A model generated the notes under the pieces. The model was not told the origin of the DNA. It saw only the letters and a list, made by a program, of their open reading frames with translations, and searched no databases. From NCBI RefSeq assembly GCF_004962245.1, contig NZ_SUHQ01000033.1, positions 1 through 64,000 on the forward strand: 64,000 nucleotides of DNA, written 5' to 3'. This document shows, one piece after another, positions 1 to 64,000 of this stretch (position 1 is the first letter of the stretch; the number at the start of each line of letters is the position of its first letter). Source of the stretch: Mesorhizobium sp. Its GTDB lineage: Bacteria > Pseudomonadota > Alphaproteobacteria > Rhizobiales > Rhizobiaceae. The position numbers and the translations under genes were made by a program.

Positions 1-203
1 GCGCTCGCGAGCGGCTTCGCTATCGCCGACCTACACCACGCGGTGGGACACGACCCGACGTGACCCGACGTGGCAATCGAGGCGGCGTCGACGACATGGC
101 TTTCGATCCCCTCGGCCTCCAGGATTCGATGGATCCAGAAGCCGTCGAGACCCGCCTCCTGAATGACCACAAGCGCAAAGTGCCGGCCGGCGCGCGCCGG
201 GCC
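1..203 (-). pseudogene. IS110-family transposase fragment
   Basis: Read on the minus strand from about 203 downwards, one frame gives '...RHFALVVIQEAGLDGFWIH...LEAEGIESHVVD', a stretch I recognise from the N-terminal half of rhizobial IS110-family transposases. The frame has no start of its own, and after 'ASIATSGHVGS' the match is lost near the window edge. It is a relic. The two ORFs listed in the track here are other frames of the same sequence. Confidence 0.6.
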
Positions 204-398
204 TTGTCCTGAAGCTGGGCGCCAAGATCGGTGCGGATAGCGGCAGGCGCCGCAGACCGATCGGCTACAACACGCATGATTGGCCTCCACAGAGTTGTTG
301 GTCAGCAACCCCACTCTGCCAGAGCGCAAGTCGCTATCCACCACCGGTCATGGGATCTTTGATGGGGCATCTTTATCCTCCGAATCAAAGGATGCACT

Positions 399-1386
399 AT
401 GGGCCAGGTTCTTCATGGGAGCGCCACGACGACAGAGGCGATCCGTCGAGCGATACAGCATAGTCAAGAGAGCCTAGGGCGCTGGCCAAACGCTATGGGA
501 TAAACCAGAAGACCGTCGCCAAATGGCGGGAGCGGGCCTCGGTGGCCGATCTGCCGACCGGTCCGAGAGAGCCGAGATCGACGGTGCTCTCGCCCGAGGA
601 GGAGGCCGTCATCGTCGCCTTCCGACGCTACACTCTGTTGCCGCTCGATGACTGCCTCATGCCTTGCAACCGACGATCCCACACCTGACGCGCTCGTCAC
701 TGCATCGTGTCTGCAACGCCATGGCATCAGCCGCCTGCCGGACGTAGAAGGCGACAAGCCGGCGAAAGAAGTTCAAGAGCTATCCGATCGGCTACTTCCA
801 CATCGACGTCGCCGAGGTGCTCACCGAGCAGGGCAAGCTCCACATGTTCGTCGCCATCGATCGAACTCGAAGTTCGCCTTCGTCGAACTGCATGAGAAGG
901 CCACCACTGCCGTCTCCAGAGACTTCCTGCTGCGCCTGGTCGCGGCCGTCCCCTACAGGATCCACACTGTGCTCACCGACAATGGCATCCAATTCACGAC
1001 GCCCGGCGGCCGGCGGTTCGGCCGTGCCATTGATCAAGGAGGCCATCGCAAACGGCGAACGCTTCTGGGCCCATGCCTTCGAATACGCTTGCGCCACGAA
1101 CGACATCGAGCACCGGACGACCAAGGCAAGGCACCCGTGGACCAACGGCCAGGTCGAGAGGATGAACCGGACCATCAAGGATGCGACCGTCAGGCGCTTC
1201 TACTATGAGAGCCATGATCAGCTGCGCCAGCACCTTGCCGACTTCATCTCGGCCTACAACTTCGGCCGCAGGCTCAAGACCCTCAAAGGCCTCACGCCCT
1301 TTGAGTTCATCTGCAACGCTTGGGCTGCACAGCCCGAACGCTTCAAGCTTAATCAGCTCCAGCAAATGCCGGGACTTAACATCTAG
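399..1386 (+). pseudogene. IS481-family transposase, frameshifted
   Basis: The reading starts at 'MGQVLHGSATTTEAIRRAIQ' (ATG 399) and continues through 'AKRYGINQKTVAKWRERA', 'VLSPEEEAVIVAFRR', 'YFHIDVAEV', 'VLTDNGIQFT' and 'HPWTNGQVERMNRTIKDATV'. That order is an N-terminal helix-turn-helix followed by the DDE integrase core of IS481. The product is spread over three frames: a stop or shift near 473 ('GAGCCTAGGGC'), another near 660-780 and another near 870. It ends in the typical 'QQMPGLNI' at 1386. It is inactive. A shorter relative lies at 32115-32640 on the other strand. Confidence 0.85.
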
Positions 1387-2031
1387 AGTCAAGGGCCGAT
1401 GGGCGGTTCGTCGCCTGTCATGTGCGCGCTCCGGCCACAGATATCCCGGCCCAGTTAACTGTTGTGGCGGATTGTTCGCTCACCGGGGCATAACCGCATA
1501 CCGTTTCAACTGCGATCGAAAACTGACAGGGAGCCGCTGACACTAACACTAACATTATGCCGAGTACGGCAAGAAGAAGATGAAGGAGAAGCCATGAAAA
1601 ACCACTCACACCGAACGTTATTCTCCGGTCGAGCGGCAGGATCGGTATGATTTGGTTGGCTCGATTGCAACGAATGTTGCGGACGGCTTCACAATGGTAG
1701 CAGAATCGGGGATCTCATTGTCGCGGATAGCTACAATCCCGGTATCGGCGACGTCGTTACCACCCTGCGGGATCTTGCTGTGACGTTGGCAACATGGGCG
1801 GCGCTTAGTGACACGCCGGCAAGCGGTCGACTGATGGATCGCCCATGCCCGCATAACCCCAAACCAGCCCTTTCGGCGCCGATCCCTAGCTTTCCTGCCC
1901 GCAAAACAATCGGGTTGAGCAGGTAAACGAGCCTTGTAACGCGTGAAAAAAAAGGCCTTTATGGACGCGCACTAGGACCAGCGTTGAGGCGTGGCAAGCC
2001 GACATTGGCGCTTCTTACAAGTGGATATTGG
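1387..2031. other. intergenic, no recognisable gene
   Basis: About 650 bases between the IS481 relic and the regulator at 2032. The ORFs of 60-119 codons here overlap on both strands and resemble nothing I know. I see no strong promoter, hairpin or repeat, so this is probably degraded sequence. Confidence 0.4.
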
Positions 2032-3114
2032 TTAGGCTCGGAACTGACTCGAACCGGGCCTCGTACGTTCCCGTCGACCACGATAAGCGCTCGGGGCCTT
2101 GCCGAAAACTTCGCGGAAGCACTTCGAGAAATGGGAGGGCGAAACGAAGCCGCATGCGACTGCAATTTCAATAAGCGGCATCTCCGTCTGCTCGATTAGG
2201 CGCCTGGCCCATTCAAGCCTCAGGCGCAGATAGTACCGCATGGGTGAGCAGGAGACGTAGCGCTCGAACAGCCGCTCGATTTGACGCGGCGAAAGTCCGA
2301 TGCATTTCCCGATGTCGTTCATGGGAATCGGGTCTTCGATGTGCTGTTCCATCAGGCGGACGACTTCAGCGAGCTTCTCGCTCATTCCTGCATGTTGAGC
2401 GCCGCTCGCCCATTGCCTTTCGGAACCGGAGCGCCACTGGCCGGCGGTCGTATGTCTAAAAACGGCCGATGCGCCTTCTTTCCCGAGGTTTTCGGAAATC
2501 AGTTCCAGCGCCAGATCGAAGGACGCGAACTCACCCGCGCAGGTCACCACGTCTCCATCCCGCACAAACAGGCTGTCTGTGACACGGAGGCGACCAAAAG
2601 TTTCGGAAAGTGCAGGCAGCTTCTCCCAATGGATTGTGCAGGCATTGTCGTTCAGAATGCCAGCCTCCGCGAGCAGCCAGGTTGCCGTGCCCAGCGCCGC
2701 AATCGGAATTCTGTGGCGTCTTGAGAGGCGCAGGAGCTTCATAAGCGAGGCCGGTGCCTGGTTTTCGACCCCTTCACCGGCGCAGACCACTATCATATCG
2801 GGCCTGTCGCTGCTCCGCAGGTCCGCCGCCACTCTGGCAAACATGCTCTTAGCAGACACAGATATGCCGCTGGCGCACTCAACTGGCCTGCCGTCCGAAC
2901 TCGACACCAGCCATTCGAAGAAAGTGCGATCCGAGATCGAGTTCGCGACCCGAAGCGGGTCAACGAACGATGATAGAGTCAACTGCGAGAATCCGGGAAC
3001 GAGCAGGATGACAATGCGACAGACAGTCGGCTCGGGGCGGGGAATGATGCCCTGCACTCTGCTGTCCCAGTCAAACGCATGCGTGTGGCCAATCGGCGGA
3101 AACATTGCATTCAT
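2032..3114 (-). CDS. GlxA-type AraC-family transcriptional regulator
   Basis: A 360-residue protein. Residues about 30-200 form a DJ-1/PfpI-like amidotransferase fold ('VCRIVILLVPGFSQLTLSSFVDPLRVAN'). Residues about 245-345 form the AraC DNA-binding domain with two helix-turn-helix units, ending in the signature 'EIAVACGFVSPSHFSKCFREVFGKAPSAYR'. This layout is that of GlxA/GbdR/ArgR-like activators, which in Pseudomonas and rhizobia control catabolism of betaine, carnitine, dimethylglycine or arginine. The catalytic cysteine of active DJ-1 enzymes is not expected in this group. The gene lies about 200 bases downstream of, and on the same strand as, the dimethylglycine-dehydrogenase-like gene, which is a plausible target. 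Start at ATG 3114; an in-frame ATG three codons later is possible. Confidence 0.85.
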   Translation of the reverse strand: MNAMFPPIGHTHAFDWDSRVQGIIPRPEPTVCRIVILLVPGFSQLTLSSFVDPLRVANSISDRTFFEWLVSSSDGRPVECASGISVSAKSMFARVAADLRSSDRPDMIVVCAGEGVENQAPASLMKLLRLSRRHRIPIAALGTATWLLAEAGILNDNACTIHWEKLPALSETFGRLRVTDSLFVRDGDVVTCAGEFASFDLALELISENLGKEGASAVFRHTTAGQWRSGSERQWASGAQHAGMSEKLAEVVRLMEQHIEDPIPMNDIGKCIGLSPRQIERLFERYVSCSPMRYYLRLRLEWARRLIEQTEMPLIEIAVACGFVSPSHFSKCFREVFGKAPSAYRGRRERTRPGSSQFRA

Positions 3115-3321
3115 TCAGCACTCACACTCGGATGCCCGCCACCGATCGCCACCGGGCTCGCCGAAGTTGACCTGCTTGTAACTTTGCTAGTCTGGATGTC
3201 ATCGAACTGCAGTGCGTGGAGGATAGTATTTCCCGACTGAAACAGGAGAGACGGCCGAAACGATGCCGGGCTATCTGGGCAGGAAGCATGAGGACCATGA
3301 TCTGGTCAGAGGGGCCCGTCA

Positions 3322-5841
3322 TCACCGATCAGCCGGCTTTGCGGAGAAGGCCGCTCTCAGCTCGAAGGAGACGAGATCCTCCGCTTTGTGCCATTCACCT
3401 TTCACCCGGGTTCGACCCGCGTCATAAAAGCCCTTAAGCGACGCAACCGCCGGGTATCTTTCACCTGCAATCTCGATCTCGAAAGTTCCGTCGGAGAGCC
3501 ATTGCGGGCTTACGCCGGTCTCGGCGTTCAGATAGCCCATGCCGATCCCACACCCGACGGTATGGCCGAAACCGGCCGATCGGAGATATCCGACAAGCGT
3601 TCCGTTGCGCCAGACAGGCTCCGTGCCGAACATCAGGGGCGCTGCGCCCGACACGGCAAGCTGGACAAGGCGGCGCCGTGGCGTTTTGCCGCGCTGGGCC
3701 TCCAATGCTGCGCGACCGATGAAGTCTTCCGCCTTGTTCCACGCAACCGTGAAGCCGAGCCCCGACTCCAGCGGAGAGTCTTCGTCCCCCACGTCGGACC
3801 CCCAGTCACGGTAACCGGCTTCAAGGCGCAGCGTATTCAGCGCCACATAGCCGGCGTGACGGAGGTCGAGGTCGCGGCCGGCGGCAACCAGCGCGTCATA
3901 GATTCCCAGGGTCTGCTCGGTCGGGACATGAAACTCCCACCCGAGCTCGCCGACGAAGGTCATGCGGAATGCCAGTGCCAGACCATAGCCGATTTCGATC
4001 TCGCGTGCCGTCGCGAACGGGAAGTTGGCTTCGGAGAAATCGGCCGGGCTGACACGGGCCAGCAGCTCCCTGGACCTCGGGCCCATCACCGACAGGGTGG
4101 CATAGCCTGAGGAGACGTCCGTGACGGCCACGTTGCCGGCACCCTTGGCATGCATCCTCAGCCACGCGAGATCTCGGATGCGCTGGACGGCCGCGGTGAC
4201 GATGAGAAACTCCTCGTCGCCGATCCGCGCGATCGTCACGTCCGACTCCATGCCGCCGCGCTCGTTCAGCCAAGGTGTGTAAACGATTCGGCCGACCGGC
4301 ACGTCGATGTCGTTGCTCGACAGTCGCTGCAGCAGCGCAAGCGCGTCGTTGCCCTGGACAAGAAGGTGGGCGAATGAGGTCTGGTCAAACAGCGCCACGC
4401 CAGACCGTGTCGCGTCGTGCTCCTCCCCGCTCTGCCCGAACCACTCGTCGCGAGTAAACGTGGCGTGGGAAGCCGGCGCCGAGTCGTTCGGTCCAAACCA
4501 TTGTACCCGCTCCCAGCCTGCGACTTCACCGAAGTTTGCTCCCGCTTGTGCCAGTCGGTCATGCAACGGCGAAACACGCACTTCGCGGGCAGTCCTCGGG
4601 GACTTGTGCGGCCAGTGAAGGTTCCAGAGGTTGCCTACGGCCTCTTTCGTGCGGTCGTAAAGATACTTGCGGTTGCGTTGGAACGGCATGGCACGACGCA
4701 CGTCCATCTCCCAATAGTCATTGGCGGGAACGCCGGTCGACATCCACTCCGCCATGACCTTGCCGGCGCCACCTGACGACTCTATGCCACAGGAATTGAA
4801 ACCCGTGGCGACGAAAAGACCGGCAATGTCCGGAGCCGGTCCAAGCAGGAAGCGGTTGTCCGGGGTGAAGCTTTCTGGACCGTTGAAATTCAATTGCAGT
4901 CCAACATGCGCCAGCGCCGGCATGCGCGCGATCGCGGCCGCAAGGTAAGGCTCTATGTGGTCGAAATCTTCCGGCAGAGAATCGAAGCTGAAATCCCGCG
5001 GGATGCCGTCTATGCCCCATGGCTTGGCATGCGTTTCGAAGAACCCGACGAGGAGCTTTCCTGCGTCCGGCTTGGCATAGACCTTTCCGTCCATGTCACG
5101 GATCGTCGGCAGATCCGTGGGCAGACCGGGGATCGCCTCCGTCACGATGTAGAAGTGCTCCGCGGCATGCAGCGGAACCGTCCAGTTCAGATCCGCAGCG
5201 ACATTCCGGCTCCACAGGCCCGTGCAGATGACGGCCTTCTCGGCACGGACCAAGCCTTCAGCGGTTTCGACACCGAGGAATCGCCCCTTCTCAACCACGA
5301 TCCTTGTCACCTGGGATCGTTCCAGGATTTTCGCGCCACCCGATCGCGCGCCGGCGGCGAACGCCCGCGCCGTGTCGATGGGGTTGGTCATGCCGTCAGA
5401 AGCAATCCACGCCGCGCCGAGCACGTCAGTTATGTCAAGCAGTGGTACGCGTCTCTGAGCTTCGGCCGCGTCAATCATTTCGACTTCCAGGCCGAAAGAC
5501 CTTCCCATCGAGGAGCCGCGTCTCAGTTCCTCCATGCGTGAAACCGTCGACGCGATCGTGATCGAGCCACTTTGCCGGAAGCCGGTCGGCTGACCCGTCA
5601 ACTGCTCCAGATCCCGGAACAGTTCCGCTGAGTACTGGGCCAGCTTCGCCATGTTCTCGTTCGACCGAAGCTGCGTAACCAGCCCGGCCGCATGCCATGT
5701 TGTGCCACACGTCAGCTGGTCGCGCTCGAGCAGCAGGACGTCCCGATGGCCCAGACGTGTCAGATGATATGCAATCGAAAGGCCTATAATACCGCCGCCG
5801 ACGATAACGTACTCTGTGTGTGAAGGCAGTTTGCTTTGCAT
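3322..5841 (-). CDS. FAD-dependent dimethylglycine/sarcosine dehydrogenase-like protein (DAO + GcvT)
   Basis: An 839-residue fusion. Residues 1-380 are a DAO-type FAD oxidoreductase with the dinucleotide-binding motif 'YVIVGGGIIGLSIAYHL' near the N-terminus and 'CGTTWHAAGLVTQLRSN', a motif of dimethylglycine and sarcosine dehydrogenases. A linker domain follows, then about residues 430-830 form the GcvT aminomethyltransferase fold with its C-terminal barrel ('RHAGYVALNTLRLEAGYRDWG'). Such enzymes oxidatively demethylate N-methylated glycines and pass the C1 unit to tetrahydrofolate. The length is normal for the family. The exact substrate cannot be read from sequence. The gene stands alone, divergent from the Lrp gene at 6186, with a 344-base shared upstream region. 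Confidence 0.85.
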   Translation of the reverse strand: MQSKLPSHTEYVIVGGGIIGLSIAYHLTRLGHRDVLLLERDQLTCGTTWHAAGLVTQLRSNENMAKLAQYSAELFRDLEQLTGQPTGFRQSGSITIASTVSRMEELRRGSSMGRSFGLEVEMIDAAEAQRRVPLLDITDVLGAAWIASDGMTNPIDTARAFAAGARSGGAKILERSQVTRIVVEKGRFLGVETAEGLVRAEKAVICTGLWSRNVAADLNWTVPLHAAEHFYIVTEAIPGLPTDLPTIRDMDGKVYAKPDAGKLLVGFFETHAKPWGIDGIPRDFSFDSLPEDFDHIEPYLAAAIARMPALAHVGLQLNFNGPESFTPDNRFLLGPAPDIAGLFVATGFNSCGIESSGGAGKVMAEWMSTGVPANDYWEMDVRRAMPFQRNRKYLYDRTKEAVGNLWNLHWPHKSPRTAREVRVSPLHDRLAQAGANFGEVAGWERVQWFGPNDSAPASHATFTRDEWFGQSGEEHDATRSGVALFDQTSFAHLLVQGNDALALLQRLSSNDIDVPVGRIVYTPWLNERGGMESDVTIARIGDEEFLIVTAAVQRIRDLAWLRMHAKGAGNVAVTDVSSGYATLSVMGPRSRELLARVSPADFSEANFPFATAREIEIGYGLALAFRMTFVGELGWEFHVPTEQTLGIYDALVAAGRDLDLRHAGYVALNTLRLEAGYRDWGSDVGDEDSPLESGLGFTVAWNKAEDFIGRAALEAQRGKTPRRRLVQLAVSGAAPLMFGTEPVWRNGTLVGYLRSAGFGHTVGCGIGMGYLNAETGVSPQWLSDGTFEIEIAGERYPAVASLKGFYDAGRTRVKGEWHKAEDLVSFELRAAFSAKPADR

Positions 5842-6185
5842 TGAGGTCTCGGAAACTCGTGAACCGGTGGCTCTGCGGCTGGATCCGCATATTCTGCAAA
5901 ACTATCAGGACGCGAGGATGATTTTCGCCGTTTTGGGAGGCGGAAAGCCGCAATTCTGCGTCTTTGACGGATACAGCGAAGGTGTTGGTCTTGTAAGTGT
6001 AGGCTGGCGAGGCTAAATAACGAGCGCTGGAGCATGCTGTATTCGCAGCAGGCTTCAATTGGGTCAGGGATTACGCTGGACCGAGATCCTTGCATCCACA
6101 GAACACGCGTCGCTATCGTAAGATTGCCGCACGAGCGATTGGAATCGGGCATTGAGATATCTGCCCTAGCAGTGGAAGGCCCTTT
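5842..6185. promoter_or_regulatory. divergent promoter region between dehydrogenase and Lrp genes
   Basis: This 344-base gap separates divergently transcribed genes, so it must hold both promoters. Lrp-type regulators commonly act on the divergent gene and on themselves. I could not pick out convincing -35/-10 pairs or an operator by eye. Confidence 0.45.
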
Positions 6186-6662
6186 ATGAACTATGACCGG
6201 ATCGATGCTCGCATCCTTGAGCTTGTACAGAAGAACAATCGGCTGACATCCGAGGTCATCGGCGAGCAGGTGGGGCTTTCCGCAACCGCGTGCCAGAGGC
6301 GTCTAAAAAGGCTCCGCGCGGAAGGTATCATCGAAGCGGATGTCTCGATCGTCTCCGCAAAAGCGGTTGGCAGGCCGATTCAAATGATCGTGTTCGTCAC
6401 CCTTGAGCGCGAGCGCGCAGATATCATCGATCGGTTCAAGAAAGAGATTAAGGCCACGCCCCAGATCGCCACTGGATTCTACATCACCGGCGAGTCCGAC
6501 TTCCTGCTGTATATCACCGCGCGCAGCATGGAGGACTATGAGGAATTCACGCGCCATTTTTTCTATCAGAACGCCCATATAAAGAGCGTCAAGACAATGG
6601 TCATTGTCGACCGGGTCAAGATCGGCTTCGGCGTTCCGGTCGAGGATGGGATGGACGTCTGA
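6186..6662 (+). CDS. Lrp/AsnC-family transcriptional regulator
   Basis: 158 residues. The N-terminal helix-turn-helix ('DRIDARILELVQKNNRLTSEVIGEQVGLSATACQRRLKRLRAEGII') is followed by an effector-binding RAM domain (about residues 70-145, 'ATGFYITGESDFLLYITARSMEDYEEFTRHFF'). The layout is the full Lrp/AsnC pair and the length is typical. It is divergent from the FAD/GcvT gene and upstream of the M24 gene, so either may be its target. In ectoine-using bacteria an AsnC-type protein (DoeX) sits next to the ectoine hydrolase gene, an arrangement similar to this one. ATG 6186 was chosen because it begins the HTH domain at the usual distance. Confidence 0.85.
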   Translation: MNYDRIDARILELVQKNNRLTSEVIGEQVGLSATACQRRLKRLRAEGIIEADVSIVSAKAVGRPIQMIVFVTLERERADIIDRFKKEIKATPQIATGFYITGESDFLLYITARSMEDYEEFTRHFFYQNAHIKSVKTMVIVDRVKIGFGVPVEDGMDV

Positions 6663-7203
6663 AGAGCAGTCCTGGGCCGGCGTGGATAGCTGAGACGCTT
6701 CTCTATTCGGCGTGTTGAGGTCAAGCGCTACCGAGCTTTTCAGTGTCTCCGGCATTTTAACGTCTTCCGCAGGGCCTTGCTTCTCTCCGGGATCGGCGTT
6801 TCGCCCTCCCAATAAGTTTGGGTTGTCTAATCGCCGCTGGGACGTCAAGCATGTAATTGCGTCGAGACGACGCTGCCGGGTGCATGGTTGTCTTCGCGGT
6901 CGACATCATGCGGCAACCGATGTTGACCGCGAAGACAACCCGACACACGCACGGATACCCTGCACGACTGCGAGCACTTCCTTCTCCGCAAATCGCGCAA
7001 GCCCGGCGTCAGTGTACGCCCCATACCAAAGAAGGGCCCGCGCCCGAAAGCGCTGATCTTGAGCCGATCGGTACAGGATTCAGTTGCGATGCGCTCAAAT
7101 ACGCCCGAAATCGGCATTAGGATTTGTGATAATCGCGGCAAGCTGGCTGTAGGCGGTGAGCCTTGGCCGGATTTATTCTGCGACAAATCCGAGGGAGTTA
7201 TGT
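6663..7203. other. intergenic with a long hairpin
   Basis: About 540 bases between the Lrp and M24 genes. Apart from the inverted repeat at 6886-6940, listed separately, I see no gene. The short ORFs on both strands are read through the hairpin and look accidental. Confidence 0.45.
6886..6940. repeat. 22-bp inverted repeat around an 11-base loop
   Basis: The left arm (6886-6907) starts GGTTGTCTTCGCGGTC and the right arm (6919-6940) is its reverse complement with one mismatch. The loop is atgcggcaacc. It lies 220 bases after the Lrp stop and 260 bases before the M24 start. There is no T-run after the stem, so it is not a classic terminator. A miniature mobile element relic, a regulatory RNA structure or a strong transcription block are all possible. 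Confidence 0.75.
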
Positions 7204-8373
7204 ATGGGAGTAGTTAAAGGTCCACAGGTATTCCCGCGCTCGGAATATCTGCGCAGGCTCGCTGCGGTGAAAGCGAAGATGGCTGAGTGTGATATCGCCG
7301 CGGTTGTCATCACCGACAATGCACATATCACTTACCTCACGGGTTCCGTGGCTCACTCTTATGACACGCGCGGTGTCGTCATCCTAGCTTCGCGGGAAGA
7401 GCCGGTCTTCATCCTACGGTGGATGGACGTTGCCGCGGCCGTGCAGGAGACGTTCATGGGACGCGACAGCATCATCGGCTACTCGGAAGAGTTGATGGGC
7501 GATCCCGACAAGAACGGCTACGACGCGGTGATCGATTTCCTGCTGGATCAGGGTCTTGGACAGAGCGGCCTTGGATTCGAGTTTTGCAACCTGACAGTGG
7601 ATTCGGCGGAGAAGTTCAAGGGCCGCCTGCCGCAGGCGCGCATCGTTGACTTCTCGAACGTAGTCACCCGCATCCGTGCCCTCAAGTCCGACTTCGAAAT
7701 TGCCGTCATGCGCGAAGCAGCGGCGATTTCGGACGCTGGTGTGCTCAGGGCTGCGGAGGTTATGCGCCCGGGCATGCGGGAGGCAGATGCCATCGCCGAA
7801 ATTGTCGGGACGCTCGCCCGCGGAGCGAACGGCAAACCCGGAACTTGGATCGCAACACCTTATCTCTGCGCCACGTCCCGGATTGGAAATCCGCATACCA
7901 CCTGGAGCGAAGACACCCTCAGGAAAGGTTCACAGGTCAATCTTGAGATCGCCGGCGTCCGGCATGACTACTACGCTCCGATCTGCCGGACCTATATCCT
8001 CGGCAAACCGTCCGATCGCTTGCTGCGCATCCATGAAGCGCAGCTCGCCGGCCTCGAGGCGGGGCTGAATCTAATCCGTGCCGGCGCCGTCAGCGGCGAA
8101 GTGGCCAAAGTGATTCACAACACAACCGAGAAACACGGATTCAAGAAGCGGTCGCGCGCCGGATATTCCATCGGTATCAACTGGATGGAAAAGACGACCA
8201 GCCTCAAGCTGGGCGATTCGACGGTTCTCGAGCCGAACATGACCTTCCACTTGCATCTCGGTTCATGGGTTGAGGAAGATTTCGGCTACGTGCTTAGCGA
8301 GAGTATTCGCGTCACCGAATCCGGGGTCGAGGTTATCACAAAGGCGCCGCGGCAACTTTTCATACTCGGCTGA
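7204..8373 (+). CDS. M24-fold hydrolase, ectoine hydrolase (DoeA/EutD)/creatinase-like
   Basis: 389 residues from ATG 7204, which has a GGGAG-type ribosome site just upstream; the track's start at 7156 is less likely. Residues 1-150 are a creatinase/prolidase N-terminal domain and residues about 160-385 the 'pita-bread' M24 domain. The five metal ligands of M24 peptidases are mostly gone: 'LEIAG' and 'YYAPICRT' replace the two Asp positions, 'AGYSIGI' replaces the His, and 'FHLHLG' sits where a Glu belongs. Metal-free members of this fold include creatinase and the ectoine hydrolase DoeA/EutD. The 'EIAG...RT..LGKPS' and C-terminal 'VEVITKAPRQLFILG' segments resemble DoeA. The neighbouring Lrp gene fits that reading. 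Substrate unproven. Confidence 0.7.
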   Translation: MGVVKGPQVFPRSEYLRRLAAVKAKMAECDIAAVVITDNAHITYLTGSVAHSYDTRGVVILASREEPVFILRWMDVAAAVQETFMGRDSIIGYSEELMGDPDKNGYDAVIDFLLDQGLGQSGLGFEFCNLTVDSAEKFKGRLPQARIVDFSNVVTRIRALKSDFEIAVMREAAAISDAGVLRAAEVMRPGMREADAIAEIVGTLARGANGKPGTWIATPYLCATSRIGNPHTTWSEDTLRKGSQVNLEIAGVRHDYYAPICRTYILGKPSDRLLRIHEAQLAGLEAGLNLIRAGAVSGEVAKVIHNTTEKHGFKKRSRAGYSIGINWMEKTTSLKLGDSTVLEPNMTFHLHLGSWVEEDFGYVLSESIRVTESGVEVITKAPRQLFILG

Positions 8374-8424
8374 GCCCACGAACAGCATCCCTCGATTGCT
8401 CTCAACTCGGAGCTAGGCCCGATG

Positions 8425-9039
8425 TCATTCATGAGCATGATTGCTTGCGAGGGAGCGGGCGCAGATGGTCGAGGCGTTCTTTTTCACCGCGGGTGACTCT
8501 GATATCGCGACATTCACCTCGTAGTGGCGGCGGCGCGGAACTAACAGTGCACTTCCCTCTTCGGGCAAATAGAAGTCCATAGACGGCATTGCCTTTTGCC
8601 CGAGCCTGCGCGACCTGTTCTGCGACCACCTTGGCATCTACATGTAGCGCCGAAAGGTATCGTAGGGATCTCTCGGCATTTGCGTCAATGATCTGCGCAG
8701 CGATGTCCGGTGAGAGCATCGATAAGAGGGCGACCCTGTCGGCGGCTACCCTTTGCGCTGTGATAACGTTCGTACGACACGGACGCCAACGTCAATGCGA
8801 TAAAGGTCCGGTTATGTCGCAGACGGGCAGTTCTGTGGCGCTGCGGATCGCTGGTGTGACCAACGGAAATGCCGTGCATTCGAACAGGAGTCCGCGATTT
8901 CCGCATGCGCTGCGCGGAGCCGAGCAACGCAGGCCTTGATATCGGCCATGTTGATCGGCGGCCCGTCATTTATTTGCGGCATGAGCCCCGCATTCAAGTC
9001 CTGCAACAACTTGCTCCCGTCGATGCCGCCAATAACCAC
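8425..9039 (-). other. degenerate sequence, unrecognised
   Basis: Two minus-strand frames (8429-8719 and 8812-9039) read as protein-like stretches, for example 'VAEQVAQARAKGNAVYGLLFA' and 'LLQDLNAGLMPQINDGPPINMADIKACVARLRAAHAEIAD'. Neither is complete and I cannot assign a family. They may be frameshifted parts of one lost gene. The region sits between the M24 gene and a recombinase relic. Confidence 0.35.
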
Positions 9040-9059
9040 CCGCGCCCGATCGGTCGGAT

Positions 9060-9705
9060 CAACGAATTCCTCCTCGCCGCCACCGCACAGAACCTAAAAA
9101 GGCTTGCAAGGTTGAGATCACTCATCCAGGCCGGACCGGCACCGGCCGGATGCGCCGAACTGGTACGATACACCGGCATAAAGCACAATGTTCCGTGCTG
9201 TTCCTGCTGGCGTGGCCTGCTCGACAATGGGAAGCCGCGCTGCATAGCCTTCGGCGGACTGCATCTAAATGATGCAATTGAGGAAGCACTCCTGCGTGTC
9301 GTCGAGCAGGGCGCGATCGCTGCCGCCGACGCCAAAGCACAAGCCGCCGTCATCAGGTTCGCGACGCGCTGATGCGCGATCTCGAAGCCGCCCGCTCCCG
9401 TGCCGACCGGGCCTTCCGGCAATATAATGCCGTCCGAGAACCGGCTGGTCGCGGCGGAACTGGAACAGCGCTGGAACCGGTCGCTCATTCATGTCAGCGA
9501 GATCGTGAGCAAGATCGCCGCGTACGATGCCGCCACTCCAAGGCCATCACCTGTGTTGGCGACGGACATCACGGCACTGGCTACAGACCTGTGGGCTGTC
9601 TGGTCGGCGCCGACGACTGATGACTACACTCTTGGTGCAGGCCCACAGGTCGAGATCTGGGACAACGAATTCGCTGCCTTGGCAGCCCGGATGGTCGTCG
9701 GGTAG
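9060..9705 (+). pseudogene. large serine recombinase, C-terminal fragment
   Basis: The plus-strand reading 'RYTGIKHNVPCCSCWRGLLDNGKPRCIAFGGLHLNDAIEEALLRVV' matches the zinc-ribbon/coiled-coil tail of large serine recombinases common in rhizobial genomes. It continues 'RDLEAARSRADRAFRQY' and then, after a frameshift near 9430, 'ENRLVAAELEQRWNRSL...AVWSAPTTD'. The catalytic N-terminal resolvase domain is absent, so it cannot act. Such recombinases usually mobilise islands or integrated elements. Confidence 0.65.
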
Positions 9706-9717
9706 CCAATCCTGCTG

Positions 9718-9870
9718 CACACTCACTCAAGCGTTGCCACGACCATCTTCGCCGCGGTAGCTGGGCAAGTAACGGGAGAGGTGTCCACGATCGTGAGAAC
9801 ATGCAGTTTCTTGCCCGTTGCGAGCTGTCGTGCACGAATTCCATTTACCAAACGTCACCTCGCCGGTGCG
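9718..9870 (-). pseudogene. IS3-family OrfB fragment
   Basis: The minus-strand reading 'IRARQLATGKKLHVLTIVDT' followed, after a shift, by 'SRYLPSYRGEDG' corresponds to the 'D(Q/S)LATGRKLRVLTIVDTFSR' region around the second catalytic Asp of IS407-group IS3 transposases. Only about 50 codons survive. It lies immediately downstream of the ATP-grasp gene. Confidence 0.55.
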
Positions 9871-9894
9871 GCGAGGTAGAGCCTCAGGTTGTTC

Positions 9895-11118
9895 TTATTC
9901 GCCAAGAATCGGAAATGGTGTGATCGACCAATCGATTAAGTCGACGGCACGCTGAAGTATCGCCTCGGTCTCAGTAAGGCTGGGTGAAGTGGCGACGACA
10001 TATCCCATACAGTCTCGGTAATCGCCTTTCCTGACGATCGGCGTCTTGGGTTCAATATAGAATTTGACCTCGGCGACACCTGGTATAGCAGCCGCCTGAC
10101 TGTGGCCATCGATCCAATCAAGCGTGCCATCGCGATCAGCAATCAGGTGCCGCACGGCCGCAGTGTGCGTATGCCTTCTGCGCAAATTGCATTCCTCGCC
10201 GATGACAAGCTTGATGTGCTCGGTGACGGGATCGATACCGTAGGCCAGCTCGACCATCTGAGGAGTGGGTGCACCCGCAAGGCGCGGGTTGACTTCAATG
10301 ACGACTGGGCCAAGCTCCGTCCACCGGAATTCAATGCAGGTTGGCCCCCAGCCAAGGCCGAGAGCTTGCAAACAGTTCAGCGAAACATCGGCGATATGTT
10401 TATGCTCGTCATCCCTTAGCGAGGCCGGATAGGTGAACTCACGATAGACGAAATGCGGTGGGCTGCCGAAGTCACCGGTGAAAATCCCAATGACCTCATC
10501 TCCCATTATGTCGGCGCAATAGTAGAGGCCTCGTGCGAATTCTTCGACCAGTATCCTCGGCGAAGACGCCCATATGTGCTTCCCGCCCAACAGATAGGTC
10601 GTATGCTCGGCTAATTCATCGACGTTGCGGCACAGTCGGACACCCATGCTGCCGATGCCTACAGCTGGCTTAAGAATCACCGGCAGGCCGATCTCCGCGG
10701 CAGAGCGTTCTACGTCCGTCGCATTCGCTGCTACGCGATAAGCAGGTATTGGAACGCCGGCCTCGGCGAGGAGTTGACGTTGAGCGAATTTGTCGCAGCA
10801 TCGTTCAATCGACTCGGGATTCGGTCCGGGTAGATCGAAGTACCGGCAGAGCTTGCCGACTGTCGCATAGACCGACTCCTGGGCACTGGTTATGCCAGCA
10901 ATGTCATACGTCGCAAGTAGCCGGGAACATTCGTGGATTAGCGCATCGAGATTGTCTGTATCGACACGGACTACCTCAATTCCTCCCGCTGCAAGATAGT
11001 CGTACTTAGCTGGATCAGCCAACAGGGTAATTGGATGAAGCGCAAGACGTTGGGCCGCTTGGACGTATCGCAGCATATTGCTTGCGCCTTCGACCAGGAT
11101 GAGCGCTCTTGTTGCCAT
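9895..11118 (-). CDS. ATP-grasp ligase, copy 1
   Basis: 407 residues. The N-terminal pre-ATP-grasp domain ('ALILVEGASNMLRYVQAAQRLALHPITLLAD') is followed by the ATP-grasp core: 'CCDKFAQRQLLAEAGVPIPAY', the nucleotide-binding 'LPVILKPAVGIGSMGVRL', and the metal-binding 'GPVVIEVNPRLAGAPTPQMVELAYGID'. The family joins a carboxylate to an amine via an acyl-phosphate, often making dipeptides or modified amino acids (carnosine synthase and L-amino acid ligase relatives). The substrate is unknown. It is a clear paralogue of 38750-40030, same strand, about 28 kb away, with a similar upstream region. ATG 11118 is preceded by CGGAGAG. The downstream boundary abuts an IS3 relic. Confidence 0.8.
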   Translation of the reverse strand: MATRALILVEGASNMLRYVQAAQRLALHPITLLADPAKYDYLAAGGIEVVRVDTDNLDALIHECSRLLATYDIAGITSAQESVYATVGKLCRYFDLPGPNPESIERCCDKFAQRQLLAEAGVPIPAYRVAANATDVERSAAEIGLPVILKPAVGIGSMGVRLCRNVDELAEHTTYLLGGKHIWASSPRILVEEFARGLYYCADIMGDEVIGIFTGDFGSPPHFVYREFTYPASLRDDEHKHIADVSLNCLQALGLGWGPTCIEFRWTELGPVVIEVNPRLAGAPTPQMVELAYGIDPVTEHIKLVIGEECNLRRRHTHTAAVRHLIADRDGTLDWIDGHSQAAAIPGVAEVKFYIEPKTPIVRKGDYRDCMGYVVATSPSLTETEAILQRAVDLIDWSITPFPILGE

Positions 11119-11292
11119 TGGATTTGACTCTCCGTTGCGTGCTTTGCGGCGGCCTGAGCGTAGTCGGCATCAGCTTATTCAGCCGTGCCTGACCTCAGAC
11201 CTTGCGGTTAAGTACCATTGTCAGTGATTCCCGTTCGCAAAGATCCTGTAAATTCATTTGAAGGATCTGTTGCAGCGTTTGCCTAAGAGCCC

Positions 11293-11526
11293 GTGTGCCA
11301 TCGAGCGTCTGAATCAATTTCGGAGGACAAATTGCATGTCACAATTCATTCGCGCGATCTTTGTAACTGCACCGGCGACTTACAGGCCGGTATCAAAGCT
11401 CTGGAACCTGATCGTGCCCTCGGCTACCCGGTTGCAATTGGGTTTCCCGATGATGCAGGGACTGAGTTAGTCTATTTCCGGCCTGGAGCTTACGAGCAGT
11501 TCAGGATGTTATGCTTGGCATCCTAA
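11293..11526 (+). CDS. hypothetical small protein
   Basis: A 77-codon ORF divergent from ATP-grasp copy 1. The middle reads 'DLQAGIKALEPDRALGYPVAIGFPDDAGTELVYFRPGAYEQF', which looks protein-like in composition, but I recognise no family. No good ribosome site precedes the ATG. It may be a real small gene or the tail of a decayed one. Confidence 0.3.
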   Translation: MCHRASESISEDKLHVTIHSRDLCNCTGDLQAGIKALEPDRALGYPVAIGFPDDAGTELVYFRPGAYEQFRMLCLAS

Positions 11527-11589
11527 CGCCCAAGCGGCTGGTCCGTGAGGCGTCGTGCTGAGCGCAGTCCGGACACAGAGCACGACCGG

Positions 11590-12011
11590 CATGCCAAGAG
11601 CGGGGCGAAGACGTGGATGAACATCGTCAAGCAGGTGAGCGGCGCCATCAGGCCGCCGGCACCCTCCACGGTCCGGTGAAATACCGGCCTGCTCGCAGGC
11701 AAACAGCGTGACCTCGTCGGAGATGAACAGGGTTAGATAGGATTCGGCGATGCACTTCAGTTCGGCCAGTTCGCGGGCGGGTACATCCGCATGCCGCCGG
11801 CGCCTAACACCAGCGGCTCGACAATGATCACCGCAGCCCTTTGGTTGCGGGTGAACGCCTCGAAGGCGCCGAGCGATCCACCATGCCGACGGCCAGAAAG
11901 GGGATTGTGTCGACCTCGAAGAGCAGCGCTCATAGCGGGATTGAAGGCGCCACGTGCACCGACGCTCATCGCCCCGATAACGTCCCAGGAGAGGTGACGG
12001 CTATCCGCCAA
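11590..12011 (-). pseudogene. bioA: bioA fragment (adenosylmethionine-8-amino-7-oxononanoate aminotransferase)
   Basis: Minus-strand frames read 'DVIGAMSVGARGAFN', 'SLGAFEAFTRNQRAAVIIVEPLVLGAGGMRMYPP', then after a frameshift 'ELKCIAESYLTLFISDEV' and 'LFACEQAGISPD'. This is the central part of BioA, which transfers an amino group from S-adenosylmethionine in biotin synthesis. Both ends, including the PLP lysine region, are missing and at least two shifts are present, so it is non-functional. Biotin genes are known on rhizobial symbiosis islands. Confidence 0.75.
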
Positions 12012-12428
12012 GCCGCTCGATCAAGAAAATGGCGTATGGAATTGACCGTTATGTGTTCGGTGGCCGCTTAGCAGGTTTTCAGTCGCGCGCAAGCTTCGAT
12101 GCTGTGATGAACGTTGGGCGGAGCGGGATTCTACTGTCGGTCGCTGGCGGATAAATTTGCATCTGCGCTTGCGAAGATGTTCACGTCCGTGAAGCTCTCG
12201 GGCGTCGATGCCGTTTAAACTGCAGAGCCACCATTAGAAACGATCAGGCCTTGGCTTGGCAGGTTGCAGCGAGGTGACTGTCGTCCAGACCCTAGCCATC
12301 TGAAAACGCGATGGCGGGGTCCGGGACATTATATTGGCGAACTGAACGGCAAGTGGCGCATACTTAGCTTAGCGAGCAGCCGATCGAACTGCATCCGCCC
12401 GTCAACGCCGTCCGGAAAATTGAGCGAA

Positions 12429-13685
12429 GTGAAAGTGCACATCCAAGACATCCTTCTCGCGCCAGGTAGTGGCGCATTTTTCTATGACGACCAGGCTGCG
12501 ATCGGCGCCGGCGCAACCCAGGATAGTCTCATTTATCCGGGCGAGCCGATAACGCCTGGGTTCACGTCAATTCGCGTTCCGGCATCTTCGCTCAGCATCG
12601 GGCTTGTTCTCACCGACGGCACCGTTGTTTGGGGCGACATGATGGGCGTTCAGTACTCTGGTGCCGGCGGACGTGATCCTTTGTTCGAAACTGCTCAAAT
12701 CTCGGATTTGACGTCGCGGGTTGTGGTGCCCCGGCTTCTCGATGTCGACGTCTCTCGTTACCTCGATGCCTGCGTGAAGGTTTTCGAGCCCCTCGAGCAC
12801 AAGCGGTTACCTCTCGCGATTGAGTATGGCGTCAGCCAGGCGCTCCTTCGCGCAACGTCCCATCTTCACCGTACGACGATGGCGGAAGTCGTATGCAGTG
12901 AATTTAACCTACCGCTACCAACGCGTAGGGTCCCGATCTACTGTCAGAGCGGCGATGCTCGCGAAATTAACGTCGATAAGATGATTCTGAAGGCCGTGGA
13001 TGTGCTTCCCCACGGCCTGATCAACTCACGGCAGAAATTCGGCGTAGACGGCCAAACCTTCATGGGGTTCGTGAAGTGGGTTGCAATGCGTACGCGCGAA
13101 ATCGGCCGCCCGGGGTACCATCCGGTGCTGCATTTCGATGTGTACGGCTGGATCGGCCAGGAAATCGGCCTGGAGCCGCAACGGATCGCCGATTTTATCT
13201 GCAAGGTTGCTGATACCGTCCCGGGGTTCACGCTCAACATCGAGTGCCCGGCGGATTTTGGTTCGAAGCAAGCTCAAATTGAGAACTACGCCAAGATCGT
13301 ATCGAGTTTGGACAGCCGGGGTTCCAGTGCTCGCATTGTCGTGGATGAGAGATGCAACACGCTTGAGGATATTCGGCTCTTTGCCGAAGCGAGGGCCGCG
13401 CATCTCATCCAAATCAAGACCCCCGATGTCGGCTCATTGGCTGACACGGCACGCGCCGTGCTTCTGTGTAAGGAGAACAGGGTAGGGGCGTATGTCGGTG
13501 GAAGCTGTACCGAGACGGATCTCTCTGCTCAGGCATCGGTCCACATATCGGTGGCGACCCAGGCGGACATGATGCTGGCAAAGCCCGGAATGGGTGTTGA
13601 CGAGGCGTTCTCGATTGTAGGCAATGAACAAAACCGGTTGCTGGCGATGCTGAATCGTCGGACGCAGGCCGAAAACGTTGGATGA
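12429..13685 (+). CDS. methylaspartate ammonia-lyase
   Basis: Converts (2S,3S)-3-methylaspartate to mesaconate plus ammonia. From GTG 12429 the protein is 418 residues, close to the usual ~413, and its N-terminus aligns ('VKVHIQDILLAPGSGAFFYDDQAAIGAG'). The ORF track's start at 12264 adds 55 unlikely residues; TTG 12420 is an alternative. Enolase-superfamily features are present: 'HFDVYG' (general-acid His region), 'VDERCN', the catalytic lysine in 'LIQIKTPDVGS', and the C-terminal 'GGSCTETDLSAQ...KPGMGVDE'. It is the first gene of a same-strand cluster with the CoA-transferase 16 bases downstream. No glutamate mutase gene accompanies it, so its substrate must come from elsewhere. Confidence 0.88.
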   Translation: MKVHIQDILLAPGSGAFFYDDQAAIGAGATQDSLIYPGEPITPGFTSIRVPASSLSIGLVLTDGTVVWGDMMGVQYSGAGGRDPLFETAQISDLTSRVVVPRLLDVDVSRYLDACVKVFEPLEHKRLPLAIEYGVSQALLRATSHLHRTTMAEVVCSEFNLPLPTRRVPIYCQSGDAREINVDKMILKAVDVLPHGLINSRQKFGVDGQTFMGFVKWVAMRTREIGRPGYHPVLHFDVYGWIGQEIGLEPQRIADFICKVADTVPGFTLNIECPADFGSKQAQIENYAKIVSSLDSRGSSARIVVDERCNTLEDIRLFAEARAAHLIQIKTPDVGSLADTARAVLLCKENRVGAYVGGSCTETDLSAQASVHISVATQADMMLAKPGMGVDEAFSIVGNEQNRLLAMLNRRTQAENVG

Positions 13686-13701
13686 AAAAGCACGGTGTCG
13701 C

Positions 13702-14853
13702 ATGCAGAACTCTCTTGAGGGGATCACCGTCGTTGCTGTGGAGCAGGCTGTGGCCGCGCCCTATGTCTCATCTCGTCTTGCGGACGCGGGCGCCCGGGTC
13801 ATCAAGGTCGAAAGGCCCGAAGGGGATTTTGCTCGAAACTACGATAAGTTGGTGCGGGGACAGAGCGCTTACTTCGTTTGGCTCAACCGAGGCAAGGAAT
13901 CGGTTTGTTTGGACCTTAGGTCGGAGGCGGACCGTGCCGTTCTGGACTCACTTGTTGCTGCTGCTGACGTCTTTATCCAGAACCTGAAGCCGGGCAGTAT
14001 CGAGAAACTGGGTTTCGGGTCTGCGGATCTGCGCCGACGCTTTCCGCGGCTGATCACCTGCGACATTTCGGGGTTTGGGGAGGGGGGGCCATTTTCCCAC
14101 CTGAAGGCTTATGATCTCATCGTCCAGGCCGAAACTGGTCTGTGTGCTATCACCGGTACGCATCAGGGGCCCGCCCGGGTAGGGGTTTCGGTTTGCGACA
14201 TTTCGGCAGGCATGACAGCACATAGTGCCGTCCTACAAGCGCTGTATCACCGCGAGGTCACCGGCGAGGGGACTAGCATTCAGGTGTCACTGTTCGATGC
14301 CGTCGCCGACTGGATGAATGTACCGGTTCTGCAACACGACTACAGCAGCTACCATACGGTGCGCGCGGGCGTCAAACACCCCTCACTGGCGCCGTATGGC
14401 GCCTATCGCTGCGGCGATGGCAAGGACGTCATCTTCTCCGTCCAGAATGACCGGGAATGGGTGAATTTCTGCGAGAAATTCCTGAAGCGGCCTGAACTCA
14501 CACGTGCACTTGGTTTCGCCGACAACATGGAGCGCCTCGGTCACCGTCCGCAACTTGATGCGATCATCGAAGCGCGTTTCTCCAAACTGTCCAGCGAGGA
14601 GGCGATGCAGGAGCTTGAGGCGGCCGGTTTGGCATATGGGCGACTGAACGAAGTGGCGGATATTTCAAGGCATCCACATGTTCGCAGGGTTGAGATTGGT
14701 ACCCCTGAAGGAACCGTGGAGGCGATAGCCCCGGCTGCGATCTTCAACTCTGAGCGACCCTCATTACGGCCAGTTCCGGCTCTTGGCGCCCATACAGACG
14801 CTGTCCGAGAGGAGGTTCGAGCAGGTTTGCGCGGAAGAGCCGCGTCAGCATGA
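13702..14853 (+). CDS. type III (CaiB/BaiF) CoA-transferase
   Basis: 383 residues from ATG 13702 ('MQNSLEGITVVAVEQAVAAPYVSSRLADAGARVIKVERPEGD'). The family moves CoA between carboxylic acids and carries the conserved Asp in 'YDLIVQAETGL' with a glycine-rich loop 'ISGFGEGGPFS'. Enzymes of this type include mesaconyl-CoA isomerase and succinyl-CoA:mesaconate or citramalate CoA-transferase. Sitting between methylaspartate ammonia-lyase and a CitE-like lyase, activation of citramalate or mesaconate to its CoA ester is the best guess. It is likely co-transcribed with its neighbours. Confidence 0.85.
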   Translation: MQNSLEGITVVAVEQAVAAPYVSSRLADAGARVIKVERPEGDFARNYDKLVRGQSAYFVWLNRGKESVCLDLRSEADRAVLDSLVAAADVFIQNLKPGSIEKLGFGSADLRRRFPRLITCDISGFGEGGPFSHLKAYDLIVQAETGLCAITGTHQGPARVGVSVCDISAGMTAHSAVLQALYHREVTGEGTSIQVSLFDAVADWMNVPVLQHDYSSYHTVRAGVKHPSLAPYGAYRCGDGKDVIFSVQNDREWVNFCEKFLKRPELTRALGFADNMERLGHRPQLDAIIEARFSKLSSEEAMQELEAAGLAYGRLNEVADISRHPHVRRVEIGTPEGTVEAIAPAAIFNSERPSLRPVPALGAHTDAVREEVRAGLRGRAASA

Positions 14854-14989
14854 GCGTGCCTCTTTTCGGGAAGGGAGCGCGATCGCGATTTACAGAGTGC
14901 ATGCCTAGTCCTGCGTCCTCCGAGTGCCACGGCCGCCCAGCAAGCTCACTGACACCGCCCGCGCTAGAATCGACCGCAGAGGCGACTTC

Positions 14990-15901
14990 ATGAACGACGC
15001 CGTTCAGGCCGTTGAAAGCCCGATGTCTGTTCCCCGCTGGAGATCTCTCCTCTTCGTTCCTTCTCATGTTCCGCGTTTTGTGGAGGCCGCTCATGAGCGC
15101 GGGGCAGATGGCATCATACTCGACCTCGAGGACTCCGTTCCCCAGGATCAAAAAGATGAGTCACGAAGGCAGCTTTCTGCGTCCGTGACAAAGGTGGGCC
15201 GCAAGGGCGGATATGTTTTAGTTCGCGTGAATCGTGGTTTGCGCGCCTTGGCGGCAGATCTCGATGCAGCCGTGATTGCGGGTGTTGATGCACTCGTTCT
15301 TCCGAAGACGGCTTCGGCAGAGTGGGTATCAGAGATCGCGAATGCGGTTTCGGAACTTGAACGAGAAAGAAATCTTGCCCAGGGACGCATTCGATTCGTT
15401 GCCCAAATAGAGACTCCTGGAGCATTGCAAAGTCTCTCAGCCATTGCGTCGGCCCATCCCAGGATGGTTGCAATGGCGCTGGGTCCTGAAGACTTCAGTG
15501 CCTCTGTTGGCGGTGCCCCGGAACTCGACCTTCTTTTGACACCGAACCTTTCTGTTCTGTTTGCCGCTCGCGCCGCAGGCTTGCTACCGCTTGGCTTCGT
15601 AGGAAGTATCGGCGAGTTCTCAGACAATGATAGACTTCGTGAAGCCGCGGCGCATGCGCGGCGGCTTGGCTTTGCCGGAGCTTTGGCGATCCATCCAAAC
15701 CAGGTTGCCATATTCAATGAGGCTTTTTCGCCAAGCCCACAGGAACTCGAATGGGCCCGTCGTGTCCTCGCGGCGGAAAAAGATGCGACGGCGCAGGGCA
15801 GAGGCGCGTTCGCCTTGGACGGAAAGATGGTCGATCCACCGGTTATCCGAAGGGCACGAGAAATCATCGCCACGGATCCGGGCACCGAGTTGGCCGTTTG
15901 A
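14990..15901 (+). CDS. HpcH/HpaI-CitE family CoA ester lyase (citramalyl/malyl-CoA lyase-like)
   Basis: 303 residues from ATG 14990; the family core begins 'PRWRSLLFVPSHVPRFVEAAHERGADGIILDLEDSVPQDQKDE'. That segment, 'QIETPGALQSLSAIA' and 'ALGPEDFSASVG' carry the acidic Mg-binding residues and the Arg of CitE/Mcl lyases. The reaction would be Mg-dependent retro-Claisen cleavage, here most simply (S)-citramalyl-CoA to acetyl-CoA plus pyruvate. It follows the CoA-transferase by 136 bases and precedes a LysR gene on the same strand. The start at 14924 in the track adds an arginine-rich stretch not expected in the family. Confidence 0.83.
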   Translation: MNDAVQAVESPMSVPRWRSLLFVPSHVPRFVEAAHERGADGIILDLEDSVPQDQKDESRRQLSASVTKVGRKGGYVLVRVNRGLRALAADLDAAVIAGVDALVLPKTASAEWVSEIANAVSELERERNLAQGRIRFVAQIETPGALQSLSAIASAHPRMVAMALGPEDFSASVGGAPELDLLLTPNLSVLFAARAAGLLPLGFVGSIGEFSDNDRLREAAAHARRLGFAGALAIHPNQVAIFNEAFSPSPQELEWARRVLAAEKDATAQGRGAFALDGKMVDPPVIRRAREIIATDPGTELAV

Positions 15902-16039
15902 GGCCTCAGCAGGTTGGTCAAACCAGATTGGGACGACACGACAGCAAGGCGTCATGCAGCTCGGCACAATTATTGCTGTCGCGCCATCACATTTCGAGAT
16001 AGATTACGTCAATTGCAGTCCGCCCTCGGAAGAGTACCC

Positions 16040-16966
16040 GTGGAAATCAGGCAGTTAAGATACTTCGTTGGCGTGGTCGAAGCAGGCAGTTTCACGAAGG
16101 CCGCTGGCTTTCTGAATGTCGCCCAGAGTGCGCTGAGTCTGCATGTGCGCCAATTGGAGGAAGGCTTCGGGACTCAGCTGCTGATACGCGACAGGACCGG
16201 CGTGAGCGTGACGGCGTCAGGAGCCAAACTGCTCGAGCGGGCGCGGGCAATTCTCAAAGAAATTCGACTTACCGAGGTGGAATTGACCAACACAGCCGCT
16301 TCCCCTGCCGGGGAGGTGACTATTGGCATTCCGTCTGGAGCTGCTCGCGTCCTGAGCGGTCCGCTGCTTGAGGCGGTGAGAAACGAACTGCCCAAGGTTT
16401 CCCTCAAGATGGTCGAGGGCATGACGGGACCGTTGGAGGAGTGGATGGCCGCTGGACGCTTCAATCTGGCGGTTCTGTACCGCACCGCAGACAGTGTGGG
16501 GCGAATGACGGTGCTAGCGCGCGAAGACCTTTGTCTGGTGGTTCCGTCCGGCGAGCCACCGTTTGAAGATGCGATATCTCTGGCTGACCTGCATGCATTC
16601 CCCCTGGCGGTTCCCATGCGCAACAACAATGTCAGGCGTTCGGTGGCTGATGTCGTCGCACAACACGGTTGCGCGCTGGACGTCAAGTTTGAAGTGGACT
16701 CCCTCTCAACGATCATCAACATGGTCGTAGAGGGAAAAGCGCATTCTATTCTCGCCCCGTCTGCGGTTCAGAAAGAAGCCTCCCAAGGGCTGGTCCGGAC
16801 TGTCAAGATCGTCGATCCGGTGATTACCCGCTCCGTGGTGCTTGCTGTAAATCCCAAAGATGAGCGTTCTGCGGCCGTTTCTGCGGTCCGCAAGCTCATT
16901 CCGAAGGTCGCCAGAGCATTGATTGAAACCCGGGACTGGGCAGCGGTGGCGCCTGAGGCGACCTGA
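16040..16966 (+). CDS. LysR-family transcriptional regulator
   Basis: 308 residues from GTG 16040, which places 'VEIRQLRYFVGVVEAGSFTKAAGFLNVAQSALSLHVRQLEEGFGTQLLIR' at the N-terminus as in all LysR proteins; the track's ATG 15914 lies in untranslated sequence. The C-terminal two-lobe effector domain runs from about residue 90. 'LDVKFEVDSLSTIINMVVEGKAHSILAPSAV' resembles the Nac/Cbl-like subgroup. It sits inside the methylaspartate cluster and is probably its regulator, responding to an intermediate. Unusually it is not divergent from the genes it would control. Confidence 0.85.
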   Translation: MEIRQLRYFVGVVEAGSFTKAAGFLNVAQSALSLHVRQLEEGFGTQLLIRDRTGVSVTASGAKLLERARAILKEIRLTEVELTNTAASPAGEVTIGIPSGAARVLSGPLLEAVRNELPKVSLKMVEGMTGPLEEWMAAGRFNLAVLYRTADSVGRMTVLAREDLCLVVPSGEPPFEDAISLADLHAFPLAVPMRNNNVRRSVADVVAQHGCALDVKFEVDSLSTIINMVVEGKAHSILAPSAVQKEASQGLVRTVKIVDPVITRSVVLAVNPKDERSAAVSAVRKLIPKVARALIETRDWAAVAPEAT

Positions 16967-17162
16967 CAACCTAACCTGTAAAGCTGGGCATAATCTTTTG
17001 CGGCCATCAGGACCAGCCCGATCTGGATTCGAGATGGATTTCGGCAATATTCGATATTTGACCCGCCGCGACCATCGCGATGAAACTGGCTCAAGCGAGT
17101 TCAGCAGTTTCGATATCGAAACTGCGCTCGTATGGCAAGAATTCAGTCAAGTGGAGCCCGCG

Positions 17163-18596
17163 ATGTCCGACGCTAAGAGTTACGAGCTCTTCATTAACGG
17201 CAAATGGCGAGCCGGTGGTAGCCGAGCCACTTTGCCGGTGATCAACCCGGCGACGGAGGAGGTATTTGCCTCAGTGGCCTCGGCTACGGTTTCAGACTTG
17301 GATGAAGCTCTTGCTTCGGCAGAACGCAGCCGCAGGGCGTGGTCCTCACGACCCGCCAAAGAGCGTGGCGAGATCCTCGTCTCTGCCGCCAGCATTCTGG
17401 CAGAGAAAGCTGGCGCCGCAGCCAGGGACCTGTCGTGCGAACAGGGAAAGACGATTGCCGAAGCGACAGGAGAATACGCGCGCGCAGTCGAAACGCTGGA
17501 ATGGAATGGCCGGCATGCCGATGAGTTGTCGGCCCCGATTCCGTTGGGCTCGAACAGGATGATAGCCCCCGAGCCGCTCGGTGTCGTCGCTGCATTTACG
17601 CCATGGAACTATCCGGCCGTTCTTATCGCCCGCAAGCTCGCCCCCGCGCTGGCGGCAGGCTGCCCGGTGATCCTCAAAGGGGCCGAGGAGACGCCAAGCG
17701 TGGCTGTCCATATCGTGGAATCTTTGCGTCAAGCAGGGATACCGGAAGGCGTGGTCAACCTGGTGTTCGGTGTTCCTGTGCATATATCGCGGCATCTGCT
17801 CAGTTCGCCAATTGTGAAAGTCTTGACGTTCACGGGGTCGACCGCTGTTGGAAAACAGCTGGCCACGCTGGCCGCGAATAATTTGCAGCGCTGCATCCTT
17901 GAGCTCGGTGGACATTCCCCGGTTATTGTGTGCGAAGATGCGGATCTGGCAAAGGTGATACCGGCTATTTCGGAATACAAATTCGAGTGCGCGGGCCAGA
18001 GTTGTAATGCGCCCAGCAGGATTCTTGTCGCCCGATCCCGCTGGGAGGAATTCCTGTTCCGGATGACGGAGGCGGTCCGAAAAATCAGGATCGGTCCACC
18101 AGATGACCCTGCAACGCAAATGGGGCCAATGGCAAACGCGCGGCGAATCGAGGCCATGCAACGCCTGACCAAAGATGCGGTAGAGGGCGGCGCCCGCATC
18201 GAGACCGGTGGCACCCCCCTTGACCGACCGGGGTTTTACTGGCCGCCAACCATCCTGACGGGCGTACCGAAGGAAGCGAGAGTGCTTCATGAAGAGCCGT
18301 TCGGACCGATTCTCACCGTGGCGCCTTTCGATACGATCGAAGAGGCGATCGAGGAAGCCAACGCCACCGAGTACGGGCTGGCCGCCTACTTGTTCACTGG
18401 CGTTGCCGATACGCAAGAGAAGCTTATCAATGGTCTTTCTGCGGGCGCTGTTAGTGTGAATTACCTGAAAGGGGTTTCCGCTGATGCCCCTTATGGAGGA
18501 GTCAAGCAAAGCGGCTATGGATATGAAGGCGGCGAGCAGGGGGTGCGAAGCTTCCAAATCCTTAAAATGGTGAATGGCCTCGGTTCATTTGGATAA
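17163..18596 (+). CDS. NAD(P)-dependent aldehyde dehydrogenase
   Basis: 477 residues from ATG 17163 ('MSDAKSYELFINGKWRAGG'). Conserved features: the Rossmann-associated 'FTPWNYPAVLIARKLAPALAAGC', 'FTGSTAVGKQL', the catalytic Glu in 'ILELGGHSPVIV', the catalytic Cys in 'ECAGQSCNAPSRILV', and 'EEPFGPILTVAPF'. It resembles the succinate-semialdehyde/GabD-like branch, so the substrate is probably a small semialdehyde. It ends six bases before the fumarase/mesaconase gene, so the two are co-transcribed. Its role in the cluster is not obvious from the methylaspartate route; it may serve a side branch. Confidence 0.85.
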   Translation: MSDAKSYELFINGKWRAGGSRATLPVINPATEEVFASVASATVSDLDEALASAERSRRAWSSRPAKERGEILVSAASILAEKAGAAARDLSCEQGKTIAEATGEYARAVETLEWNGRHADELSAPIPLGSNRMIAPEPLGVVAAFTPWNYPAVLIARKLAPALAAGCPVILKGAEETPSVAVHIVESLRQAGIPEGVVNLVFGVPVHISRHLLSSPIVKVLTFTGSTAVGKQLATLAANNLQRCILELGGHSPVIVCEDADLAKVIPAISEYKFECAGQSCNAPSRILVARSRWEEFLFRMTEAVRKIRIGPPDDPATQMGPMANARRIEAMQRLTKDAVEGGARIETGGTPLDRPGFYWPPTILTGVPKEARVLHEEPFGPILTVAPFDTIEEAIEEANATEYGLAAYLFTGVADTQEKLINGLSAGAVSVNYLKGVSADAPYGGVKQSGYGYEGGEQGVRSFQILKMVNGLGSFG

Positions 18597-18602
18597 AATC
18601 CG

Positions 18603-20147
18603 GTGGGAAATAGAACACGGACCATCGCGGGCAAGGACATCACAAGAAGCGTCGCCGACGCCCTTCAGTACATCTCATACTACCACCCTCCAGATTATAT
18701 CCGGTCTCTTTCTCACGCATACACGCGAGAACGGAGCCCGTCGGCGAAGAACGCCATAGGTCAGATTCTGCTGAACTCCCGCATGGCGGCCTTTGGGCGG
18801 CGCCCGATCTGTCAGGACACCGGACTTGTGGTGGTCTTCGCAAAGGTCGGCATGGATGCCCGCATCAAGTCAACCGCCAGTTTCGCTGATCTTGTGAATG
18901 AGGGCGTACGCCAAGCCTATCTCGATCCGGACAATCCCCTTCGGGCATCGATCGTTGCGGATCCGCTCGCCACACGGATCAACACCCGCGACAACACACC
19001 GGCAGTTGTCCATGTCGACCTGGTGCAAGGTAACCAGATTGAGATCACCATCGCCGCGAAAGGCGGCGGGTCGGAGAACAAGGCACGTTTTACCACCCTC
19101 AATCCCAGCGCCTCCGTTTCCGACTGGGTGGTCAATACCGTTTCGACCCTTGGCAGCGGGTGGTGTCCACCTGGACTGATCTCTGTCGGCATCGGTGGTA
19201 GCGCTGAAAAGGCGATGCTGCTGGCCAAGGAAGCCATGAACGAGCCCATCGATATGGCGGAACTGATCGCAAGGGGGGCGATAAGCCCAGAAGAGGGACT
19301 GCGGATTGAGCTTTATGAGCGGATCAATGCGCTTGGCATCGGCGCCCAAGGCCTTGGTGGTCTGACAACAGTCGTTGACGTCAAGGTTGCGACCTATCCT
19401 ACTCATGCGGCTTCCAAGCCCGTGGCGCTCATCCCGCAATGCGCCGCCAACCGGCACCTGAAGTTTACTTTGGACGGCTCTGGACCCATCAGCCTCCAGC
19501 CGCCCGATTTGCGCGAATGGCCCGACATCGGAGCCGACGAATTGAACCCAGCCGGCGTCCGGCGGGTCAATTTAGATACGCTGACGAAGGAAGAGACGGC
19601 ATCGTGGCGCTGCGGTGAAACGCTCCTGCTGTCTGGAAAGATACTGACGGGCCGTGACGCTGCCCACAAACGAATGATCGAGCTGCTCGATGCCGGCAAG
19701 CCGCTTCCGGTCAACCTGCGGGGACGCGTGATCTACTACGTCGGCCCCGTCCGGGCAGTGAGGAATGAGGTCGTTGGACCCGCTGGTCCAACAACCTCCA
19801 GCCGCTTGGACGATTTTACGGACAAGGTGCTCGCCGAAACCGGCCTTTTCGCGATGGTCGGCAAAGCGGAAAGGGGACCGGCGGCCATCGAGTCGATTGT
19901 AAGACACAAAACGCCCTATCTTGCTGCAGTGGGTGGCGCTGCGTACCTGATTTCAAAATCGATTAAGAAGGCGCGGATCGTTGCCTTTGAAGACCTGGGC
20001 ATGGAAGCCATCTATGAATTCGATGTGCAGGACATGCCTGTTATCATGGCCGTCGATGTTGAGGGAAACTCCATTCACAATTCCGGGCCTCTTGAGTGGC
20101 GTAAGCGTATGGCGGCCGACAGCATCGCACGCAACATCGGCGTTTGA
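18603..20147 (+). CDS. class I fumarase / mesaconase
   Basis: 514 residues, starting at GTG 18603. An alpha-type domain (about residues 1-290) and a beta-type domain (about 330-500) are fused as in class I [4Fe-4S] hydratases. Candidate cluster cysteines are in 'PICQDTGLVVVF', 'GSGWCPPGLISVGIGGSAEKAML' and 'IPQCAANRHLKF'. The beta domain shows 'GRDAAHKRM...GRVIYYVGPV' and 'GPTTSSRLDDF'. Class I fumarases also hydrate mesaconate to (S)-citramalate, and some (FumD type) specialise in it. Given the methylaspartate ammonia-lyase upstream, mesaconate is the likely substrate. It closes the operon. Confidence 0.85.
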   Translation: MGNRTRTIAGKDITRSVADALQYISYYHPPDYIRSLSHAYTRERSPSAKNAIGQILLNSRMAAFGRRPICQDTGLVVVFAKVGMDARIKSTASFADLVNEGVRQAYLDPDNPLRASIVADPLATRINTRDNTPAVVHVDLVQGNQIEITIAAKGGGSENKARFTTLNPSASVSDWVVNTVSTLGSGWCPPGLISVGIGGSAEKAMLLAKEAMNEPIDMAELIARGAISPEEGLRIELYERINALGIGAQGLGGLTTVVDVKVATYPTHAASKPVALIPQCAANRHLKFTLDGSGPISLQPPDLREWPDIGADELNPAGVRRVNLDTLTKEETASWRCGETLLLSGKILTGRDAAHKRMIELLDAGKPLPVNLRGRVIYYVGPVRAVRNEVVGPAGPTTSSRLDDFTDKVLAETGLFAMVGKAERGPAAIESIVRHKTPYLAAVGGAAYLISKSIKKARIVAFEDLGMEAIYEFDVQDMPVIMAVDVEGNSIHNSGPLEWRKRMAADSIARNIGV

Positions 20148-20645
20148 GTCTTCCCAGTTGGGCGATTTCGGCCAGACTCCAGCGTCAAATTGTTGGGCAC
20201 ACCGTAAGACGAGCGGCATTTGCGGTGCCTTGCGCCTCGGCGAGCCGGACGAGCAAGGCCTTCAATTCACCCCAATAGCTGAATGTGCCACTGAATACTG
20301 CATTGAGTATGCCGTCCACGCGATCGAGGCTCGAATGCTGTCGCGCGTCTATCAAGTACGGCAGCGGAGATTCAAGAAAATGGGTTATCTATTTATTCGG
20401 AGGTCTCCGCCGCCGCCGACTATTCTCTCCAGCTGCATCATTGCCCCGTTAGGCGTCGGGGCGATAGCCAAAGTACTTCTGCAGCTTTTCTCAGCGGATC
20501 GCTCTCCCTCAGCTGATTGCCGTACCCATTCTGGCACATCTCGGGCCGAGAACGGATGCCTTCCACTACTACATTCGGTCATTCAAGATGGATAGAATTG
20601 ATCGGCGCACAACGCGCTGTCATCGCTGCTTGAGAGCAACAGGTT
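20148..20645. other. intergenic, no recognisable gene
   Basis: About 500 bases between the fumarase stop and the second Lrp gene. A long plus-strand frame runs through it from inside the fumarase gene but resembles no family. I see no strong terminator. The segment before 20646 must hold the Lrp promoter. Confidence 0.4.
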
Positions 20646-21143
20646 ATGAAGTCGAAACCCGATCCCGTGCAACTCGACAGTTGGGACGTCCGGATTCTCT
20701 CCGAGATTCAGGCAGACGGTCGGATTTCAAAAAGTGAGCTTGCAAAACGAGTTCATCTTTCGGCGTCGGCCTGTTCGGAGCGGCTCCGAGCACTCAAGGC
20801 CGCAGGGATTATTGAGGGATTCTATGCGCGACTGAGTCCTGCCCTCATTGGCGGCATGATCTTTGTGATGGTAGAGGTCGTGCTGGATCGCCATCGTCTT
20901 GAGGACCAACGACACTTCGAAACTGCAATCCAAGAGATTCCGGAAATCCTGGACTGCTGGGCAATTGGGGGGCGCGTCGATTATCTGATGCGGGTCGCAT
21001 CTCGTTCTATGGCCGCCTATCAGGATTTCATGGAGGGGCTGCTGCAGGCAGGCTTAGGGATTGATCAATACTATAGCCTTGTCGTTACGAAACCAGTGAA
21101 GTCCAATTCACCGATACCCTTGTCCGCCCTGAGGCAACGGTAA
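20646..21143 (+). CDS. Lrp/AsnC-family transcriptional regulator
   Basis: 165 residues. HTH at about residues 10-60 ('DSWDVRILSEIQADGRISKSELAKRVHLSASACSERLRALKAAGIIEGF') and RAM effector domain to about 150 ('DCWAIGGRVDYLMRVASRSMAAYQDFMEGLL'). It differs clearly from the Lrp protein at 6186 apart from family residues. It lies downstream of the methylaspartate/mesaconate genes on the same strand and may sense an amino acid of that pathway. Confidence 0.85.
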   Translation: MKSKPDPVQLDSWDVRILSEIQADGRISKSELAKRVHLSASACSERLRALKAAGIIEGFYARLSPALIGGMIFVMVEVVLDRHRLEDQRHFETAIQEIPEILDCWAIGGRVDYLMRVASRSMAAYQDFMEGLLQAGLGIDQYYSLVVTKPVKSNSPIPLSALRQR

Positions 21144-21949
21144 AACCCGAAAAGCTTTAGTTTCTACGGCGTTTGGCATGGATCCCGTAGATTCGTTTGC
21201 AAAAAGCGTCCATTCCGACGAAACTCAAGGGACATTTGCGGTATACTAATTGCTGGAAAAGGTGGCCGAGCGCTATCCGCCAGTTGATGGCGAGGAAGGA
21301 CGATGCGCTTGAGCAATCTGGAACCGATCAATTCCAGGAGACGGATCGAAGCAGCCATCGGACGCACTTGGCCAGCACGGTTGCGGCGAGAAGCCAAACC
21401 GGATCGTGCCTGGGGAGGAGGCGTCCATATCTGAGATGCGAAGTGCCGAAAAGTGCCTCTACAGCTATCTCAAGGGGGAACCTTCGCCCTGGATTGGCGA
21501 TCAGTGGCGATTGAGCTTAGTCGCGGTCAGCGCATCCGTGTAGGGGGCGAAATCTACAGCGAGGAATTGGCAAGCCGACGGGTAGCGGGAGTGCAAGCTG
21601 GCCCGCTCGGCCTTGGCGAGCAAACCGGCCCTCGACGCCTGCGGATATTCGGAGATCGCTCCATCTCCTTTTTACGTCGTAAATTCGTTGCTGTTCGAGA
21701 TTAGGAGATTGTCTGTCCTGTTTGACATTGCTGGTCTCCGCAGGCTTCTGAGCGAGGAGCATCGCTGAGCCGCGGTCGCGTAGGTGGGTGACAAGGCCGG
21801 TCACGCCCGCCAGCCGAGTGGTCTTCGAGAAGGTGGAGGTTGCGCTACCGGCTGGAGAGAATGGTGCCAGTTTTCACAAGACAAGGGGTCGCTTAATCGA
21901 ATGGGCGTCTAGTTCATAGATTGCGAACAGATCATGGGGGATTTGAATA
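21144..21949. other. intergenic, degenerate
   Basis: About 800 bases before the TIR operon. Several frames give short protein-like pieces ('LYSYLKGEPSPWIGDQW') but stops break all of them and I cannot name a source. The operon promoter should lie in the last 100-150 bases; AT content rises near 21890-21950. Confidence 0.4.
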
Positions 21950-22537
21950 GTGCTACTGACCGAGGCAGAGCTGAAAAAAGTTGCGAATGCCAGTCGAGGA
22001 CATAGAGCCGCATCGATCGTTCTAAAGGAAGAGATGGCCGCAGCTACAGCTAGATCGTCATTCGACGTTTTTCTGTCACATTCGTTCAAGGACGCAGAGA
22101 TCGTTCTCGGTGTGAAGCGAATTTTTGAGGAGCTTGGGTTCACTGCTTATGTAGATTGGATCGAAGATTCACAATTGGACCGCACAAAGGTCTCCTCTGC
22201 CACTGCCGAGTTGCTGCGGACCCGTATGAGGCAGTCAAAGACGCTAATCTATGTGCATTCAAACAATTCTCCAGGATCCAGATGGATGCCTTGGGAGCTT
22301 GGCTTTTTCGATGGCTTTCGGACCGCGGTAGCAGTTCTCCCCGTGGCAAAAAATTCTTCGGAAACATTCTGTGGGCAAGAATTTTTGGGCCTATACCCGT
22401 ACATCGATGGGACCGGACCTGCAGTCCTGTTTATAAACAGAGGGACCGCGTCTAGCTCAAGACTAGGCTCTGTAAGCTCGACTGCAAACGTTACGTTTGC
22501 CAAATCATGGCTTAAAGAATTTGCTGGCACAAAATAG
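21950..22537 (+). CDS. TIR-domain protein
   Basis: 195 residues from GTG 21950, preceded by GGGGGA. About 35 N-terminal residues precede a TIR fold starting at 'SSFDVFLSHSFKDAEIVLGVKRIFEELGFTAYVDWIEDSQLD', continuing with 'LRTRMRQSKTLIYVHSNNSPGSRWMPWELGFFDG'. The Glu in 'WELGFF' sits where TIR NADases keep their catalytic glutamate. Bacterial TIR proteins act in anti-phage systems either by destroying NAD+ or by making cyclic ADP-ribose-type signals. It is the first gene of a tight three-gene operon (12-base gap to the next). Base composition is more AT-rich than the flanking metabolic genes, a sign of transfer. Confidence 0.78.
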   Translation: MLLTEAELKKVANASRGHRAASIVLKEEMAAATARSSFDVFLSHSFKDAEIVLGVKRIFEELGFTAYVDWIEDSQLDRTKVSSATAELLRTRMRQSKTLIYVHSNNSPGSRWMPWELGFFDGFRTAVAVLPVAKNSSETFCGQEFLGLYPYIDGTGPAVLFINRGTASSSRLGSVSSTANVTFAKSWLKEFAGTK

Positions 22538-22549
22538 AGGTGCTCTGAA

Positions 22550-23410
22550 GTGAAATATCCTGGACTTTATAATAGCGCCGACATGGCGTCTAACGAGCAG
22601 CAGGCGACATTTCTTAGCCTGATCCGGGCAGAGTACGTTCTTCTTTTTTCGGCGTCTGTTCTCTCTTTGGATTTGTGGCCATCAAAGGCCTATTTCGGTG
22701 TGTATGCTGCGGTGTTTCTTTGCTCAATGGGAATCCTAATTTTCCGGTCGGTCACAAAGCCCGAGCAGGTCTGGTATCAAGCTAGAGCTTTGGCAGAGTC
22801 AGTAAAGACATTGACCTGGCGCTTTGCGATGCGAGCACAGCCGTTCGATGACACGCGTGCGGCCGACGCTAGAGCTGATTTTCGCAAGCTCATGGAAGGT
22901 ATCCTTGATAGCAATCGTCACCTTGGCAGCGCGTTGAGCGGCACCGATTCAGCATCCCCTCAAACAACCGACGAAATGATGTCAATAAGGGACTCCCCGC
23001 TAAAAGAACGAAAAGAGCTATATCTGCAGAAACGAATTTGCGAGCAACGTAAGTGGTACGAGAAGAAAGCGCGCTCGAACAAGAGATCCGCAAAAATTTG
23101 GATGGGCCTTGGTGTCATTGCTTACGCTCTGGGGTTCTCGTTCATCGTAGTACGCATCGCTGACCCAGCGATACCAGGCTGGCCGACAGAGCCGTTAATC
23201 GTTATTGCCGCCTCGCTTATCGGGTGGACCCAAATCAAGAAATTCAACGAATTGGCATCGGCTTACACGTTGACAGCTCACGAGATCGGATTGACTGCCG
23301 ACCTTATTACGGACGCCAACTCTGATGAGGCATTCTCCGCAGCGGTGAACGAAGCCGAACTGGCTTTCTCAAGGGAGCACACCCAGTGGGTTGCTCGTCA
23401 AAACAACTAA
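22550..23410 (+). CDS. SLATT-type (DUF4231-like) two-transmembrane-unit membrane protein
   Basis: 286 residues. Two hydrophobic segments near residues 25-65 ('YVLLFSASVLSL...YFGVYAAVFLCSMGILIF') and two near 185-232 ('IWMGLGVIAYALGFSFIVV', 'PLIVIAASLIGWTQI') flank a long charged, helical middle. The sequence 'WYQARALAESVKTLTWRFAMRAQPF' is characteristic of DUF4231/SLATT proteins, predicted pore-forming effectors linked to nucleotide-signal defence systems. It sits between a TIR gene and a TIR-like gene, nine bases from the latter. The simplest model is that a TIR-made signal triggers membrane damage here; this is inference. Confidence 0.7.
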   Translation: MKYPGLYNSADMASNEQQATFLSLIRAEYVLLFSASVLSLDLWPSKAYFGVYAAVFLCSMGILIFRSVTKPEQVWYQARALAESVKTLTWRFAMRAQPFDDTRAADARADFRKLMEGILDSNRHLGSALSGTDSASPQTTDEMMSIRDSPLKERKELYLQKRICEQRKWYEKKARSNKRSAKIWMGLGVIAYALGFSFIVVRIADPAIPGWPTEPLIVIAASLIGWTQIKKFNELASAYTLTAHEIGLTADLITDANSDEAFSAAVNEAELAFSREHTQWVARQNN

Positions 23411-23419
23411 GAGACAACA

Positions 23420-23926
23420 ATGGCATACAGCGATCCGACCTATGTAATATTTGACGGCGATGAAGACGCTTGGGCATACCGCTTTATGAAAGGGTGGAAT
23501 GCCAGCGAGAATGTGAGTTTTGAATTCGCGAACGCTCACGATCTGGACAATATGACGAGCCGAGCACAGGACGAAGATTATGTTAAACGCAATCTTCGCA
23601 ACAGAATGAATGGATCGAGCCAGGTACTTGTCCTGATCGGTGAGAAAACGAAAAACCTTTTTCGCTTCGTGCGCTGGGAAATGGAATTGGCCCTTGATCT
23701 AGGTCTGCCGATAATCGCAGCAAACCTTAACGGCTCGCGACAACAAGATGCGAGCTGTCCGCCCATCATCAGGGACAAATGTGTTGTGCACGTGCCGTTC
23801 AAGATGAAGGCTATCAAGCACGCGCTTGCCAATTGGCCGAGCGAATTTCATCGGCTTTCAAACGCTCAGCGTGGCGATGGCGCCAGGAGCTATGGCGAAA
23901 GCACCTATCGGGATCTCGGCTTATAA
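23420..23926 (+). CDS. TIR-like (ThsB/DUF1863-type) protein
   Basis: 168 residues. 'YVIFDGDEDAWAYRFMKGWNASENVSFEFANAHDLDNMTSR' followed by 'LRNRMNGSSQVLVLIGEKTKNLFRFVRWEMELALDLGLPIIAANLNG' matches the layout of the MTH538-like TIR family (DUF1863) to which Thoeris ThsB belongs: a flavodoxin-like fold with a conserved 'W(E)' helix after the '(V/L)LIG' strand. The Glu of 'RWEMELA' is the likely catalytic residue. It is the last gene of the TIR-SLATT-TIR operon. No ThsA-type SIR2/SLOG partner is present. Confidence 0.72.
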   Translation: MAYSDPTYVIFDGDEDAWAYRFMKGWNASENVSFEFANAHDLDNMTSRAQDEDYVKRNLRNRMNGSSQVLVLIGEKTKNLFRFVRWEMELALDLGLPIIAANLNGSRQQDASCPPIIRDKCVVHVPFKMKAIKHALANWPSEFHRLSNAQRGDGARSYGESTYRDLGL

Positions 23927-24179
23927 TCGCCCACTTAAAAGTACTTAGCCGTCAAAACATCCTCGCCATCCGCTGGCGGCGACTAGCCTTAGGAGCGTCC
24001 GCCAGCGTGTTCCGAGCTTGCCGAGCCGATGATAAAAAGAGACGTCCGATTTGCTGAGTTTGGCTGAAGGGTGCAGGTCATGAGCGCAACCATTGGGAGG
24101 AGCCCTGCTCGAAGCATCAGATCGAGTGATCACGTCGGTCGAGGGGGCGCTGGTATCGAGAGGAAAAGGAGCGGCTGCT
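23927..24179. other. intergenic, no recognisable gene
   Basis: Short region after the defence operon, running into IS66 debris. Nothing supportable was seen. Confidence 0.35.
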
Positions 24180-24780
24180 CGACGTTTGAGGCTTGAGCCA
24201 GGGTTTCAAGACTGCACGATCGGCCGGCATTGATCGAGGCAGCTTTTCAGGCGGCGCAAAGAGTTCATCGGTTCGCCCGCGTCCCGCGAGCCGCAGCTCG
24301 GCTCGCCCTGCGCAGCAACCAAGAATTTGCGATCGCAAGAAGGGCAACACACTGACGACAGAACTTGGCGGCGCTGGTCGGCTGCGAATCAAGATGTCGA
24401 TGGCGAGGCGCTCTCGCCGCGCGTCTTTGCCGGGCCGAACCTGCTGGCTATGTTCCTTTGAGAAGTCTGCCGAGCACCAGCCGCTGCACCGACAAAGCGA
24501 TCGCTATGCGCGAGGGCACGACCTCAGCCTATCAGCGCTGGCCAACCAGGTTGGCGCCTGTGCCGCGGCACGGAACCCGTGCCTGCTGATCGAGACGAAT
24601 GTGATTTTCCCCCTGATCACCTGCGTTACCCCCTGGGGAAGGGCAAGACCGATCCGGACCATCAGAATGTAAAGGGATGACCGGCAGTTCGGCGGAACAT
24701 GGCCGGCGGCGCTCTATCGTGCCTCGTGCGGCCGGCGGGAACAGCATCCCGAGCGCTATTCATCCTTCAATATTGCCCGT
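24180..24780 (+). pseudogene. IS66 TnpC fragment
   Basis: Broken plus-strand frames recall the centre of IS66 TnpC: 'AGPNLLAMF', 'EHQPLHRQSDRYARGHDLSLSALANQVGACAA', and further on 'GKGKTDP'. These correspond to 'FGQHQPLNRQAERYAREGVPLSLSTLADQVGAGAA' in the better-preserved TnpC at 61.4 kb. Several shifts and losses; no ends identified. Confidence 0.6.
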
Positions 24781-24849
24781 GACCTTGCCCCTCAGATCTA
24801 ATCCGGTTTGAAGTTCGTTCTGGCCCATCGAGAGGACCAGGACCGAAAC

Positions 24850-25104
24850 GTAGCCGCTTCTCTGAAGAGCAGATCATCGGAATTTGAAGGAATTTGAGGC
24901 CGGGGTATCGGTTGCCGATCTGTGCCGCACACACCGGGTCGGCGACGCCTCGATTTACAACTGGAAGGCCCGCTTCGGCGGGATGGATGTCTCCGAGGCT
25001 CGGCGACTGAAGGCTCTGGAGGACGAGGACACCCGGCTGAAGCGGCTTCTGGCCGACGCCATGCTCGACAATGCCGCGTTGAAGGATCTTATGGGAAAGA
25101 ATGT
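24850..25104 (+). pseudogene. IS3-family OrfA (IS407 group), split by later insertions
   Basis: 'RFSEEQIIGI' is followed after a one-base shift by 'LKEFEAGVSVADLCRTHRVGDASIYNWKARFGGMDVSEARRLKALEDEDTRLKRLLADAMLDNAALKDLMGK', the helix-turn-helix and leucine zipper of IS407-group OrfA. It is cut at its C-terminal end exactly where the IS110 element begins (25105). Parts of the matching OrfB remain at 27498-27815, beyond the IS110 and IS630 elements. Confidence 0.8.
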
Positions 25105-26446
25105 ATGGTCCGCCCCGTCCGTGCAAGGGTTCACGACATCGCCGACGACGATTCCAGTTGCATAAATGTATCCGGCCTCTCGCGAGTGGACTGCTGTTGC
25201 AGCCAGGCCATGATGAGATCCGCGCACGCCGTTCCCAATAAATGGTTCGGGCACGAAGCCCGCTTTTTTGCACAGGGCTTACGGCATGCTGATCCACTGT
25301 TTCGTCATCGCTATTCCCGAGCCTTGCAATCGAGCCGGACGCGTCAGATGAATACAGGGTCCCTGCGTTCGTAGAGCGCCCCCGGCTTGGTCAGGACAAC
25401 CCAAACAATGCGCGCCATCTTGGCGGCAAGCGCGACAACAGCCTTGTTCGGGTGCATTCGGCTCTGCAGCCCATCAAGCCAGCTTCCCAGGCGATCCCGG
25501 GTTCGATCCAGGTGACGAAAGCAGGATCGCGCGCCATGAACGAGGAGCTTGCGGACGTAGCGGTTCCCGCGCTTGCTGATACCGAGGAGCTTCTGCTTGC
25601 CACCGGTCGAGTGTTCTCGCGGGACGAGGCCCAGCCATGCGGCCAGATCGCGAGCCTTCTGGAACTGGCGTCCGCCGCCAACAGCTGCCAGAAGTGCCGT
25701 GGCACCCAATGCGCCAATTCCTGGAATCGTCATGAGCCGACGGGCAACATCGTCTCCATCTGCGATCGCAGCGATCTCCCTCGTCACATCGCTGATTCGC
25801 TGCTCCAGCCGGCGCAGGTCGGCAAACAAATCCGTGAGCAGTTTGCGCATCGCCGGCGAGAGGTCGTTCGATAGGTCGTCGAGAACCATCGGCAGGTCGA
25901 GCTTGAACAGGCCTGCTCCCTGTCGCAGTGCTATGCCGTATTCCAGGCAGAACGCTCGCATCTGATTAATGAGGCGGGTTCGGGTGCCGATCATCTGGTC
26001 GCGCACTCGATGCAAGGCCTGGAGGTCGGCTTGCTCCTCGCTCTTGATCGCGCGCATTGTTGGTCGCGTGGCGGCTTCGGCGATGGCCTCGGCATCGATG
26101 ATGTCGCTCTTGTTCGACTTCACGTAGGGCTTCACGAACTGCGCCGGGATCAGGCGAACCTTGTGCCCCAACGCATGCAGTCTCCTGGCGATCCATTGTG
26201 ATCCTGCGCACGATTCCATCCCCACGATCGCCGGCGCTGCTCGCTCAAAGAAACGCAGCAACGTATCGCGTCGGAAGCGAGCCCGCTGGACGGGCTCGCC
26301 GCCGCTGTCCAAGCCGACGACGTGGAAGACGTTCTTGCTGATATCGATGCCATAGATGGCCGCAGGGCACGGCGCATTGCGTAGGGACATTCCAACCTCC
26401 TTTGCTTGACTGACGAATAATGGGCGGTGAGGACGGGGCGGACCAT
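25105..26446 (-). mobile_element. IS110-family insertion sequence, apparently intact
   Basis: A 1.34 kb element bounded by 16-base inverted copies of ATGGTCCGCCCCGTCC at 25105-25120 and 26431-26446. It contains one full-length transposase on the minus strand. It sits in the 3' end of an IS3 orfA and directly abuts the IS630 element on its right. IS110 elements normally lack true terminal inverted repeats, so these repeats may be subterminal as in the IS1111 branch. Confidence 0.75.
25344..26390 (-). CDS. IS110-family transposase
   Basis: 348 residues, full length for the family. The N-terminal RuvC-like DEDD domain starts 'IYGIDISKNVFHVVGLD' and includes 'IVGMESCAGSQWIARRL' and 'SDIIDAEAIAEAATRP'. 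The C-terminal Tnp20 domain has the conserved serine region 'LMTIPGIGALGATALLAAVGGGRQFQKARDLAAWLGLVPREHSTGG...GISKRGNRYVRKLLVHGAR'. No stops or shifts, so it may be active. The noncoding segments on either side would hold the guide (bridge) RNA if this element uses one. Confidence 0.9.
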   Translation of the reverse strand: MSLRNAPCPAAIYGIDISKNVFHVVGLDSGGEPVQRARFRRDTLLRFFERAAPAIVGMESCAGSQWIARRLHALGHKVRLIPAQFVKPYVKSNKSDIIDAEAIAEAATRPTMRAIKSEEQADLQALHRVRDQMIGTRTRLINQMRAFCLEYGIALRQGAGLFKLDLPMVLDDLSNDLSPAMRKLLTDLFADLRRLEQRISDVTREIAAIADGDDVARRLMTIPGIGALGATALLAAVGGGRQFQKARDLAAWLGLVPREHSTGGKQKLLGISKRGNRYVRKLLVHGARSCFRHLDRTRDRLGSWLDGLQSRMHPNKAVVALAAKMARIVWVVLTKPGALYERRDPVFI

Positions 26447-26447
26447 C

Positions 26448-27497
26448 CCATCAGAGCGTGATGATTTTAGGTTGGGGCATAGCCGGCCTCGGTGAAGTAG
26501 TTGGCGCATTCCTTTGATGTGACGGTGTCGAGGATTTGGCCGATGGCGCTGCAGACGGCGTCGGTGGTGCGTCTGGCGGCCTTTCGCAGCAGGTGCTTGA
26601 GCTTGGCGAAGAGCAGCTCGATTGGATTCAGGTCCGGCGAGTATTTGGGCAGGAAGAAGAGCTTGGCGCCGGCTTTGCGGATGGCGTGCCGGACGGCCTT
26701 GCCCTTGTGCGAGCCGAGATTGTCGATGACGCCGATGTCGCCCGGCTTGAGGGTGGGCAGGAGCACCTTCTCGACGTAGAGCCGGAAGCGCTCGCCGTTG
26801 ATCGGCCCGTCGATGAGCCATGGGGCGTCGACGCGGTCGTGGCGCATGGCAGCTAGGAAGGTCATGGTCTTCCAGCGTCGATGCGGCACCTTGGCTTTCA
26901 GGCGCTGGCCGCGCGGCGCCCAGCCCCGGAGCGGAGCCATGTTGGTCTTGGTCCAGGTCTCGTCGATGAAGACCAGGCGGGAGGGGGCGATCCGGCCCTG
27001 ATGGGCCTTCCACTGCGCCCGCCGACGCGCCACATCGGGCCGATCCTGCTCGGCGGCGATCAGCGTCTTTTTTTGTGCGTCAGCTTCTCGGCACGGACGA
27101 ACTCCCACACCGAGCGGTAGTCGACCTTCAGCCCGCGCTCGGCCAGCTCTGCCACAAGGCCGCGCAGCGTGAAGTCTGTATTGCGGCAGCGCTCGATAAG
27201 CCAGTCGCGGTGCGCACCGGCAATCTTCTTCGGCCGTCGCCCGCCCATCTTGCCGGGCTCCACCATGCCCGTTTCCCGCAGCCGGCGAACCCACCGGATG
27301 ACCGTGCTGATGCCGACCCCAAAACGCGCCGCCGCCTGCCGCCGCGACAGGCCCTCCTGCTCAACCGCACCAACAACCCGCTCGCGCAGATCCATCGAAT
27401 AAGGCTTGCCCATCCATGCTGGCCTCCATCCCCAGCCAGTCCCCGCTGATTTGGGAATCCCCCTTCGATTCAGCCTCTCTTCATCCCGCTCTAATGG
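26448..27497 (-). mobile_element. IS630-family insertion sequence
   Basis: About 1.05 kb, with 17-base inverted ends CCATCAGAGCGTGATGA (26448) and the complement of TCATCCCGCTCTAATGG (27481-27497), differing at two positions. It contains a two-frame transposase. It is inserted in the IS3 relic, next to IS110. Confidence 0.75.
26467..27413 (-). CDS. IS630-family transposase, two frames joined at an A7 slippery run
   Basis: Frame 1 starts at ATG 27413 ('MGKPYSMDLRERVVGAVEQEGLSRRQAAARFGVGISTVIRWVRRLRETG') and carries the HTH. It stops soon after 'KLTHKKRR'. Frame 2 takes over at 'DAQKKTLIAAEQDRPDVARRR' and holds the DDE core: 'RLVFIDETWTKTNMAPLRGW', 'GDIGVIDNLGSHKG' and 'LPKYSPDLNPIELLFAKLKHLLRK', ending 'FTEAGYAPT'. 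The junction is a run of seven A on the coding strand (T7 at 27065-27071), as in programmed frameshifting of several IS630 elements. The gene is probably functional. Confidence 0.85.
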
Positions 27498-27815
27498 TGA
27501 CGCCCGCGGCCAAGCGGAAAGCTGTCGCTCGCCTGAAGGAAAGCTTCGGGATGAGGAACGGCGGGCATGTAAAGCCATCGGCTGTTGCCGCATGACGGTT
27601 CGCTACGAGACCAGCAGGCCGGACCGCGAGGTTCGCTACAAACCGCGCGGCCGCACTCCCAAATCGCCTGGCAGACACCGGCCGAGTTCGCCAGCACCTT
27701 CAATCCGCGACGGTCGCTCGCGCTGCGCTATGCCAAAGGCTCCGCGCCAGCGCCCGTCGCTTCACCCGCCCAGCAGGGCACAACCCACGCCGGAAACGAA
27801 CTCAAAACTGGATAG
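27498..27815 (+). pseudogene. IS3-family OrfB pieces (IS407 group)
   Basis: Frames read 'TPAAKRKAVARLKESFGM', 'ERRACKAIGCCRMTVRYETSRPD' (N-terminus of OrfB) and then directly 'IAWQTPAEFASTFNPRRSLALRYAKGSAPAPVASPAQQ' (C-terminus). The whole DDE core between is deleted. With 24850-25104 this is the remains of one IS3 element. Confidence 0.75.
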
Positions 27816-27854
27816 AAACTGGCGGCAACGTCAAGCCCAGCCCATCTGGCTGCT

Positions 27855-27890
27855 AGATGGCGCCGATATGCAAACTGAATTTGATTTAAG
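27855..27890 (+). promoter_or_regulatory. shared motif upstream of M20 gene (copy 1 of 3)
   Basis: GATATGCAAACTGAATTTGA (27865-27884), with the interrupted palindrome CAAA-N5-TTTG at 27871-27883, about 85-100 bases before the M20 start. Nearly the same sequence in the same gene-relative orientation precedes the amidase operon (38492-38504) and, with CAAACAGTGTTTG, the GNAT gene (30750-30762). It is a candidate operator for a common regulator. Confidence 0.5.
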
Positions 27891-27968
27891 GCCGTCCGGG
27901 ATTGATCTTGGTAGATACGGTTGCGAGTTGATGTGTACTCATCGCCGGCAAATTTGGGAGCCTCCAAC

Positions 27969-29132
27969 GTGCACAGCGTTCAAACCTTCCGGCACTTACA
28001 TGATGAAGCTACGGCTTGGCGCCGCTATCTCCACCAAAACCCTGAACTGGACTATCGGGTCCATAATACAGCGGCGTTCGTGACCGAAAAACTGGCGTCG
28101 TTCGGCATCAATCATATCGAGACAGGGATTGCTGAGACCGGCATCGTCGCATTGATTCAGGGCGAGGGTGGAGATGGACCCACCATCGGTTTGAGGGCAG
28201 ACATGGACGCCTTGCCGATAGTTGAATCGTCCAACAAATCCTGGTCGTCGAAAATACCGGGAAAAATGCATGCATGCGGGCATGACGGCCACACGGCCAT
28301 GCTGCTGGGAGCTGCGAGGTACCTTGCAAATACGCACAACTTCAAGGGTACCGTGGCCCTGATTTTCCAACCTGCGGAAGAAGATGGCCAGGGTGCTCAA
28401 AGGATGGTTCAAGAGGGCATCATGGACCGATTTGGTATTTCGCAGGTCTTCGGCATGCATAATATGCCGGGCATGGATGTGGGAAAGTTTGGCATTTGCG
28501 ATGGTTCAATCATGGCTGCGCTTGATGAATTCGACATCATCGTGAAGGGGAAGGGGGGGCATGCGGCCGCGCCGCATCTGACCATCGATCCGGTCGTAGT
28601 TGGAGCGCAGATCATCGTCGCCCTGCAAACCTTGATTTCCCGTAACACGAACCCTATTGACGCCCTCGTGATCTCCGTCACGAGGTTGAGTGCTAGTGAA
28701 GCCTACAACATTATCCCGGAGCAGGTCGAATTGGGCGGCACGGTCCGGAGCCTCTCGTCCGCCCTTCGGGACTTCGCGGAGCGACAGATCAAGGCGTGCG
28801 CCGAAGGTATTGCGCGCGGATTGGGCGCGGAGATCGAGTTCAGGTACCGACGGCTCGAACCGCTCACGATCAACCACACGGAAGGCACCAACCAAGCGAT
28901 CAAGGCTGCCCGCGGTCTTGTAGGCCATTGCGCAGTCGACGAGAAGATCAAGCCTCTGATGGGCTCGGAGGATTTCGCGTATATGCTTCAGGCGCGGCCG
29001 GGTGCCTTCATTTTCATAGGCAATGGACCCACCGCCGGGTTGCACAACCCGGCCTATGATTTTGATGATGAGGTCCTGCCTTATGGCATCGGTTATTGGG
29101 TAAACCTTGTCGAAACGGCTCTGGCCCTTTGA
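27969..29132 (+). CDS. M20-family amidohydrolase (hippurate hydrolase/N-acyl amino acid hydrolase-like)
   Basis: 387 residues from GTG 27969, chosen because GGGAG lies at good spacing and 'VHSVQTFRHLHDEATAWRRYLHQNPELDY' fits the family N-terminus; the track's TTG 27921 is less likely. Metal-site motifs are present: 'HACGHDGHTAMLLGAARYL', 'IFQPAEEDGQGAQRMVQEGIMDRF', 'FGMHNMPG' and the C-terminal 'MGSEDFAYMLQARPGAFIFIGNG'. The dimerisation domain is inserted at about residues 185-300. These cytosolic enzymes split N-acyl or amide bonds of amino acids. The upstream motif is shared with an amidase/ABC operon, suggesting joint use of an amide-type substrate. Confidence 0.88.
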   Translation: MHSVQTFRHLHDEATAWRRYLHQNPELDYRVHNTAAFVTEKLASFGINHIETGIAETGIVALIQGEGGDGPTIGLRADMDALPIVESSNKSWSSKIPGKMHACGHDGHTAMLLGAARYLANTHNFKGTVALIFQPAEEDGQGAQRMVQEGIMDRFGISQVFGMHNMPGMDVGKFGICDGSIMAALDEFDIIVKGKGGHAAAPHLTIDPVVVGAQIIVALQTLISRNTNPIDALVISVTRLSASEAYNIIPEQVELGGTVRSLSSALRDFAERQIKACAEGIARGLGAEIEFRYRRLEPLTINHTEGTNQAIKAARGLVGHCAVDEKIKPLMGSEDFAYMLQARPGAFIFIGNGPTAGLHNPAYDFDDEVLPYGIGYWVNLVETALAL

Positions 29133-29988
29133 GGCGATAGTGAAAATGGGTCGAATGCCATGATGCGGCATTTGTTTCGAACTAGCGATCGAACTCCGAT
29201 CCAATCGCCAACCGTAGCCGCTCCGGGTCAATGTAAGTAAACAGCGCCGGCTCGCGACGGTGGACTAGCTCTTATGACCGTGGTCACGCGTGGTAGATGA
29301 ACCTGTTCCGTCCCATGTCTTTGCCATAGGATGTTTGCCTTTGATGGACAGCCTGGAGACGGGATGAGCCCTTGAGACGACGGTCGACCATGCTCTTATC
29401 CGCGGGTTGGCTACCGCACTTCCGTAATCCGACTTGGGCTATCCTTGTCTAGAATCGGGCGTTGGGCCGAGGCCCAGCCACATAGCTAGCGCGGGAATTC
29501 CCCACCGTGGCCAAATCCCTTCTCCGCTCTGATCGAGCACCCGGCACGTCTCGCCCATGGTGGCGCTAGTCGAGCGTGGATTGTTGGCGTAACTTGAGAT
29601 TGAAGCCGCGTTCAAAAAGCTGACCGGCCAGCGCGTTTGATGGATTTGAGGATGTGGCTTCGCGAGCGTTTTTCCCCCATGACGGCAATGCGGACGGGTC
29701 CGGCGAAACTCGGCAGCAATGCAGCTTCAGGTCCGACTGTCCGCTGCTGTTTTCACGGCAACGACGCCATCTTCGCCTCGTCCCTGCATGGCCGATGCCT
29801 TCAGCATCGGCCATGTCGGTAGAAATGTTGATAGGCGGGCGGTATCAGACGAACTGTGTGCATAAAACGGCCAACCTCGCGCATCCAGTGATGCTCCGTT
29901 GCAACTCCGACGAGGCACAGCGGAAGGTTGCCAGCATAACCCACAACCTCAAAACATTTAAGGCAAGGCGGACGACACCGTTGCCGTC
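29133..29988. other. intergenic, degenerate, with one hairpin
   Basis: About 850 bases without a supportable gene. Short frames on both strands are interrupted and match no family I know. A perfect 12-bp stem lies at 29787-29815. Confidence 0.4.
29787..29815. repeat. 12-bp perfect inverted repeat, 5-base loop
   Basis: CATGGCCGATGC (29787-29798), loop CTTCA, then GCATCGGCCATG (29804-29815). There is no T-run on either side, so it is not a typical terminator. It may be the end of a lost mobile element or a small palindromic repeat. Confidence 0.6.
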
Positions 29989-30438
29989 TTACTTCGAGAT
30001 GCGCATCCGGTAACGCACGTGCCCATCATGCTCGACATAGGAATCATAGAGTTTGCGGGCGCGGGTATTGGCCTCGTAGGCGTGCCAGTAAAGCCGCTCC
30101 CAACCATTCTTTTTGCAGACTGCGACGAGATCGTCGAGGAGCGCTCGGCCGATGCCGAAACCGCGGAAACGCTCGTCAATAAAAAGATCGTCGAGATAGC
30201 AGTCGTTGCTCTTGACCCAAGATGAAGGGTGGGAGAGATAGATAGCGAAGCCCGCAAGCGCACCGTCCTGCTCGGCAACGCGCATGTTGACCGGCGAGGC
30301 GGGATCGAGAATGCGCTTCCAGGTGAACGCGGTCACCTCGGGATCGAGCGGCATCCTATAGAAGTGCACGTGGCGGTCCCAAAGTTTCCGCCAGGCGCAT
30401 TCGTGGTCCGGTTGTGCATCCCTGATCTCAAGCGCCAT
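29989..30438 (-). CDS. GNAT-family N-acetyltransferase
   Basis: 149 residues from ATG 30438 ('MALEIRDAQPDHECAWRKLWDRHVHFYRMPL'); the track's start is four codons earlier. The acetyl-CoA binding motif A is 'CYLDDLFIDERFRGFGIGRALLDDLVAVCKKNGWERLYWHAYEANTRARKLYDSYVE'. The (R/Q)GxGxG/A loop is 'RGFGIGRA'. Substrate unknown; the protein is short and soluble. It is convergent with the M20 gene and about 300 bases downstream of copy 2 of the shared motif. Confidence 0.85.
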   Translation of the reverse strand: MALEIRDAQPDHECAWRKLWDRHVHFYRMPLDPEVTAFTWKRILDPASPVNMRVAEQDGALAGFAIYLSHPSSWVKSNDCYLDDLFIDERFRGFGIGRALLDDLVAVCKKNGWERLYWHAYEANTRARKLYDSYVEHDGHVRYRMRISK

Positions 30439-30741
30439 GGCGATCCTCAAATGAAAGAACGGGAAACACCTTCGACCGATGGCTTTCCCTGGGTTGGTTA
30501 TACCGGCGGCTGTTCCGATCGGCTCAATTGTTGCGGCTACGCCGTTTCCATTCTCAGGTATTATATCCTCTGAAGATGCGCAGCGGCGGCGGTCAGAAAT
30601 CGTCTTCCAGCCTCACCTAAGCAAGTGCCCATCAACTTGCTGCACGCCGTTTGGTTCACCAGCTTTCCGCTATTTGCTCACGGCCCGCTTGGCAGTTGTG
30701 CCGATTTGTGCTTCGTTCGTTGGAACATCTTTCGCAACGAT

Positions 30742-30770
30742 GCTTGCGTCAAACACTGTTTGCGTATCGT
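30742..30770 (-). promoter_or_regulatory. shared motif (copy 2 of 3)
   Basis: On the plus strand GCGTCAAACACTGTTTGCGT (30746-30765) then ATCGT; on the minus strand it reads GATACGCAAACAGTGTTTGA, matching the sites before the M20 gene and the amidase operon. The core CAAAC-ACT-GTTTG is a palindrome. It points leftwards, towards the GNAT gene. Confidence 0.45.
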
Positions 30771-30840
30771 CGCCCTCTACGATCGAGATGGGCTCGATAA
30801 TGCCTGAGATGGCCGATGTCGTTGACGGCGTACGCGCATC

Positions 30841-31095
30841 GAGGTCGCTAAGGAGATCGTCAGCGGCTTGCCCGTCATGCGTCTGCCCTGCAGGCAGGCA
30901 GATCTTTATAGGCAACCCCTTTGCATCCACCACGGCATGGATTTTAGTTGTGAGAGCGCCTCGGCTTCGACCAAGGCAATTGTCCGGATTTCCCTTCAAC
31001 GTGGCTCAATGCTGGTGTGCTCTGATCGACGTGCTGTCGATCATTTGAATGCCGCGATCGGCACTCCCGGAGATCGCCCCCATTATTCTATGACC
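30841..31095 (-). pseudogene. IS5-family transposase fragment
   Basis: Minus-strand frame 'GIQMIDSTSIRAHQH*ATLKGNPDNCLGRSRGALTTKIHAVVDAKGLPIKICLPAGQTHDGQAADDLL' matches the core of IS427-group IS5 transposases. It has an in-frame stop after 'RAHQH', and both ends are missing. Confidence 0.75.
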
Positions 31096-31130
31096 TAGCC
31101 ATCCCTTCCGCTTTATGGGTCACCACCTAG

Positions 31131-32060
31131 TCACGTGAATTTAAAGTTCGCCACATGAGGACTGCTCTGTTTTTGACAGAAGCGTTTGACTGATGAGAGG
31201 ATCTCGTCGGCGGACTTGGTCCATTTGTAGGGTTTGGGTTTTTCGTTGTGCCGCTCGATGAAGGTGCGGATATCGGCTTCGAGCTGGCTGGTCGAGGTGT
31301 GAACGCCGCGCCGTAGCCGCTTGCGGGTAAGCTCGGCGAACCAGCGTTCGACCTGGTTGATCCAGGAGGCCGACGTCGGCGTGAAATGCACATGATAGTG
31401 CGGCCGCCGCGACCAGCCAGGTCCGGATCGCCGCCGCCTTATGAGTGGCATAGTTATCCATGATGATGTGGACATTGAGACCTTGCGGGACATGGGCGTC
31501 GATCTGCTTGAGAGTCGAGAAACTCGGCCGCGCGGTGGCGCTTGTGGCATTTGCCGATCACGAAGCCCGAGGCGACATCGAGGCTGCGAACAAGCAAGTG
31601 GTGCCGTGACGGATATGCCTATGGGTCCGGCGCTTGGGAATGCCGGGCATCATCGGCAGGACGGGCTGTTCGCGGTCGAGCGCCTGGATCTGGCTCTTCT
31701 CATCGACGCTGAGAACCAGCGCCCTGTTGGGCGGTGACAGGTAAAGGCCGACGATATCGCGGACTTTGTCGACGAACAGCGGATCGCTGGAAAGCTTGAA
31801 TGTCTGCGAGCGATGCGGCTGCAAGCCGAACGCGGTCCAGATCCTGCGGATCGTCGTGTGCAGTGGCATTGCCCGTGGAGCGGATCGACCAGTGGGTGGC
31901 GTCCGCCGGGGTCGATCGCAGCGTGCGCTCGATCACGGCAACGACCTGATCGTCATCGATCGTGCGCGGCCTGCCAGGGCGCGCTTCATCCAGCAGGCCG
32001 TCAACGCGCTCCTTCAAAAAGCGCCGCCGCCACTTGCCGACGGTATGCTATGAACGCCGA
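31131..32060 (-). pseudogene. IS630-family transposase, multiply frameshifted
   Basis: In coding order: '[39 protein letters not shown]', then '[60 protein letters not shown]', then 'HYHVHFTPTSASWINQVERWFAELTRKRLRRGVHTS...NEKPKPYKWTKSADEILSSVKRFCQK'. This is the common rhizobial IS630 transposase with at least three shifts. Its right side runs into an IS481 relic near 32100. Confidence 0.85.
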
Positions 32061-32114
32061 GCTCGGCTGCCACGGACTTGCTGGGAAGGCCATCTGCGCA
32101 CCGCAGAATGGCGG

Positions 32115-32640
32115 TTTTTGGGGAGGTCGGCGAAGGCCATGCCGTTATCGGTGAGCACGATGTGGCCTGGTAAGGGAAGACCTCGACCACCTTCCTGATG
32201 AAGGCCGAGCCTTCCATCTTGCCGGCGCAGTCGTGGAATTCGACATAGGTGAACTTCGACACGAGGTCGATCGCCAGAAACATAATCAGCTTGCCGTCAG
32301 CATGGCCATGGCGCTGGAGGCAACGGTGCAAGGCGCTCCGGCTGAGGTTGGGATCTCTCAGGCAACCGAGCACATCGTCCAGCGGCAACAGCGTCTTCTG
32401 GCGGAACGTCACCACGATGGCTTCTTCAGCCGGTGTCAGCACCGTGCGCTTGGGCGCCTTGGGTCCCATCGGCGCATCGACCGTCGTGGTCCGCTTGCGC
32501 CACTTGGCCACCGTCTTCGGGTTCAGGCCGTAGCGGGCGGCAAGGGCCGGGTGCTCTCTTGCGACGCTTGGAACTCGGCTCGAAGACACGGCGTCGTGCG
32601 GGCGCTGCCGTGAAGAACACTTCCCATAGCGCATCCTCCT
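32115..32640 (-). pseudogene. IS481-family transposase, N-terminal half
   Basis: Minus strand: 'LAARYGLNPKTVAKWRKRTTTVDAPMGPKAPKRTVLTPAEEAIVVTFRQKTLLPLDDVLGCLRDPNLSRSALHRCLQRHG' and then 'MFLAIDLVSKFTYVEFHDCAGKMEGSAFIRKVVEVFPY'. It is frameshifted before the HTH and truncated near 32115 by the IS630 relic. It is a relative of the element at 399-1386. Confidence 0.8.
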
Positions 32641-32753
32641 GCTGACGACTCAGCGTTAATGCTGCACCATCACTCCACGGGACTACACACCTAGGTTCAA
32701 CCCGGACAACCCAAAAGGGGCAGGCCAAGATCATTGAGACCGAGGTTGGCGGG

Positions 32754-34532
32754 TCAGTTCGCGGCACTTGGGATTGGGAACTGAGCTTTTGACTCCGACC
32801 GCTGCCACACCACGCACATGCCAATCAACCAGAGCATAGGCAGAACCGTAAGCAACGACGCCACTGCGGCGAGTGTCGGATCGATCGCGTTTCGTATGTT
32901 CTCCCACATCTTCAGCGGCAGCGTGGTAACGGAAAATCCGCTGACCAACGAGGTGATGACCACCTCGTCGAACGAGTGGATAAACGCCAGGAAAGCGCCG
33001 CCAATAATGCCCGGCCGGATCAATGGCAGCGTTACCCTCGCAAAAGTTTGCAGCGGTCCGGCCCGCATGCTTTGGGCCGCCTGCTCCAGCCGGCGGTCGA
33101 AATTTGCTAGCGTCGCTGAGACGATCACGACGACATAGCTGATGGCACCGATGCTTTGCGCTAGAATAACGCCAGTGCGGGAGCCGATAAGGCCCAAATT
33201 CGCCAAGCCAAAATAACATGCGACTCCCACAACAATAACAGGAATCGTTATCGGTGTGAGGATCACCACGTTCAAGGTGCTGCGAAGGCGCGGGGAAGTC
33301 CTGCTGAGCCCGTATGCGGCAAGCGTACCGACGATCGTTGACAATAAAGCGACGGCAAGACCTATTTCCATGCTGGTCCAGGCGGCACCATACCAAGCCG
33401 TATTGCCGAAGAAGGAACGGTACCACCGCAACGAAAGGCCCGAAGGAGGAAATTCTATATAAGAGCCAGAGCTGAACGACATCACGATGACCACAACTGA
33501 TGGCGCCAATAGGTATGTTAACACAAGCAGTACAAGCACCTTGCCGCCGATCTCCGGCAACCAGCCTTCGCCTCTGGGGCGATAGCGGTGAGCAGTCCAA
33601 CGCTTGGCTCGGAATCCCGTAGAAAATTCAGTAAGAGAACGCGTTAGCCAGCCGATAAGGGATGGTCTAGCAAACCTGGATCTGCGCGGGACCTGCGCCG
33701 CGAGGCCCTGCGTACCGGAAAGGTCCAGCCCGAGTATCGAGAGCACAACTATGGCGATTGCCAGGAGAACGAAGGAGCCGGTAGCGACAGAAACCAAATC
33801 GAACGTAGTCGTCACTTGCGAGGCGAGGAAATTCGATAGCATGACATCTCCCAGCCCGCCGAGAGACGCCGGTATTATATAAAAGCCGAGGCAGATAACA
33901 AACACCAAAAGGGTAGCACTGCGAACGCCCGGGATGCTGAGAGGAAAGAAAACACGACAGAAAGCAGTGAACGGCGGCGCACCCATGCTGCGGGCGGCTG
34001 CCATTAGTGACTTGTCGATTCCCAGCATCACGCTGACCAACGAAAGAACCATCATAGGCAACATGATGTGCACCATCCCTACATAGAGGGCCATGCGATT
34101 GTAGATGAGAAGCAGGGGACTTGAGATAATCCCGAACTGAAGTAAAAGATTGTTTATCAAGCCACTATCGCCAAGGATCATTATCCAGGCGTAAGTCCGA
34201 GCCAACCCGCTGGTCAGATATGGAATCATTACCAGCACAATTAGCACTATGCGCAGACGCTTCGGGGCGGCAACTATCAAATAGGCGGTAGGATAGCCGA
34301 CGATGAGGCAGGCAGCCGTCGCGATGACGCTTATTTGGACGGTCTGGAGAACCACACGTACGTTGGCGGGGTCCTGTAGAAATCTCAAATAGTTAGAGAC
34401 CGAAAACATCGGGGCATTCAGGCTAGTCAGGAAAAGCTGAACGAGTGGTATCCCAAAAACGACAACCAGGACGATGAGAACTGGCAGAGCAAGCCCGATG
34501 CCCGTTAGCCGCTGTTTTTGAAGCGTTTGCAA
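32754..34532 (-). CDS. ABC transporter permease, two permease domains fused (spermidine/putrescine type)
   Basis: 592 residues, about twice the length of PotB or PotC. Residues about 1-280 resemble PotB ('TGIGLALPVLIVLVVVFGIPLVQLFLTSL', 'EAA-like loop AAARSMGAPPFTAFCRVFFPLSIPG'). Residues about 320-590 resemble PotC ('LVLLVLTYLLAPSVVVIVMSFS', 'AAQSMRAGPLQTFARVTLPLIRPGIIGG'). About twelve transmembrane segments are visible. A single chain could form the whole membrane channel for the ATPase and binding protein encoded just upstream. The operon order is amidase, binding protein, ATPase, permease. Confidence 0.85.
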   Translation of the reverse strand: MQTLQKQRLTGIGLALPVLIVLVVVFGIPLVQLFLTSLNAPMFSVSNYLRFLQDPANVRVVLQTVQISVIATAACLIVGYPTAYLIVAAPKRLRIVLIVLVMIPYLTSGLARTYAWIMILGDSGLINNLLLQFGIISSPLLLIYNRMALYVGMVHIMLPMMVLSLVSVMLGIDKSLMAAARSMGAPPFTAFCRVFFPLSIPGVRSATLLVFVICLGFYIIPASLGGLGDVMLSNFLASQVTTTFDLVSVATGSFVLLAIAIVVLSILGLDLSGTQGLAAQVPRRSRFARPSLIGWLTRSLTEFSTGFRAKRWTAHRYRPRGEGWLPEIGGKVLVLLVLTYLLAPSVVVIVMSFSSGSYIEFPPSGLSLRWYRSFFGNTAWYGAAWTSMEIGLAVALLSTIVGTLAAYGLSRTSPRLRSTLNVVILTPITIPVIVVGVACYFGLANLGLIGSRTGVILAQSIGAISYVVVIVSATLANFDRRLEQAAQSMRAGPLQTFARVTLPLIRPGIIGGAFLAFIHSFDEVVITSLVSGFSVTTLPLKMWENIRNAIDPTLAAVASLLTVLPMLWLIGMCVVWQRSESKAQFPIPSAAN

Positions 34533-34551
34533 TCGCCTTCCCCTTCTGAGA

Positions 34552-35757
34552 CTAAGCCGTCACAAATCGGAGATCGGACCGCAGCCAGTCGAGCCGCACC
34601 TTGTCACCGGGTTTGAATATTTGCTGCCCCGAGGCGACATGCTCGCGTACCACGAGCACGCCGCCCCCGACACGCACATGATATTTCCGCAGCGGTCCGG
34701 CGTAGATCATGTCGTCGACTATGCCGGCGACGTACTGGCGGCGGTCACCATCGGCGCTCTTCGGTGTCGCGGTATTGGCGATGCCGAGACGCTCCGGCCT
34801 GATCATAGGAACAGTGCCGGTCGGCTGCGCTGAATCGGACTCCACCACGTAATCGAGATTTTCGAGAATGTTGGCTTCGCCTAAGAAATTCGCTACGAAC
34901 TGGGTCGCGGGCCGATCATAAAGGGTTTCTGGCGTGTCGGTTTGCTCAATCTGTCCTGCGCGCATGACGACAATCCGATCCGACAGGGTTAGCGCCTCCT
35001 CCTGATCATGCGTGACACATACTGTCGTCTTGCCGAATTCTTTATGTAGGCTCTTGATCTCGCCCTGCATCTCCTCTCGAAGATTTCGATCTAGGGCGCC
35101 GAGCGGCTCATCGAGTAAGAGAATCGGCGGATCAGCAATTAGCGCGCGGGCCAAGGCTACGCGCTGCTGCTGACCGCCGCTTAATTGAGACGGAAAACGG
35201 TCGCCGAAATCCTGAAGGTGTACACGCTCAAGGATGAGTCCGACCCGCTGCGCCCTCTCGGCGACTTTCATGCCTCGCATTTCGAGGGGAAATTCCAAGT
35301 TCCGGCGCACTGTTAGGTGCGGAAACAACGCGTAGCTCTGAAAGACGATTCCTTGATCACGCCGGTAGGCCGGCACAGCGGCCACCGATTTGCCAGAGAT
35401 AAGGATGTCTCCCCTGCTTGGCGCCACAAACCCTGCAAGCAGCATTAGCACGGTGGTCTTGCCGGAACCGCTCGGACCGAGAATGGTCAGGAACTCGCCG
35501 CGCTCAACGGTCAGGGACATGTCACGAACTGCTGCGATCTGTCCATATAGCTTGGTTACCGTACGGAATTCGATCTGCGCGTTGATTGGGCTTTGGTCCA
35601 ATGCGTAATCCTCTACAACTGGCGCCGCCGCGGCATCGCCGACTGCCACCCTGCCGGATACTACCCGTCTCGTCAAAAGACGACTGGCTATTGAAGGCCA
35701 AGGCGTCCGGCATCGCGGCTCCGTCAGATTATCAGGTGGCGGCAAGCTTAGACACAC
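34552..35757 (-). CDS. ABC transporter ATP-binding protein (PotA-like)
   Basis: Up to 401 residues. Walker A 'ILGPSGSGKTTVLMLLAG', Q-loop 'VFQSYALFPHLTV', signature 'SQLSGGQQQRVALARALI', Walker B 'ILLLDEPLGALD' and H-loop 'CVTHDQEEAL' are all present. A C-terminal TOBE-like domain starts near residue 310 ('VPMIRPERLGIA...VDDMIYAGPLRKYHVRV'). The first ~50 residues before 'IEFRTVTKLYGQIAAVRDMSL' are unusual, so a start inside this stretch is possible. It powers import through the fused permease 19 bases downstream. Confidence 0.87.
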   Translation of the reverse strand: MCLSLPPPDNLTEPRCRTPWPSIASRLLTRRVVSGRVAVGDAAAAPVVEDYALDQSPINAQIEFRTVTKLYGQIAAVRDMSLTVERGEFLTILGPSGSGKTTVLMLLAGFVAPSRGDILISGKSVAAVPAYRRDQGIVFQSYALFPHLTVRRNLEFPLEMRGMKVAERAQRVGLILERVHLQDFGDRFPSQLSGGQQQRVALARALIADPPILLLDEPLGALDRNLREEMQGEIKSLHKEFGKTTVCVTHDQEEALTLSDRIVVMRAGQIEQTDTPETLYDRPATQFVANFLGEANILENLDYVVESDSAQPTGTVPMIRPERLGIANTATPKSADGDRRQYVAGIVDDMIYAGPLRKYHVRVGGGVLVVREHVASGQQIFKPGDKVRLDWLRSDLRFVTA

Positions 35758-35793
35758 AAAATGGTCGGGTCGCCGCCAAACTGCTATCGGGAT

Positions 35794-36900
35794 CTACTGA
35801 AGTATCCACTGATTCCAGCGCTGAATGAGCCGTTCCACATTAGTCCGCCCATCCGAGCCGACTTCGACGTACCACCCGCCATTTAGGGGAATGCTGTTCG
35901 CCATATATTCAGGGTAAGTGGGGAGTTTGCGGGCTAGGTCTGCAGGTATATGTTTAAACGCGTTTCGGTTCGTGGGGCCTTCGGGGTAGAGCTTGACGAA
36001 CGTCGCCTGGCGATCGCCGCGGGTAGCGAATTCGATGAACTTCTGCGCATTTTCAGAGTTCGGGCAACCTTTCGGGATAACCCAATGAGCCCACGTCATC
36101 TTGGCCTGATTGCGGTTGATTTCGAGCGGCGCCCCAGCGTCGATCGCCGCGAGCGCCCGGCCGTCATAGGACTCCATGACATCGCCACCTCCACTCTGCA
36201 TTAGCTGCTGGATCTCAGACCCACTACTCCACCACTTGCGAATGTGTGGCTTTATCTTGTCCAGACTGGCAAATATGCGGTCTATGTCCATCGGGTAAAT
36301 CTTGTCAGGAGCAACGCCATCCGCCATTAGAGCCTCTTCCCAGGGGCCTTCAGTTCCATATAGCCCGGCCACAAGGTAGCGGACGCCGGGAAACTTCTCG
36401 ACGTCCCAGAATTCAGCCCAGTTAGCGGGACGCGGCTTGCCAGCTGGATATTTCTTGGTATTGTAAATCATATTAAAGGAATAGATCAATTGGCCAGCGC
36501 CATACTTGTCCTTCGCGAAATCAAGGAAGCCGTCCAACTCTTCCTTCTTGTAAAGAGAGTAATCGATTTCCTCAAGAAGTCCTTTTTCTTTCGCAGTAAG
36601 AGTCAAGGTTTGCTCCATACCGGCCACATCCACCGTTACATTTTTCGCTTTCACCATCAACTCAAGCTGAGCCAATGTGAAATCTTGGGTGATTGGAATC
36701 ATCTTGATTCCGGTCTCCGCCTCGAAGGGCTTGAGCAACGTTTCGACGATCGCATCTCCGATTTGGCCGCCATAGACAGAGACACGAAGTTCATTCGAAG
36801 ACGCTGCCAAAGCCCGGCCCGACACAGTCGGTAACGCACCTGCCGCGATAGCGGAAGATGTCGTCTGCATGAAACGTCTGCGATTCATTTGAAAGGTCAT
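35794..36900 (-). CDS. ABC transporter periplasmic substrate-binding protein (PotD-like)
   Basis: 368 residues. The N-terminus 'MNRRRFMQTTSSAIAAGALPTVSGRALAAS' is a twin-arginine-type export signal, with cleavage likely after 'ALA'. The mature part is a family 1 (PotD/spermidine-type) solute-binding fold ('ELRVSVYGGQIGDAIVETLLKPFEAETGIKMIPI', 'AHWVIPKGCPNSENAQKFIEFA'). Polyamine-like or opine-like compounds and amides are typical ligands of the group. The neighbouring amidase suggests that the imported compound contains an amide bond. Confidence 0.87.
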   Translation of the reverse strand: MTFQMNRRRFMQTTSSAIAAGALPTVSGRALAASSNELRVSVYGGQIGDAIVETLLKPFEAETGIKMIPITQDFTLAQLELMVKAKNVTVDVAGMEQTLTLTAKEKGLLEEIDYSLYKKEELDGFLDFAKDKYGAGQLIYSFNMIYNTKKYPAGKPRPANWAEFWDVEKFPGVRYLVAGLYGTEGPWEEALMADGVAPDKIYPMDIDRIFASLDKIKPHIRKWWSSGSEIQQLMQSGGGDVMESYDGRALAAIDAGAPLEINRNQAKMTWAHWVIPKGCPNSENAQKFIEFATRGDRQATFVKLYPEGPTNRNAFKHIPADLARKLPTYPEYMANSIPLNGGWYVEVGSDGRTNVERLIQRWNQWILQ

Positions 36901-36933
36901 TTCTTGTTCTCCCTCTAGTTTGCCGCGCCAGTC

Positions 36934-38367
36934 TCACGCGACGGCAGCGGTGAAGCTGTTCCTCGCCAAAGAAAAATGTCCCAGGCGGCTTTCGATTGCA
37001 TAAGCCGCTGCAAGAACGGTCGTATCGGAATATCTCGCACCCACCAGTTGGAGCCCAACAGGGAGCTCTTGGTCATCCAGGCCAGAGGGCACGGATGCCG
37101 CTGGCTGCTGTGTCAGGTTAAAGGGATAAGTGAAGGGGGTCCAGTCCATCCACCCATTGAACTCGTCGGGTGCGTTTTGCCCGACCGGGAATGGCGGGAT
37201 AGGCACCGTGGGAGTGACCAGAAGATCATAGTCCTCGTGGAACTTCGCCATGAGGGCGGAAAGCTCAAACCGAACCGCCTCCGCCTCCTGAAGTTCCGCT
37301 AGAGTGATCGTCAGACCCCGTTCTGCTGCCTGCAGAAAGCCGCGGTCTAAGAGCTGCCTTTGCTTCTTGTCTATTCGCGACAGGATACGTGCGACACCGG
37401 CGAACCAAAATGTAACAAATGCCTCGACCGGGTTCGTGAACCCAGGATTCGTCTCGACCACCTCGGCTCCAAGATCCCGAAGTTGGTCAACCGCCTTATC
37501 GATAACTCTTTGAATGTCGTGCGCCACCTTCACATACCCAAGGTCTCGACTGTAGCCGATACGCAGACCCTTGAGAGTTTTTGCGGGATCGAGGTCGATT
37601 CCGGGATAAGCGGGTCCCGCATAACCATCGCGAGAGTCCTTCTGGGCGATGACGCTCATCATGAGGATCGCATCTGCAACCGTGCGGGTCATCGGCCCCA
37701 AATGAGACAGTGTGGTCATGGCGCTGGCGGGCCATTGCGGAACAAGACCGAAGGTCGGCTTGAAGCCGAAGGTTCCTGTGAAGCTCGCCGGTATCCGGAT
37801 TGATCCTCCACCGTCGCTACCCTGATGAAGAAAGCCAAGGTTGAGGGCCGCCGCGACTCCGGCGCCGCCCGACGACCCACCCGGTGTCAGGTCAGGGTTC
37901 CAAGGGTTGCGTGTGATGCCGTAGAGCGGGCTATCTGTAACACCTTTCCAGCCAAATTCTGGAGTGGTTGTCTTGCCTATAATAACTGCACCGGCCTCGC
38001 GAAGTCGCGCCGTAACGGGTGCGTCCGCTGTCCAAGGCCCGTTAACATCACTGGACAGTGACCCTCGCCTTGTGGGCAAACCCCGTGTCAAGGTGAGATC
38101 TTTGATGGTGGCCGGAATGCCATCCAGAACTCCGGCCGGCTCACCTTTCATCCATCGCCCCTCCGAAACCCGCGCAATAGACCTCGCGTTTTCGTGGTCG
38201 ACGACGCAGAATGCGTTCAGCGTCGGGTTGCTAGCATCTATACGGCTAAGACATTCATTGACGATTTCAACGGGCGAGACTTGCCGCCTTCGGTATAGTT
38301 CTAAGCACTCGCACGCCGTCAGGCCGTCAAGAGATGAAGGCACGGATAAACGACTCTTCATTTTCAC
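36934..38367 (-). CDS. amidase-signature hydrolase
   Basis: 477 residues. The Ser-cisSer-Lys triad of amidase-signature enzymes is visible: Lys in '[14 protein letters not shown]', cis-Ser in '[16 protein letters not shown]', nucleophile Ser in '[22 protein letters not shown]'. Such cytosolic enzymes hydrolyse amides to acid and ammonia. It is the first gene of the operon with the ABC importer, 33 bases before the binding protein. The start ATG 38367 is followed by another Met two codons later. A copy of the shared CAAA-N5-TTTG motif lies about 125 bases upstream. Confidence 0.88.
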
Positions 38368-38484
38368 AAGGTTCCGCTATATATTCTTCAGGATCACGGC
38401 GGTATCTATTGATATTCTGCGGCCATCTCGGCCTCAGTTGGCGCAGTTGCGTCTCTCTTTCATCGATCGTTAACGAGTCGACAG

Positions 38485-38530
38485 TGCGCGTCAAATTCAG
38501 TTTGCGTATCATTGTCATCTGGTAACGAGA
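38485..38530 (-). promoter_or_regulatory. shared motif upstream of amidase/ABC operon (copy 3 of 3)
   Basis: Minus-strand reading GATACGCAAACTGAATTTGA; palindrome core CAAA-N5-TTTG at 38492-38504. The same block occurs before the M20 gene (27871) and, slightly altered, upstream of the GNAT gene (30750). Similarity extends some 15 bases further upstream (AGATG-C-...-GATA). Confidence 0.5.
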
Positions 38531-38749
38531 TGGCTTGGAGCCGCGGAAACCGTGGCCAGCGACATCCCGTCAGCTTCCAGACAAGAATAGGGCCAGCTCG
38601 ACGAGAAGAAGACAGCTCGTCAAGCCGACCATGATCATCCGCGTGGCGGCCGGAGAGAGAAAATAATCCTGCCGTCGTATCGACGGACAAAGCTGCGACC
38701 GTTCCGTGATTTTCCTGACTGCGGCACTTCACCTTTCATGGTGTTCCCA
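38519..38749. other. intergenic
   Basis: Region between the amidase promoter and the end of ATP-grasp copy 2. It contains a short minus-strand ORF without recognisable features. No gene called. Confidence 0.35.
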
Positions 38750-40030
38750 CTATGGCATCTTCCTTAAGGCGGTAGGTGAGGCCGCGGATTGCTCCTCTTC
38801 GCCAAGGGTCCGCAATGGTGTGATCGACCAATTGATTAAGTCGACGGCACGTTGAAGGATCGTTTCCGTCTGAGCAAGGCTGGGTGAAGCGGCCAGGATA
38901 TGTCCAATGCAGTCTCGATAATCGCCTTTCCTGACGATCGGCGTCTTGGATTCAACATACAATCTGGCCTCGACGACACCTGGTACAGCAGCGGCTCGAT
39001 TGTCGCCCTCGATGCAATCGAGGATGCCATCGCGATCAGGAACTAGGAACCGCGCGGCCGCAGTTTGCGAATGTCTTCTGCGTAAATCCCATTCCTCGCC
39101 GGTGGCAAGTTTGATGTGCTCGGTGATGAGGTCAATTCCGAAAGCCAGATGAACCAGTTGAGGCTCAAGCGCGCCAGCAAGACGCGGATTGACTTCGATG
39201 ACGACGGGGCCACGTTTCGTCCACCGGAATTCTATGTTCGTTGGGCCCCAGCCTAGACCGAGCGCTCGCAAACAACTCAGCGAAACGTCGGTGATATGTT
39301 TGTGCTCGTCATCCCTCAGCGGGGCTGGAAAGGTCGTATTACGGAAGACGAAATGCGGTGGGGCGCCGAAATCAGCGGCGACAATTCCAATGACCTCATC
39401 TCCCATTATCTCAACGCTATAAAAGGGCCCTTGTGCGAATTCTTCGACTAATATCCTCGGCGAAGATCGCCAAATGTGCTTCCCGCCCAACAGATAGTTC
39501 GTGTGTTCGGCTATTTCATCCGCGTTGCAGCACAATCGGACGCCGCTGCTACCGCTGCCTACAATTGGCTTGACAATCACCGGCAGCCCGATCTCCGCGG
39601 CACAGCCATCGACGTCCGTCGCGTTCACTGCCAAGCGACAGGCAGGTGTTGGGACGCCAGCCTGGGCGAGGAGCTGACGTTGAACGAATTTGTCGCAACA
39701 TCGTTCAATGGACACGGGGTTCGGTCCCGGTAGATCGAAATGCCGACACAGTCTTACAACTGTAGCATAGATCGATTCGTCGAAGTCGCTAAAGCCAGTA
39801 ATACCTGCAATGTGATAGTTCCCACGTAGCCCCAAACATTCGCGGATCAGCGCATCAAAATCGTCAGTATCGACACGGATTGCCTCAACCTGTTCCGCCG
39901 CAAGGTAGTCGTAGCAAGCTGGATCAGCCGCTAGGGCAATTGGATGAAGTCCAAGACGCTTGGCCGCTTGTACGTATAGCAGACCACTAGTCCTGTGACC
40001 TTCAACCAGGATGAGCGCTTGTCTTGCCAT
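38750..40030 (-). CDS. ATP-grasp ligase, copy 2
   Basis: 426 residues from ATG 40030 ('MARQALILVEGHRTSGLLYVQAAKRLGLHPIALAAD'); the track's start 14 codons earlier is not supported by the paralogue. ATP-grasp motifs are 'CCDKFVQRQLLAQAGVPTPAC', 'LPVIVKPIVGSGSSGVRL' and 'GPVVIEVNPRLAGALEPQLVHLAFGID'. It is closely related to 9895-11118 throughout, with a C-terminal extension of about 18 residues. The ~110 bases before the start are also alike (both contain GGTCAGG-ACGGC and GCAACGGAG). Reaction: ATP-dependent carboxylate-amine ligation, substrates unknown. Confidence 0.8.
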   Translation of the reverse strand: MARQALILVEGHRTSGLLYVQAAKRLGLHPIALAADPACYDYLAAEQVEAIRVDTDDFDALIRECLGLRGNYHIAGITGFSDFDESIYATVVRLCRHFDLPGPNPVSIERCCDKFVQRQLLAQAGVPTPACRLAVNATDVDGCAAEIGLPVIVKPIVGSGSSGVRLCCNADEIAEHTNYLLGGKHIWRSSPRILVEEFAQGPFYSVEIMGDEVIGIVAADFGAPPHFVFRNTTFPAPLRDDEHKHITDVSLSCLRALGLGWGPTNIEFRWTKRGPVVIEVNPRLAGALEPQLVHLAFGIDLITEHIKLATGEEWDLRRRHSQTAAARFLVPDRDGILDCIEGDNRAAAVPGVVEARLYVESKTPIVRKGDYRDCIGHILAASPSLAQTETILQRAVDLINWSITPLRTLGEEEQSAASPTALRKMP

Positions 40031-40449
40031 TGGAATTGTCCTCCGTTGCGTTCTGAGTGGCGGCCTGGGCACGAACCGGCATCATTTCTTTGGCCGTTCC
40101 TGACCTTAGACTCTGTGGTGATCTTACAGTGCCTACGATTTGCAATCATGAAAGTTCAATGAATTTAGTTGGAAATTCTATTGCTTTACCGGCCGCATCG
40201 CATGGAGCGCCCCAACTTATTTCGACGCTTTACCACGTTAGCTTCAATAGGTGGGGATCGCATCAGTGCAATGTCTCTCGCGTCAATTTGAATTTTCGAG
40301 CTAAAGCTGCAAATTCGCGGAGGCGATCATCGCGGCTGGGCAATGTTGAACACGTGATACCATTGCTAGGTCGCGATCATGACCGAGACCGCCAGCTCTG
40401 TTGTCAAAGACATTCTGCTGTCGCAGCCTTACGAACTGCGAGGTGATTC

Positions 40450-41055
40450 CCACCGTGCTGCAGAAAGTGTTCGAGGCCGAGATGGAATAAGGCGCTGTCG
40501 CGCCTCGAAAGGCGAGCGCACGGCCGAGCGCATCAGCTACGCTTGGGTCGATGTTGCCTCACGCCGATTATCGGGTGGGCGAGTTGGAGCTCAGGGATGC
40601 TTCAGGACCAGCACGAGCGCTTCTCCACAGACCTCTTCGGGCGCTTTGGGCGGGCCTTGTGGCGACCTTGGCGGAGATGATGTGCAGGCTTATCTACCCG
40701 CAGGTCAAGGCAATCACTCGAGGGGCTGTGCGGCCACGCCTCCTTTGCGTCTGCCATTTCGGCCATCTAACAACCGGCTCACCAGAGCCTGAAGGGCTTT
40801 GCCTGGAGGCCGCTGCATGAGCTCTTTCCTCATGTCATCCTCGACGCCTGCTACGAGAAGCCGGCGCAGTGCTAATCGCGGTCGGTATCAACTGGAGCGG
40901 CCGGCGCCAGATCTTAGCCGTCGAGATGGCGCGCGGCGAGAGCCGCTCAGCCTGGAAGGAGCTCCTCGTGGCGCTGAAAGGGAAAGCGCGGACGACATCG
41001 ATAAGCGCTGGCCAGCTCATATACAATTTCCCCCGGCCCGGTTCGGCCAAGTGAC
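40450..41055 (+). pseudogene. IS256-family transposase fragment
   Basis: Frames shift repeatedly but the pieces follow IS256 order: 'VFEAEME', 'SKGERTAERISY', 'RVGELELR', 'ALVATLAEMM', 'KAIT.GLCGH', 'ASAISAI', 'ELFPHVILDACYEK', 'VLIAVGINWSGRRQILAVEMARGESRSAWKELLVALKGK'. It is truncated after the second catalytic region. The ORF-track entries here are fragments of this relic. Confidence 0.75.
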
Positions 41056-41278
41056 AAGCACGAGAGGTGAACGCGCCGCCACGCAGCCTTATATTGTGGG
41101 TGCAGATCACACCAACGGGCATCCAGCAGCCGCAAACCTACCAACCAAGGTAGGTGCGTGTATTCGTGCTGATTGGTAAATGAAGCACGCGGATCCGTAG
41201 GTCAAATCAAGATTGGTATCGCCACGCTCCTGACTCACATGGATCGCGACACAGTCCGGCCAGATTGGGAAAATACCG

Positions 41279-41830
41279 ATGATCACATATCATACCGAAC
41301 GTTTGATCCTCACCTCCGCCCGACCCGAACACGAGGCGGAATTGTTCAAGCTTCACAACGATCCGCTGGTTCAGACGACGATCTACAGGAATGTGCCGCA
41401 GACCACGGAGGATGTGCGTAAGAGGCTCGTTTGGTTATTGTCTCAGTGGCGCAAGAACGGCTTCGGTGATTGGATGGTCTACGAAAAGGTCAATCATGAT
41501 CCGATTTTTATTGGGCGCTGTGGTTTGCGCGACTACGAGGACACCAATAATCTCGAATTTGCGTTTGCATTTTTGCAAGATAGGGTAGGACGAGGTTTGG
41601 GGCCGGAGGCCGCACGCTTCACAATCACGCATGCCTTACAAAATTCGACCAATGAAAAGGTTATCGCCTTCATCGAACATGGCAATACGCGGTCAGAGAA
41701 GGCGATAACGAAGCTTGGTATGCGCTATGTTGATGACAGATTATACGATGGAAAACTGTGTCAATACTATGAAATGACTCGAGATGACTATCTACTCAGA
41801 GGCCATTTTTGCTCTGGACTCCCAAGATGA
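41279..41830 (+). CDS. GNAT-family N-acetyltransferase (RimJ/RimL-like)
   Basis: 183 residues. The start 'MITYHTERLILTSARPEHEAELFKLHNDPLVQ' is typical of the RimJ/RimL branch. The acetyl-CoA binding segment is 'LEFAFAFLQDRVGRGLGPEAARFTITHALQN' followed by 'VIAFIEHGNTRSEKAITKLGMRYVDD'. The family acetylates amino groups of small molecules or protein N-termini. It is intact and flanked by IS relics. It may belong with the nearby ATP-grasp and decarboxylase genes, but only proximity supports that. Confidence 0.85.
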   Translation: MITYHTERLILTSARPEHEAELFKLHNDPLVQTTIYRNVPQTTEDVRKRLVWLLSQWRKNGFGDWMVYEKVNHDPIFIGRCGLRDYEDTNNLEFAFAFLQDRVGRGLGPEAARFTITHALQNSTNEKVIAFIEHGNTRSEKAITKLGMRYVDDRLYDGKLCQYYEMTRDDYLLRGHFCSGLPR

Positions 41831-41939
41831 AGGATCGCCGGCTTGCGACGTGTTTCCAAACGGTGGTCGAAGCGTTTGGAGAATTTCGTGTGGATGCTGG
41901 CCACCGGTCGCAATCAATAGCCGCGATCACCTGCGTTGC

Positions 41940-42060
41940 AAGCAGAAGGGACCTGAGCGACGCGGAGTGAGAACTCTTCCTCGCCTACATGCCGCTGCCG
42001 GCCGGTACAGGTCGGCCGCGCAGCGCATCGAGACGACCAACGTCACGTTGGCTTGACGCG
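41940..42060 (+). pseudogene. IS5-family transposase N-terminal fragment
   Basis: 'SRRDLSDAE*ELFLAYMPLPAGTGRPRS' corresponds to the 'LSDAEWALIEPLLP...GRPR' opening of IS5-type transposases. An in-frame stop replaces the Trp. Confidence 0.55.
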
Positions 42061-42089
42061 CCAGCCTTGATAGCGAGTTGCCGCCGCCA

Positions 42090-42330
42090 TCGCCGGCCGG
42101 ACCCAGAAGTAATCCTGTCTTTTAGTCAACATGTGCCAGATTAGCATGGGCTTGGGCGCTTTGTCGCCAAGGCGGCCTTGATTAGAATGGCGCGGCCATG
42201 GGAGCGCCATACTTTGCTGATCCCCTCATATTGCACGATGCCTAGCCCGCATTTGAGCACGAGCGGATAGAGGCCAAAGTAGCTCGCCAGCTGCAACGGC
42301 TCGCTAGACGGCGGTCGTCGCCGACAGCGG
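42090..42330 (-). pseudogene. IS110-family transposase C-terminal fragment
   Basis: Minus strand: 'LQLASYFGLYPLVLKCGLGIVQYEGISKVWRSHGRAILIKAA', matching the 'aayLGL.P...SG....gisKrG....R..L..aA' block of IS110 transposases. Only this block is left. Confidence 0.5.
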
Positions 42331-42555
42331 CCATGATGCCGGTGGCGACAAATGCGTTATCGGGACCTGGTCATCATCAGTCGCTTCCCGGGCGATTTCG
42401 CGATCAGATCGTTCTTAACGCGAGCTATCCTTCTTCAACTCTTCAACTGCATCGGATGGGCGACAATCACCCGGTCGACACCGGCCACAGCACGGGCGCA
42501 CCGCTAGCTAGCGTCCTCGATAGCCTCGACAACAACGTTATCCCGTCCGTGGTTT

Positions 42556-42571
42556 TGTCGGGTTCGCGACA
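42556..42571 (+). promoter_or_regulatory. candidate NifA upstream activator sequence
   Basis: TGT-CGGGTTCGCG-ACA fits the NifA binding consensus TGT-N10-ACA exactly. It lies 86 bases upstream of a GG-N10-GC sigma-54 promoter, the normal distance. Confidence 0.6.
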
Positions 42572-42656
42572 CTCTCGAACCAAATTTGCGGTTTTGTCTC
42601 GGGTTAAATAGCTGAAATGTGATCAGAAAATTCTGCCAATGCCCGATCAGCCAAAT

Positions 42657-42671
42657 TGGCATAAGATTTGC
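42657..42671 (+). promoter_or_regulatory. candidate sigma-54 (RpoN) promoter
   Basis: TGGCATAAGATTTGC matches TGGCAY-N5-TTGC with the invariant GG and GC exactly ten bases apart. With the NifA site upstream, transcription under microaerobic or symbiotic conditions is likely. The message would run through a small ORF (42726) into the PanD-like gene (42971). Confidence 0.65.
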
Positions 42672-42725
42672 CCGACTTGTTACGAAGGCTGCGGAGGTTG
42701 CCGACTGGGTGTTCATGTCGTGTAG

Positions 42726-42899
42726 ATGAATGGAGTGGAGGAATATGTCAGGTCAGCGTTGGATCTTATTCTGGGGACAAATGGCAACTGCAGACGGCAA
42801 TGTCTCCGCCTCCTGATGGGGCAACCTCCTCATACGGGCTATGACCACGATCTCCATCGTGGCTGCCGATATGCCACTCTATCGCGGCACATCGACTAA
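42726..42899 (+). CDS. possible small protein downstream of the sigma-54 promoter
   Basis: 57 codons, too short for the ORF track: 'MNGVEEYVRSALDLILGTNG...' to 'LSRHID'. It starts 55 bases after the -12 element. An alternative 23-codon ORF in another frame starts at ATG 42745 behind GGAGTGGAGG, a strong ribosome site ('MSGQRWILFWGQMATADGNV...'). I cannot tell which, if either, is translated. No family recognised. The region may also just be a 5' leader of the PanD-like gene. Confidence 0.3.
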   Translation: MNGVEEYVRSALDLILGTNGNCRRQCLRLLMGQPPHTGYDHDLHRGCRYATLSRHID

Positions 42900-42970
42900 T
42901 CCCCTGCCCCTCGACTAAGACACTCCGGTCGCTCGTCGCCAGTGTCCACAACCGAAAAGGAAACCAGTAG

Positions 42971-43399
42971 ATGAGAAAAGTCGTTGCTGCCAAGCTTCAT
43001 GGCATCATCATAACCGACGCAGACCTGAACTACCACGGTTCAATAACTCTGGATCCCGATCATTGCGACGAAGCGGGTATCCTTCCGATGGAATTCGTTG
43101 ATATCTGGAACAAGGCTTCAGGCGCGCGCATCAGCACGTACGTAATTTACGGTGAGAGGGGTTCGCGTTGCTGCGTGCTGAACGGAGCCGCCGCTCGCAC
43201 GTGCCAGATCGGAGATGAGATAATTGTTTGCTCCTCCACATATGTTGAGGAGCATCGAATCGCAGAGATCAAACCGCGAGTGCTGACGTTCAACCGAGAC
43301 AATTCTGTACGCGACCGCATGTTTTACGATGGCGGGACGAAGGAGGATGGTACAATGACGTTCACGGTTCGCGAAGGCTCGCCTGGCGACGTCTTCTAA
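42971..43399 (+). CDS. aspartate 1-decarboxylase-like (PanD family)
   Basis: 142 residues, slightly longer than E. coli PanD (126). PanD cleaves itself at a Gly-Ser bond to make a pyruvoyl group and then decarboxylates L-aspartate to beta-alanine. The self-cleavage site is 'ADLNYHGSITLD' (Gly23-Ser24). Other active-site residues line up: Lys8 in 'AAKLHGIIIT', Tyr21, 'GARISTYVIYGERGS' and 'VLNGAAARTCQIGDEIIV'. It is probably active. A NifA/sigma-54 type promoter lies 300 bases upstream, so expression is likely symbiotic. That suggests beta-alanine for a special product rather than housekeeping pantothenate. A good AAAGGA ribosome site precedes ATG 42971. Confidence 0.87.
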   Translation: MRKVVAAKLHGIIITDADLNYHGSITLDPDHCDEAGILPMEFVDIWNKASGARISTYVIYGERGSRCCVLNGAAARTCQIGDEIIVCSSTYVEEHRIAEIKPRVLTFNRDNSVRDRMFYDGGTKEDGTMTFTVREGSPGDVF

Positions 43400-43408
43400 A
43401 TCTCCGGT

Positions 43409-43437
43409 CCTGCCGCTTGCCGTGACGGCAGGCAAGA
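43409..43437 (+). terminator. possible hairpin terminator after the PanD-like gene
   Basis: CCTGCCGCTTGCCGTGACGG followed by CAGGCAAG, which can fold as CTTGCC/GGCAAG or CTGCCG/CGGCAG within 10-35 bases of the stop codon. There is no T-run, so rho-independent function is doubtful. Confidence 0.3.
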
Positions 43438-43499
43438 CGCAGTGGTTACATCCATCAGACGAGATCAGCCGGGAGATTTCATATCGGCAAGCAATCTTG

Positions 43500-43950
43500 A
43501 ACGTTTCAACGTACCGCATCTAACGCTTGATGGCCGGTGTTACGCGGCGTTCTGCAGCGCCGTGTGGCTTGGTGGTGCCTGATGCGAGAGGACGCGTCTT
43601 TTTTCGGATCCGATGATCCGTTGCATGCCCAGGATAGCCGTTGCCCTGGATATGGCCGTCGAGTTCCGCAGGAGCGCCGTGGCGTGCGGGGGAACTGATG
43701 GCGCTGCCTGTGCTCCAAATTGATCGAGGCCTAATCCAAGCAGAGGGGCCAGCGGATGATGGCTCGAGCACCGCCCTGATCCTGCTGGAGTTGTCCCGGA
43801 TGGTGCGTCCCAGCTAGGTCCTGGGTCTGCGCAGGCGACGAAGACCGACTGTCGAGCCGGTAATCGGCCAAATCAAGCGAATAGAATGGGTCGCAACTAC
43901 CTCGTCGGCCGTGAACTATCCGCAAATCGTTGATCTGGCATCCTGGTTAG
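43500..43950 (+). pseudogene. transposase relic (IS1182/IS5-like tail)
   Basis: The plus-strand piece 'RRRRPTVEPVIGQIKRIEW' resembles the 'RR(K/R)..VEPVFGQIK..RGF' segment near the C-terminus of IS1182-type transposases. The rest is unreadable. Low certainty. Confidence 0.35.
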
Positions 43951-44059
43951 GGCGGACGTCGGCTTTGGAATTGCAGGATTTGCGGTGTTTGGGCACTGTT
44001 TTCTTGCAATTCGATTTCGATTGATCGGGATAGGGGGACGCCTCGCAGCGCCGCCCCTC

Positions 44060-44330
44060 CCACACCACCGCCGAGCGACTCGAAGTGGTGGTTGCGCAGG
44101 CCTGTTGGACCGCCGGGTGTACTGAGATGCGCCAGAATCCCGTCGGTGAACCGGCAGCAACCGCGGCCCGGACTTTGGCACGCCATGACGGCGCAGCTCC
44201 TTGTAGCGGTTATGCCCGTTCCCCCATTGCCGCCAAAGATACATGCGTAATCTTTGGCGGGTCCATGCTTTGGCGCGGAACAGACCCTGTTCTCCCGCGT
44301 CGCGCCATTCGCGTGATCTGAGTTCCAAAT
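44060..44330 (-). pseudogene. group II intron reverse transcriptase/maturase, C-terminal fragment
   Basis: Minus strand 'AWTRQRLRMYLWRQWGNGHNRYKELRRHGVPK' followed, after a shift, by 'LRNHHFESLG' is the end of a bacterial group II intron-encoded protein. RT motifs and intron RNA domains are absent, so it is a relic downstream of the oxygenase gene. Confidence 0.65.
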
Positions 44331-44419
44331 GTCCGAATCCAGCGATTTCTGCAGAATATCAGCAGCTTCCGAATTCTTCGCGGTTGACGGAAGCCGATCA
44401 GTCGCTGCGACATCCAACT

Positions 44420-45256
44420 TTAGGTCCACCAGAGAACAAGATCAGGCCGGGCAAATCCGAAAAAGCAATTCAGCACCAGGCGACGCTTTCCGTCTGATTG
44501 ACCGGTAACCCCGTGAACGAAGCCGCCATCGATTAGGGCGATATCCCCGGCCTTGAGCTGGAACTCGCGGCAAGGGAAGGCCTCAAGATAGGCTGCCGAA
44601 TAGGGATATCCAGTGGTCTCCACACCCTGCGACTTTCGGTCCGCAACTGTCGGCTTATGGCTCCAGAGCCTCAGATTGCCCCCGTTCTCGGACATGCTGG
44701 GATAGAGGTTGAGCGCTGCGACCGTATTGTGCGCCACCGCAGAAAGCTCGTAATCATCGCCAGCACGTAAGACTTGAGCGACATCGTCGTGGGGATCCAA
44801 GGAAAACGTGCCACTGCCTGACCAACTGAGAGCGCGACAGACGTTGGCCTGACCGCGTTCCGAACGGGCGAGCCGCAATTCAATGCCCTGGTTGTGAAGC
44901 TCTCGCTTCAACGCGCCGAATATTGCTCGGACCGGGTCAACCAAATTCTTAAAAAGGGCCTCGACGTAAGGTCGCGCAGCTTCCGCATCTGCGAAATAGG
45001 TGGCTGCATCCTTCCTGTAGTGAGATGCGCCGACATATTGTCCGGGCACACCATCTCTACGCTCTCTGAGACCGGAGCTTCCAATAAAGTTCGTGGTGAT
45101 CTCCTCGGCTACTTCGGTGCTGAAAGCTTGCTTGACGTGCAGTGCGGTGAGCTCACCTTTCAGGACCGAGATGATCTCCGCCGTGTTGATCGACCCGGTC
45201 CGTTCTTTGATTGAAACCGGGGAGATGGCTGGCACCTGAGTTATCTGCTTAGGCAT
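44420..45256 (-). CDS. 2-oxoglutarate/Fe(II)-dependent oxygenase
   Basis: 278 residues from ATG 45256, which overlaps the aminotransferase stop by eight bases (ATGCCTAA), so translation is coupled; the track's longer start is not needed. The iron-binding facial triad is visible as HxD in 'FSLDPHDDVAQVL' and the distal His in 'IDGGFVHGVTGQSDGKRRLVLNCFF', where the Arg would bind 2-oxoglutarate. Such enzymes hydroxylate free or carrier-bound amino acids and related compounds. Coupling to an EctB-like aminotransferase recalls EctD, but the fold details differ from ectoine hydroxylase and no ectA/ectC is present. Product unknown. Confidence 0.78.
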   Translation of the reverse strand: MPKQITQVPAISPVSIKERTGSINTAEIISVLKGELTALHVKQAFSTEVAEEITTNFIGSSGLRERRDGVPGQYVGASHYRKDAATYFADAEAARPYVEALFKNLVDPVRAIFGALKRELHNQGIELRLARSERGQANVCRALSWSGSGTFSLDPHDDVAQVLRAGDDYELSAVAHNTVAALNLYPSMSENGGNLRLWSHKPTVADRKSQGVETTGYPYSAAYLEAFPCREFQLKAGDIALIDGGFVHGVTGQSDGKRRLVLNCFFGFARPDLVLWWT

Positions 45257-46505
45257 TGTCTTGCTCCTGTAGTGCGTGATCAAGGATGGTGATGCCACGA
45301 TCGAGTTCGGCATCGGTGATGGTTATCGGCGGGAGGACTTTGATAACGTCGCGATTTGGCCCCGAGGATTCGATAAGAAGGCCATTTTCGAATGCGACAT
45401 CGTGCACGCGGCCGACAAGTGCCGGTGAACGGCATTTCAGGCCGGCCATCAGGCCGCGCCCGCGCTTTTGTTCGATGTATCTGGGAAATTTCGCAACGAG
45501 GCGATCGAGGTGCGTTTGCAGCCTGACGGCTGTCCGCTCGATACCTGCAGTAAATTTTCTATCCGACCACATCTTGCACATGGCTCCTGCCGTCACGAAG
45601 GCGAAATTGTTGCCTCTGAATGTCCCGCTATGCTCTCCCGGCTTCCATATGTCCAAGTCGGGTCGAATCAGAACGATGGACAACGGACTACCTGAGCCGC
45701 TTAGGGACTTGGAAAGACACACAATGTCCGGTTTGATTTTTGCGGACTCGAATGAAAAGAAATCGCCAGTTCGGCCCGCACCCGCCTGAATATCGTCGAC
45801 GATAAAAACAATGCCGTGAGTACGGCAAATGCGCTGAATTTCCGTGAGCCAAGCTGCAGATGCGGCGTTCATGCCGCCTTCCGCCTGGATCGTCTCCAGA
45901 ATGATTGCGGCAGGCTTTTCTATGCCGCTCCCCGGGTCGCTCAAAACGTGGTCGATGTAACTGGCGGAATCGAAAGCTTGGCTCGGATAGCCGTCATAGG
46001 GAACACGGATCACATCGTGGCGAGCAACGCCTCCCAGTTCCCTGGTTGAGGCCGAGCCCGACACCGCCAGAGAGCCGAGCGACATGCCGTGGAACGCATT
46101 CGTAAAGGCCATCACGCTCGAGCGGCCGGTGTATTTTCGCGCCAGCGCCAGCGCCGCTTCGTTGGCGTTCGTGCCGGTCGGGCCGGGAAACTGAATCTTG
46201 TACGAAAGACCTCTGGGTTTCAGGATCCAATCGACGAACCCTTCAATGAAGCCACGCTTTGCGGCCGTATGCATATCGAGCGACAGAAGAACGTTCTCAC
46301 CGACGAGATATTCAATTGCTGGCGCCATGATATCCGGATTGTTGTGCCCGTAATTAAGCGCCCCGGACCCAACTAGGAAGTCGATATATGCGTTACCGGT
46401 CTCGTCCCAGATGGTCGCCCCAAGTGCCCTCGTAAAGACCGCGGGAAACGACCGTCCATAGCGACGAACGTTGGACTCATGGGCCGTGAAAGGGTCGGTG
46501 TTCAT
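45249..46505 (-). CDS. class III aminotransferase, EctB-like (diaminobutyrate-2-oxoglutarate transaminase)
   Basis: 418 residues. PLP enzyme with 'FPGPTGTNANEAALALARKYTGRSSVMAFTNAFHGMSLGSLAVSG', 'IVDDIQAGAGRTGDFFSFE', the PLP lysine in 'IVCLSKSLSGSGSPLSIVLI' and 'IWKPGEHSGTFRGNNFAFVTAGA', all hallmark EctB/Dat segments. The family interconverts aspartate-4-semialdehyde and L-2,4-diaminobutyrate with glutamate as amino donor. EctA and EctC are missing, so ectoine itself is unlikely to be made here. Diaminobutyrate could feed the ATP-grasp ligases. It forms a two-gene operon with the oxygenase. Confidence 0.85.
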   Translation of the reverse strand: MNTDPFTAHESNVRRYGRSFPAVFTRALGATIWDETGNAYIDFLVGSGALNYGHNNPDIMAPAIEYLVGENVLLSLDMHTAAKRGFIEGFVDWILKPRGLSYKIQFPGPTGTNANEAALALARKYTGRSSVMAFTNAFHGMSLGSLAVSGSASTRELGGVARHDVIRVPYDGYPSQAFDSASYIDHVLSDPGSGIEKPAAIILETIQAEGGMNAASAAWLTEIQRICRTHGIVFIVDDIQAGAGRTGDFFSFESAKIKPDIVCLSKSLSGSGSPLSIVLIRPDLDIWKPGEHSGTFRGNNFAFVTAGAMCKMWSDRKFTAGIERTAVRLQTHLDRLVAKFPRYIEQKRGRGLMAGLKCRSPALVGRVHDVAFENGLLIESSGPNRDVIKVLPPITITDAELDRGITILDHALQEQDNA

Positions 46506-47638
46506 TTTAAGTCCTCTGCACGTAGGTCGTTCAACGAAGAGTGCGTTAAAGCGCTTGCCGCTCGCGGTAGTTGATCTTCACGGCACATGGAGATCAGAAT
46601 GGCCGGACGGAACTTCTTTGGGTCGGCACTTTTGCGAAGTCGGCTGGTTATGGCCATCCACTTCAAAACGCCATCCGTCGTTACGTTGCGCTCCAAGCCG
46701 TTTCACGGGGAATGCGATGAAACAAACCGTTTCTAGAATTTTTGGGCAAGTACCGATACTACGGCATCGGGTAGTTGACGGATCAGCCCCATCGCTCATG
46801 CAGGCAATTGCGGCCGATGACTCGTAAGCTTAGTGACGATCCGCAGGGTCCCGTCCCCACAGGTTGTATAGCTCGGCGGTAGCGAGCGAGCGGTTTGCGT
46901 GCGGTGGTCGATGTCCCCGATAAAGGTGGGGTTGCGGACACCAATCTGGGTTTGAAGGAACGATTTATGACCTGACATGACGAACCTGCGGGCGCTGTTG
47001 GAAAAGCTGTGGATTCCGATCTCTTGGGCGAGATTCCCGCCGAGCGGCTGATGGATCTGAGGTCGGGCCGCCAAGGGTACCATCTATGGCGAGAAGCCCG
47101 TTGCGCACGGCCCGGGCAAGCTCAGTAATAGCTCCCTTTTCTCGATTCCTCCGAACCGCGTCGCATGGTGACAAGGCGCTGATCTGCATCCAAGAGCCCT
47201 ACGTCCAGGGTCTCTCGACTCGTTCGGTCGACGACAAGGGATGGCCATGGACGGGAGCGGCATCTCCAAAAGCCAGGACAGCAGGCTGTGTGAAGAGACC
47301 GATGGCAAGGCCCAAGCGCTCTCTAAATCCCATAGTTCGGCCATACTTGCCCGCCGCGTTGCTCGGATCGTCTCGGTAGCCGTAACCACGGGCGTCAGCG
47401 TCAACGCGGACTGACGGCGCGAGGTACTGGGGCATGCAGGTAGGAAAGTCCAAGGCCGATGCATAGCTAACCAAATCCGGCCGAAGGTGCGGAAGCTGGC
47501 GACAGTCATGGACGTCGCCGAGCCCGATCTGCTTACCTACATGACTTTCCCAACCTTCAGTGGCCTAATCTCGACGTTGCGACGCTCGAGCGAGTTGGTG
47601 CTGTCGAGCTTGGCGGGGTGTCATCGGCATCTTCATTC
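46506..47638. other. intergenic, degenerate
   Basis: About 1.1 kb. Minus-strand pieces such as 'DDPSNAAGKYGRTMGFRERLGLAIGLFTQPAVLAFGDAAP' look protein-derived, but frames are broken and I cannot name the family. The right part holds the promoter of the aminotransferase operon. No clear sigma-54 or other promoter found there. Confidence 0.35.
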
Positions 47639-48385
47639 TTATGGTTCGATAATTCTTAGTTTTAGAGCTTTTACTGCAGCTACCGTTCTGCTGGTCGTGC
47701 CCAGCTTGCGCATCGCGTTTTTTAAATGGAAATCTACGGTATTTGGTGATCTTCCTAGAATAGTCCCTATTTCCCATGACGACTTTCCTCTCGATACCCA
47801 AAAAATGCACTCTATTTCTTTAGGAGAGAGGCCATAAACTTGTTCAGATACCATCGGAGTACCGAGCTTCACAAGCCTCAGATGAAATTGTAGCGCGGCA
47901 ATTTGCAAGTATGTGATGGTTCTATTTTGCAATTCGCAGCCCGAGGACTGAGCGAAACTCATAAACCTAAAGCTGTCAGCAGGGCCATGTAACGGAACGG
48001 TAACGCCTGACCTCAAGCCGAATGTTGCTGCTTCGTCCAGGACACGGCGTTCATCTTCAGTCGTGTTTTCGTCTGTATACACCTCGCTCCATCGAAAGGC
48101 CCCTACCCCCCTTCGACCTTTCTTGATGAGTGGGTCTATTTTGGCATAGCCCATTTTCGAGTAGTGCTCCTGCCATTCGTCAGGGTAATTCCACATCACC
48201 GCAGAATCCTGTCGGGCCGGCTTGAAAACCCGTTGTTCTGATGCAAGTGGGCCATAGGCAATCCACGGGCAATCGAAATTCAGCGCAAACGCAGACAACA
48301 GTTCGAACAACTGTTCGGATTGAGCGATGTCATCAGTTGTGTCGAGGAATAGGCCTAACTCGACCGCTATCAGCCGGAGTCCCAT
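47639..48385 (-). CDS. LuxR-type quorum-sensing regulator
   Basis: 248 residues from ATG 48385, which has GAAGGAGAG just upstream; the track's start 40 codons earlier lacks this. The N-terminal autoinducer-binding domain keeps the acyl-homoserine lactone pocket residues in 'NYPDEWQEHYSKMGYAKIDPLIKKGRRGVGAFRWSEV' (Trp, Tyr, Asp, Trp). The C-terminal LuxR HTH is 'YGLSPKEIECIFWVSRGKSSWEIGTILGRSPNTVDFHLKNAMRKLG'. No LuxI-type synthase gene is in the window, so it is either an orphan or served from elsewhere. A candidate NifA site and sigma-54-like promoter precede it. It is downstream of the aminotransferase/oxygenase genes and could control them. Confidence 0.88.
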   Translation of the reverse strand: MGLRLIAVELGLFLDTTDDIAQSEQLFELLSAFALNFDCPWIAYGPLASEQRVFKPARQDSAVMWNYPDEWQEHYSKMGYAKIDPLIKKGRRGVGAFRWSEVYTDENTTEDERRVLDEAATFGLRSGVTVPLHGPADSFRFMSFAQSSGCELQNRTITYLQIAALQFHLRLVKLGTPMVSEQVYGLSPKEIECIFWVSRGKSSWEIGTILGRSPNTVDFHLKNAMRKLGTTSRTVAAVKALKLRIIEP

Positions 48386-48501
48386 GATCTCTCCTTCAGT
48401 TTCATTCTCATGGATGCAGAGTTTGCTCCAGCCCAGGATCGCAGCTTGCGCAGGCAATGGGAATCCGAGTCGGAGCTCTTCCGCCACTTGGAGATGGACC
48501 C

Positions 48502-48516
48502 TCAAGAGTCGTGCCA
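48502..48516 (-). promoter_or_regulatory. sigma-54-like promoter, imperfect, upstream of luxR-type gene
   Basis: Minus-strand TGGCACGACTCTTGA: a perfect -24 element (TGGCAC) and TTG at -12, but the final C of the GC is A. It lies 117 bases before the start. The mismatch lowers confidence; the NifA-type site upstream raises it. Confidence 0.35.
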
Positions 48517-48590
48517 GCTTGGGAGCAATGCTTTTCCTTCAGATTGTCAAGCGATGGGGGTGAGGTAGGCAGAAGACGAACCAACAGCAC

Positions 48591-48606
48591 TGTCGCGGAG
48601 TGCACA
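48591..48606 (-). promoter_or_regulatory. candidate NifA upstream activator sequence
   Basis: TGT-CGCGGAGTGC-ACA fits TGT-N10-ACA and lies about 75 bases upstream of the imperfect sigma-54 element of the LuxR-type gene. Confidence 0.35.
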
Positions 48607-48802
48607 ATCCGAGCAATCGATATGGCTGGGAAGTATCCGCGGCGCGTTTATGAATCCGCACCTAAGCCCCGGCCATGTGAGCCTCCACGTGACCCATGAT
48701 AGATAACATGATTATATCAGGACAAAGCCGCCGATGCAGACGGCTATGTCTCAACGTGCTTTTGCAGCTAGAACGGCAAGGAAGCCGCACTGCAGCTGAT
48801 CC

Positions 48803-49102
48803 TCAGTTGATCGAGGCAACGTGTTGCACCACGTGATGATCGACAGCGACTACGGTGCATTCGTGACCCAGCGAACGGATCAGCCGATAGAGACCATAGC
48901 CGGTCGGGCCGGCCTCGTAGCAGAAATGGACGCGATCGAACCTGTTGGCGATCCGTTGGATAAGTCGGCGCATGGTCTCATCCGAGGCGTCGACCTCGCC
49001 GAAGAAGCGAACTTCTCCCTCCCGGCCGGCATCCGCAATCGCGATGGCGTTCCTAAGCTTTGCGACATCGATTCCGACAAATGCTTCCATATAATCTGAC
49101 AC
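48803..49102 (-). pseudogene. IS110-family transposase N-terminal fragment
   Basis: 'MEAFVGIDVAKLRNAIAIADAGREGEVRFFGEVDASDETMRRLIQRIANRFDRVHFCYEAGPTGYGLYRLIRSLGHECTVVA' is the RuvC-like N-terminal domain of an IS110 transposase, with the first Asp and the Glu of DEDD. It ends after about 99 codons with the rest missing. Confidence 0.85.
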
Positions 49103-49277
49103 GGCTCGTCCTCCTGTGATGAGGATCGGCTCGGCCCGCCCGAGATGGGGTATTCGGCTTGAGCCTTATCTTCGGGCGACAATGCATGGTGGATAGGTGA
49201 AGGTGCTGCGCTTCGAGCTGATGGTTAAACGTGGTCTGCATGCCCGCAGCCACAAGCATCAGAAGGAGAAGCGCAGC

Positions 49278-50313
49278 ATGAAACATTATGCCGGATTGGA
49301 CGTCGCGGTAAAAGAGACCGCGATTTGCATCGTCGACGAAACCGGCAAGATCTGCCGGGAGATGAAGGTGGAGAGCCATCCCGAGGATCTTGTGCGGGTG
49401 CTCTCGGATCCTGCCGGGGCCTTTGAGCGGATCGGGCTTGAAGCCGGGCCATTGTCGCAATGGCTGTTCAGCGGCCTGGCCGAAGCCCTGCCGGTGGTGT
49501 GCTTCGAAACCCGCCACACCAAGGCCTTCCTGGAGGCGCAGCCGAACAAATCCGACCGCATTGACGCCCGTGGCATTGCCCAGATGATGCGGGTCAACCT
49601 GTTTCGTCCGGTCCATGTCAAGACGCTGACGAGCCAGAAGCGCCGGGCCCTGCTGATGGCGCGCAAACTCTTGCAGGATAAGGCGATCGCCATCGAAAAC
49701 GACATCCGCGGGCTGTTGCGCAACTTCGGCCTCAAGGTTGGGATGGTCGGCGCCGTCAAGTTCGAGCACCGCATCCGCGAGCTCACCGAAGGGATGCCAG
49801 ATCTGGCCGAAATCGTCGAACCGCTGCTCGAGGCGCGCAGCAAGCTGCGCGAGAATTTTGCCGCGCTCACCGCAAGCTTCTGGCGATCGTCCGGGATAAC
49901 GAGGTCTGCCGGCGGCTGACGACGATACCGGGCGTCGGTCCGGTGGTGGCGCTGGCCTATACGGCGACCATCGACATTCCGGCCCGCTTCCGCAACTCCA
50001 AGGCGGTCGGACCGATCTTGGGGCTGACGCCGGTGCTCCATGAGTCGGGCGAAAGTCGCCGCATCGGCCGGATCTCCCGCTGCGGCGATGGCATGATGCG
50101 AACGCTGCTTTATGAAGCCGCTCAGACCCTGCTAACGCGCGTGACGAAATGGTCGTGGCTGAAGGCGTGGGCGATGAATGTCGCCAGGCGGCGCGGCCGA
50201 CAGTAGGCCATCGTCGCATTGGCTCGCCGGCTGGCGGTGATCATGCATCGCATGTGGCGCGACGGCACAGAGTTTCGTTGGACGCGACAAGACATCATGC
50301 CGAAAGCCGCCTG
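49278..50313 (+). pseudogene. IS110-family transposase, frameshift plus in-frame stop
   Basis: 'MKHYAGLDVAVKETAICIVDETGKICREMKVESHPEDLVRVL' to 'LRENFAALT' in frame 1, then after a one-base shift near 49875 'LLAIVRDNEVCRRLTTIPGVGPVVALAYTATIDIPARFRNSKAVGPILGLTPVLHESGE...GRISRCGDGMMRTLLYEAAQ' to 'NVARRRGRQ', a TAG at 50204, and 'AIVALARRLAVIMHRMWRDGTEFRWTR'. All family domains are there but the gene is dead unless the shift and stop are sequencing errors. Confidence 0.85.
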
Positions 50314-50337
50314 ATTGTGCGCCCGACCTTGCAGCCT

Positions 50338-50423
50338 GCCGGCGCGCGCAGTGGGCCCGTCAAGGGCAAGTCGCGGCGCGCTGACCTTCGGCCACCCTTG
50401 ACCGACCACTGCGCGCGCCGGCC
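50338..50423. repeat. 29-base imperfect inverted repeat after the IS110 relic
   Basis: The left arm begins GCCGGCGCGCGCAGTGG and includes GTCAAGGG; the right arm begins CCCTTGAC and ends CCACTGCGCGCGCCGGC. It is 25 bases past the transposase end, inside what would be the element's right noncoding part. Such structured segments of IS110/IS1111 elements can encode guide RNA; here this is only a suggestion. Confidence 0.6.
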
Positions 50424-50936
50424 AAGCCGAAACCAGGTCGGGGACGGCCAAACACGGAGATGAAACATGATCGCAGAGCGAGCGTGACAAGGATCACCCC
50501 GATAAGGTTCCACCAGCCGGTGGAAAGAGCGTCCTTCGCGGAACGATGAATGAGGTGAGTTCGCGAGGGTTGCAGTACCGGTCGCATCACAACGATCAGG
50601 ACGCGTCCGAGATTGTTCCGCCTCATTCTTCGGATCCCCATCAAGGCGACGCCCGAGCGCCGATCCCGCAGAGAAGCAAGACCCCGCGAAAGACGTCACG
50701 CACCGGCGAAGCGGAAAGCTCGACAAGCGCTTGACTTCAACACGCCGAATAGAGAAGCAACCCTCGGACGCGCACTGTAGGGCGAGCCACCTCACCGGCA
50801 GAAGCGGACATACGGTCTTACCATGCAGACGCCCGGCGGGTCGCCGCCATTCCATGGTCGGTAATCGCGGACATAATGAGATGGACGGCCTCCACCGACC
50901 GTCCGATGACGTGCGACAGAAACAGGAGGAATTGTC
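50424..50936. other. noncoding, between two IS110 relics
   Basis: About 500 bases, presumably the noncoding ends of the two neighbouring IS110 elements. No gene seen. Confidence 0.4.
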
Positions 50937-51930
50937 ATGACAATAATCACAATTGGCCTCGACACCTCGAAGAGCTGGTTCCAGGTGCATGGTGTTGACG
51001 AAGATGGGCAGGCTGTTGTCCGACGCAAGCTGCCTCGTAGCAAGGTTTTAAACTTTTTCGCCAACCTTCCGCCTTGCACGATCGGGCTTGAGGCCTGTGG
51101 TGGCGCGCACTACTGGGCACGAGAGTTGGCCAACGGACACATGCCGCGTCTGATGCCGGCCCGCTACGTTCGCCCTTATGTGAAGACAAATAAACATAAT
51201 GCCGCTGATGCAGAAGCCTGTTGCGAAGCAGTCCAGCGGCCGGGAATGCGATTTGTTCCCACAAAGACAGTCGAGCAGCAGAGCATGCTCATGGTGCATC
51301 GCGTTCGCGACTTGCTGATCCGGCAAAGGACCGCGGCGGTAAATGCCCTACGCGGCCACCTTTCAGAATTTGGCATCGTTCGGCCAAAGGGAACAGCTAG
51401 CGCCCGAGAGTTGATGAGCCTCGTGCCACCGATGAGCGCGTTCCACCATGCGCTCGTGAAGCGCTCGATGGACTTGTTGATCAGATCCGCGATACCGAGC
51501 AAAAGATCGCGGCGTTCAATGAGCGGATCGTGTGGCGATGGCTAAAAATGATGACGTCTGCCGCCGTCTTCTTACGATCGGCCCCTTCGTGGCCACAGCG
51601 TTGGTCGCCACCGCCGGTGATCCCAATTATTTTTCCTCTGGCCGACACTTTGCGGCGTGGCTAGGTCTGACGCCAAAGCAACACTCTACAGCCAGAAAGG
51701 AGAGGTTCGGCGGGATCAGCAAGCGTGGCGACAGCTACGTCCGAAAGCTGCTGATCCACGGCGCCCGTGCGACTGTTCACAACATTCGAAGCGGCCGGGT
51801 GAAAGGGGCATGGGTCGCCGGTCGGCTTGCGCGGGGACATTTTAGCGTCGCCACGGTCGCGCTGAATAAGACTGCCAGAATCGCCTGGGCGGTTATGACA
51901 ACAGGTCAGAACTATCGCGTGGCTGTTTGA
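50937..51930 (+). pseudogene. IS110-family transposase, single frameshift
   Basis: Frame 1 'MTIITIGLDTSKSWFQVHGVDEDGQAVVRRKLPRSKVLNFFANLPPCTIGLEACGGAHYWARELA' reaches 'KRSMDLLIRSAIPSKRS' and shifts near 51480; frame 2 continues 'DVCRRLLTIGPFVATALVATAGDPNYFSSGRHFAAWLGLTPKQHSTARKERFGGISKRGDSYVRKLLIHGAR' to 51930. Both catalytic domains are complete apart from the shift. It is a different subgroup from the other two IS110 copies. Confidence 0.85.
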
Positions 51931-52394
51931 AGAAACGATACGCCAAAGATCGGCAATGCGAGGGCGATTGAAGTGTGATGGCAAACCGGTCGGACCGGAA
52001 TCGACTGAACCCGTTGGACCTATCGGGCGACTGTGCCCGTCAACGTAATTGGGTGTCGATCCGCGTATCTCATCGAGGTCAGCAGCATGCGCTGCACCAA
52101 AGACCGAATAGATAGCAGCAACCGAGAGCTTGTCAGATCGCTACAGCGCACTTGCAGAAAGGAGGCCGTCCATAGCCCAGAGCTGGTCTGTCTTCGTTTT
52201 GCCTACCGAGACGAATGCTCTCAACGACACTGTGTTTTGACGCTAACCGAGCCCGCAACCCATCAACTCATAGAAAAAGGATTCCAACGTTCAACGGTCT
52301 CACTCGGCCATCGCCAACTTGACGCGGCCGATTCACTGAAATCCACGCTGGGAAGAAGGTCGCCTAAAACTCATTAGCGTAACCAAGATTTCCC
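51931..52394. other. intergenic, no recognisable gene
   Basis: About 460 bases between the IS110 relic and the LysR stop. One 114-codon plus-strand ORF runs through it without any family likeness. Nothing supportable. Confidence 0.4.
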
Positions 52395-53372
52395 TCAAGT
52401 CGGAGGAGATTGGGCTCTCAGGTCACAGATTCTATCTGGAGCTTCATTGCTCAACAATCTTTCACGCTTTATCACCTCTACAAATGTATCCAAAATCGCT
52501 GACTGTCGCGAAAGATAATCACTGCCCCTGCGCCAAAATACTACGTACTCGTATCTCCTTGCCGGTTGAAAAGGAACGATCTTCACTCCGAACATCTGAT
52601 ATTGCCGAGCAATAAATTCATTATCGATTGCGATTCCTATCCCGTGGGCCACAAACGACACGTCCAAGCCTATTGTGTCCGAGTGGATCTTTGGTCGCAA
52701 CGGAATTTTTCTTTGGCCGTACGATAATAAACCCAGCTTGTTTGAAGTGTATTCTCTCTCTAGAACGATAAGGGGCTCATTTGAGATATCTTCCAAAGTT
52801 ATGATTTCTTTTTGAGCAAGGCGATGGTCTGGGTGCACTACACAGACGCTCTTGCTTTCAGCGACTATCTGCCACTCAAAAAAACGCTCGTCCAACGGCA
52901 GTCGAGAAATTCCGATATCGGCCTCCCCCGTCATCATGCTCTGCGCTATCTCATCGTATCGCTGTGCCCTGAAATGAAACTCCAGAGACGGATCCAGATT
53001 ATCAAGCGCAAGAATGATTTTTGGAATGAGTCTCAACGAGAGTATATGCGGTGCGGCGATCGTCAGGCCGTTTCGCTTGGTGCTGAAAGAGTCGGTGATT
53101 TCCCTCTCGATGTGACTTAGCGTCTCAAAGTATCTGTCAACTCGATTGTAAAGTTCAATTGCTCGTGTGGTTGGAACAAGGCCACGATGATCTCGCGCGA
53201 AAAGCCTCTCACCAACAGCCTCCTCAAACAGCTTGAGATGCTGGCTTACGGCCGACTGAGTAATACCCAGTTCTCTGGCAGCCCGCCTTGTGGAGCCGGT
53301 CCGAATGATCTCCCGGAAAGACTGAGCGCACCTGAACCCAGCCTTGCTGTTTCGGCCTGAAATCTCTTCCAT
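52395..53372 (-). CDS. LysR-family transcriptional regulator (GcvA-like)
   Basis: 325 residues from ATG 53372; the track's longer start is rejected because a second diverged copy of this promoter region (63.5 kb) conserves exactly this ATG ('MEEISGR'). HTH: 'FREIIRTGSTRRAARELGITQSAVSQHLKLFEEAVGERLFAR'. The effector domain runs from about residue 95. The DNA upstream holds GGGTGTCACAAAGACTTAAT, also conserved at 63.5 kb in front of an alanine racemase gene. This suggests that the ancestral target is a divergent alr-like gene. At this copy the divergent partner has been replaced by IS debris. Confidence 0.85.
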   Translation of the reverse strand: MEEISGRNSKAGFRCAQSFREIIRTGSTRRAARELGITQSAVSQHLKLFEEAVGERLFARDHRGLVPTTRAIELYNRVDRYFETLSHIEREITDSFSTKRNGLTIAAPHILSLRLIPKIILALDNLDPSLEFHFRAQRYDEIAQSMMTGEADIGISRLPLDERFFEWQIVAESKSVCVVHPDHRLAQKEIITLEDISNEPLIVLEREYTSNKLGLLSYGQRKIPLRPKIHSDTIGLDVSFVAHGIGIAIDNEFIARQYQMFGVKIVPFQPARRYEYVVFWRRGSDYLSRQSAILDTFVEVIKRERLLSNEAPDRICDLRAQSPPT

Positions 53373-53530
53373 GGCTTTTCGCTCGAGTTTGCAGCTGCGG
53401 ACCCCCCAAGGGTCCGTTCTGCTGTATATAAACAAATTAATATGGGTGTCACAAAGACTTAATAAATTACTATCTTTGCAATTCCTCTCACCCGCTCGCA
53501 TGCAAGCTAGTGACCAAAACTCGTAAGAGG
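53373..53530. promoter_or_regulatory. LysR promoter region, conserved copy 1
   Basis: Contains GGGTGTCACAAAGACTTAAT (53444-53463) and CATGCAAGCTAGTGACCA, both found in the same order at 63556-63620. The AT-rich block between holds likely operator and promoter. Similarity is roughly three bases in four by eye. Confidence 0.6.
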
Positions 53531-53821
53531 GAAAACGTCAAATCTGACTCTCAACAACTTCCGAAGGGAATGTGCCCGCCGCCTACCCCGGCAACCTGGC
53601 GCTAAGGCAGCTCATTCCGCTACTCTCCGTGGAGAAACGCTTCCAGCCGGCGTAAATTTATCTAACCTTGCAATCGGTGGGGCCGCTCTTTCAGAGTTGT
53701 AGCCCGCACGGTCTGGTCTGCGCCGGCTGCCAATATGTCGTGAGCGTCACGAGCACCCCAACTTGCCTGAGGGCTATGCACTGGCGAGATTTGCCGCCTG
53801 ATTTGCGAGGAGCGCAGGCGC
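53531..53821. other. intergenic, no recognisable gene
   Basis: About 290 bases of debris before IS66 sequences. Nothing supportable. Confidence 0.35.
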
Positions 53822-54175
53822 ATGGAGTGGGACGACCCTGATGCCAGTCTTCAAGACAGTCATCAAGGCAGGCATAAAGAGGGTCGCTATCGCCGGATCG
53901 AGGTGATCACCGGCCGCCGGCGGCGGCGCAACTGGACGCCGGCGGAGAAGGCTCGGGTCATCGCGGAGAGTGCGGAGTCGGCCGCCAACATCTCGGCAGC
54001 CGCGCGACATTGGGGCGTAAGTCGTGGCCTTCTTCCCGTCTGGCGGCGACAGTGGTGCAGGCGAAAGCGGCTGCGGAGACGCGTCCCTGCTGATCAAGTA
54101 GATTCGCGGCCTCATAAATGGTACCCATCCGGTGAAGACCGCAGACGTGCGTATCCGGCGGCCATGAGGACCTGA
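53822..54175 (+). pseudogene. IS66 TnpA-like fragment
   Basis: 'YRRIEVITGRRRRRNWTPAEKARVIAESAESAANISAAARHWGVSRGLLPVWRRQ' is the HTH part of IS66 TnpA. After this the frame leaves the family. It is oriented opposite to the large IS66 element that follows. Confidence 0.7.
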
Positions 54176-54192
54176 GCACCGGAGTGCTGGCG

Positions 54193-54424
54193 TCAAGTTT
54201 TTGATGGGGAGATGCGATGATATTCTTCGAGGAGGAGTTTGACCTCCTCGATGCCTTCATCGGTGAAGGCCAAGATCCCGTCGTCATCGTTGGTGCCGTA
54301 CACCCAGATGACGCCGTCCTCCGGCTCGAGACCGAGGGTCAAGTCGTGGATGAGCGCTTCGCTGACGCCGAGGTCGCTGGCGACACGGCCGACGGTGTAG
54401 ACGTGATGCACCTTATTGCGCTGC
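54193..54424 (-). CDS. small IS66-associated hypothetical protein
   Basis: 77 residues from ATG 54424 ('MQRNKVHHVYTVGRVASDLGVSEALIHDLTLGLEPEDGVIWVYGTNDDDGILAFTDEGIEEVKLLLEEY'). It lies just after tnpC and looks well-formed. I associate it with rhizobial IS66 elements. Function unknown. The track's longer ORF overlaps tnpC in another frame. Confidence 0.6.
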
Positions 54425-54428
54425 ATGA

Positions 54429-55232
54429 TCAGGCGGCAACTGGTTGGGTCCGCAGTTTTGCGGACCTCCAATTCCACGGCAGCAGATCATCGATCCGATG
54501 GGCCGGATAGGCGGGCAGTCGGGCGAGGACGTCGGCGAGCCAGGCCTGCGGGTCGATATCGTTCATCTTGGCGCTGACGATCAGGCTGTAGAGAACGGCA
54601 GCGCGCTGTCCGCCGCGATCGGAACCGCAGAACAGCCAGGACTTTCTGCCGAGAGCGATGCCGCGCAGGGCTCGCTCGGCTGCATTGTTCGATAGGCAAA
54701 TCCGCCCATCGTCGAGGAAGCGGGTGAAGGATGACCAGCGGCGCAGCATGTAGTTGAAGGCCTTGCTCGGATCGTGTCCGCGCGAAAGCTTGTCGCGCGT
54801 CTCGATCATCCAGCGCTCAAGCTCGGTGACTAAGCGCGCGCTCCGCTCCTGACGCACGGCGTGACGTTGGGCTGGCGACAGGCCGTTGATCTCGCGTTCG
54901 ATATCGAACAGGGCATCGATGCGCTTCACGGCTTCAACCGCCGGCGGATAGACCAGGTTGGGCTTCTCGCCGCGCGCCTTCTTGCGCGCCGCCGCTTCGA
55001 CATCGGCCAGCTCAAACACTTTGCGCCGGCTGCGGGCCCAGCAACTGGCCTCCAGAACAGGCGCCGGCTGACGACCCGTCGCATAGAGATCGCCGTAACC
55101 ACCAAAGGCATCGGCCTGCAGAATGCCGCTCCAGCCGGCGAGATGCGCCGCGGGATGTTCGCCTCGGCGATCGCGGGAATAGTAGAACACTGCCGCCGGC
55201 GGATCGGCGCCGCCGAACGGTCGGTCATCGCG
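54429..55232 (-). pseudogene. tnpC: IS66 TnpC, 3' part
   Basis: 'VFYYSRDRRGEHPAAHLAGWSGILQADAFGGYGDLYATGRQPAPVLEASCWARSRRKVFELADVEAAARKK' then 'NNAAERALRGIALGRKSWLFCGSDRGGQRAAVLYSLIVSAKMNDIDPQAWLADVLARLPAYPAHRIDDLLPWNW', the DDE core and C-terminal domain of TnpC. Its N-terminal half is at 61352-62224. Confidence 0.9.
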
Positions 55233-55623
55233 CTTATGTAGAGGTCTACATAATGCAGAGCGTTTTTAGCTTGGCGTCGCGCAGAAAGGCGGGTGGCGAG
55301 AGCGCACTGAGGCCGATCGCGGCGGTGAGCTAAAAACGTGTTGGACTAAGCCGCCGGCACGGGTGGCCGCTATGGGCGTTCAATCGAGGCGGTGCCCATG
55401 AACAGGCGTCGTGTGGTTTGGGGATGCCGTCGCGGAGGCCGCGATTGCAAGGGTCGCATGCGCCGAAGCGGCACGGATATGGGTTGCGGCAAAGTGAGGA
55501 CCGGCGTCGCGCCCTGCCGGCAGAGGCGGCCGGGGGTGACGGCGCGCAGCTTCGCGGGACCGGCTCGGTTTTCCGGCCGAACGGCTCGTGCGATGCGGTG
55601 ACGGCGAAAGCGGAGCGGTTCTT

Positions 55624-56823
55624 TCATGACGTATCCCAGTATGGCGGGGGGCCAGTGGCGCCGTCGAAGATTTCGACGATGATCATCTGGCCTTGACGAC
55701 AGGCCGGGCATTGCCTGATGCAATGACCGGTGAGATCCTCGTAGCGGTCGCGGTAGTCCCTTTCGGATGAGCCATCCGACGGCTCGGGAACCGGCATGCC
55801 GAGCAGGTCGCGGCAGTGGGCGAGCTTTTGCGCGCGGTAACGATTGCCGAGAAAGCCGTAGTAGCGGATGCGATGGAAGCCCTCGGGCAGGACGTGCAAC
55901 AAGAAGCGGCGAATGAACTCGTCGGCCGCAACGGTCATGACCTTTTGCCGATTGCCGTGCCGGTAGTCCTTCCAGCGGAAACGAACGGCGTTGTCCTCGA
56001 TGTCGATGAGACGGTTGTTGGAGATGGCGACGCGGTGCGTATAGCGCCCGACATAGTCGAGCACCTGTTCGGGTCCGGCGAAAGGCGGCTTGGCAAAGAC
56101 GACCCACTCAGCCTTTCGTAGCGGCGCCAAATAACGCCGGAAGGCGTCGCGCTCGCTCAGATGCTGCAGGCCAGAGAAAAACTGCAACTGGCTGGCGTCG
56201 AAGGCTTTCTTCAGATGTTCCAGGAACAATCGTCGGAACAGGCGTGAGAGCACCCGGATGGGCAAGAAGAAGCCGGGCTTGCAGGCGATCCATCGATTGC
56301 CGTCGGCAGACAGGCCGCCGCCGGCGACGACGCAATGCAGGTGCGGATGATGGAGCAGGTTCTGGCCCCAGGTGTGCAGCACGGCGAAGAAGCCGATCTC
56401 GGCGCCCAGGTGCTTGGGGTCGGCAGCAATGGTGCGCAGGGTCTCGGCGGCGGCACGGAAGAGCAGGCCGTAGACGAGTGCCTTGTTCTGATAGGCGATG
56501 GCGGCAATGTCGCCGGGCAGCGTGAAGACGACGTGAAAGTATTGTGTGTCGAGAAGTTCGGCGCGACGATCCTCCAGCCATTGCGCGCGGGCCAGCGACT
56601 GGCAGCGGGGGCAATGCCGGTCGCGGCAGCTGTTGAAGGCGATGCGGTTATGGCCGCAGTGATCGCACTGCTCGACATGCCCGCCGAGCGCGGCGGTCCG
56701 GCACAGTTCGATCGCCGTCATGACGCGGCGCTGGGCGGTCGACAGCGACGCGTCATGCTGCTCGCGATAGGCTTCGCCGTAGTAGCGGAAGATATCCGCC
56801 ACTTCCGGCCCCGAGCGGGCCAT
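55624..56823 (-). CDS. IS91-family HUH transposase
   Basis: 399 residues from ATG 56823 ('MARSGPEVADIFRYYGEAYREQH'); the track's extra N-terminus is another frame of the recombinase gene. Features: zinc-finger 'CDHCGHNRIAFNSCRDRHCPRCQSLARAQWLEDR', the HUH motif in 'LLHHPHLHCVVAGGGLS', and Y2-type catalytic region 'VLDYVGRYTHRVAISNNRL'. It starts rolling-circle-like transposition. It follows the recombinase gene by ten bases, forming the usual two-gene cassette. About 300 noncoding bases to 55234 complete the element. Confidence 0.88.
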   Translation of the reverse strand: MARSGPEVADIFRYYGEAYREQHDASLSTAQRRVMTAIELCRTAALGGHVEQCDHCGHNRIAFNSCRDRHCPRCQSLARAQWLEDRRAELLDTQYFHVVFTLPGDIAAIAYQNKALVYGLLFRAAAETLRTIAADPKHLGAEIGFFAVLHTWGQNLLHHPHLHCVVAGGGLSADGNRWIACKPGFFLPIRVLSRLFRRLFLEHLKKAFDASQLQFFSGLQHLSERDAFRRYLAPLRKAEWVVFAKPPFAGPEQVLDYVGRYTHRVAISNNRLIDIEDNAVRFRWKDYRHGNRQKVMTVAADEFIRRFLLHVLPEGFHRIRYYGFLGNRYRAQKLAHCRDLLGMPVPEPSDGSSERDYRDRYEDLTGHCIRQCPACRQGQMIIVEIFDGATGPPPYWDTS

Positions 56824-56833
56824 CGTCGCGCGC

Positions 56834-57715
56834 TCAGAAGTACTGAGGCTTGGCGGGTGGCGGCAGGATGGGCGCCGGACGCGGTAAGAGCTCAAAAGGG
56901 CTCGATGTGGCGCAGACCTTGTTGGTGGCGATCCGCAGGTAATGGGCGGTGGTCGCGAGGCTGCGGTGACCGAGCAGCAGTTGAATGGTGCGCACGTCGG
57001 CGCCGGCCTCCAACAGATGGACGGCGAAGGCGTGCCGCAAACTGTGCGGCGTGACCGGCTTGGACAATCCGGAGAGGTCGCGCGCTTTCGCGCAGGCTTG
57101 TCCCACCGCATCCCTGGTGATCGGCTGGCCAGCACGATCGCCGGGGAAGAGCCACGCCTCTGGGCGGCGCACCTTCCAGTAGGTGCGCAGGATCTCCAAG
57201 AGCTTGGGCGACAGCATCACGTAGCGATCCTTTTGGCCTTTGCCCTGCTCGACGCGGACGACCATCCGCTGGCTGTCGATGTCCGTGATCTTCAGCTGAA
57301 CCGCCTCCGAGATGCGCAAGCCGGCGGCGTAGCAAGTGGTCAGGACGGCGTGGTGTTTGACGTCGAGGATGCAACCGAGGAACCGCTGAACTTCCTCGGG
57401 ACTGAGGACGATCGGCAACTTCTGCGGCTTCTTGGGAAGCGGCAGGACCTCTTCAGGCGCCCAGTCCCTTTCGAGCGTCACACTGTAGAGAAAGCGCAGC
57501 GCCGCAATGGCGGTGTGAATCGAACCGGGCGACAGCTTCTTCTCATTGGTCAGATAGACCTGGTAGGTCCGAATGTCCTCGCGCCCGAGCAAGTCCGGCG
57601 ACTTGCTAAAATAGCGGGCGAACAGCGACACCTGCTGCAGATACGACAGCTGGGTGTTGAGCGCGAAGTTGCGCACCTGCATGTCCTCGCTCATGCGCTG
57701 GCGAAATTGGGTCAT
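56834..57715 (-). CDS. tyrosine recombinase (XerD-like) of the IS91-type element
   Basis: 293 residues from ATG 57715 ('MTQFRQRMSEDMQVRNFALNTQLSYLQQVSLFARYF'). SAM-like N-terminal domain, then the catalytic domain with Arg in 'YAAGLRISEAVQLKI', 'HSLRHAFAVHLLEAGADVRTIQLLLGHRSLATTAHYLRI' (HxxR, H, Tyr). These recombinases commonly accompany IS91-type transposases in rhizobia. Confidence 0.88.
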   Translation of the reverse strand: MTQFRQRMSEDMQVRNFALNTQLSYLQQVSLFARYFSKSPDLLGREDIRTYQVYLTNEKKLSPGSIHTAIAALRFLYSVTLERDWAPEEVLPLPKKPQKLPIVLSPEEVQRFLGCILDVKHHAVLTTCYAAGLRISEAVQLKITDIDSQRMVVRVEQGKGQKDRYVMLSPKLLEILRTYWKVRRPEAWLFPGDRAGQPITRDAVGQACAKARDLSGLSKPVTPHSLRHAFAVHLLEAGADVRTIQLLLGHRSLATTAHYLRIATNKVCATSSPFELLPRPAPILPPPAKPQYF

Positions 57716-58040
57716 GACAAGCTCCTTTGTCCGATGGAGGGGGCTGCAAGCAGCCACTCCATGCTGACGCAGTCGGAGCTTGTTGTGGACACATGACCAG
57801 CGCGACAGACGACGCGATCAGATCACGCTGTCGGCACTCACCCTCCTTGCCGCTCCGCATTCGCGGAGCGGGTTAGTCCAAGCGCGATTATGCGCACCCC
57901 GTGATTATGCGCAGCTCGCCCGGGACAGTCAGCCAATTTTCTGCGGCAGATCAGTGAGATGGTGGCCGGCACTAAAACTCTGCGGTGCGCATAATCCTGG
58001 TGTTTCCTTCCGGGTCTAATCAACTCGGTAGGAGATCAGC

Positions 58041-59288
58041 ATGCAAAAAGCGATCATCCTTCAGCCACAGCCCCGCGCTTGGCTGGAGGGCAGTATTCTT
58101 CGGCCCTACGTTTCTCAGTACAGGGAGCACTTGCAGCGAAGGCGATATGCGCCGAGCACGCAGCGCGCCTATCTGTGCTGCGTCGCCCACTTCGCCCAAT
58201 GGCTGACTCAGGAAAGGTGCGACCTGGAAGCGATCGGCCAAAGCGCCGTTATGCGCTTTCTCTCGGAACACCTGCCAGCGTGCGCCTGTCCCGACCCGGT
58301 CCGTCGTTTGCGCCATGAGCTGCAGGCGGCGTTGGGCCTTCTTTTGAAGGTACTCGAAGCCGGCGGAGTGGTGCTGAACTATCCGGCCCGCAATCCTTCC
58401 ATCGAACAGGAGTTGACGCACTTCGATACCCACATGCGCGACGTCTGGGGCCTGGCGGAGAACACCCGTCGGAAGCGTTGCAGAGTGGTCGGAGGATTTC
58501 TTGTCGAGCATTTCGGCGAGCAGCCGATCTCCCTGGCGACAGTCAGCGCTGCATCCATCCGCCGCTTCGTCCTTGGTGAACAGGGGCGAAGGCCCACCAC
58601 CGTCGCAGCGATCGGCGTCATCATTGGCTGCTATCTCCGCTTCCGCAGCATGTCCGGCGACAGGGTGAACGAACTGAAGGCCGCGATTCCCCGGGTCGCG
58701 CACTGGCGGTTGGCATCATTGCCAGAGGTGCTGACCGACGCCGAGATCGACGAACTGCTGATTTCCTTTGATCAGTCGTTCCCGTCGCGCCTGCGGGCTT
58801 ATGCGATGGTGCGGTGTCTGATCGATCTCGGTCTGCGATCCAGCGAAGTCGTCAAGCTGCAGCTTGATGACGTCAACTGGGCCGATGGCACGATCAACCT
58901 TGTCGGCACCAAGAGCCGACGCGCTGATGCTCTGCCCCTGCCGTCCGCAACGGGAGCGGCGATTGCGGCCTATCTGCGCGAGGAGCGGCCCGCGACATCG
59001 AACCGGGCCATGTTTGTTCGCCATGTTGCTCCCTACGACGAACCGATCACGACCAAGAGCGTCAAACGCGCGGTGCTGGCCGGCTACCGAAGATGTGGAT
59101 GGACGCGGACCGGTGTCCACATTCTCCGCCACAGCATGGCTAGCCGACTTCTGCGCGCCGGCGCGCCGATGAAGGAGATTGCGGACATCCTGCGGCATCG
59201 AAGCCTCAACACGTCCGCCATCTACGCAAAGGTCGATCTGACCAATCTTGCAGCCGTAGCCCTGCCCTGGCCGGGGAGCGCGCAATGA
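58041..59288 (+). CDS. RIT tyrosine recombinase, first gene
   Basis: 415 residues. N-terminal SAM-like domain ('RPYVSQYREHLQRRRYAPSTQRAYLCCVAHFAQWL'), catalytic domain with Arg in 'IDLGLRSSEVVKLQLDDVNW', 'TGVHILRHSMASRLLRAGAPMKEIADILRHRSLNTSAIYAKVD' (HxxR, His, Tyr). The stop overlaps the next start as ATGA. The protein should act together with the other two recombinases. Confidence 0.9.
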   Translation: MQKAIILQPQPRAWLEGSILRPYVSQYREHLQRRRYAPSTQRAYLCCVAHFAQWLTQERCDLEAIGQSAVMRFLSEHLPACACPDPVRRLRHELQAALGLLLKVLEAGGVVLNYPARNPSIEQELTHFDTHMRDVWGLAENTRRKRCRVVGGFLVEHFGEQPISLATVSAASIRRFVLGEQGRRPTTVAAIGVIIGCYLRFRSMSGDRVNELKAAIPRVAHWRLASLPEVLTDAEIDELLISFDQSFPSRLRAYAMVRCLIDLGLRSSEVVKLQLDDVNWADGTINLVGTKSRRADALPLPSATGAAIAAYLREERPATSNRAMFVRHVAPYDEPITTKSVKRAVLAGYRRCGWTRTGVHILRHSMASRLLRAGAPMKEIADILRHRSLNTSAIYAKVDLTNLAAVALPWPGSAQ

Positions 59289-60248
59289 CCGGCGCGCGCA
59301 CCATGCTCTCGCTGGCCAAGGACTATTTGTCCGAACGCCGCGCCCTTGGTTTCGACCTCAGGATGGAGGGCCATCAAATCACAAGCTTCGCCCTGTTCGC
59401 CGACGCGCGCGGTCATAGTGGCCCGCTCACCAACGATCTCGTCCTGAACTGGGTGCAGGGTCAGGCCAAACGAGCCAGCCCCTTCTCATGGGCCCGGCGC
59501 CTCGAGGTCCTTCGCCCGTTCGCGAGGTATCTGGCGCAGCTCGATCCCGGCACCGAGTTCCCACAAATCGCGACCTTTGGTCGTTCACACCGCCGCCTCA
59601 CGCCGCACATCTATTCAGAGCAGGAGATCTGCGACCTTGTGGCCGCCGCTTCGCGCCTAGCCCCCAAGGGCGGATTGCGGCCGGCAATCTACGCGACAAT
59701 CTTCGGGCTGATCGCCGCTACGGGTCTGCGCCGATCGGAAGCGCTCCACCTGCGCTGCGGCGATGTCGATCTCGACGGAGCGTTCCTTACGGTTCGGAAC
59801 ACGAAGTTCCCGCAAGTCCAGGCATGTTTCCATACACGCCACCGTCGTGGCCGAGCTACGGCGCTATCTGGCGGTTCGGGCGCGTCATGGTGCGCCCACC
59901 GAGGACTCACCGCTGTTCCTGTCTCCGGCGGGCGGATTCATCGCGAAGCGGAGGATCAATAAGGTTTTCCAGAAGCTTCGCACCAACCTTGGTTGGACCG
60001 TGCGGGGCGGCCATGGCGAGGTGCGCATTCACGACCTGCGCCACACCTTCATTTGCCGCCGTATCCAGCTCTGGCACGAGCATGGCGCCGATATCGACAA
60101 CGCAATGGCGGCGCTCTCAACCTACGTCGGCCACGCCAAGATCTCCGATACCTATTGGTATCTGACCGGCGTCCCGGAACTCATGGCGGTCGCTGGCAAA
60201 CGGTTCCAGCTGTTCGCCTCTATGGTTGGAGGGGATCATCATGACTGA
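59285..60248 (+). pseudogene. RIT tyrosine recombinase, second gene, frameshifted
   Basis: 'MTGARTMLSLAKDYLSERRALGFDLRMEGHQITSFALFADARGH' to 'ATGLRRSEALHLRCGDVDLDGAFLTVRNTKF', then a one-base insertion near 59808 (TTCCCGCAAG) moves the reading; it continues 'RKSRHVSIHATVVAELRRYLAVRARHG' to 'IHDLRHTFICRRIQLWHEHGADIDNAMAALSTYVGHAKISDTYWYLTG'. All catalytic residues exist across the two frames. It overlaps both neighbours, as usual for RIT elements. Confidence 0.85.
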
Positions 60249-61251
60249 TCCCAAGCTGACACCGTCCTTCCCCAGCCTGCTTCAACGCTTTTTCGTCGAG
60301 TATCTCGGCAATCAGCGAGCCGTCAGCTCGCGCACCATCGCCGCCTACCGCGATACCTTCCGATTGTTGCTTGACTTCGCCGAGGCGACGATTGGAAAGG
60401 CGCCCACCCGGCTGACCCTGGCCGACCTCGATGCGCAGTTGATTCTGAGCTTCCTCGACCACTTGGAGAAGGAGCGGAGCAACGGCGTTCGTACGCGCAA
60501 CGCCCGCCTGGCGGCGCTTCGCTCTTTCTTTAAGTATGCCGCCCACTACGACCTGACCGCGCTCTCCGTCATCGAACAGGTGCTGGCCATTCCGATGAAA
60601 CGGTTCGACCGGCCGGTCCTGGGATTTTTGTCACGCGAGGAGATGCAGGCGATCCTTGACGCGCCGGATGCGCGGACCTGGGCGGGTGAGAGGGATCGCG
60701 CACTGTTCAGCCTGATGTACAACACCGGTGCCCGCGTGTCTGAAGCAATCGGCCTGCGCGTCGGCGAGGTCGTCATCGATGGCTCGGCTGTCGCGCACCT
60801 GCATGGAAAGGGGCGCAAAGACCGCAGCGTGCCGCTCTGGCGTACGACCGCCAACCTGATCCGCAACTGGAAGCGCCGGTTGGACTGCGCGGACGAGAAG
60901 AACTTCCTGTTTCCGAACCGGGGCGGAGGATGCATGGCGCGTTCGAACGTCACCCAGCGCCTTGAACTTGCGGTCTCGGCCGCCGAGGAACGTTACCCGC
61001 AACTCGCGCGTCGCTCGATTTCGCCCCACACCATCCGCCACACCACGGCGATGCATCTCCTGCAATCCGGCGTCGATATCAGCGTCATCGCCCTGTGGCT
61101 GGGTCATGAGAGCCCCGCCACGACGCACATGTACCTTCAGGCGGATCTCGCCATGAAGGAGCGCACGCTCAACCGACTGTTGCCCATGACGGCCCGTCAA
61201 GGCCGGTATCGGCCGCCGGACCAGCTCATGCAGTTCCTGATGAGCCTTTGA
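60241..61251 (+). CDS. RIT tyrosine recombinase, third gene
   Basis: 336 residues from ATG 60241 ('MTDPKLTPSFPSLLQRFFVEYLGNQRAVSSRTIAAYRDTFRLLL'), overlapping the previous stop by eight bases. Catalytic motifs: 'YNTGARVSEAIGLRVGEV', 'ISPHTIRHTTAMHLLQSGVDISVIALWLGHESPATTHMYLQADL'. Its stop codon directly precedes the first right-end ATTATGCGCA site. Confidence 0.9.
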   Translation: MTDPKLTPSFPSLLQRFFVEYLGNQRAVSSRTIAAYRDTFRLLLDFAEATIGKAPTRLTLADLDAQLILSFLDHLEKERSNGVRTRNARLAALRSFFKYAAHYDLTALSVIEQVLAIPMKRFDRPVLGFLSREEMQAILDAPDARTWAGERDRALFSLMYNTGARVSEAIGLRVGEVVIDGSAVAHLHGKGRKDRSVPLWRTTANLIRNWKRRLDCADEKNFLFPNRGGGCMARSNVTQRLELAVSAAEERYPQLARRSISPHTIRHTTAMHLLQSGVDISVIALWLGHESPATTHMYLQADLAMKERTLNRLLPMTARQGRYRPPDQLMQFLMSL

Positions 61252-61351
61252 ATTATGCGCAGTTCGCCAGCCGGAAATCGTCCGAGAATCCGATGGTTAC
61301 AAGCTCCTGTCCCGGTGAGCTGCGCATAATCATCGGGTGCGCATAATCGCG

Positions 61352-62224
61352 CACATAGGTCCATAATCGACCGGTATCGGTCTTGCCCTTGGCCAGGACC
61401 GGCACCGTCGTGTCGTCGCCGTGCAGACGTCAAGCGGCCAGCACATGGGCTTCGAGCCGCTTGAACAGCGGCATCAGCGCCGCGGCGCCGGCGCCGACCT
61501 GGTCGGCGAGCGTCGACAGGCTGAGCGGCACACCTTCGCGGGCATAGCGTTCGGCCTGGCGGTTGAGCGGCTGATGCTGGCCGAACTTCTCGAACAGGAT
61601 CATCGCCAGCAAGCCGGGACCGGCCCAGCCGCGCGGGGTGGCGTGGAACGGCGCCGGAGCCTGGCTGATCGTCTCGCAGTCGCGGCAGGTGAACTTCTCC
61701 CGCACGTGCTGGATCACCTTCCATTGCCGCGGCACCACCTCCAGCGTCTCGGTGATATCCTCACCCAGCTTGCGCAGCCGATGACCGCCGCAGCAATGGC
61801 AAGCGGCCGGCGCCGGCTCGACCACGCGTTCGCGCGGCAGGTGCTCTGGAAATGGCTCGCGCGCCGGTCGTTTGCGCACATAAGGCGCCACCTCGGTGGT
61901 CCGGGCCGCGGCCTGTTCGGCGGCGATCTCGTCTTCCGTCGCGGTGCTCTCGAGTTCCTCGAAGGTGAGCTCCATCTGGTCGTGCAGGCGGGCTGAGCGT
62001 TCAGAACTCTGACCATGCAGCGCCCGCTGCAGCTTGCGGATCGTCAGATCCTGATGTGCGATCAGCGCCGCATCATCCGATGCCTTGGCTCTGGCGACCG
62101 CCAGTTCGGCCTCGACCAGCGCAGCGCGCGCGGCCTCATCTTGGGCTCTGGCCAGCGCCGCGGTCAGCGCCGCTCTCAGCGCGCCAATATCGTCCGGAAC
62201 AGCATCCTGGGCGGTGGCAACCAT
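61352..62224 (-). pseudogene. tnpC: IS66 TnpC, 5' part
   Basis: 'MVATAQDAVPDDIGALRAALTAALARAQDEAARAALVEAELAVARAKASDDAALIAHQDLTIRKLQRALHGQSSERSARLHDQMELTFEELE' (coiled coil), zinc-binding 'ACHCCGGHRLRKLGED', 'FTCRDCETISQAPAP', then 'FGQHQPLNRQAERYAREGVPLSLSTLADQVGAGAAALMPLFKRLEAHVLAA', a stop, and 'RLHGDDTTVPVLAKGKTDTGRLWTYVR' before the RIT end. The 3' part is at 54429. Confidence 0.9.
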
Positions 62225-62631
62225 GCCTTGGAGTGAATCATAAAACGCGTCCGCTGACTCGCGGAAAATGGCGCAAACTCAAAGAAAAACTCAGCCCGCG
62301 CGCTTGGGGCGGAACGTGTGAGCGGGTTGCGCCAATCGATCCCGTCGAGCATGTAGGCGAGCTGCGCCGGTGATATGGAAACCGTACCGTCCGCCGGCGA
62401 CGGCCATAGAAACCGGCCCTTCTCGAGCCGTTTCGCATACAGCGACATGCCGAGCCCATCATGCCAGATGATCTTGATCAGATTGCCGCTGCGGCCGCGG
62501 AAGACATAAATATCGCCGGCATGCGGATCCCGGCCCAGCGTCTCCTGAACCTGCAGAGCGAGGCCTTGCATCCCGCGACGCATATCGGTCCGGCCGACCG
62601 CCATCCGCACCTGGCTCGGAACCGGGATCAT
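62176..62631 (-). CDS. tnpB: IS66 TnpB
   Basis: 151 residues from ATG 62631 ('MIPVPSQVRMAVGRTDMRRGMQGLALQVQETLGRDPHAGDIYVFRGRSGNLIKIIWHDGLGMSLYAKRLEKGRFLWPS'), the IS66 Orf2 signature. The start overlaps the tnpA stop (ATGA). The C-terminus runs about 35 residues beyond the usual end and overlaps tnpC, which points to a small shift near the 3' end. Confidence 0.88.
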   Translation of the reverse strand: MIPVPSQVRMAVGRTDMRRGMQGLALQVQETLGRDPHAGDIYVFRGRSGNLIKIIWHDGLGMSLYAKRLEKGRFLWPSPADGTVSISPAQLAYMLDGIDWRNPLTRSAPSARAEFFFEFAPFSASQRTRFMIHSKAWLPPPRMLFRTILAR

Positions 62632-62981
62632 GAAACGCCCAGCGCCTTCACCATCGCCGCCGCCAGTGTCGGCGGCGTGGTCAGCGGAATCCGCAGCCGC
62701 ACCTTGCCGGCGACCTCCAGCTCGATCACCGCTGGGGATGCCGCCGGCCGCGAAACGGCGACAGGCTCGTCGGGAGCCACGACAACTTCGGCAAAGCCCG
62801 TCTCGCGGGCTCTCACCGTGCGGCGCCACTTATAGATCAGGCTGGTCGCGACATCGTACTGACGCGCTACCGCCGCCACTGTGGCCCCCGGCGCGAATGC
62901 CGCGGCCAGTATCCGGCACTGATCCTCTTCACTCCAACGCCGCCGCCGCTCCGGCCCGGTCAATAACGTCACATGGCTCAT
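62628..62981 (-). CDS. tnpA: IS66 TnpA
   Basis: 117 residues. 'RRRRWSEEDQCRILAAAFAPGATVAAVARQYDVATSLIYKWRRTVR' is the HTH of IS66 Orf1, followed by the usual basic/hydrophobic tail. It overlaps tnpB by four bases. Confidence 0.9.
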   Translation of the reverse strand: MSHVTLLTGPERRRRWSEEDQCRILAAAFAPGATVAAVARQYDVATSLIYKWRRTVRARETGFAEVVVAPDEPVAVSRPAASPAVIELEVAGKVRLRIPLTTPPTLAAAMVKALGVS

Positions 62982-63000
62982 GCTGTGCTGCTAACTTCGC

Positions 63001-63476
63001 TCGTAAGGACGACCTTAAGAGCGCAGCCTCGCTACCGTGCCATCCTCCCGCAAGGCGGCCTTCGCCGGAGGCGTACCATAAATGGGTCGGTCGTGATCTA
63101 GGTGCAAACCGTCGATCTCGGCATGGCGCTCTTACAGCGGGACCTGAGTTTTTTCCCTTGAGCTGTGTCGAGGTCGGCAAGTTGGCGCCGATCAGACACC
63201 CGCCCAGTTATCTACGCCAAGCGGTTCAAGCGGGCCAACAAGGCGCTGCGCGTTTCAAGATCTATTTCAGAGCGGGCCATCCGCGAGGTCTGTCACTAGA
63301 TCGCCGGCAATGCCCTGCTGAATGCGCTGTTCAAGGCCGCTCTACCAGGGACTCCAGCCACCATCGCGCTTTTTTGCGCGTGGACCAGATCGAAGCTCGG
63401 CCTTAGCGCTCTGCGCCGAACGTTTCGCACAGGACCGGCGGCGGGCTGCGTTCCGGCCAAGCCAAACGTTGCCGTA
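63001..63476 (+). pseudogene. degenerate sequence with a transposase-like piece
   Basis: Plus-strand reading 'VYAKRFKRANKALRVSRSISERAIREVCH*IAGN' is reminiscent of the 'YA(K/H)QFKRA.KALR.LRT..GRV.R(E/D)' segment of IS5/IS1182-type transposases. Stops break it. Identification is tentative. Confidence 0.35.
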
Positions 63477-63497
63477 TCGGCCTGAAATCTCTTCCAT
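63477..63497 (-). pseudogene. LysR gene stub (first seven codons)
   Basis: 'MEEISGR' on the minus strand is identical to the first codons of the LysR gene at 53372. Beyond it the sequence is unrelated. The rest of this second regulator has been lost to IS activity. Confidence 0.6.
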
Positions 63498-63640
63498 GCG
63501 TTCGCGCGAACTCACAATCGCGGGAATATTGCTTGCTATATTAGCACATTTAATAGGGTGTCACAAAAACTTAATAAATTGACGATCTTGGGAATCCTTT
63601 CCATCTTTTGGCATGCAAAATGGTAACCACGCGCCTCAGG
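63498..63640. promoter_or_regulatory. LysR promoter region, diverged copy 2
   Basis: Holds GGGTGTCACAAAAACTTAAT (63556-63575) followed by AAATT, GATCTT and GGCATGCAAAATGGTAACCA, in the order and spacing of 53373-53530. It lies between the LysR stub and the alanine racemase gene. Confidence 0.6.
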
Positions 63641-63806
63641 GAAACACGCCAGACTGGGTGTATGGGTTAACGCCCATCCTGGCAATGCAGAGCAGTTTGA
63701 TAGAGGCGGGAGCTTGCTGTGGAGACGGTCTGACTGTTCCGTGTGGTAGGAGCACTTTGTCCGGGCCCAAGCCCCACGCAGCCACTCCAGTGGGCTTGGG
63801 GCAAAC

Positions 63807-64000
63807 ATGAACCTACCGCTAGGATTAGATCCCGGCCGACAAGGGGGGGTATACCGCGAGAGCTGGTACGAGATCGACCTCGGCGCGATTAGGCACAACT
63901 ACCATCAACTTCGTGCGCATCTAGCTGGGACAGTGAAAATATTCGCCTGCTTGAAACGCAATGGATACGGATGTGGAGCGGGGCCTGTAGCCCGGGCTTT
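63807..64000 (+). CDS. alanine racemase-like protein, 5' part (cut by window end)
   Basis: 'SWYEIDLGAIRHNYHQLRAHLAGTVKIFACLKRNGYGCGAGPVARAF' is the N-terminal PLP barrel of alanine racemases; the PLP lysine is in 'ACLKRNGYGCG' where most Alr have 'VVKADAYGHG'. The change from ADAYGHG to RNGYGCG is unusual and marks a specialised branch. Family activity: interconversion of L- and D-alanine or another small amino acid. It lies divergent to the lost LysR gene and 187 bases after its promoter block. Start ATG 63807. Confidence 0.8.
   Translation, partial: MNLPLGLDPGRQGGVYRESWYEIDLGAIRHNYHQLRAHLAGTVKIFACLKRNGYGCGAGPVARA

Follow-up and report, generated by a model that had tools for sequence, protein, structure and literature searches.

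Introduction

RIT elements are known for the gene order ritA-ritB-ritC, short gene overlaps, a length of about 3.5 kb, terminal inverted repeats and insertion in IS66 genes (Van Houdt 2009; Ricker 2013; Van Houdt 2012, PMC3414803; insertion into IS66 also in PMC2864759), and the element analyzed here resembles them in all these respects. Their ends have been described as a 28-9 bp inverted repeat with an overlapping palindromic sequence and no convincing pattern of binding sites (PMC3414803), and RitA as a protein with two sequential core-binding domains (PMC8138268). Target specificity and the empty site of RITs are listed as not tested (PMC10214605). In the parts of the published RIT accounts that were available, the three terminal sites called S1, S2 and S3 below are not resolved, and neither a one-sided palindrome moving with the element nor a 6-bp crossover is mentioned. 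How three recombinases move a RIT has been an open question since 2009, and the literature calls the three-enzyme reaction hard to understand.

Strand-biased circularizing integrative elements (SEs) and GInts resemble RITs in their specific targets, in an operon that encodes several tyrosine recombinases and in inverted repeats that enclose a 6-bp spacer. SEs are described as carrying the 6 bp of the circle at one end and those of the target at the other (PMC10214605), a placement that RITs may share. SEs differ from RITs by their intA-tfp-intB-srap gene set with two catalytic recombinases and, in the portion of their description available, by the lack of a separate palindromic end, whereas RITs have three catalytic recombinases and a palindrome, hereafter P. 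Tn554 likewise uses more than one tyrosine recombinase acting together, a specific target, a 6-bp footprint and imperfect terminal inverted repeats; unlike RITs, it encodes TnpA, TnpB and the non-recombinase TnpC, and the accessible part of its description reports no P. Conjugative transposons of the Tn916 type share with RITs 6-bp coupling sequences between inverted half-sites; they differ by a single Int with Xis and arm sites, and have neither a recombinase trio nor P.

The comparison presented here defines where RITs truly end and exactly which sites they target in other mobile elements, along with a polarity of the 6 bp and a minimal attachment core composed of a P half-site, 6 bp and S1. 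With ends and core defined, excision, the circle junction and site binding become testable with specific constructs, and a simple signature is gained by which RIT ends, solo palindromes and non-autonomous derivatives can be annotated. Our literature search found no prior description of the exact layout, of the co-mobility of P, of the 6-bp polarity or of a P side fixed by the target; Ricker 2013 was outside this comparison and priority is uncertain.

The RIT element of the window

The window is the whole 64-kb stretch of Mesorhizobium DNA that was analyzed. The features of the RIT and its surroundings are as follows:

55228..55233, + strand: outer 6-bp spacer, TCGCGC; together with its direct repeat at 61347-61352 it encloses the entire insertion; one copy in intact IS66 tnpC
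55234..55253, no strand: TTATGTAGAGGTCTACATAA, palindrome P, built of two abutted half-sites and forming the distal end of the mobile unit; absent from intact IS66
55254..57881, - strand: nested IS91-type element with a Y2 transposase and its own tyrosine recombinase; other copies share the junction
57882..57887, + strand: inner 6-bp spacer GCGCGA between P and RIT
57888..57897, + strand: S1 of the ritA end, TTATGCGCAC; conserved in the family
57905..57914, + strand: S2 of the ritA end, TTATGCGCAG; repeats S1 in direct orientation, 17 bp further in
57985..57994, - strand: S3 of the ritA end, TTATGCGCAC inverted
58041..59288, + strand: ritA, tyrosine recombinase of 415 aa with two N-terminal helical core-binding domains and a catalytic domain
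59285..60248, + strand: ritB, tyrosine recombinase whose frame is disrupted by one inserted base at about 59809-59811
60241..61251, + strand: ritC, tyrosine recombinase of 336 aa
61253..61262, + strand: S3 of the ritC end, TTATGCGCAG, inverted relative to S1 and S2 of that end; immediately 3' of the ritC stop
61320..61329, - strand: S2 of the ritC end, TTATGCGCAG
61337..61346, - strand: S1 of the ritC end, TTATGCGCAC
61347..61352, + strand: 6-bp spacer of the target junction, TCGCGC, which repeats 55228-55233 in direct orientation
61353..62224, - strand: target, 5' part of the interrupted IS66 tnpC; remainder at 54429-55227

The original prediction of a RIT element is borne out by the adjacent, overlapping ritA, ritB and ritC genes (overlaps of 4 bp for ritA/ritB and 8 bp for ritB/ritC), by the span of 3,459 bp from S1 to S1 (57888-61346; about 3.5 kb is usual) and by a terminal inverted repeat of 42 nt that is 90% complementary (57882-57923 / 61311-61352; about 28-34 bp is usual). 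Its interval of 57883-61351 leaves out P at 55234-55253, which belongs to a larger mobile unit. Its three recombinase genes do overlap end to end, with ritB being frameshifted. We observed exactly six matches to ATTATGCGCA in the window (57887+, 57904+, 57986-, 61252+, 61321- and 61338-), all mirror-placed within the RIT termini, where about 0.12 exact matches are expected for a 10-mer; allowing one mismatch added just 2 matches. These six exact copies confirm the predicted arrangement of two direct sites and one inverted site per end.

The ritB insertion (TTCCCGC in the window versus TTCCGC in the relatives L005, L007 and L122) splits the frame, intact at this point in close relatives, into ORFs of 225 aa and 161 aa. 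The window RitB is cut before the H-x-x-R...Y part, which the intact RitB of L122 possesses; the catalytic residues R-K-H-R-H-Y are invariant in the RitA and RitC alignments. Since ritB carries this insertion, the window copy is probably non-autonomous, with intact RitB needed in trans. A search of the same Mesorhizobium genome found no second RIT copy. In an AlphaFold2 model, the window RitA has two helical N-terminal domains (about 9-107 and 119-204; pLDDT mostly >80, with two blocks at 64-69), in keeping with two core-binding domains; the model of the catalytic domain is poor. Three recombinase genes of the RitA/B/C type are the only genes between the ends, and neither the intA-tfp-intB-srap set of SEs and GInts nor the TnpA, TnpB, TnpC set of Tn554 was found there.

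Many beta-proteobacterial RitA proteins (L030, L041, L076) measure about 328 aa and are devoid of the first core-binding domain, contrary to the published two-domain description.

Palindrome P and a nested element in the IS66 target

Intact IS66 tnpC reads CCTATGT-GCGCGA-TGACC around the insertion point, the 6-mer being present as a single copy, GCGCGA on the other strand. In the window, CCTATGT-GCGCGA is followed by S1 and the RIT on one side, and P precedes GCGCGA-TGACC on the other. The IS91-type element sits precisely at the point where P (CATAA) would otherwise meet the inner spacer, so that the palindromic sequence expected beside the inverted repeat of a RIT is present here, displaced by this element. 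The RIT and P would have entered IS66 tnpC first, and the IS91-type element later, between the two.

The IS91-type element is bounded by TGCAGAGCG and GTTAGTCCAA and has a tyrosine recombinase of its own (55254-57881; L135-L142, L241). Most of its copies on rhizobial plasmids directly adjoin the CATAA/CATAG of P or of a RIT end. It adjoins a RIT end in L016, L136, L138, L139, L141 and the window, and separates P from the RIT in L136, L138 and the window, as if targeting RIT attachment cores. L136 (Mesorhizobium sp. NZP2077 plasmid) carries a composite of IS66, P, IS91-type element, RIT and IS66 similar in layout to the window; its RitC is only about 40% identical to that of the window or of L041, and the two were apparently assembled independently. 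Plasmid copies of the IS91-type element begin next to P, which was the basis for initially reading P as a terminus of this element. That reading was ruled out, as the element lies beside different P sequences or beside a RIT end.

The S1/S2/S3 and P layout across the RIT family

A RitC-based scan gave 80 loci and was extended by whole-genome and plasmid searches; ends were aligned from outside to inside. In the 63 dereplicated RITs used for the S1/S2 comparison, the consensus consists of S1, TTATGnnnAG, and S2, a direct copy exactly 17 bp inside. Identity to the S1 8-mer reached 0.80 at lag 17, and every other lag between 6 and 30 gave 0.15-0.34, in samples made non-independent by relatedness and with S1 and S2 counts conditional on the TTATG motif used for anchoring (the palindrome and ORF tests are independent of this motif). 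An inverted S3 with exact TTATG was present in 102/114 ends, versus 1.3% of coding windows. Its offsets cluster at 63, 72-74, 83-87 and 93-96 bp inside, and these steps of about 10-11 bp suggest that S3 stays on one helical face, although a similar score is reached by other periods near 10-12. Within an element the variable triplets match (identity 0.55-0.67); between elements they do not (0.31), which is the behaviour expected of sites following their recombinase.

The original prediction had proposed comparing other RIT ends and would have been refuted by relatives lacking the repeats. It withstands this check: we found S1, S2 and S3 conserved down to 31-40% RitC identity and also in Actinobacteria, with the layout present in Rhodococcus (RitC 31% identical) and in the Gammaproteobacteria L244 and L245. 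No matching ends were found for the E. coli plasmid relative L243.

P is a 20-bp sequence located 6 bp outside S1, usually on one side, and consists of two abutted half-sites (TTATGnnnAG followed by CTnnnCATAA, or a palindromic variant). Among the 55 elements with both flanks readable, 41 have a palindrome matching at >=7/10 positions at precisely -26..-7, one-sided in 35 and two-sided in 6, against a background of 0.7% per position. P is visible with a lower score or a shift in L019 and L024 and was not recognisable in L040, L063 and L064. Its presence on both sides in the short contigs L033 and L039 may reflect metagenome misassembly of repeats. Taken together, these comparisons show the layout of S1, S2, S3 and P to be a family trait.

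The original prediction saw a suggestive correspondence between the three sites per end and the three recombinases; on such a reading, RitA, RitB and RitC would each occupy one of S1, S2 and S3. This accounts for the matching numbers of conserved sites and enzymes, and in beta-proteobacterial RITs the S1 triplet often differs from those of S2 and S3. The triplet identities of 0.61 for S1-S2, 0.60 for S2-S3 and 0.55 for S1-S3 do not, however, define three distinct classes, and similarity among S2, S3 and the P halves is no lower than that between S1 and S2. P moreover provides two further half-sites of the same kind on one side, so that the number is not three per end. The site pattern is also invariant while RitA has one or two core-binding domains, a DNA-binding domain being lost without any change in the sites. 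We consider a one-to-one assignment unlikely. A match between the two core-binding domains of RitA and the tandem S1/S2 was ruled out separately, one-domain RitA coexisting with unchanged S1 and S2.

S1-S3 could also serve mainly as operators for rit expression instead of recombination sites, and the S3 of the ritA end does precede ritA by about 46 bp. Nevertheless, the ritC end, at which no rit gene begins, has these three sites in mirror image, S1 borders directly on the exact 6-bp junction, and all of them resemble the P halves; we regard a mainly regulatory function as very improbable. A dual role in recombination and rit control is possible.

RIT and P as one mobile unit

When the flanks were joined with the RIT, inner 6 bp and P left out, target reading frames were restored with a single 6-bp spacer: IS66 TnpC (L010, L203, L213, L214, L218, L219, L237, L238, L240), IS66 TnpB (L194), IS21 IstA (L199, L211), an ArdC-like protein (L189), strawberry-notch-like helicases (L192, L208) and DUF3489 (L205). 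These reconstructions show insertion into a specific target around a 6-bp spacer.

In Sphingobium herbicidovorans MH, a 100% identical RIT with P occurs on two plasmids, each time in a different IS66 gene. The identity block stops at S1 on one side, and on the other takes in P and the outer 6 bp (CCGTAA), while the 6 bp on the S1 side differ, CCGAAA versus GCGGAA. The limits of this block argue, therefore, that P arrives with the element together with the P-side 6 bp, and that the S1-side 6 bp belong to the target. This polarity is directly proven in the one pair of copies (L213/L214); elsewhere the sequences are consistent with it and ambiguous, owing to the similarity between the 6 bp of donor and target.

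P might instead be a pre-existing chromosomal palindrome used as a landing site, with the RIT alone being mobile. Solo P sequences without an adjacent RIT in RIT-bearing genomes, and the several elements with P on both sides, could be read in this way. Against this, intact IS66, IS21, ardC and helicase genes have no P and are restored by the joint removal of RIT and P, identical RIT copies have entered different IS66 genes with an unchanged P and outer 6 bp, and GGCC-P-GGCC is sparse (6/61 genomes of one genus). A landing site appears extremely improbable, and the empty sites and identical Sphingobium copies rule out P as a pre-existing genomic repeat. Since identical RITs at different sites carry the same P, the comparison shows that RIT and P move together and that the mobile unit consists of RIT, inner 6 bp and P.

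Orientation of P relative to target and genes

In IS66 TnpC targets, P always lies toward the KN-LFAG (downstream) side, with either the ritA or the ritC end adjoining; in IS21 IstA targets, it always lies toward the upstream side, again with either gene end adjoining. The alignments of these loci show that the side of P is fixed relative to a given target, regardless of the direction of ritABC. In addition, 100% identical, internally deleted RITs of 1,647 bp at two loci of one genome (L102:4731-6377, L103:3020-4666) have P at opposite gene ends. The orientation pattern fits a circle with a central P in which either adjacent core can be used, or an inversion of the RIT between its two cores, since inversion in situ would likewise switch the gene end facing P.

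A third internally deleted derivative, of 1,316 bp, is found at L105:4601-5916. The L102, L103 and L105 derivatives have intact ends and P and are apparently non-autonomous.

Proposed mechanism of RIT movement

The usual core of a tyrosine recombinase consists of inverted half-sites around a 6-bp crossover. Every P-RIT junction reads CATAA-N6-TTATG or the element's own variant, and the Rit recombinases would cut at the edges of this 6-bp crossover. S1 and the P halves would be the core (cleavage) half-sites, and S2 and the helically phased S3 accessory sites at which the three recombinases would build a synapse. In the predicted donor circle, P would join both RIT ends as a large palindrome, S2-S1-N6-P-N6-S1-S2. 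The putative attP would be P half-site-N6-S1 and the putative attB X-N6-Y. Recombination of either core beside P with the target core X-N6-Y would then give X-N6-S1...RIT...N6-P-N6-Y, with ritABC in either orientation; the 6 bp of the circle would stay beside P and those of the target would land beside S1, as in SE elements. This SE and GInt placement fits the one pair of identical RIT copies, assuming the proposed circle. Judged from these sequence patterns, the overall explanation, namely a mobile unit of RIT, 6 bp and P, a circular intermediate and core exchange at the 6-bp spacer, is likely correct.

The placement of the 6 bp hints, by analogy with SEs, at a strand-biased exchange. A conservative double-strand excision and integration with Tn916-like coupling sequences, instead of a strand-biased copy-out, would also produce the difference between donor and target 6 bp at the two junctions, as heteroduplex coupling sequences resolved after replication, and agrees with empty sites that are precise and readily reconstructed. 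In the one decisive pair, on the other hand, the donor 6 bp are found beside P in both copies, which amounts to a bias of the kind described for SEs, in numbers too small to decide. We give conservative exchange a substantial chance, somewhat short of even. Returning to strand-biased exchange, we tentatively propose, with slightly less than even confidence, that RITs are transposons with a detachable 20-bp palindromic end, whose circle junction would be a palindrome of about 110 bp centred on P with two equivalent cores, and in which the three recombinases would act on S1, S2 and S3 in a strand-biased 6-bp exchange. If true, such a circle with detachable P would explain why the side of P is fixed at a target with the genes pointing either way.

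Solo palindromes and particular lineages

Solo P palindromes with inverted 6-mer flanks and no adjacent RIT were observed at L104, L108, L109, L112, L113, L114, L115, L118, L125, L126 and L130; they may be excision footprints or remnants. In L005 and L122, two RITs of the window lineage, inverted IS66 5' halves lie on both sides without P, which suggests rearrangement through RIT ends. Another lineage (L017, L022, L024, L027, L032, L037) targets a small conserved gene (..HEYDPW) at its 3' end, and a similar C-terminus (HDYDPFEIM) is restored by S1 of the element; L037 has inverted copies of this gene end as its two flanks.
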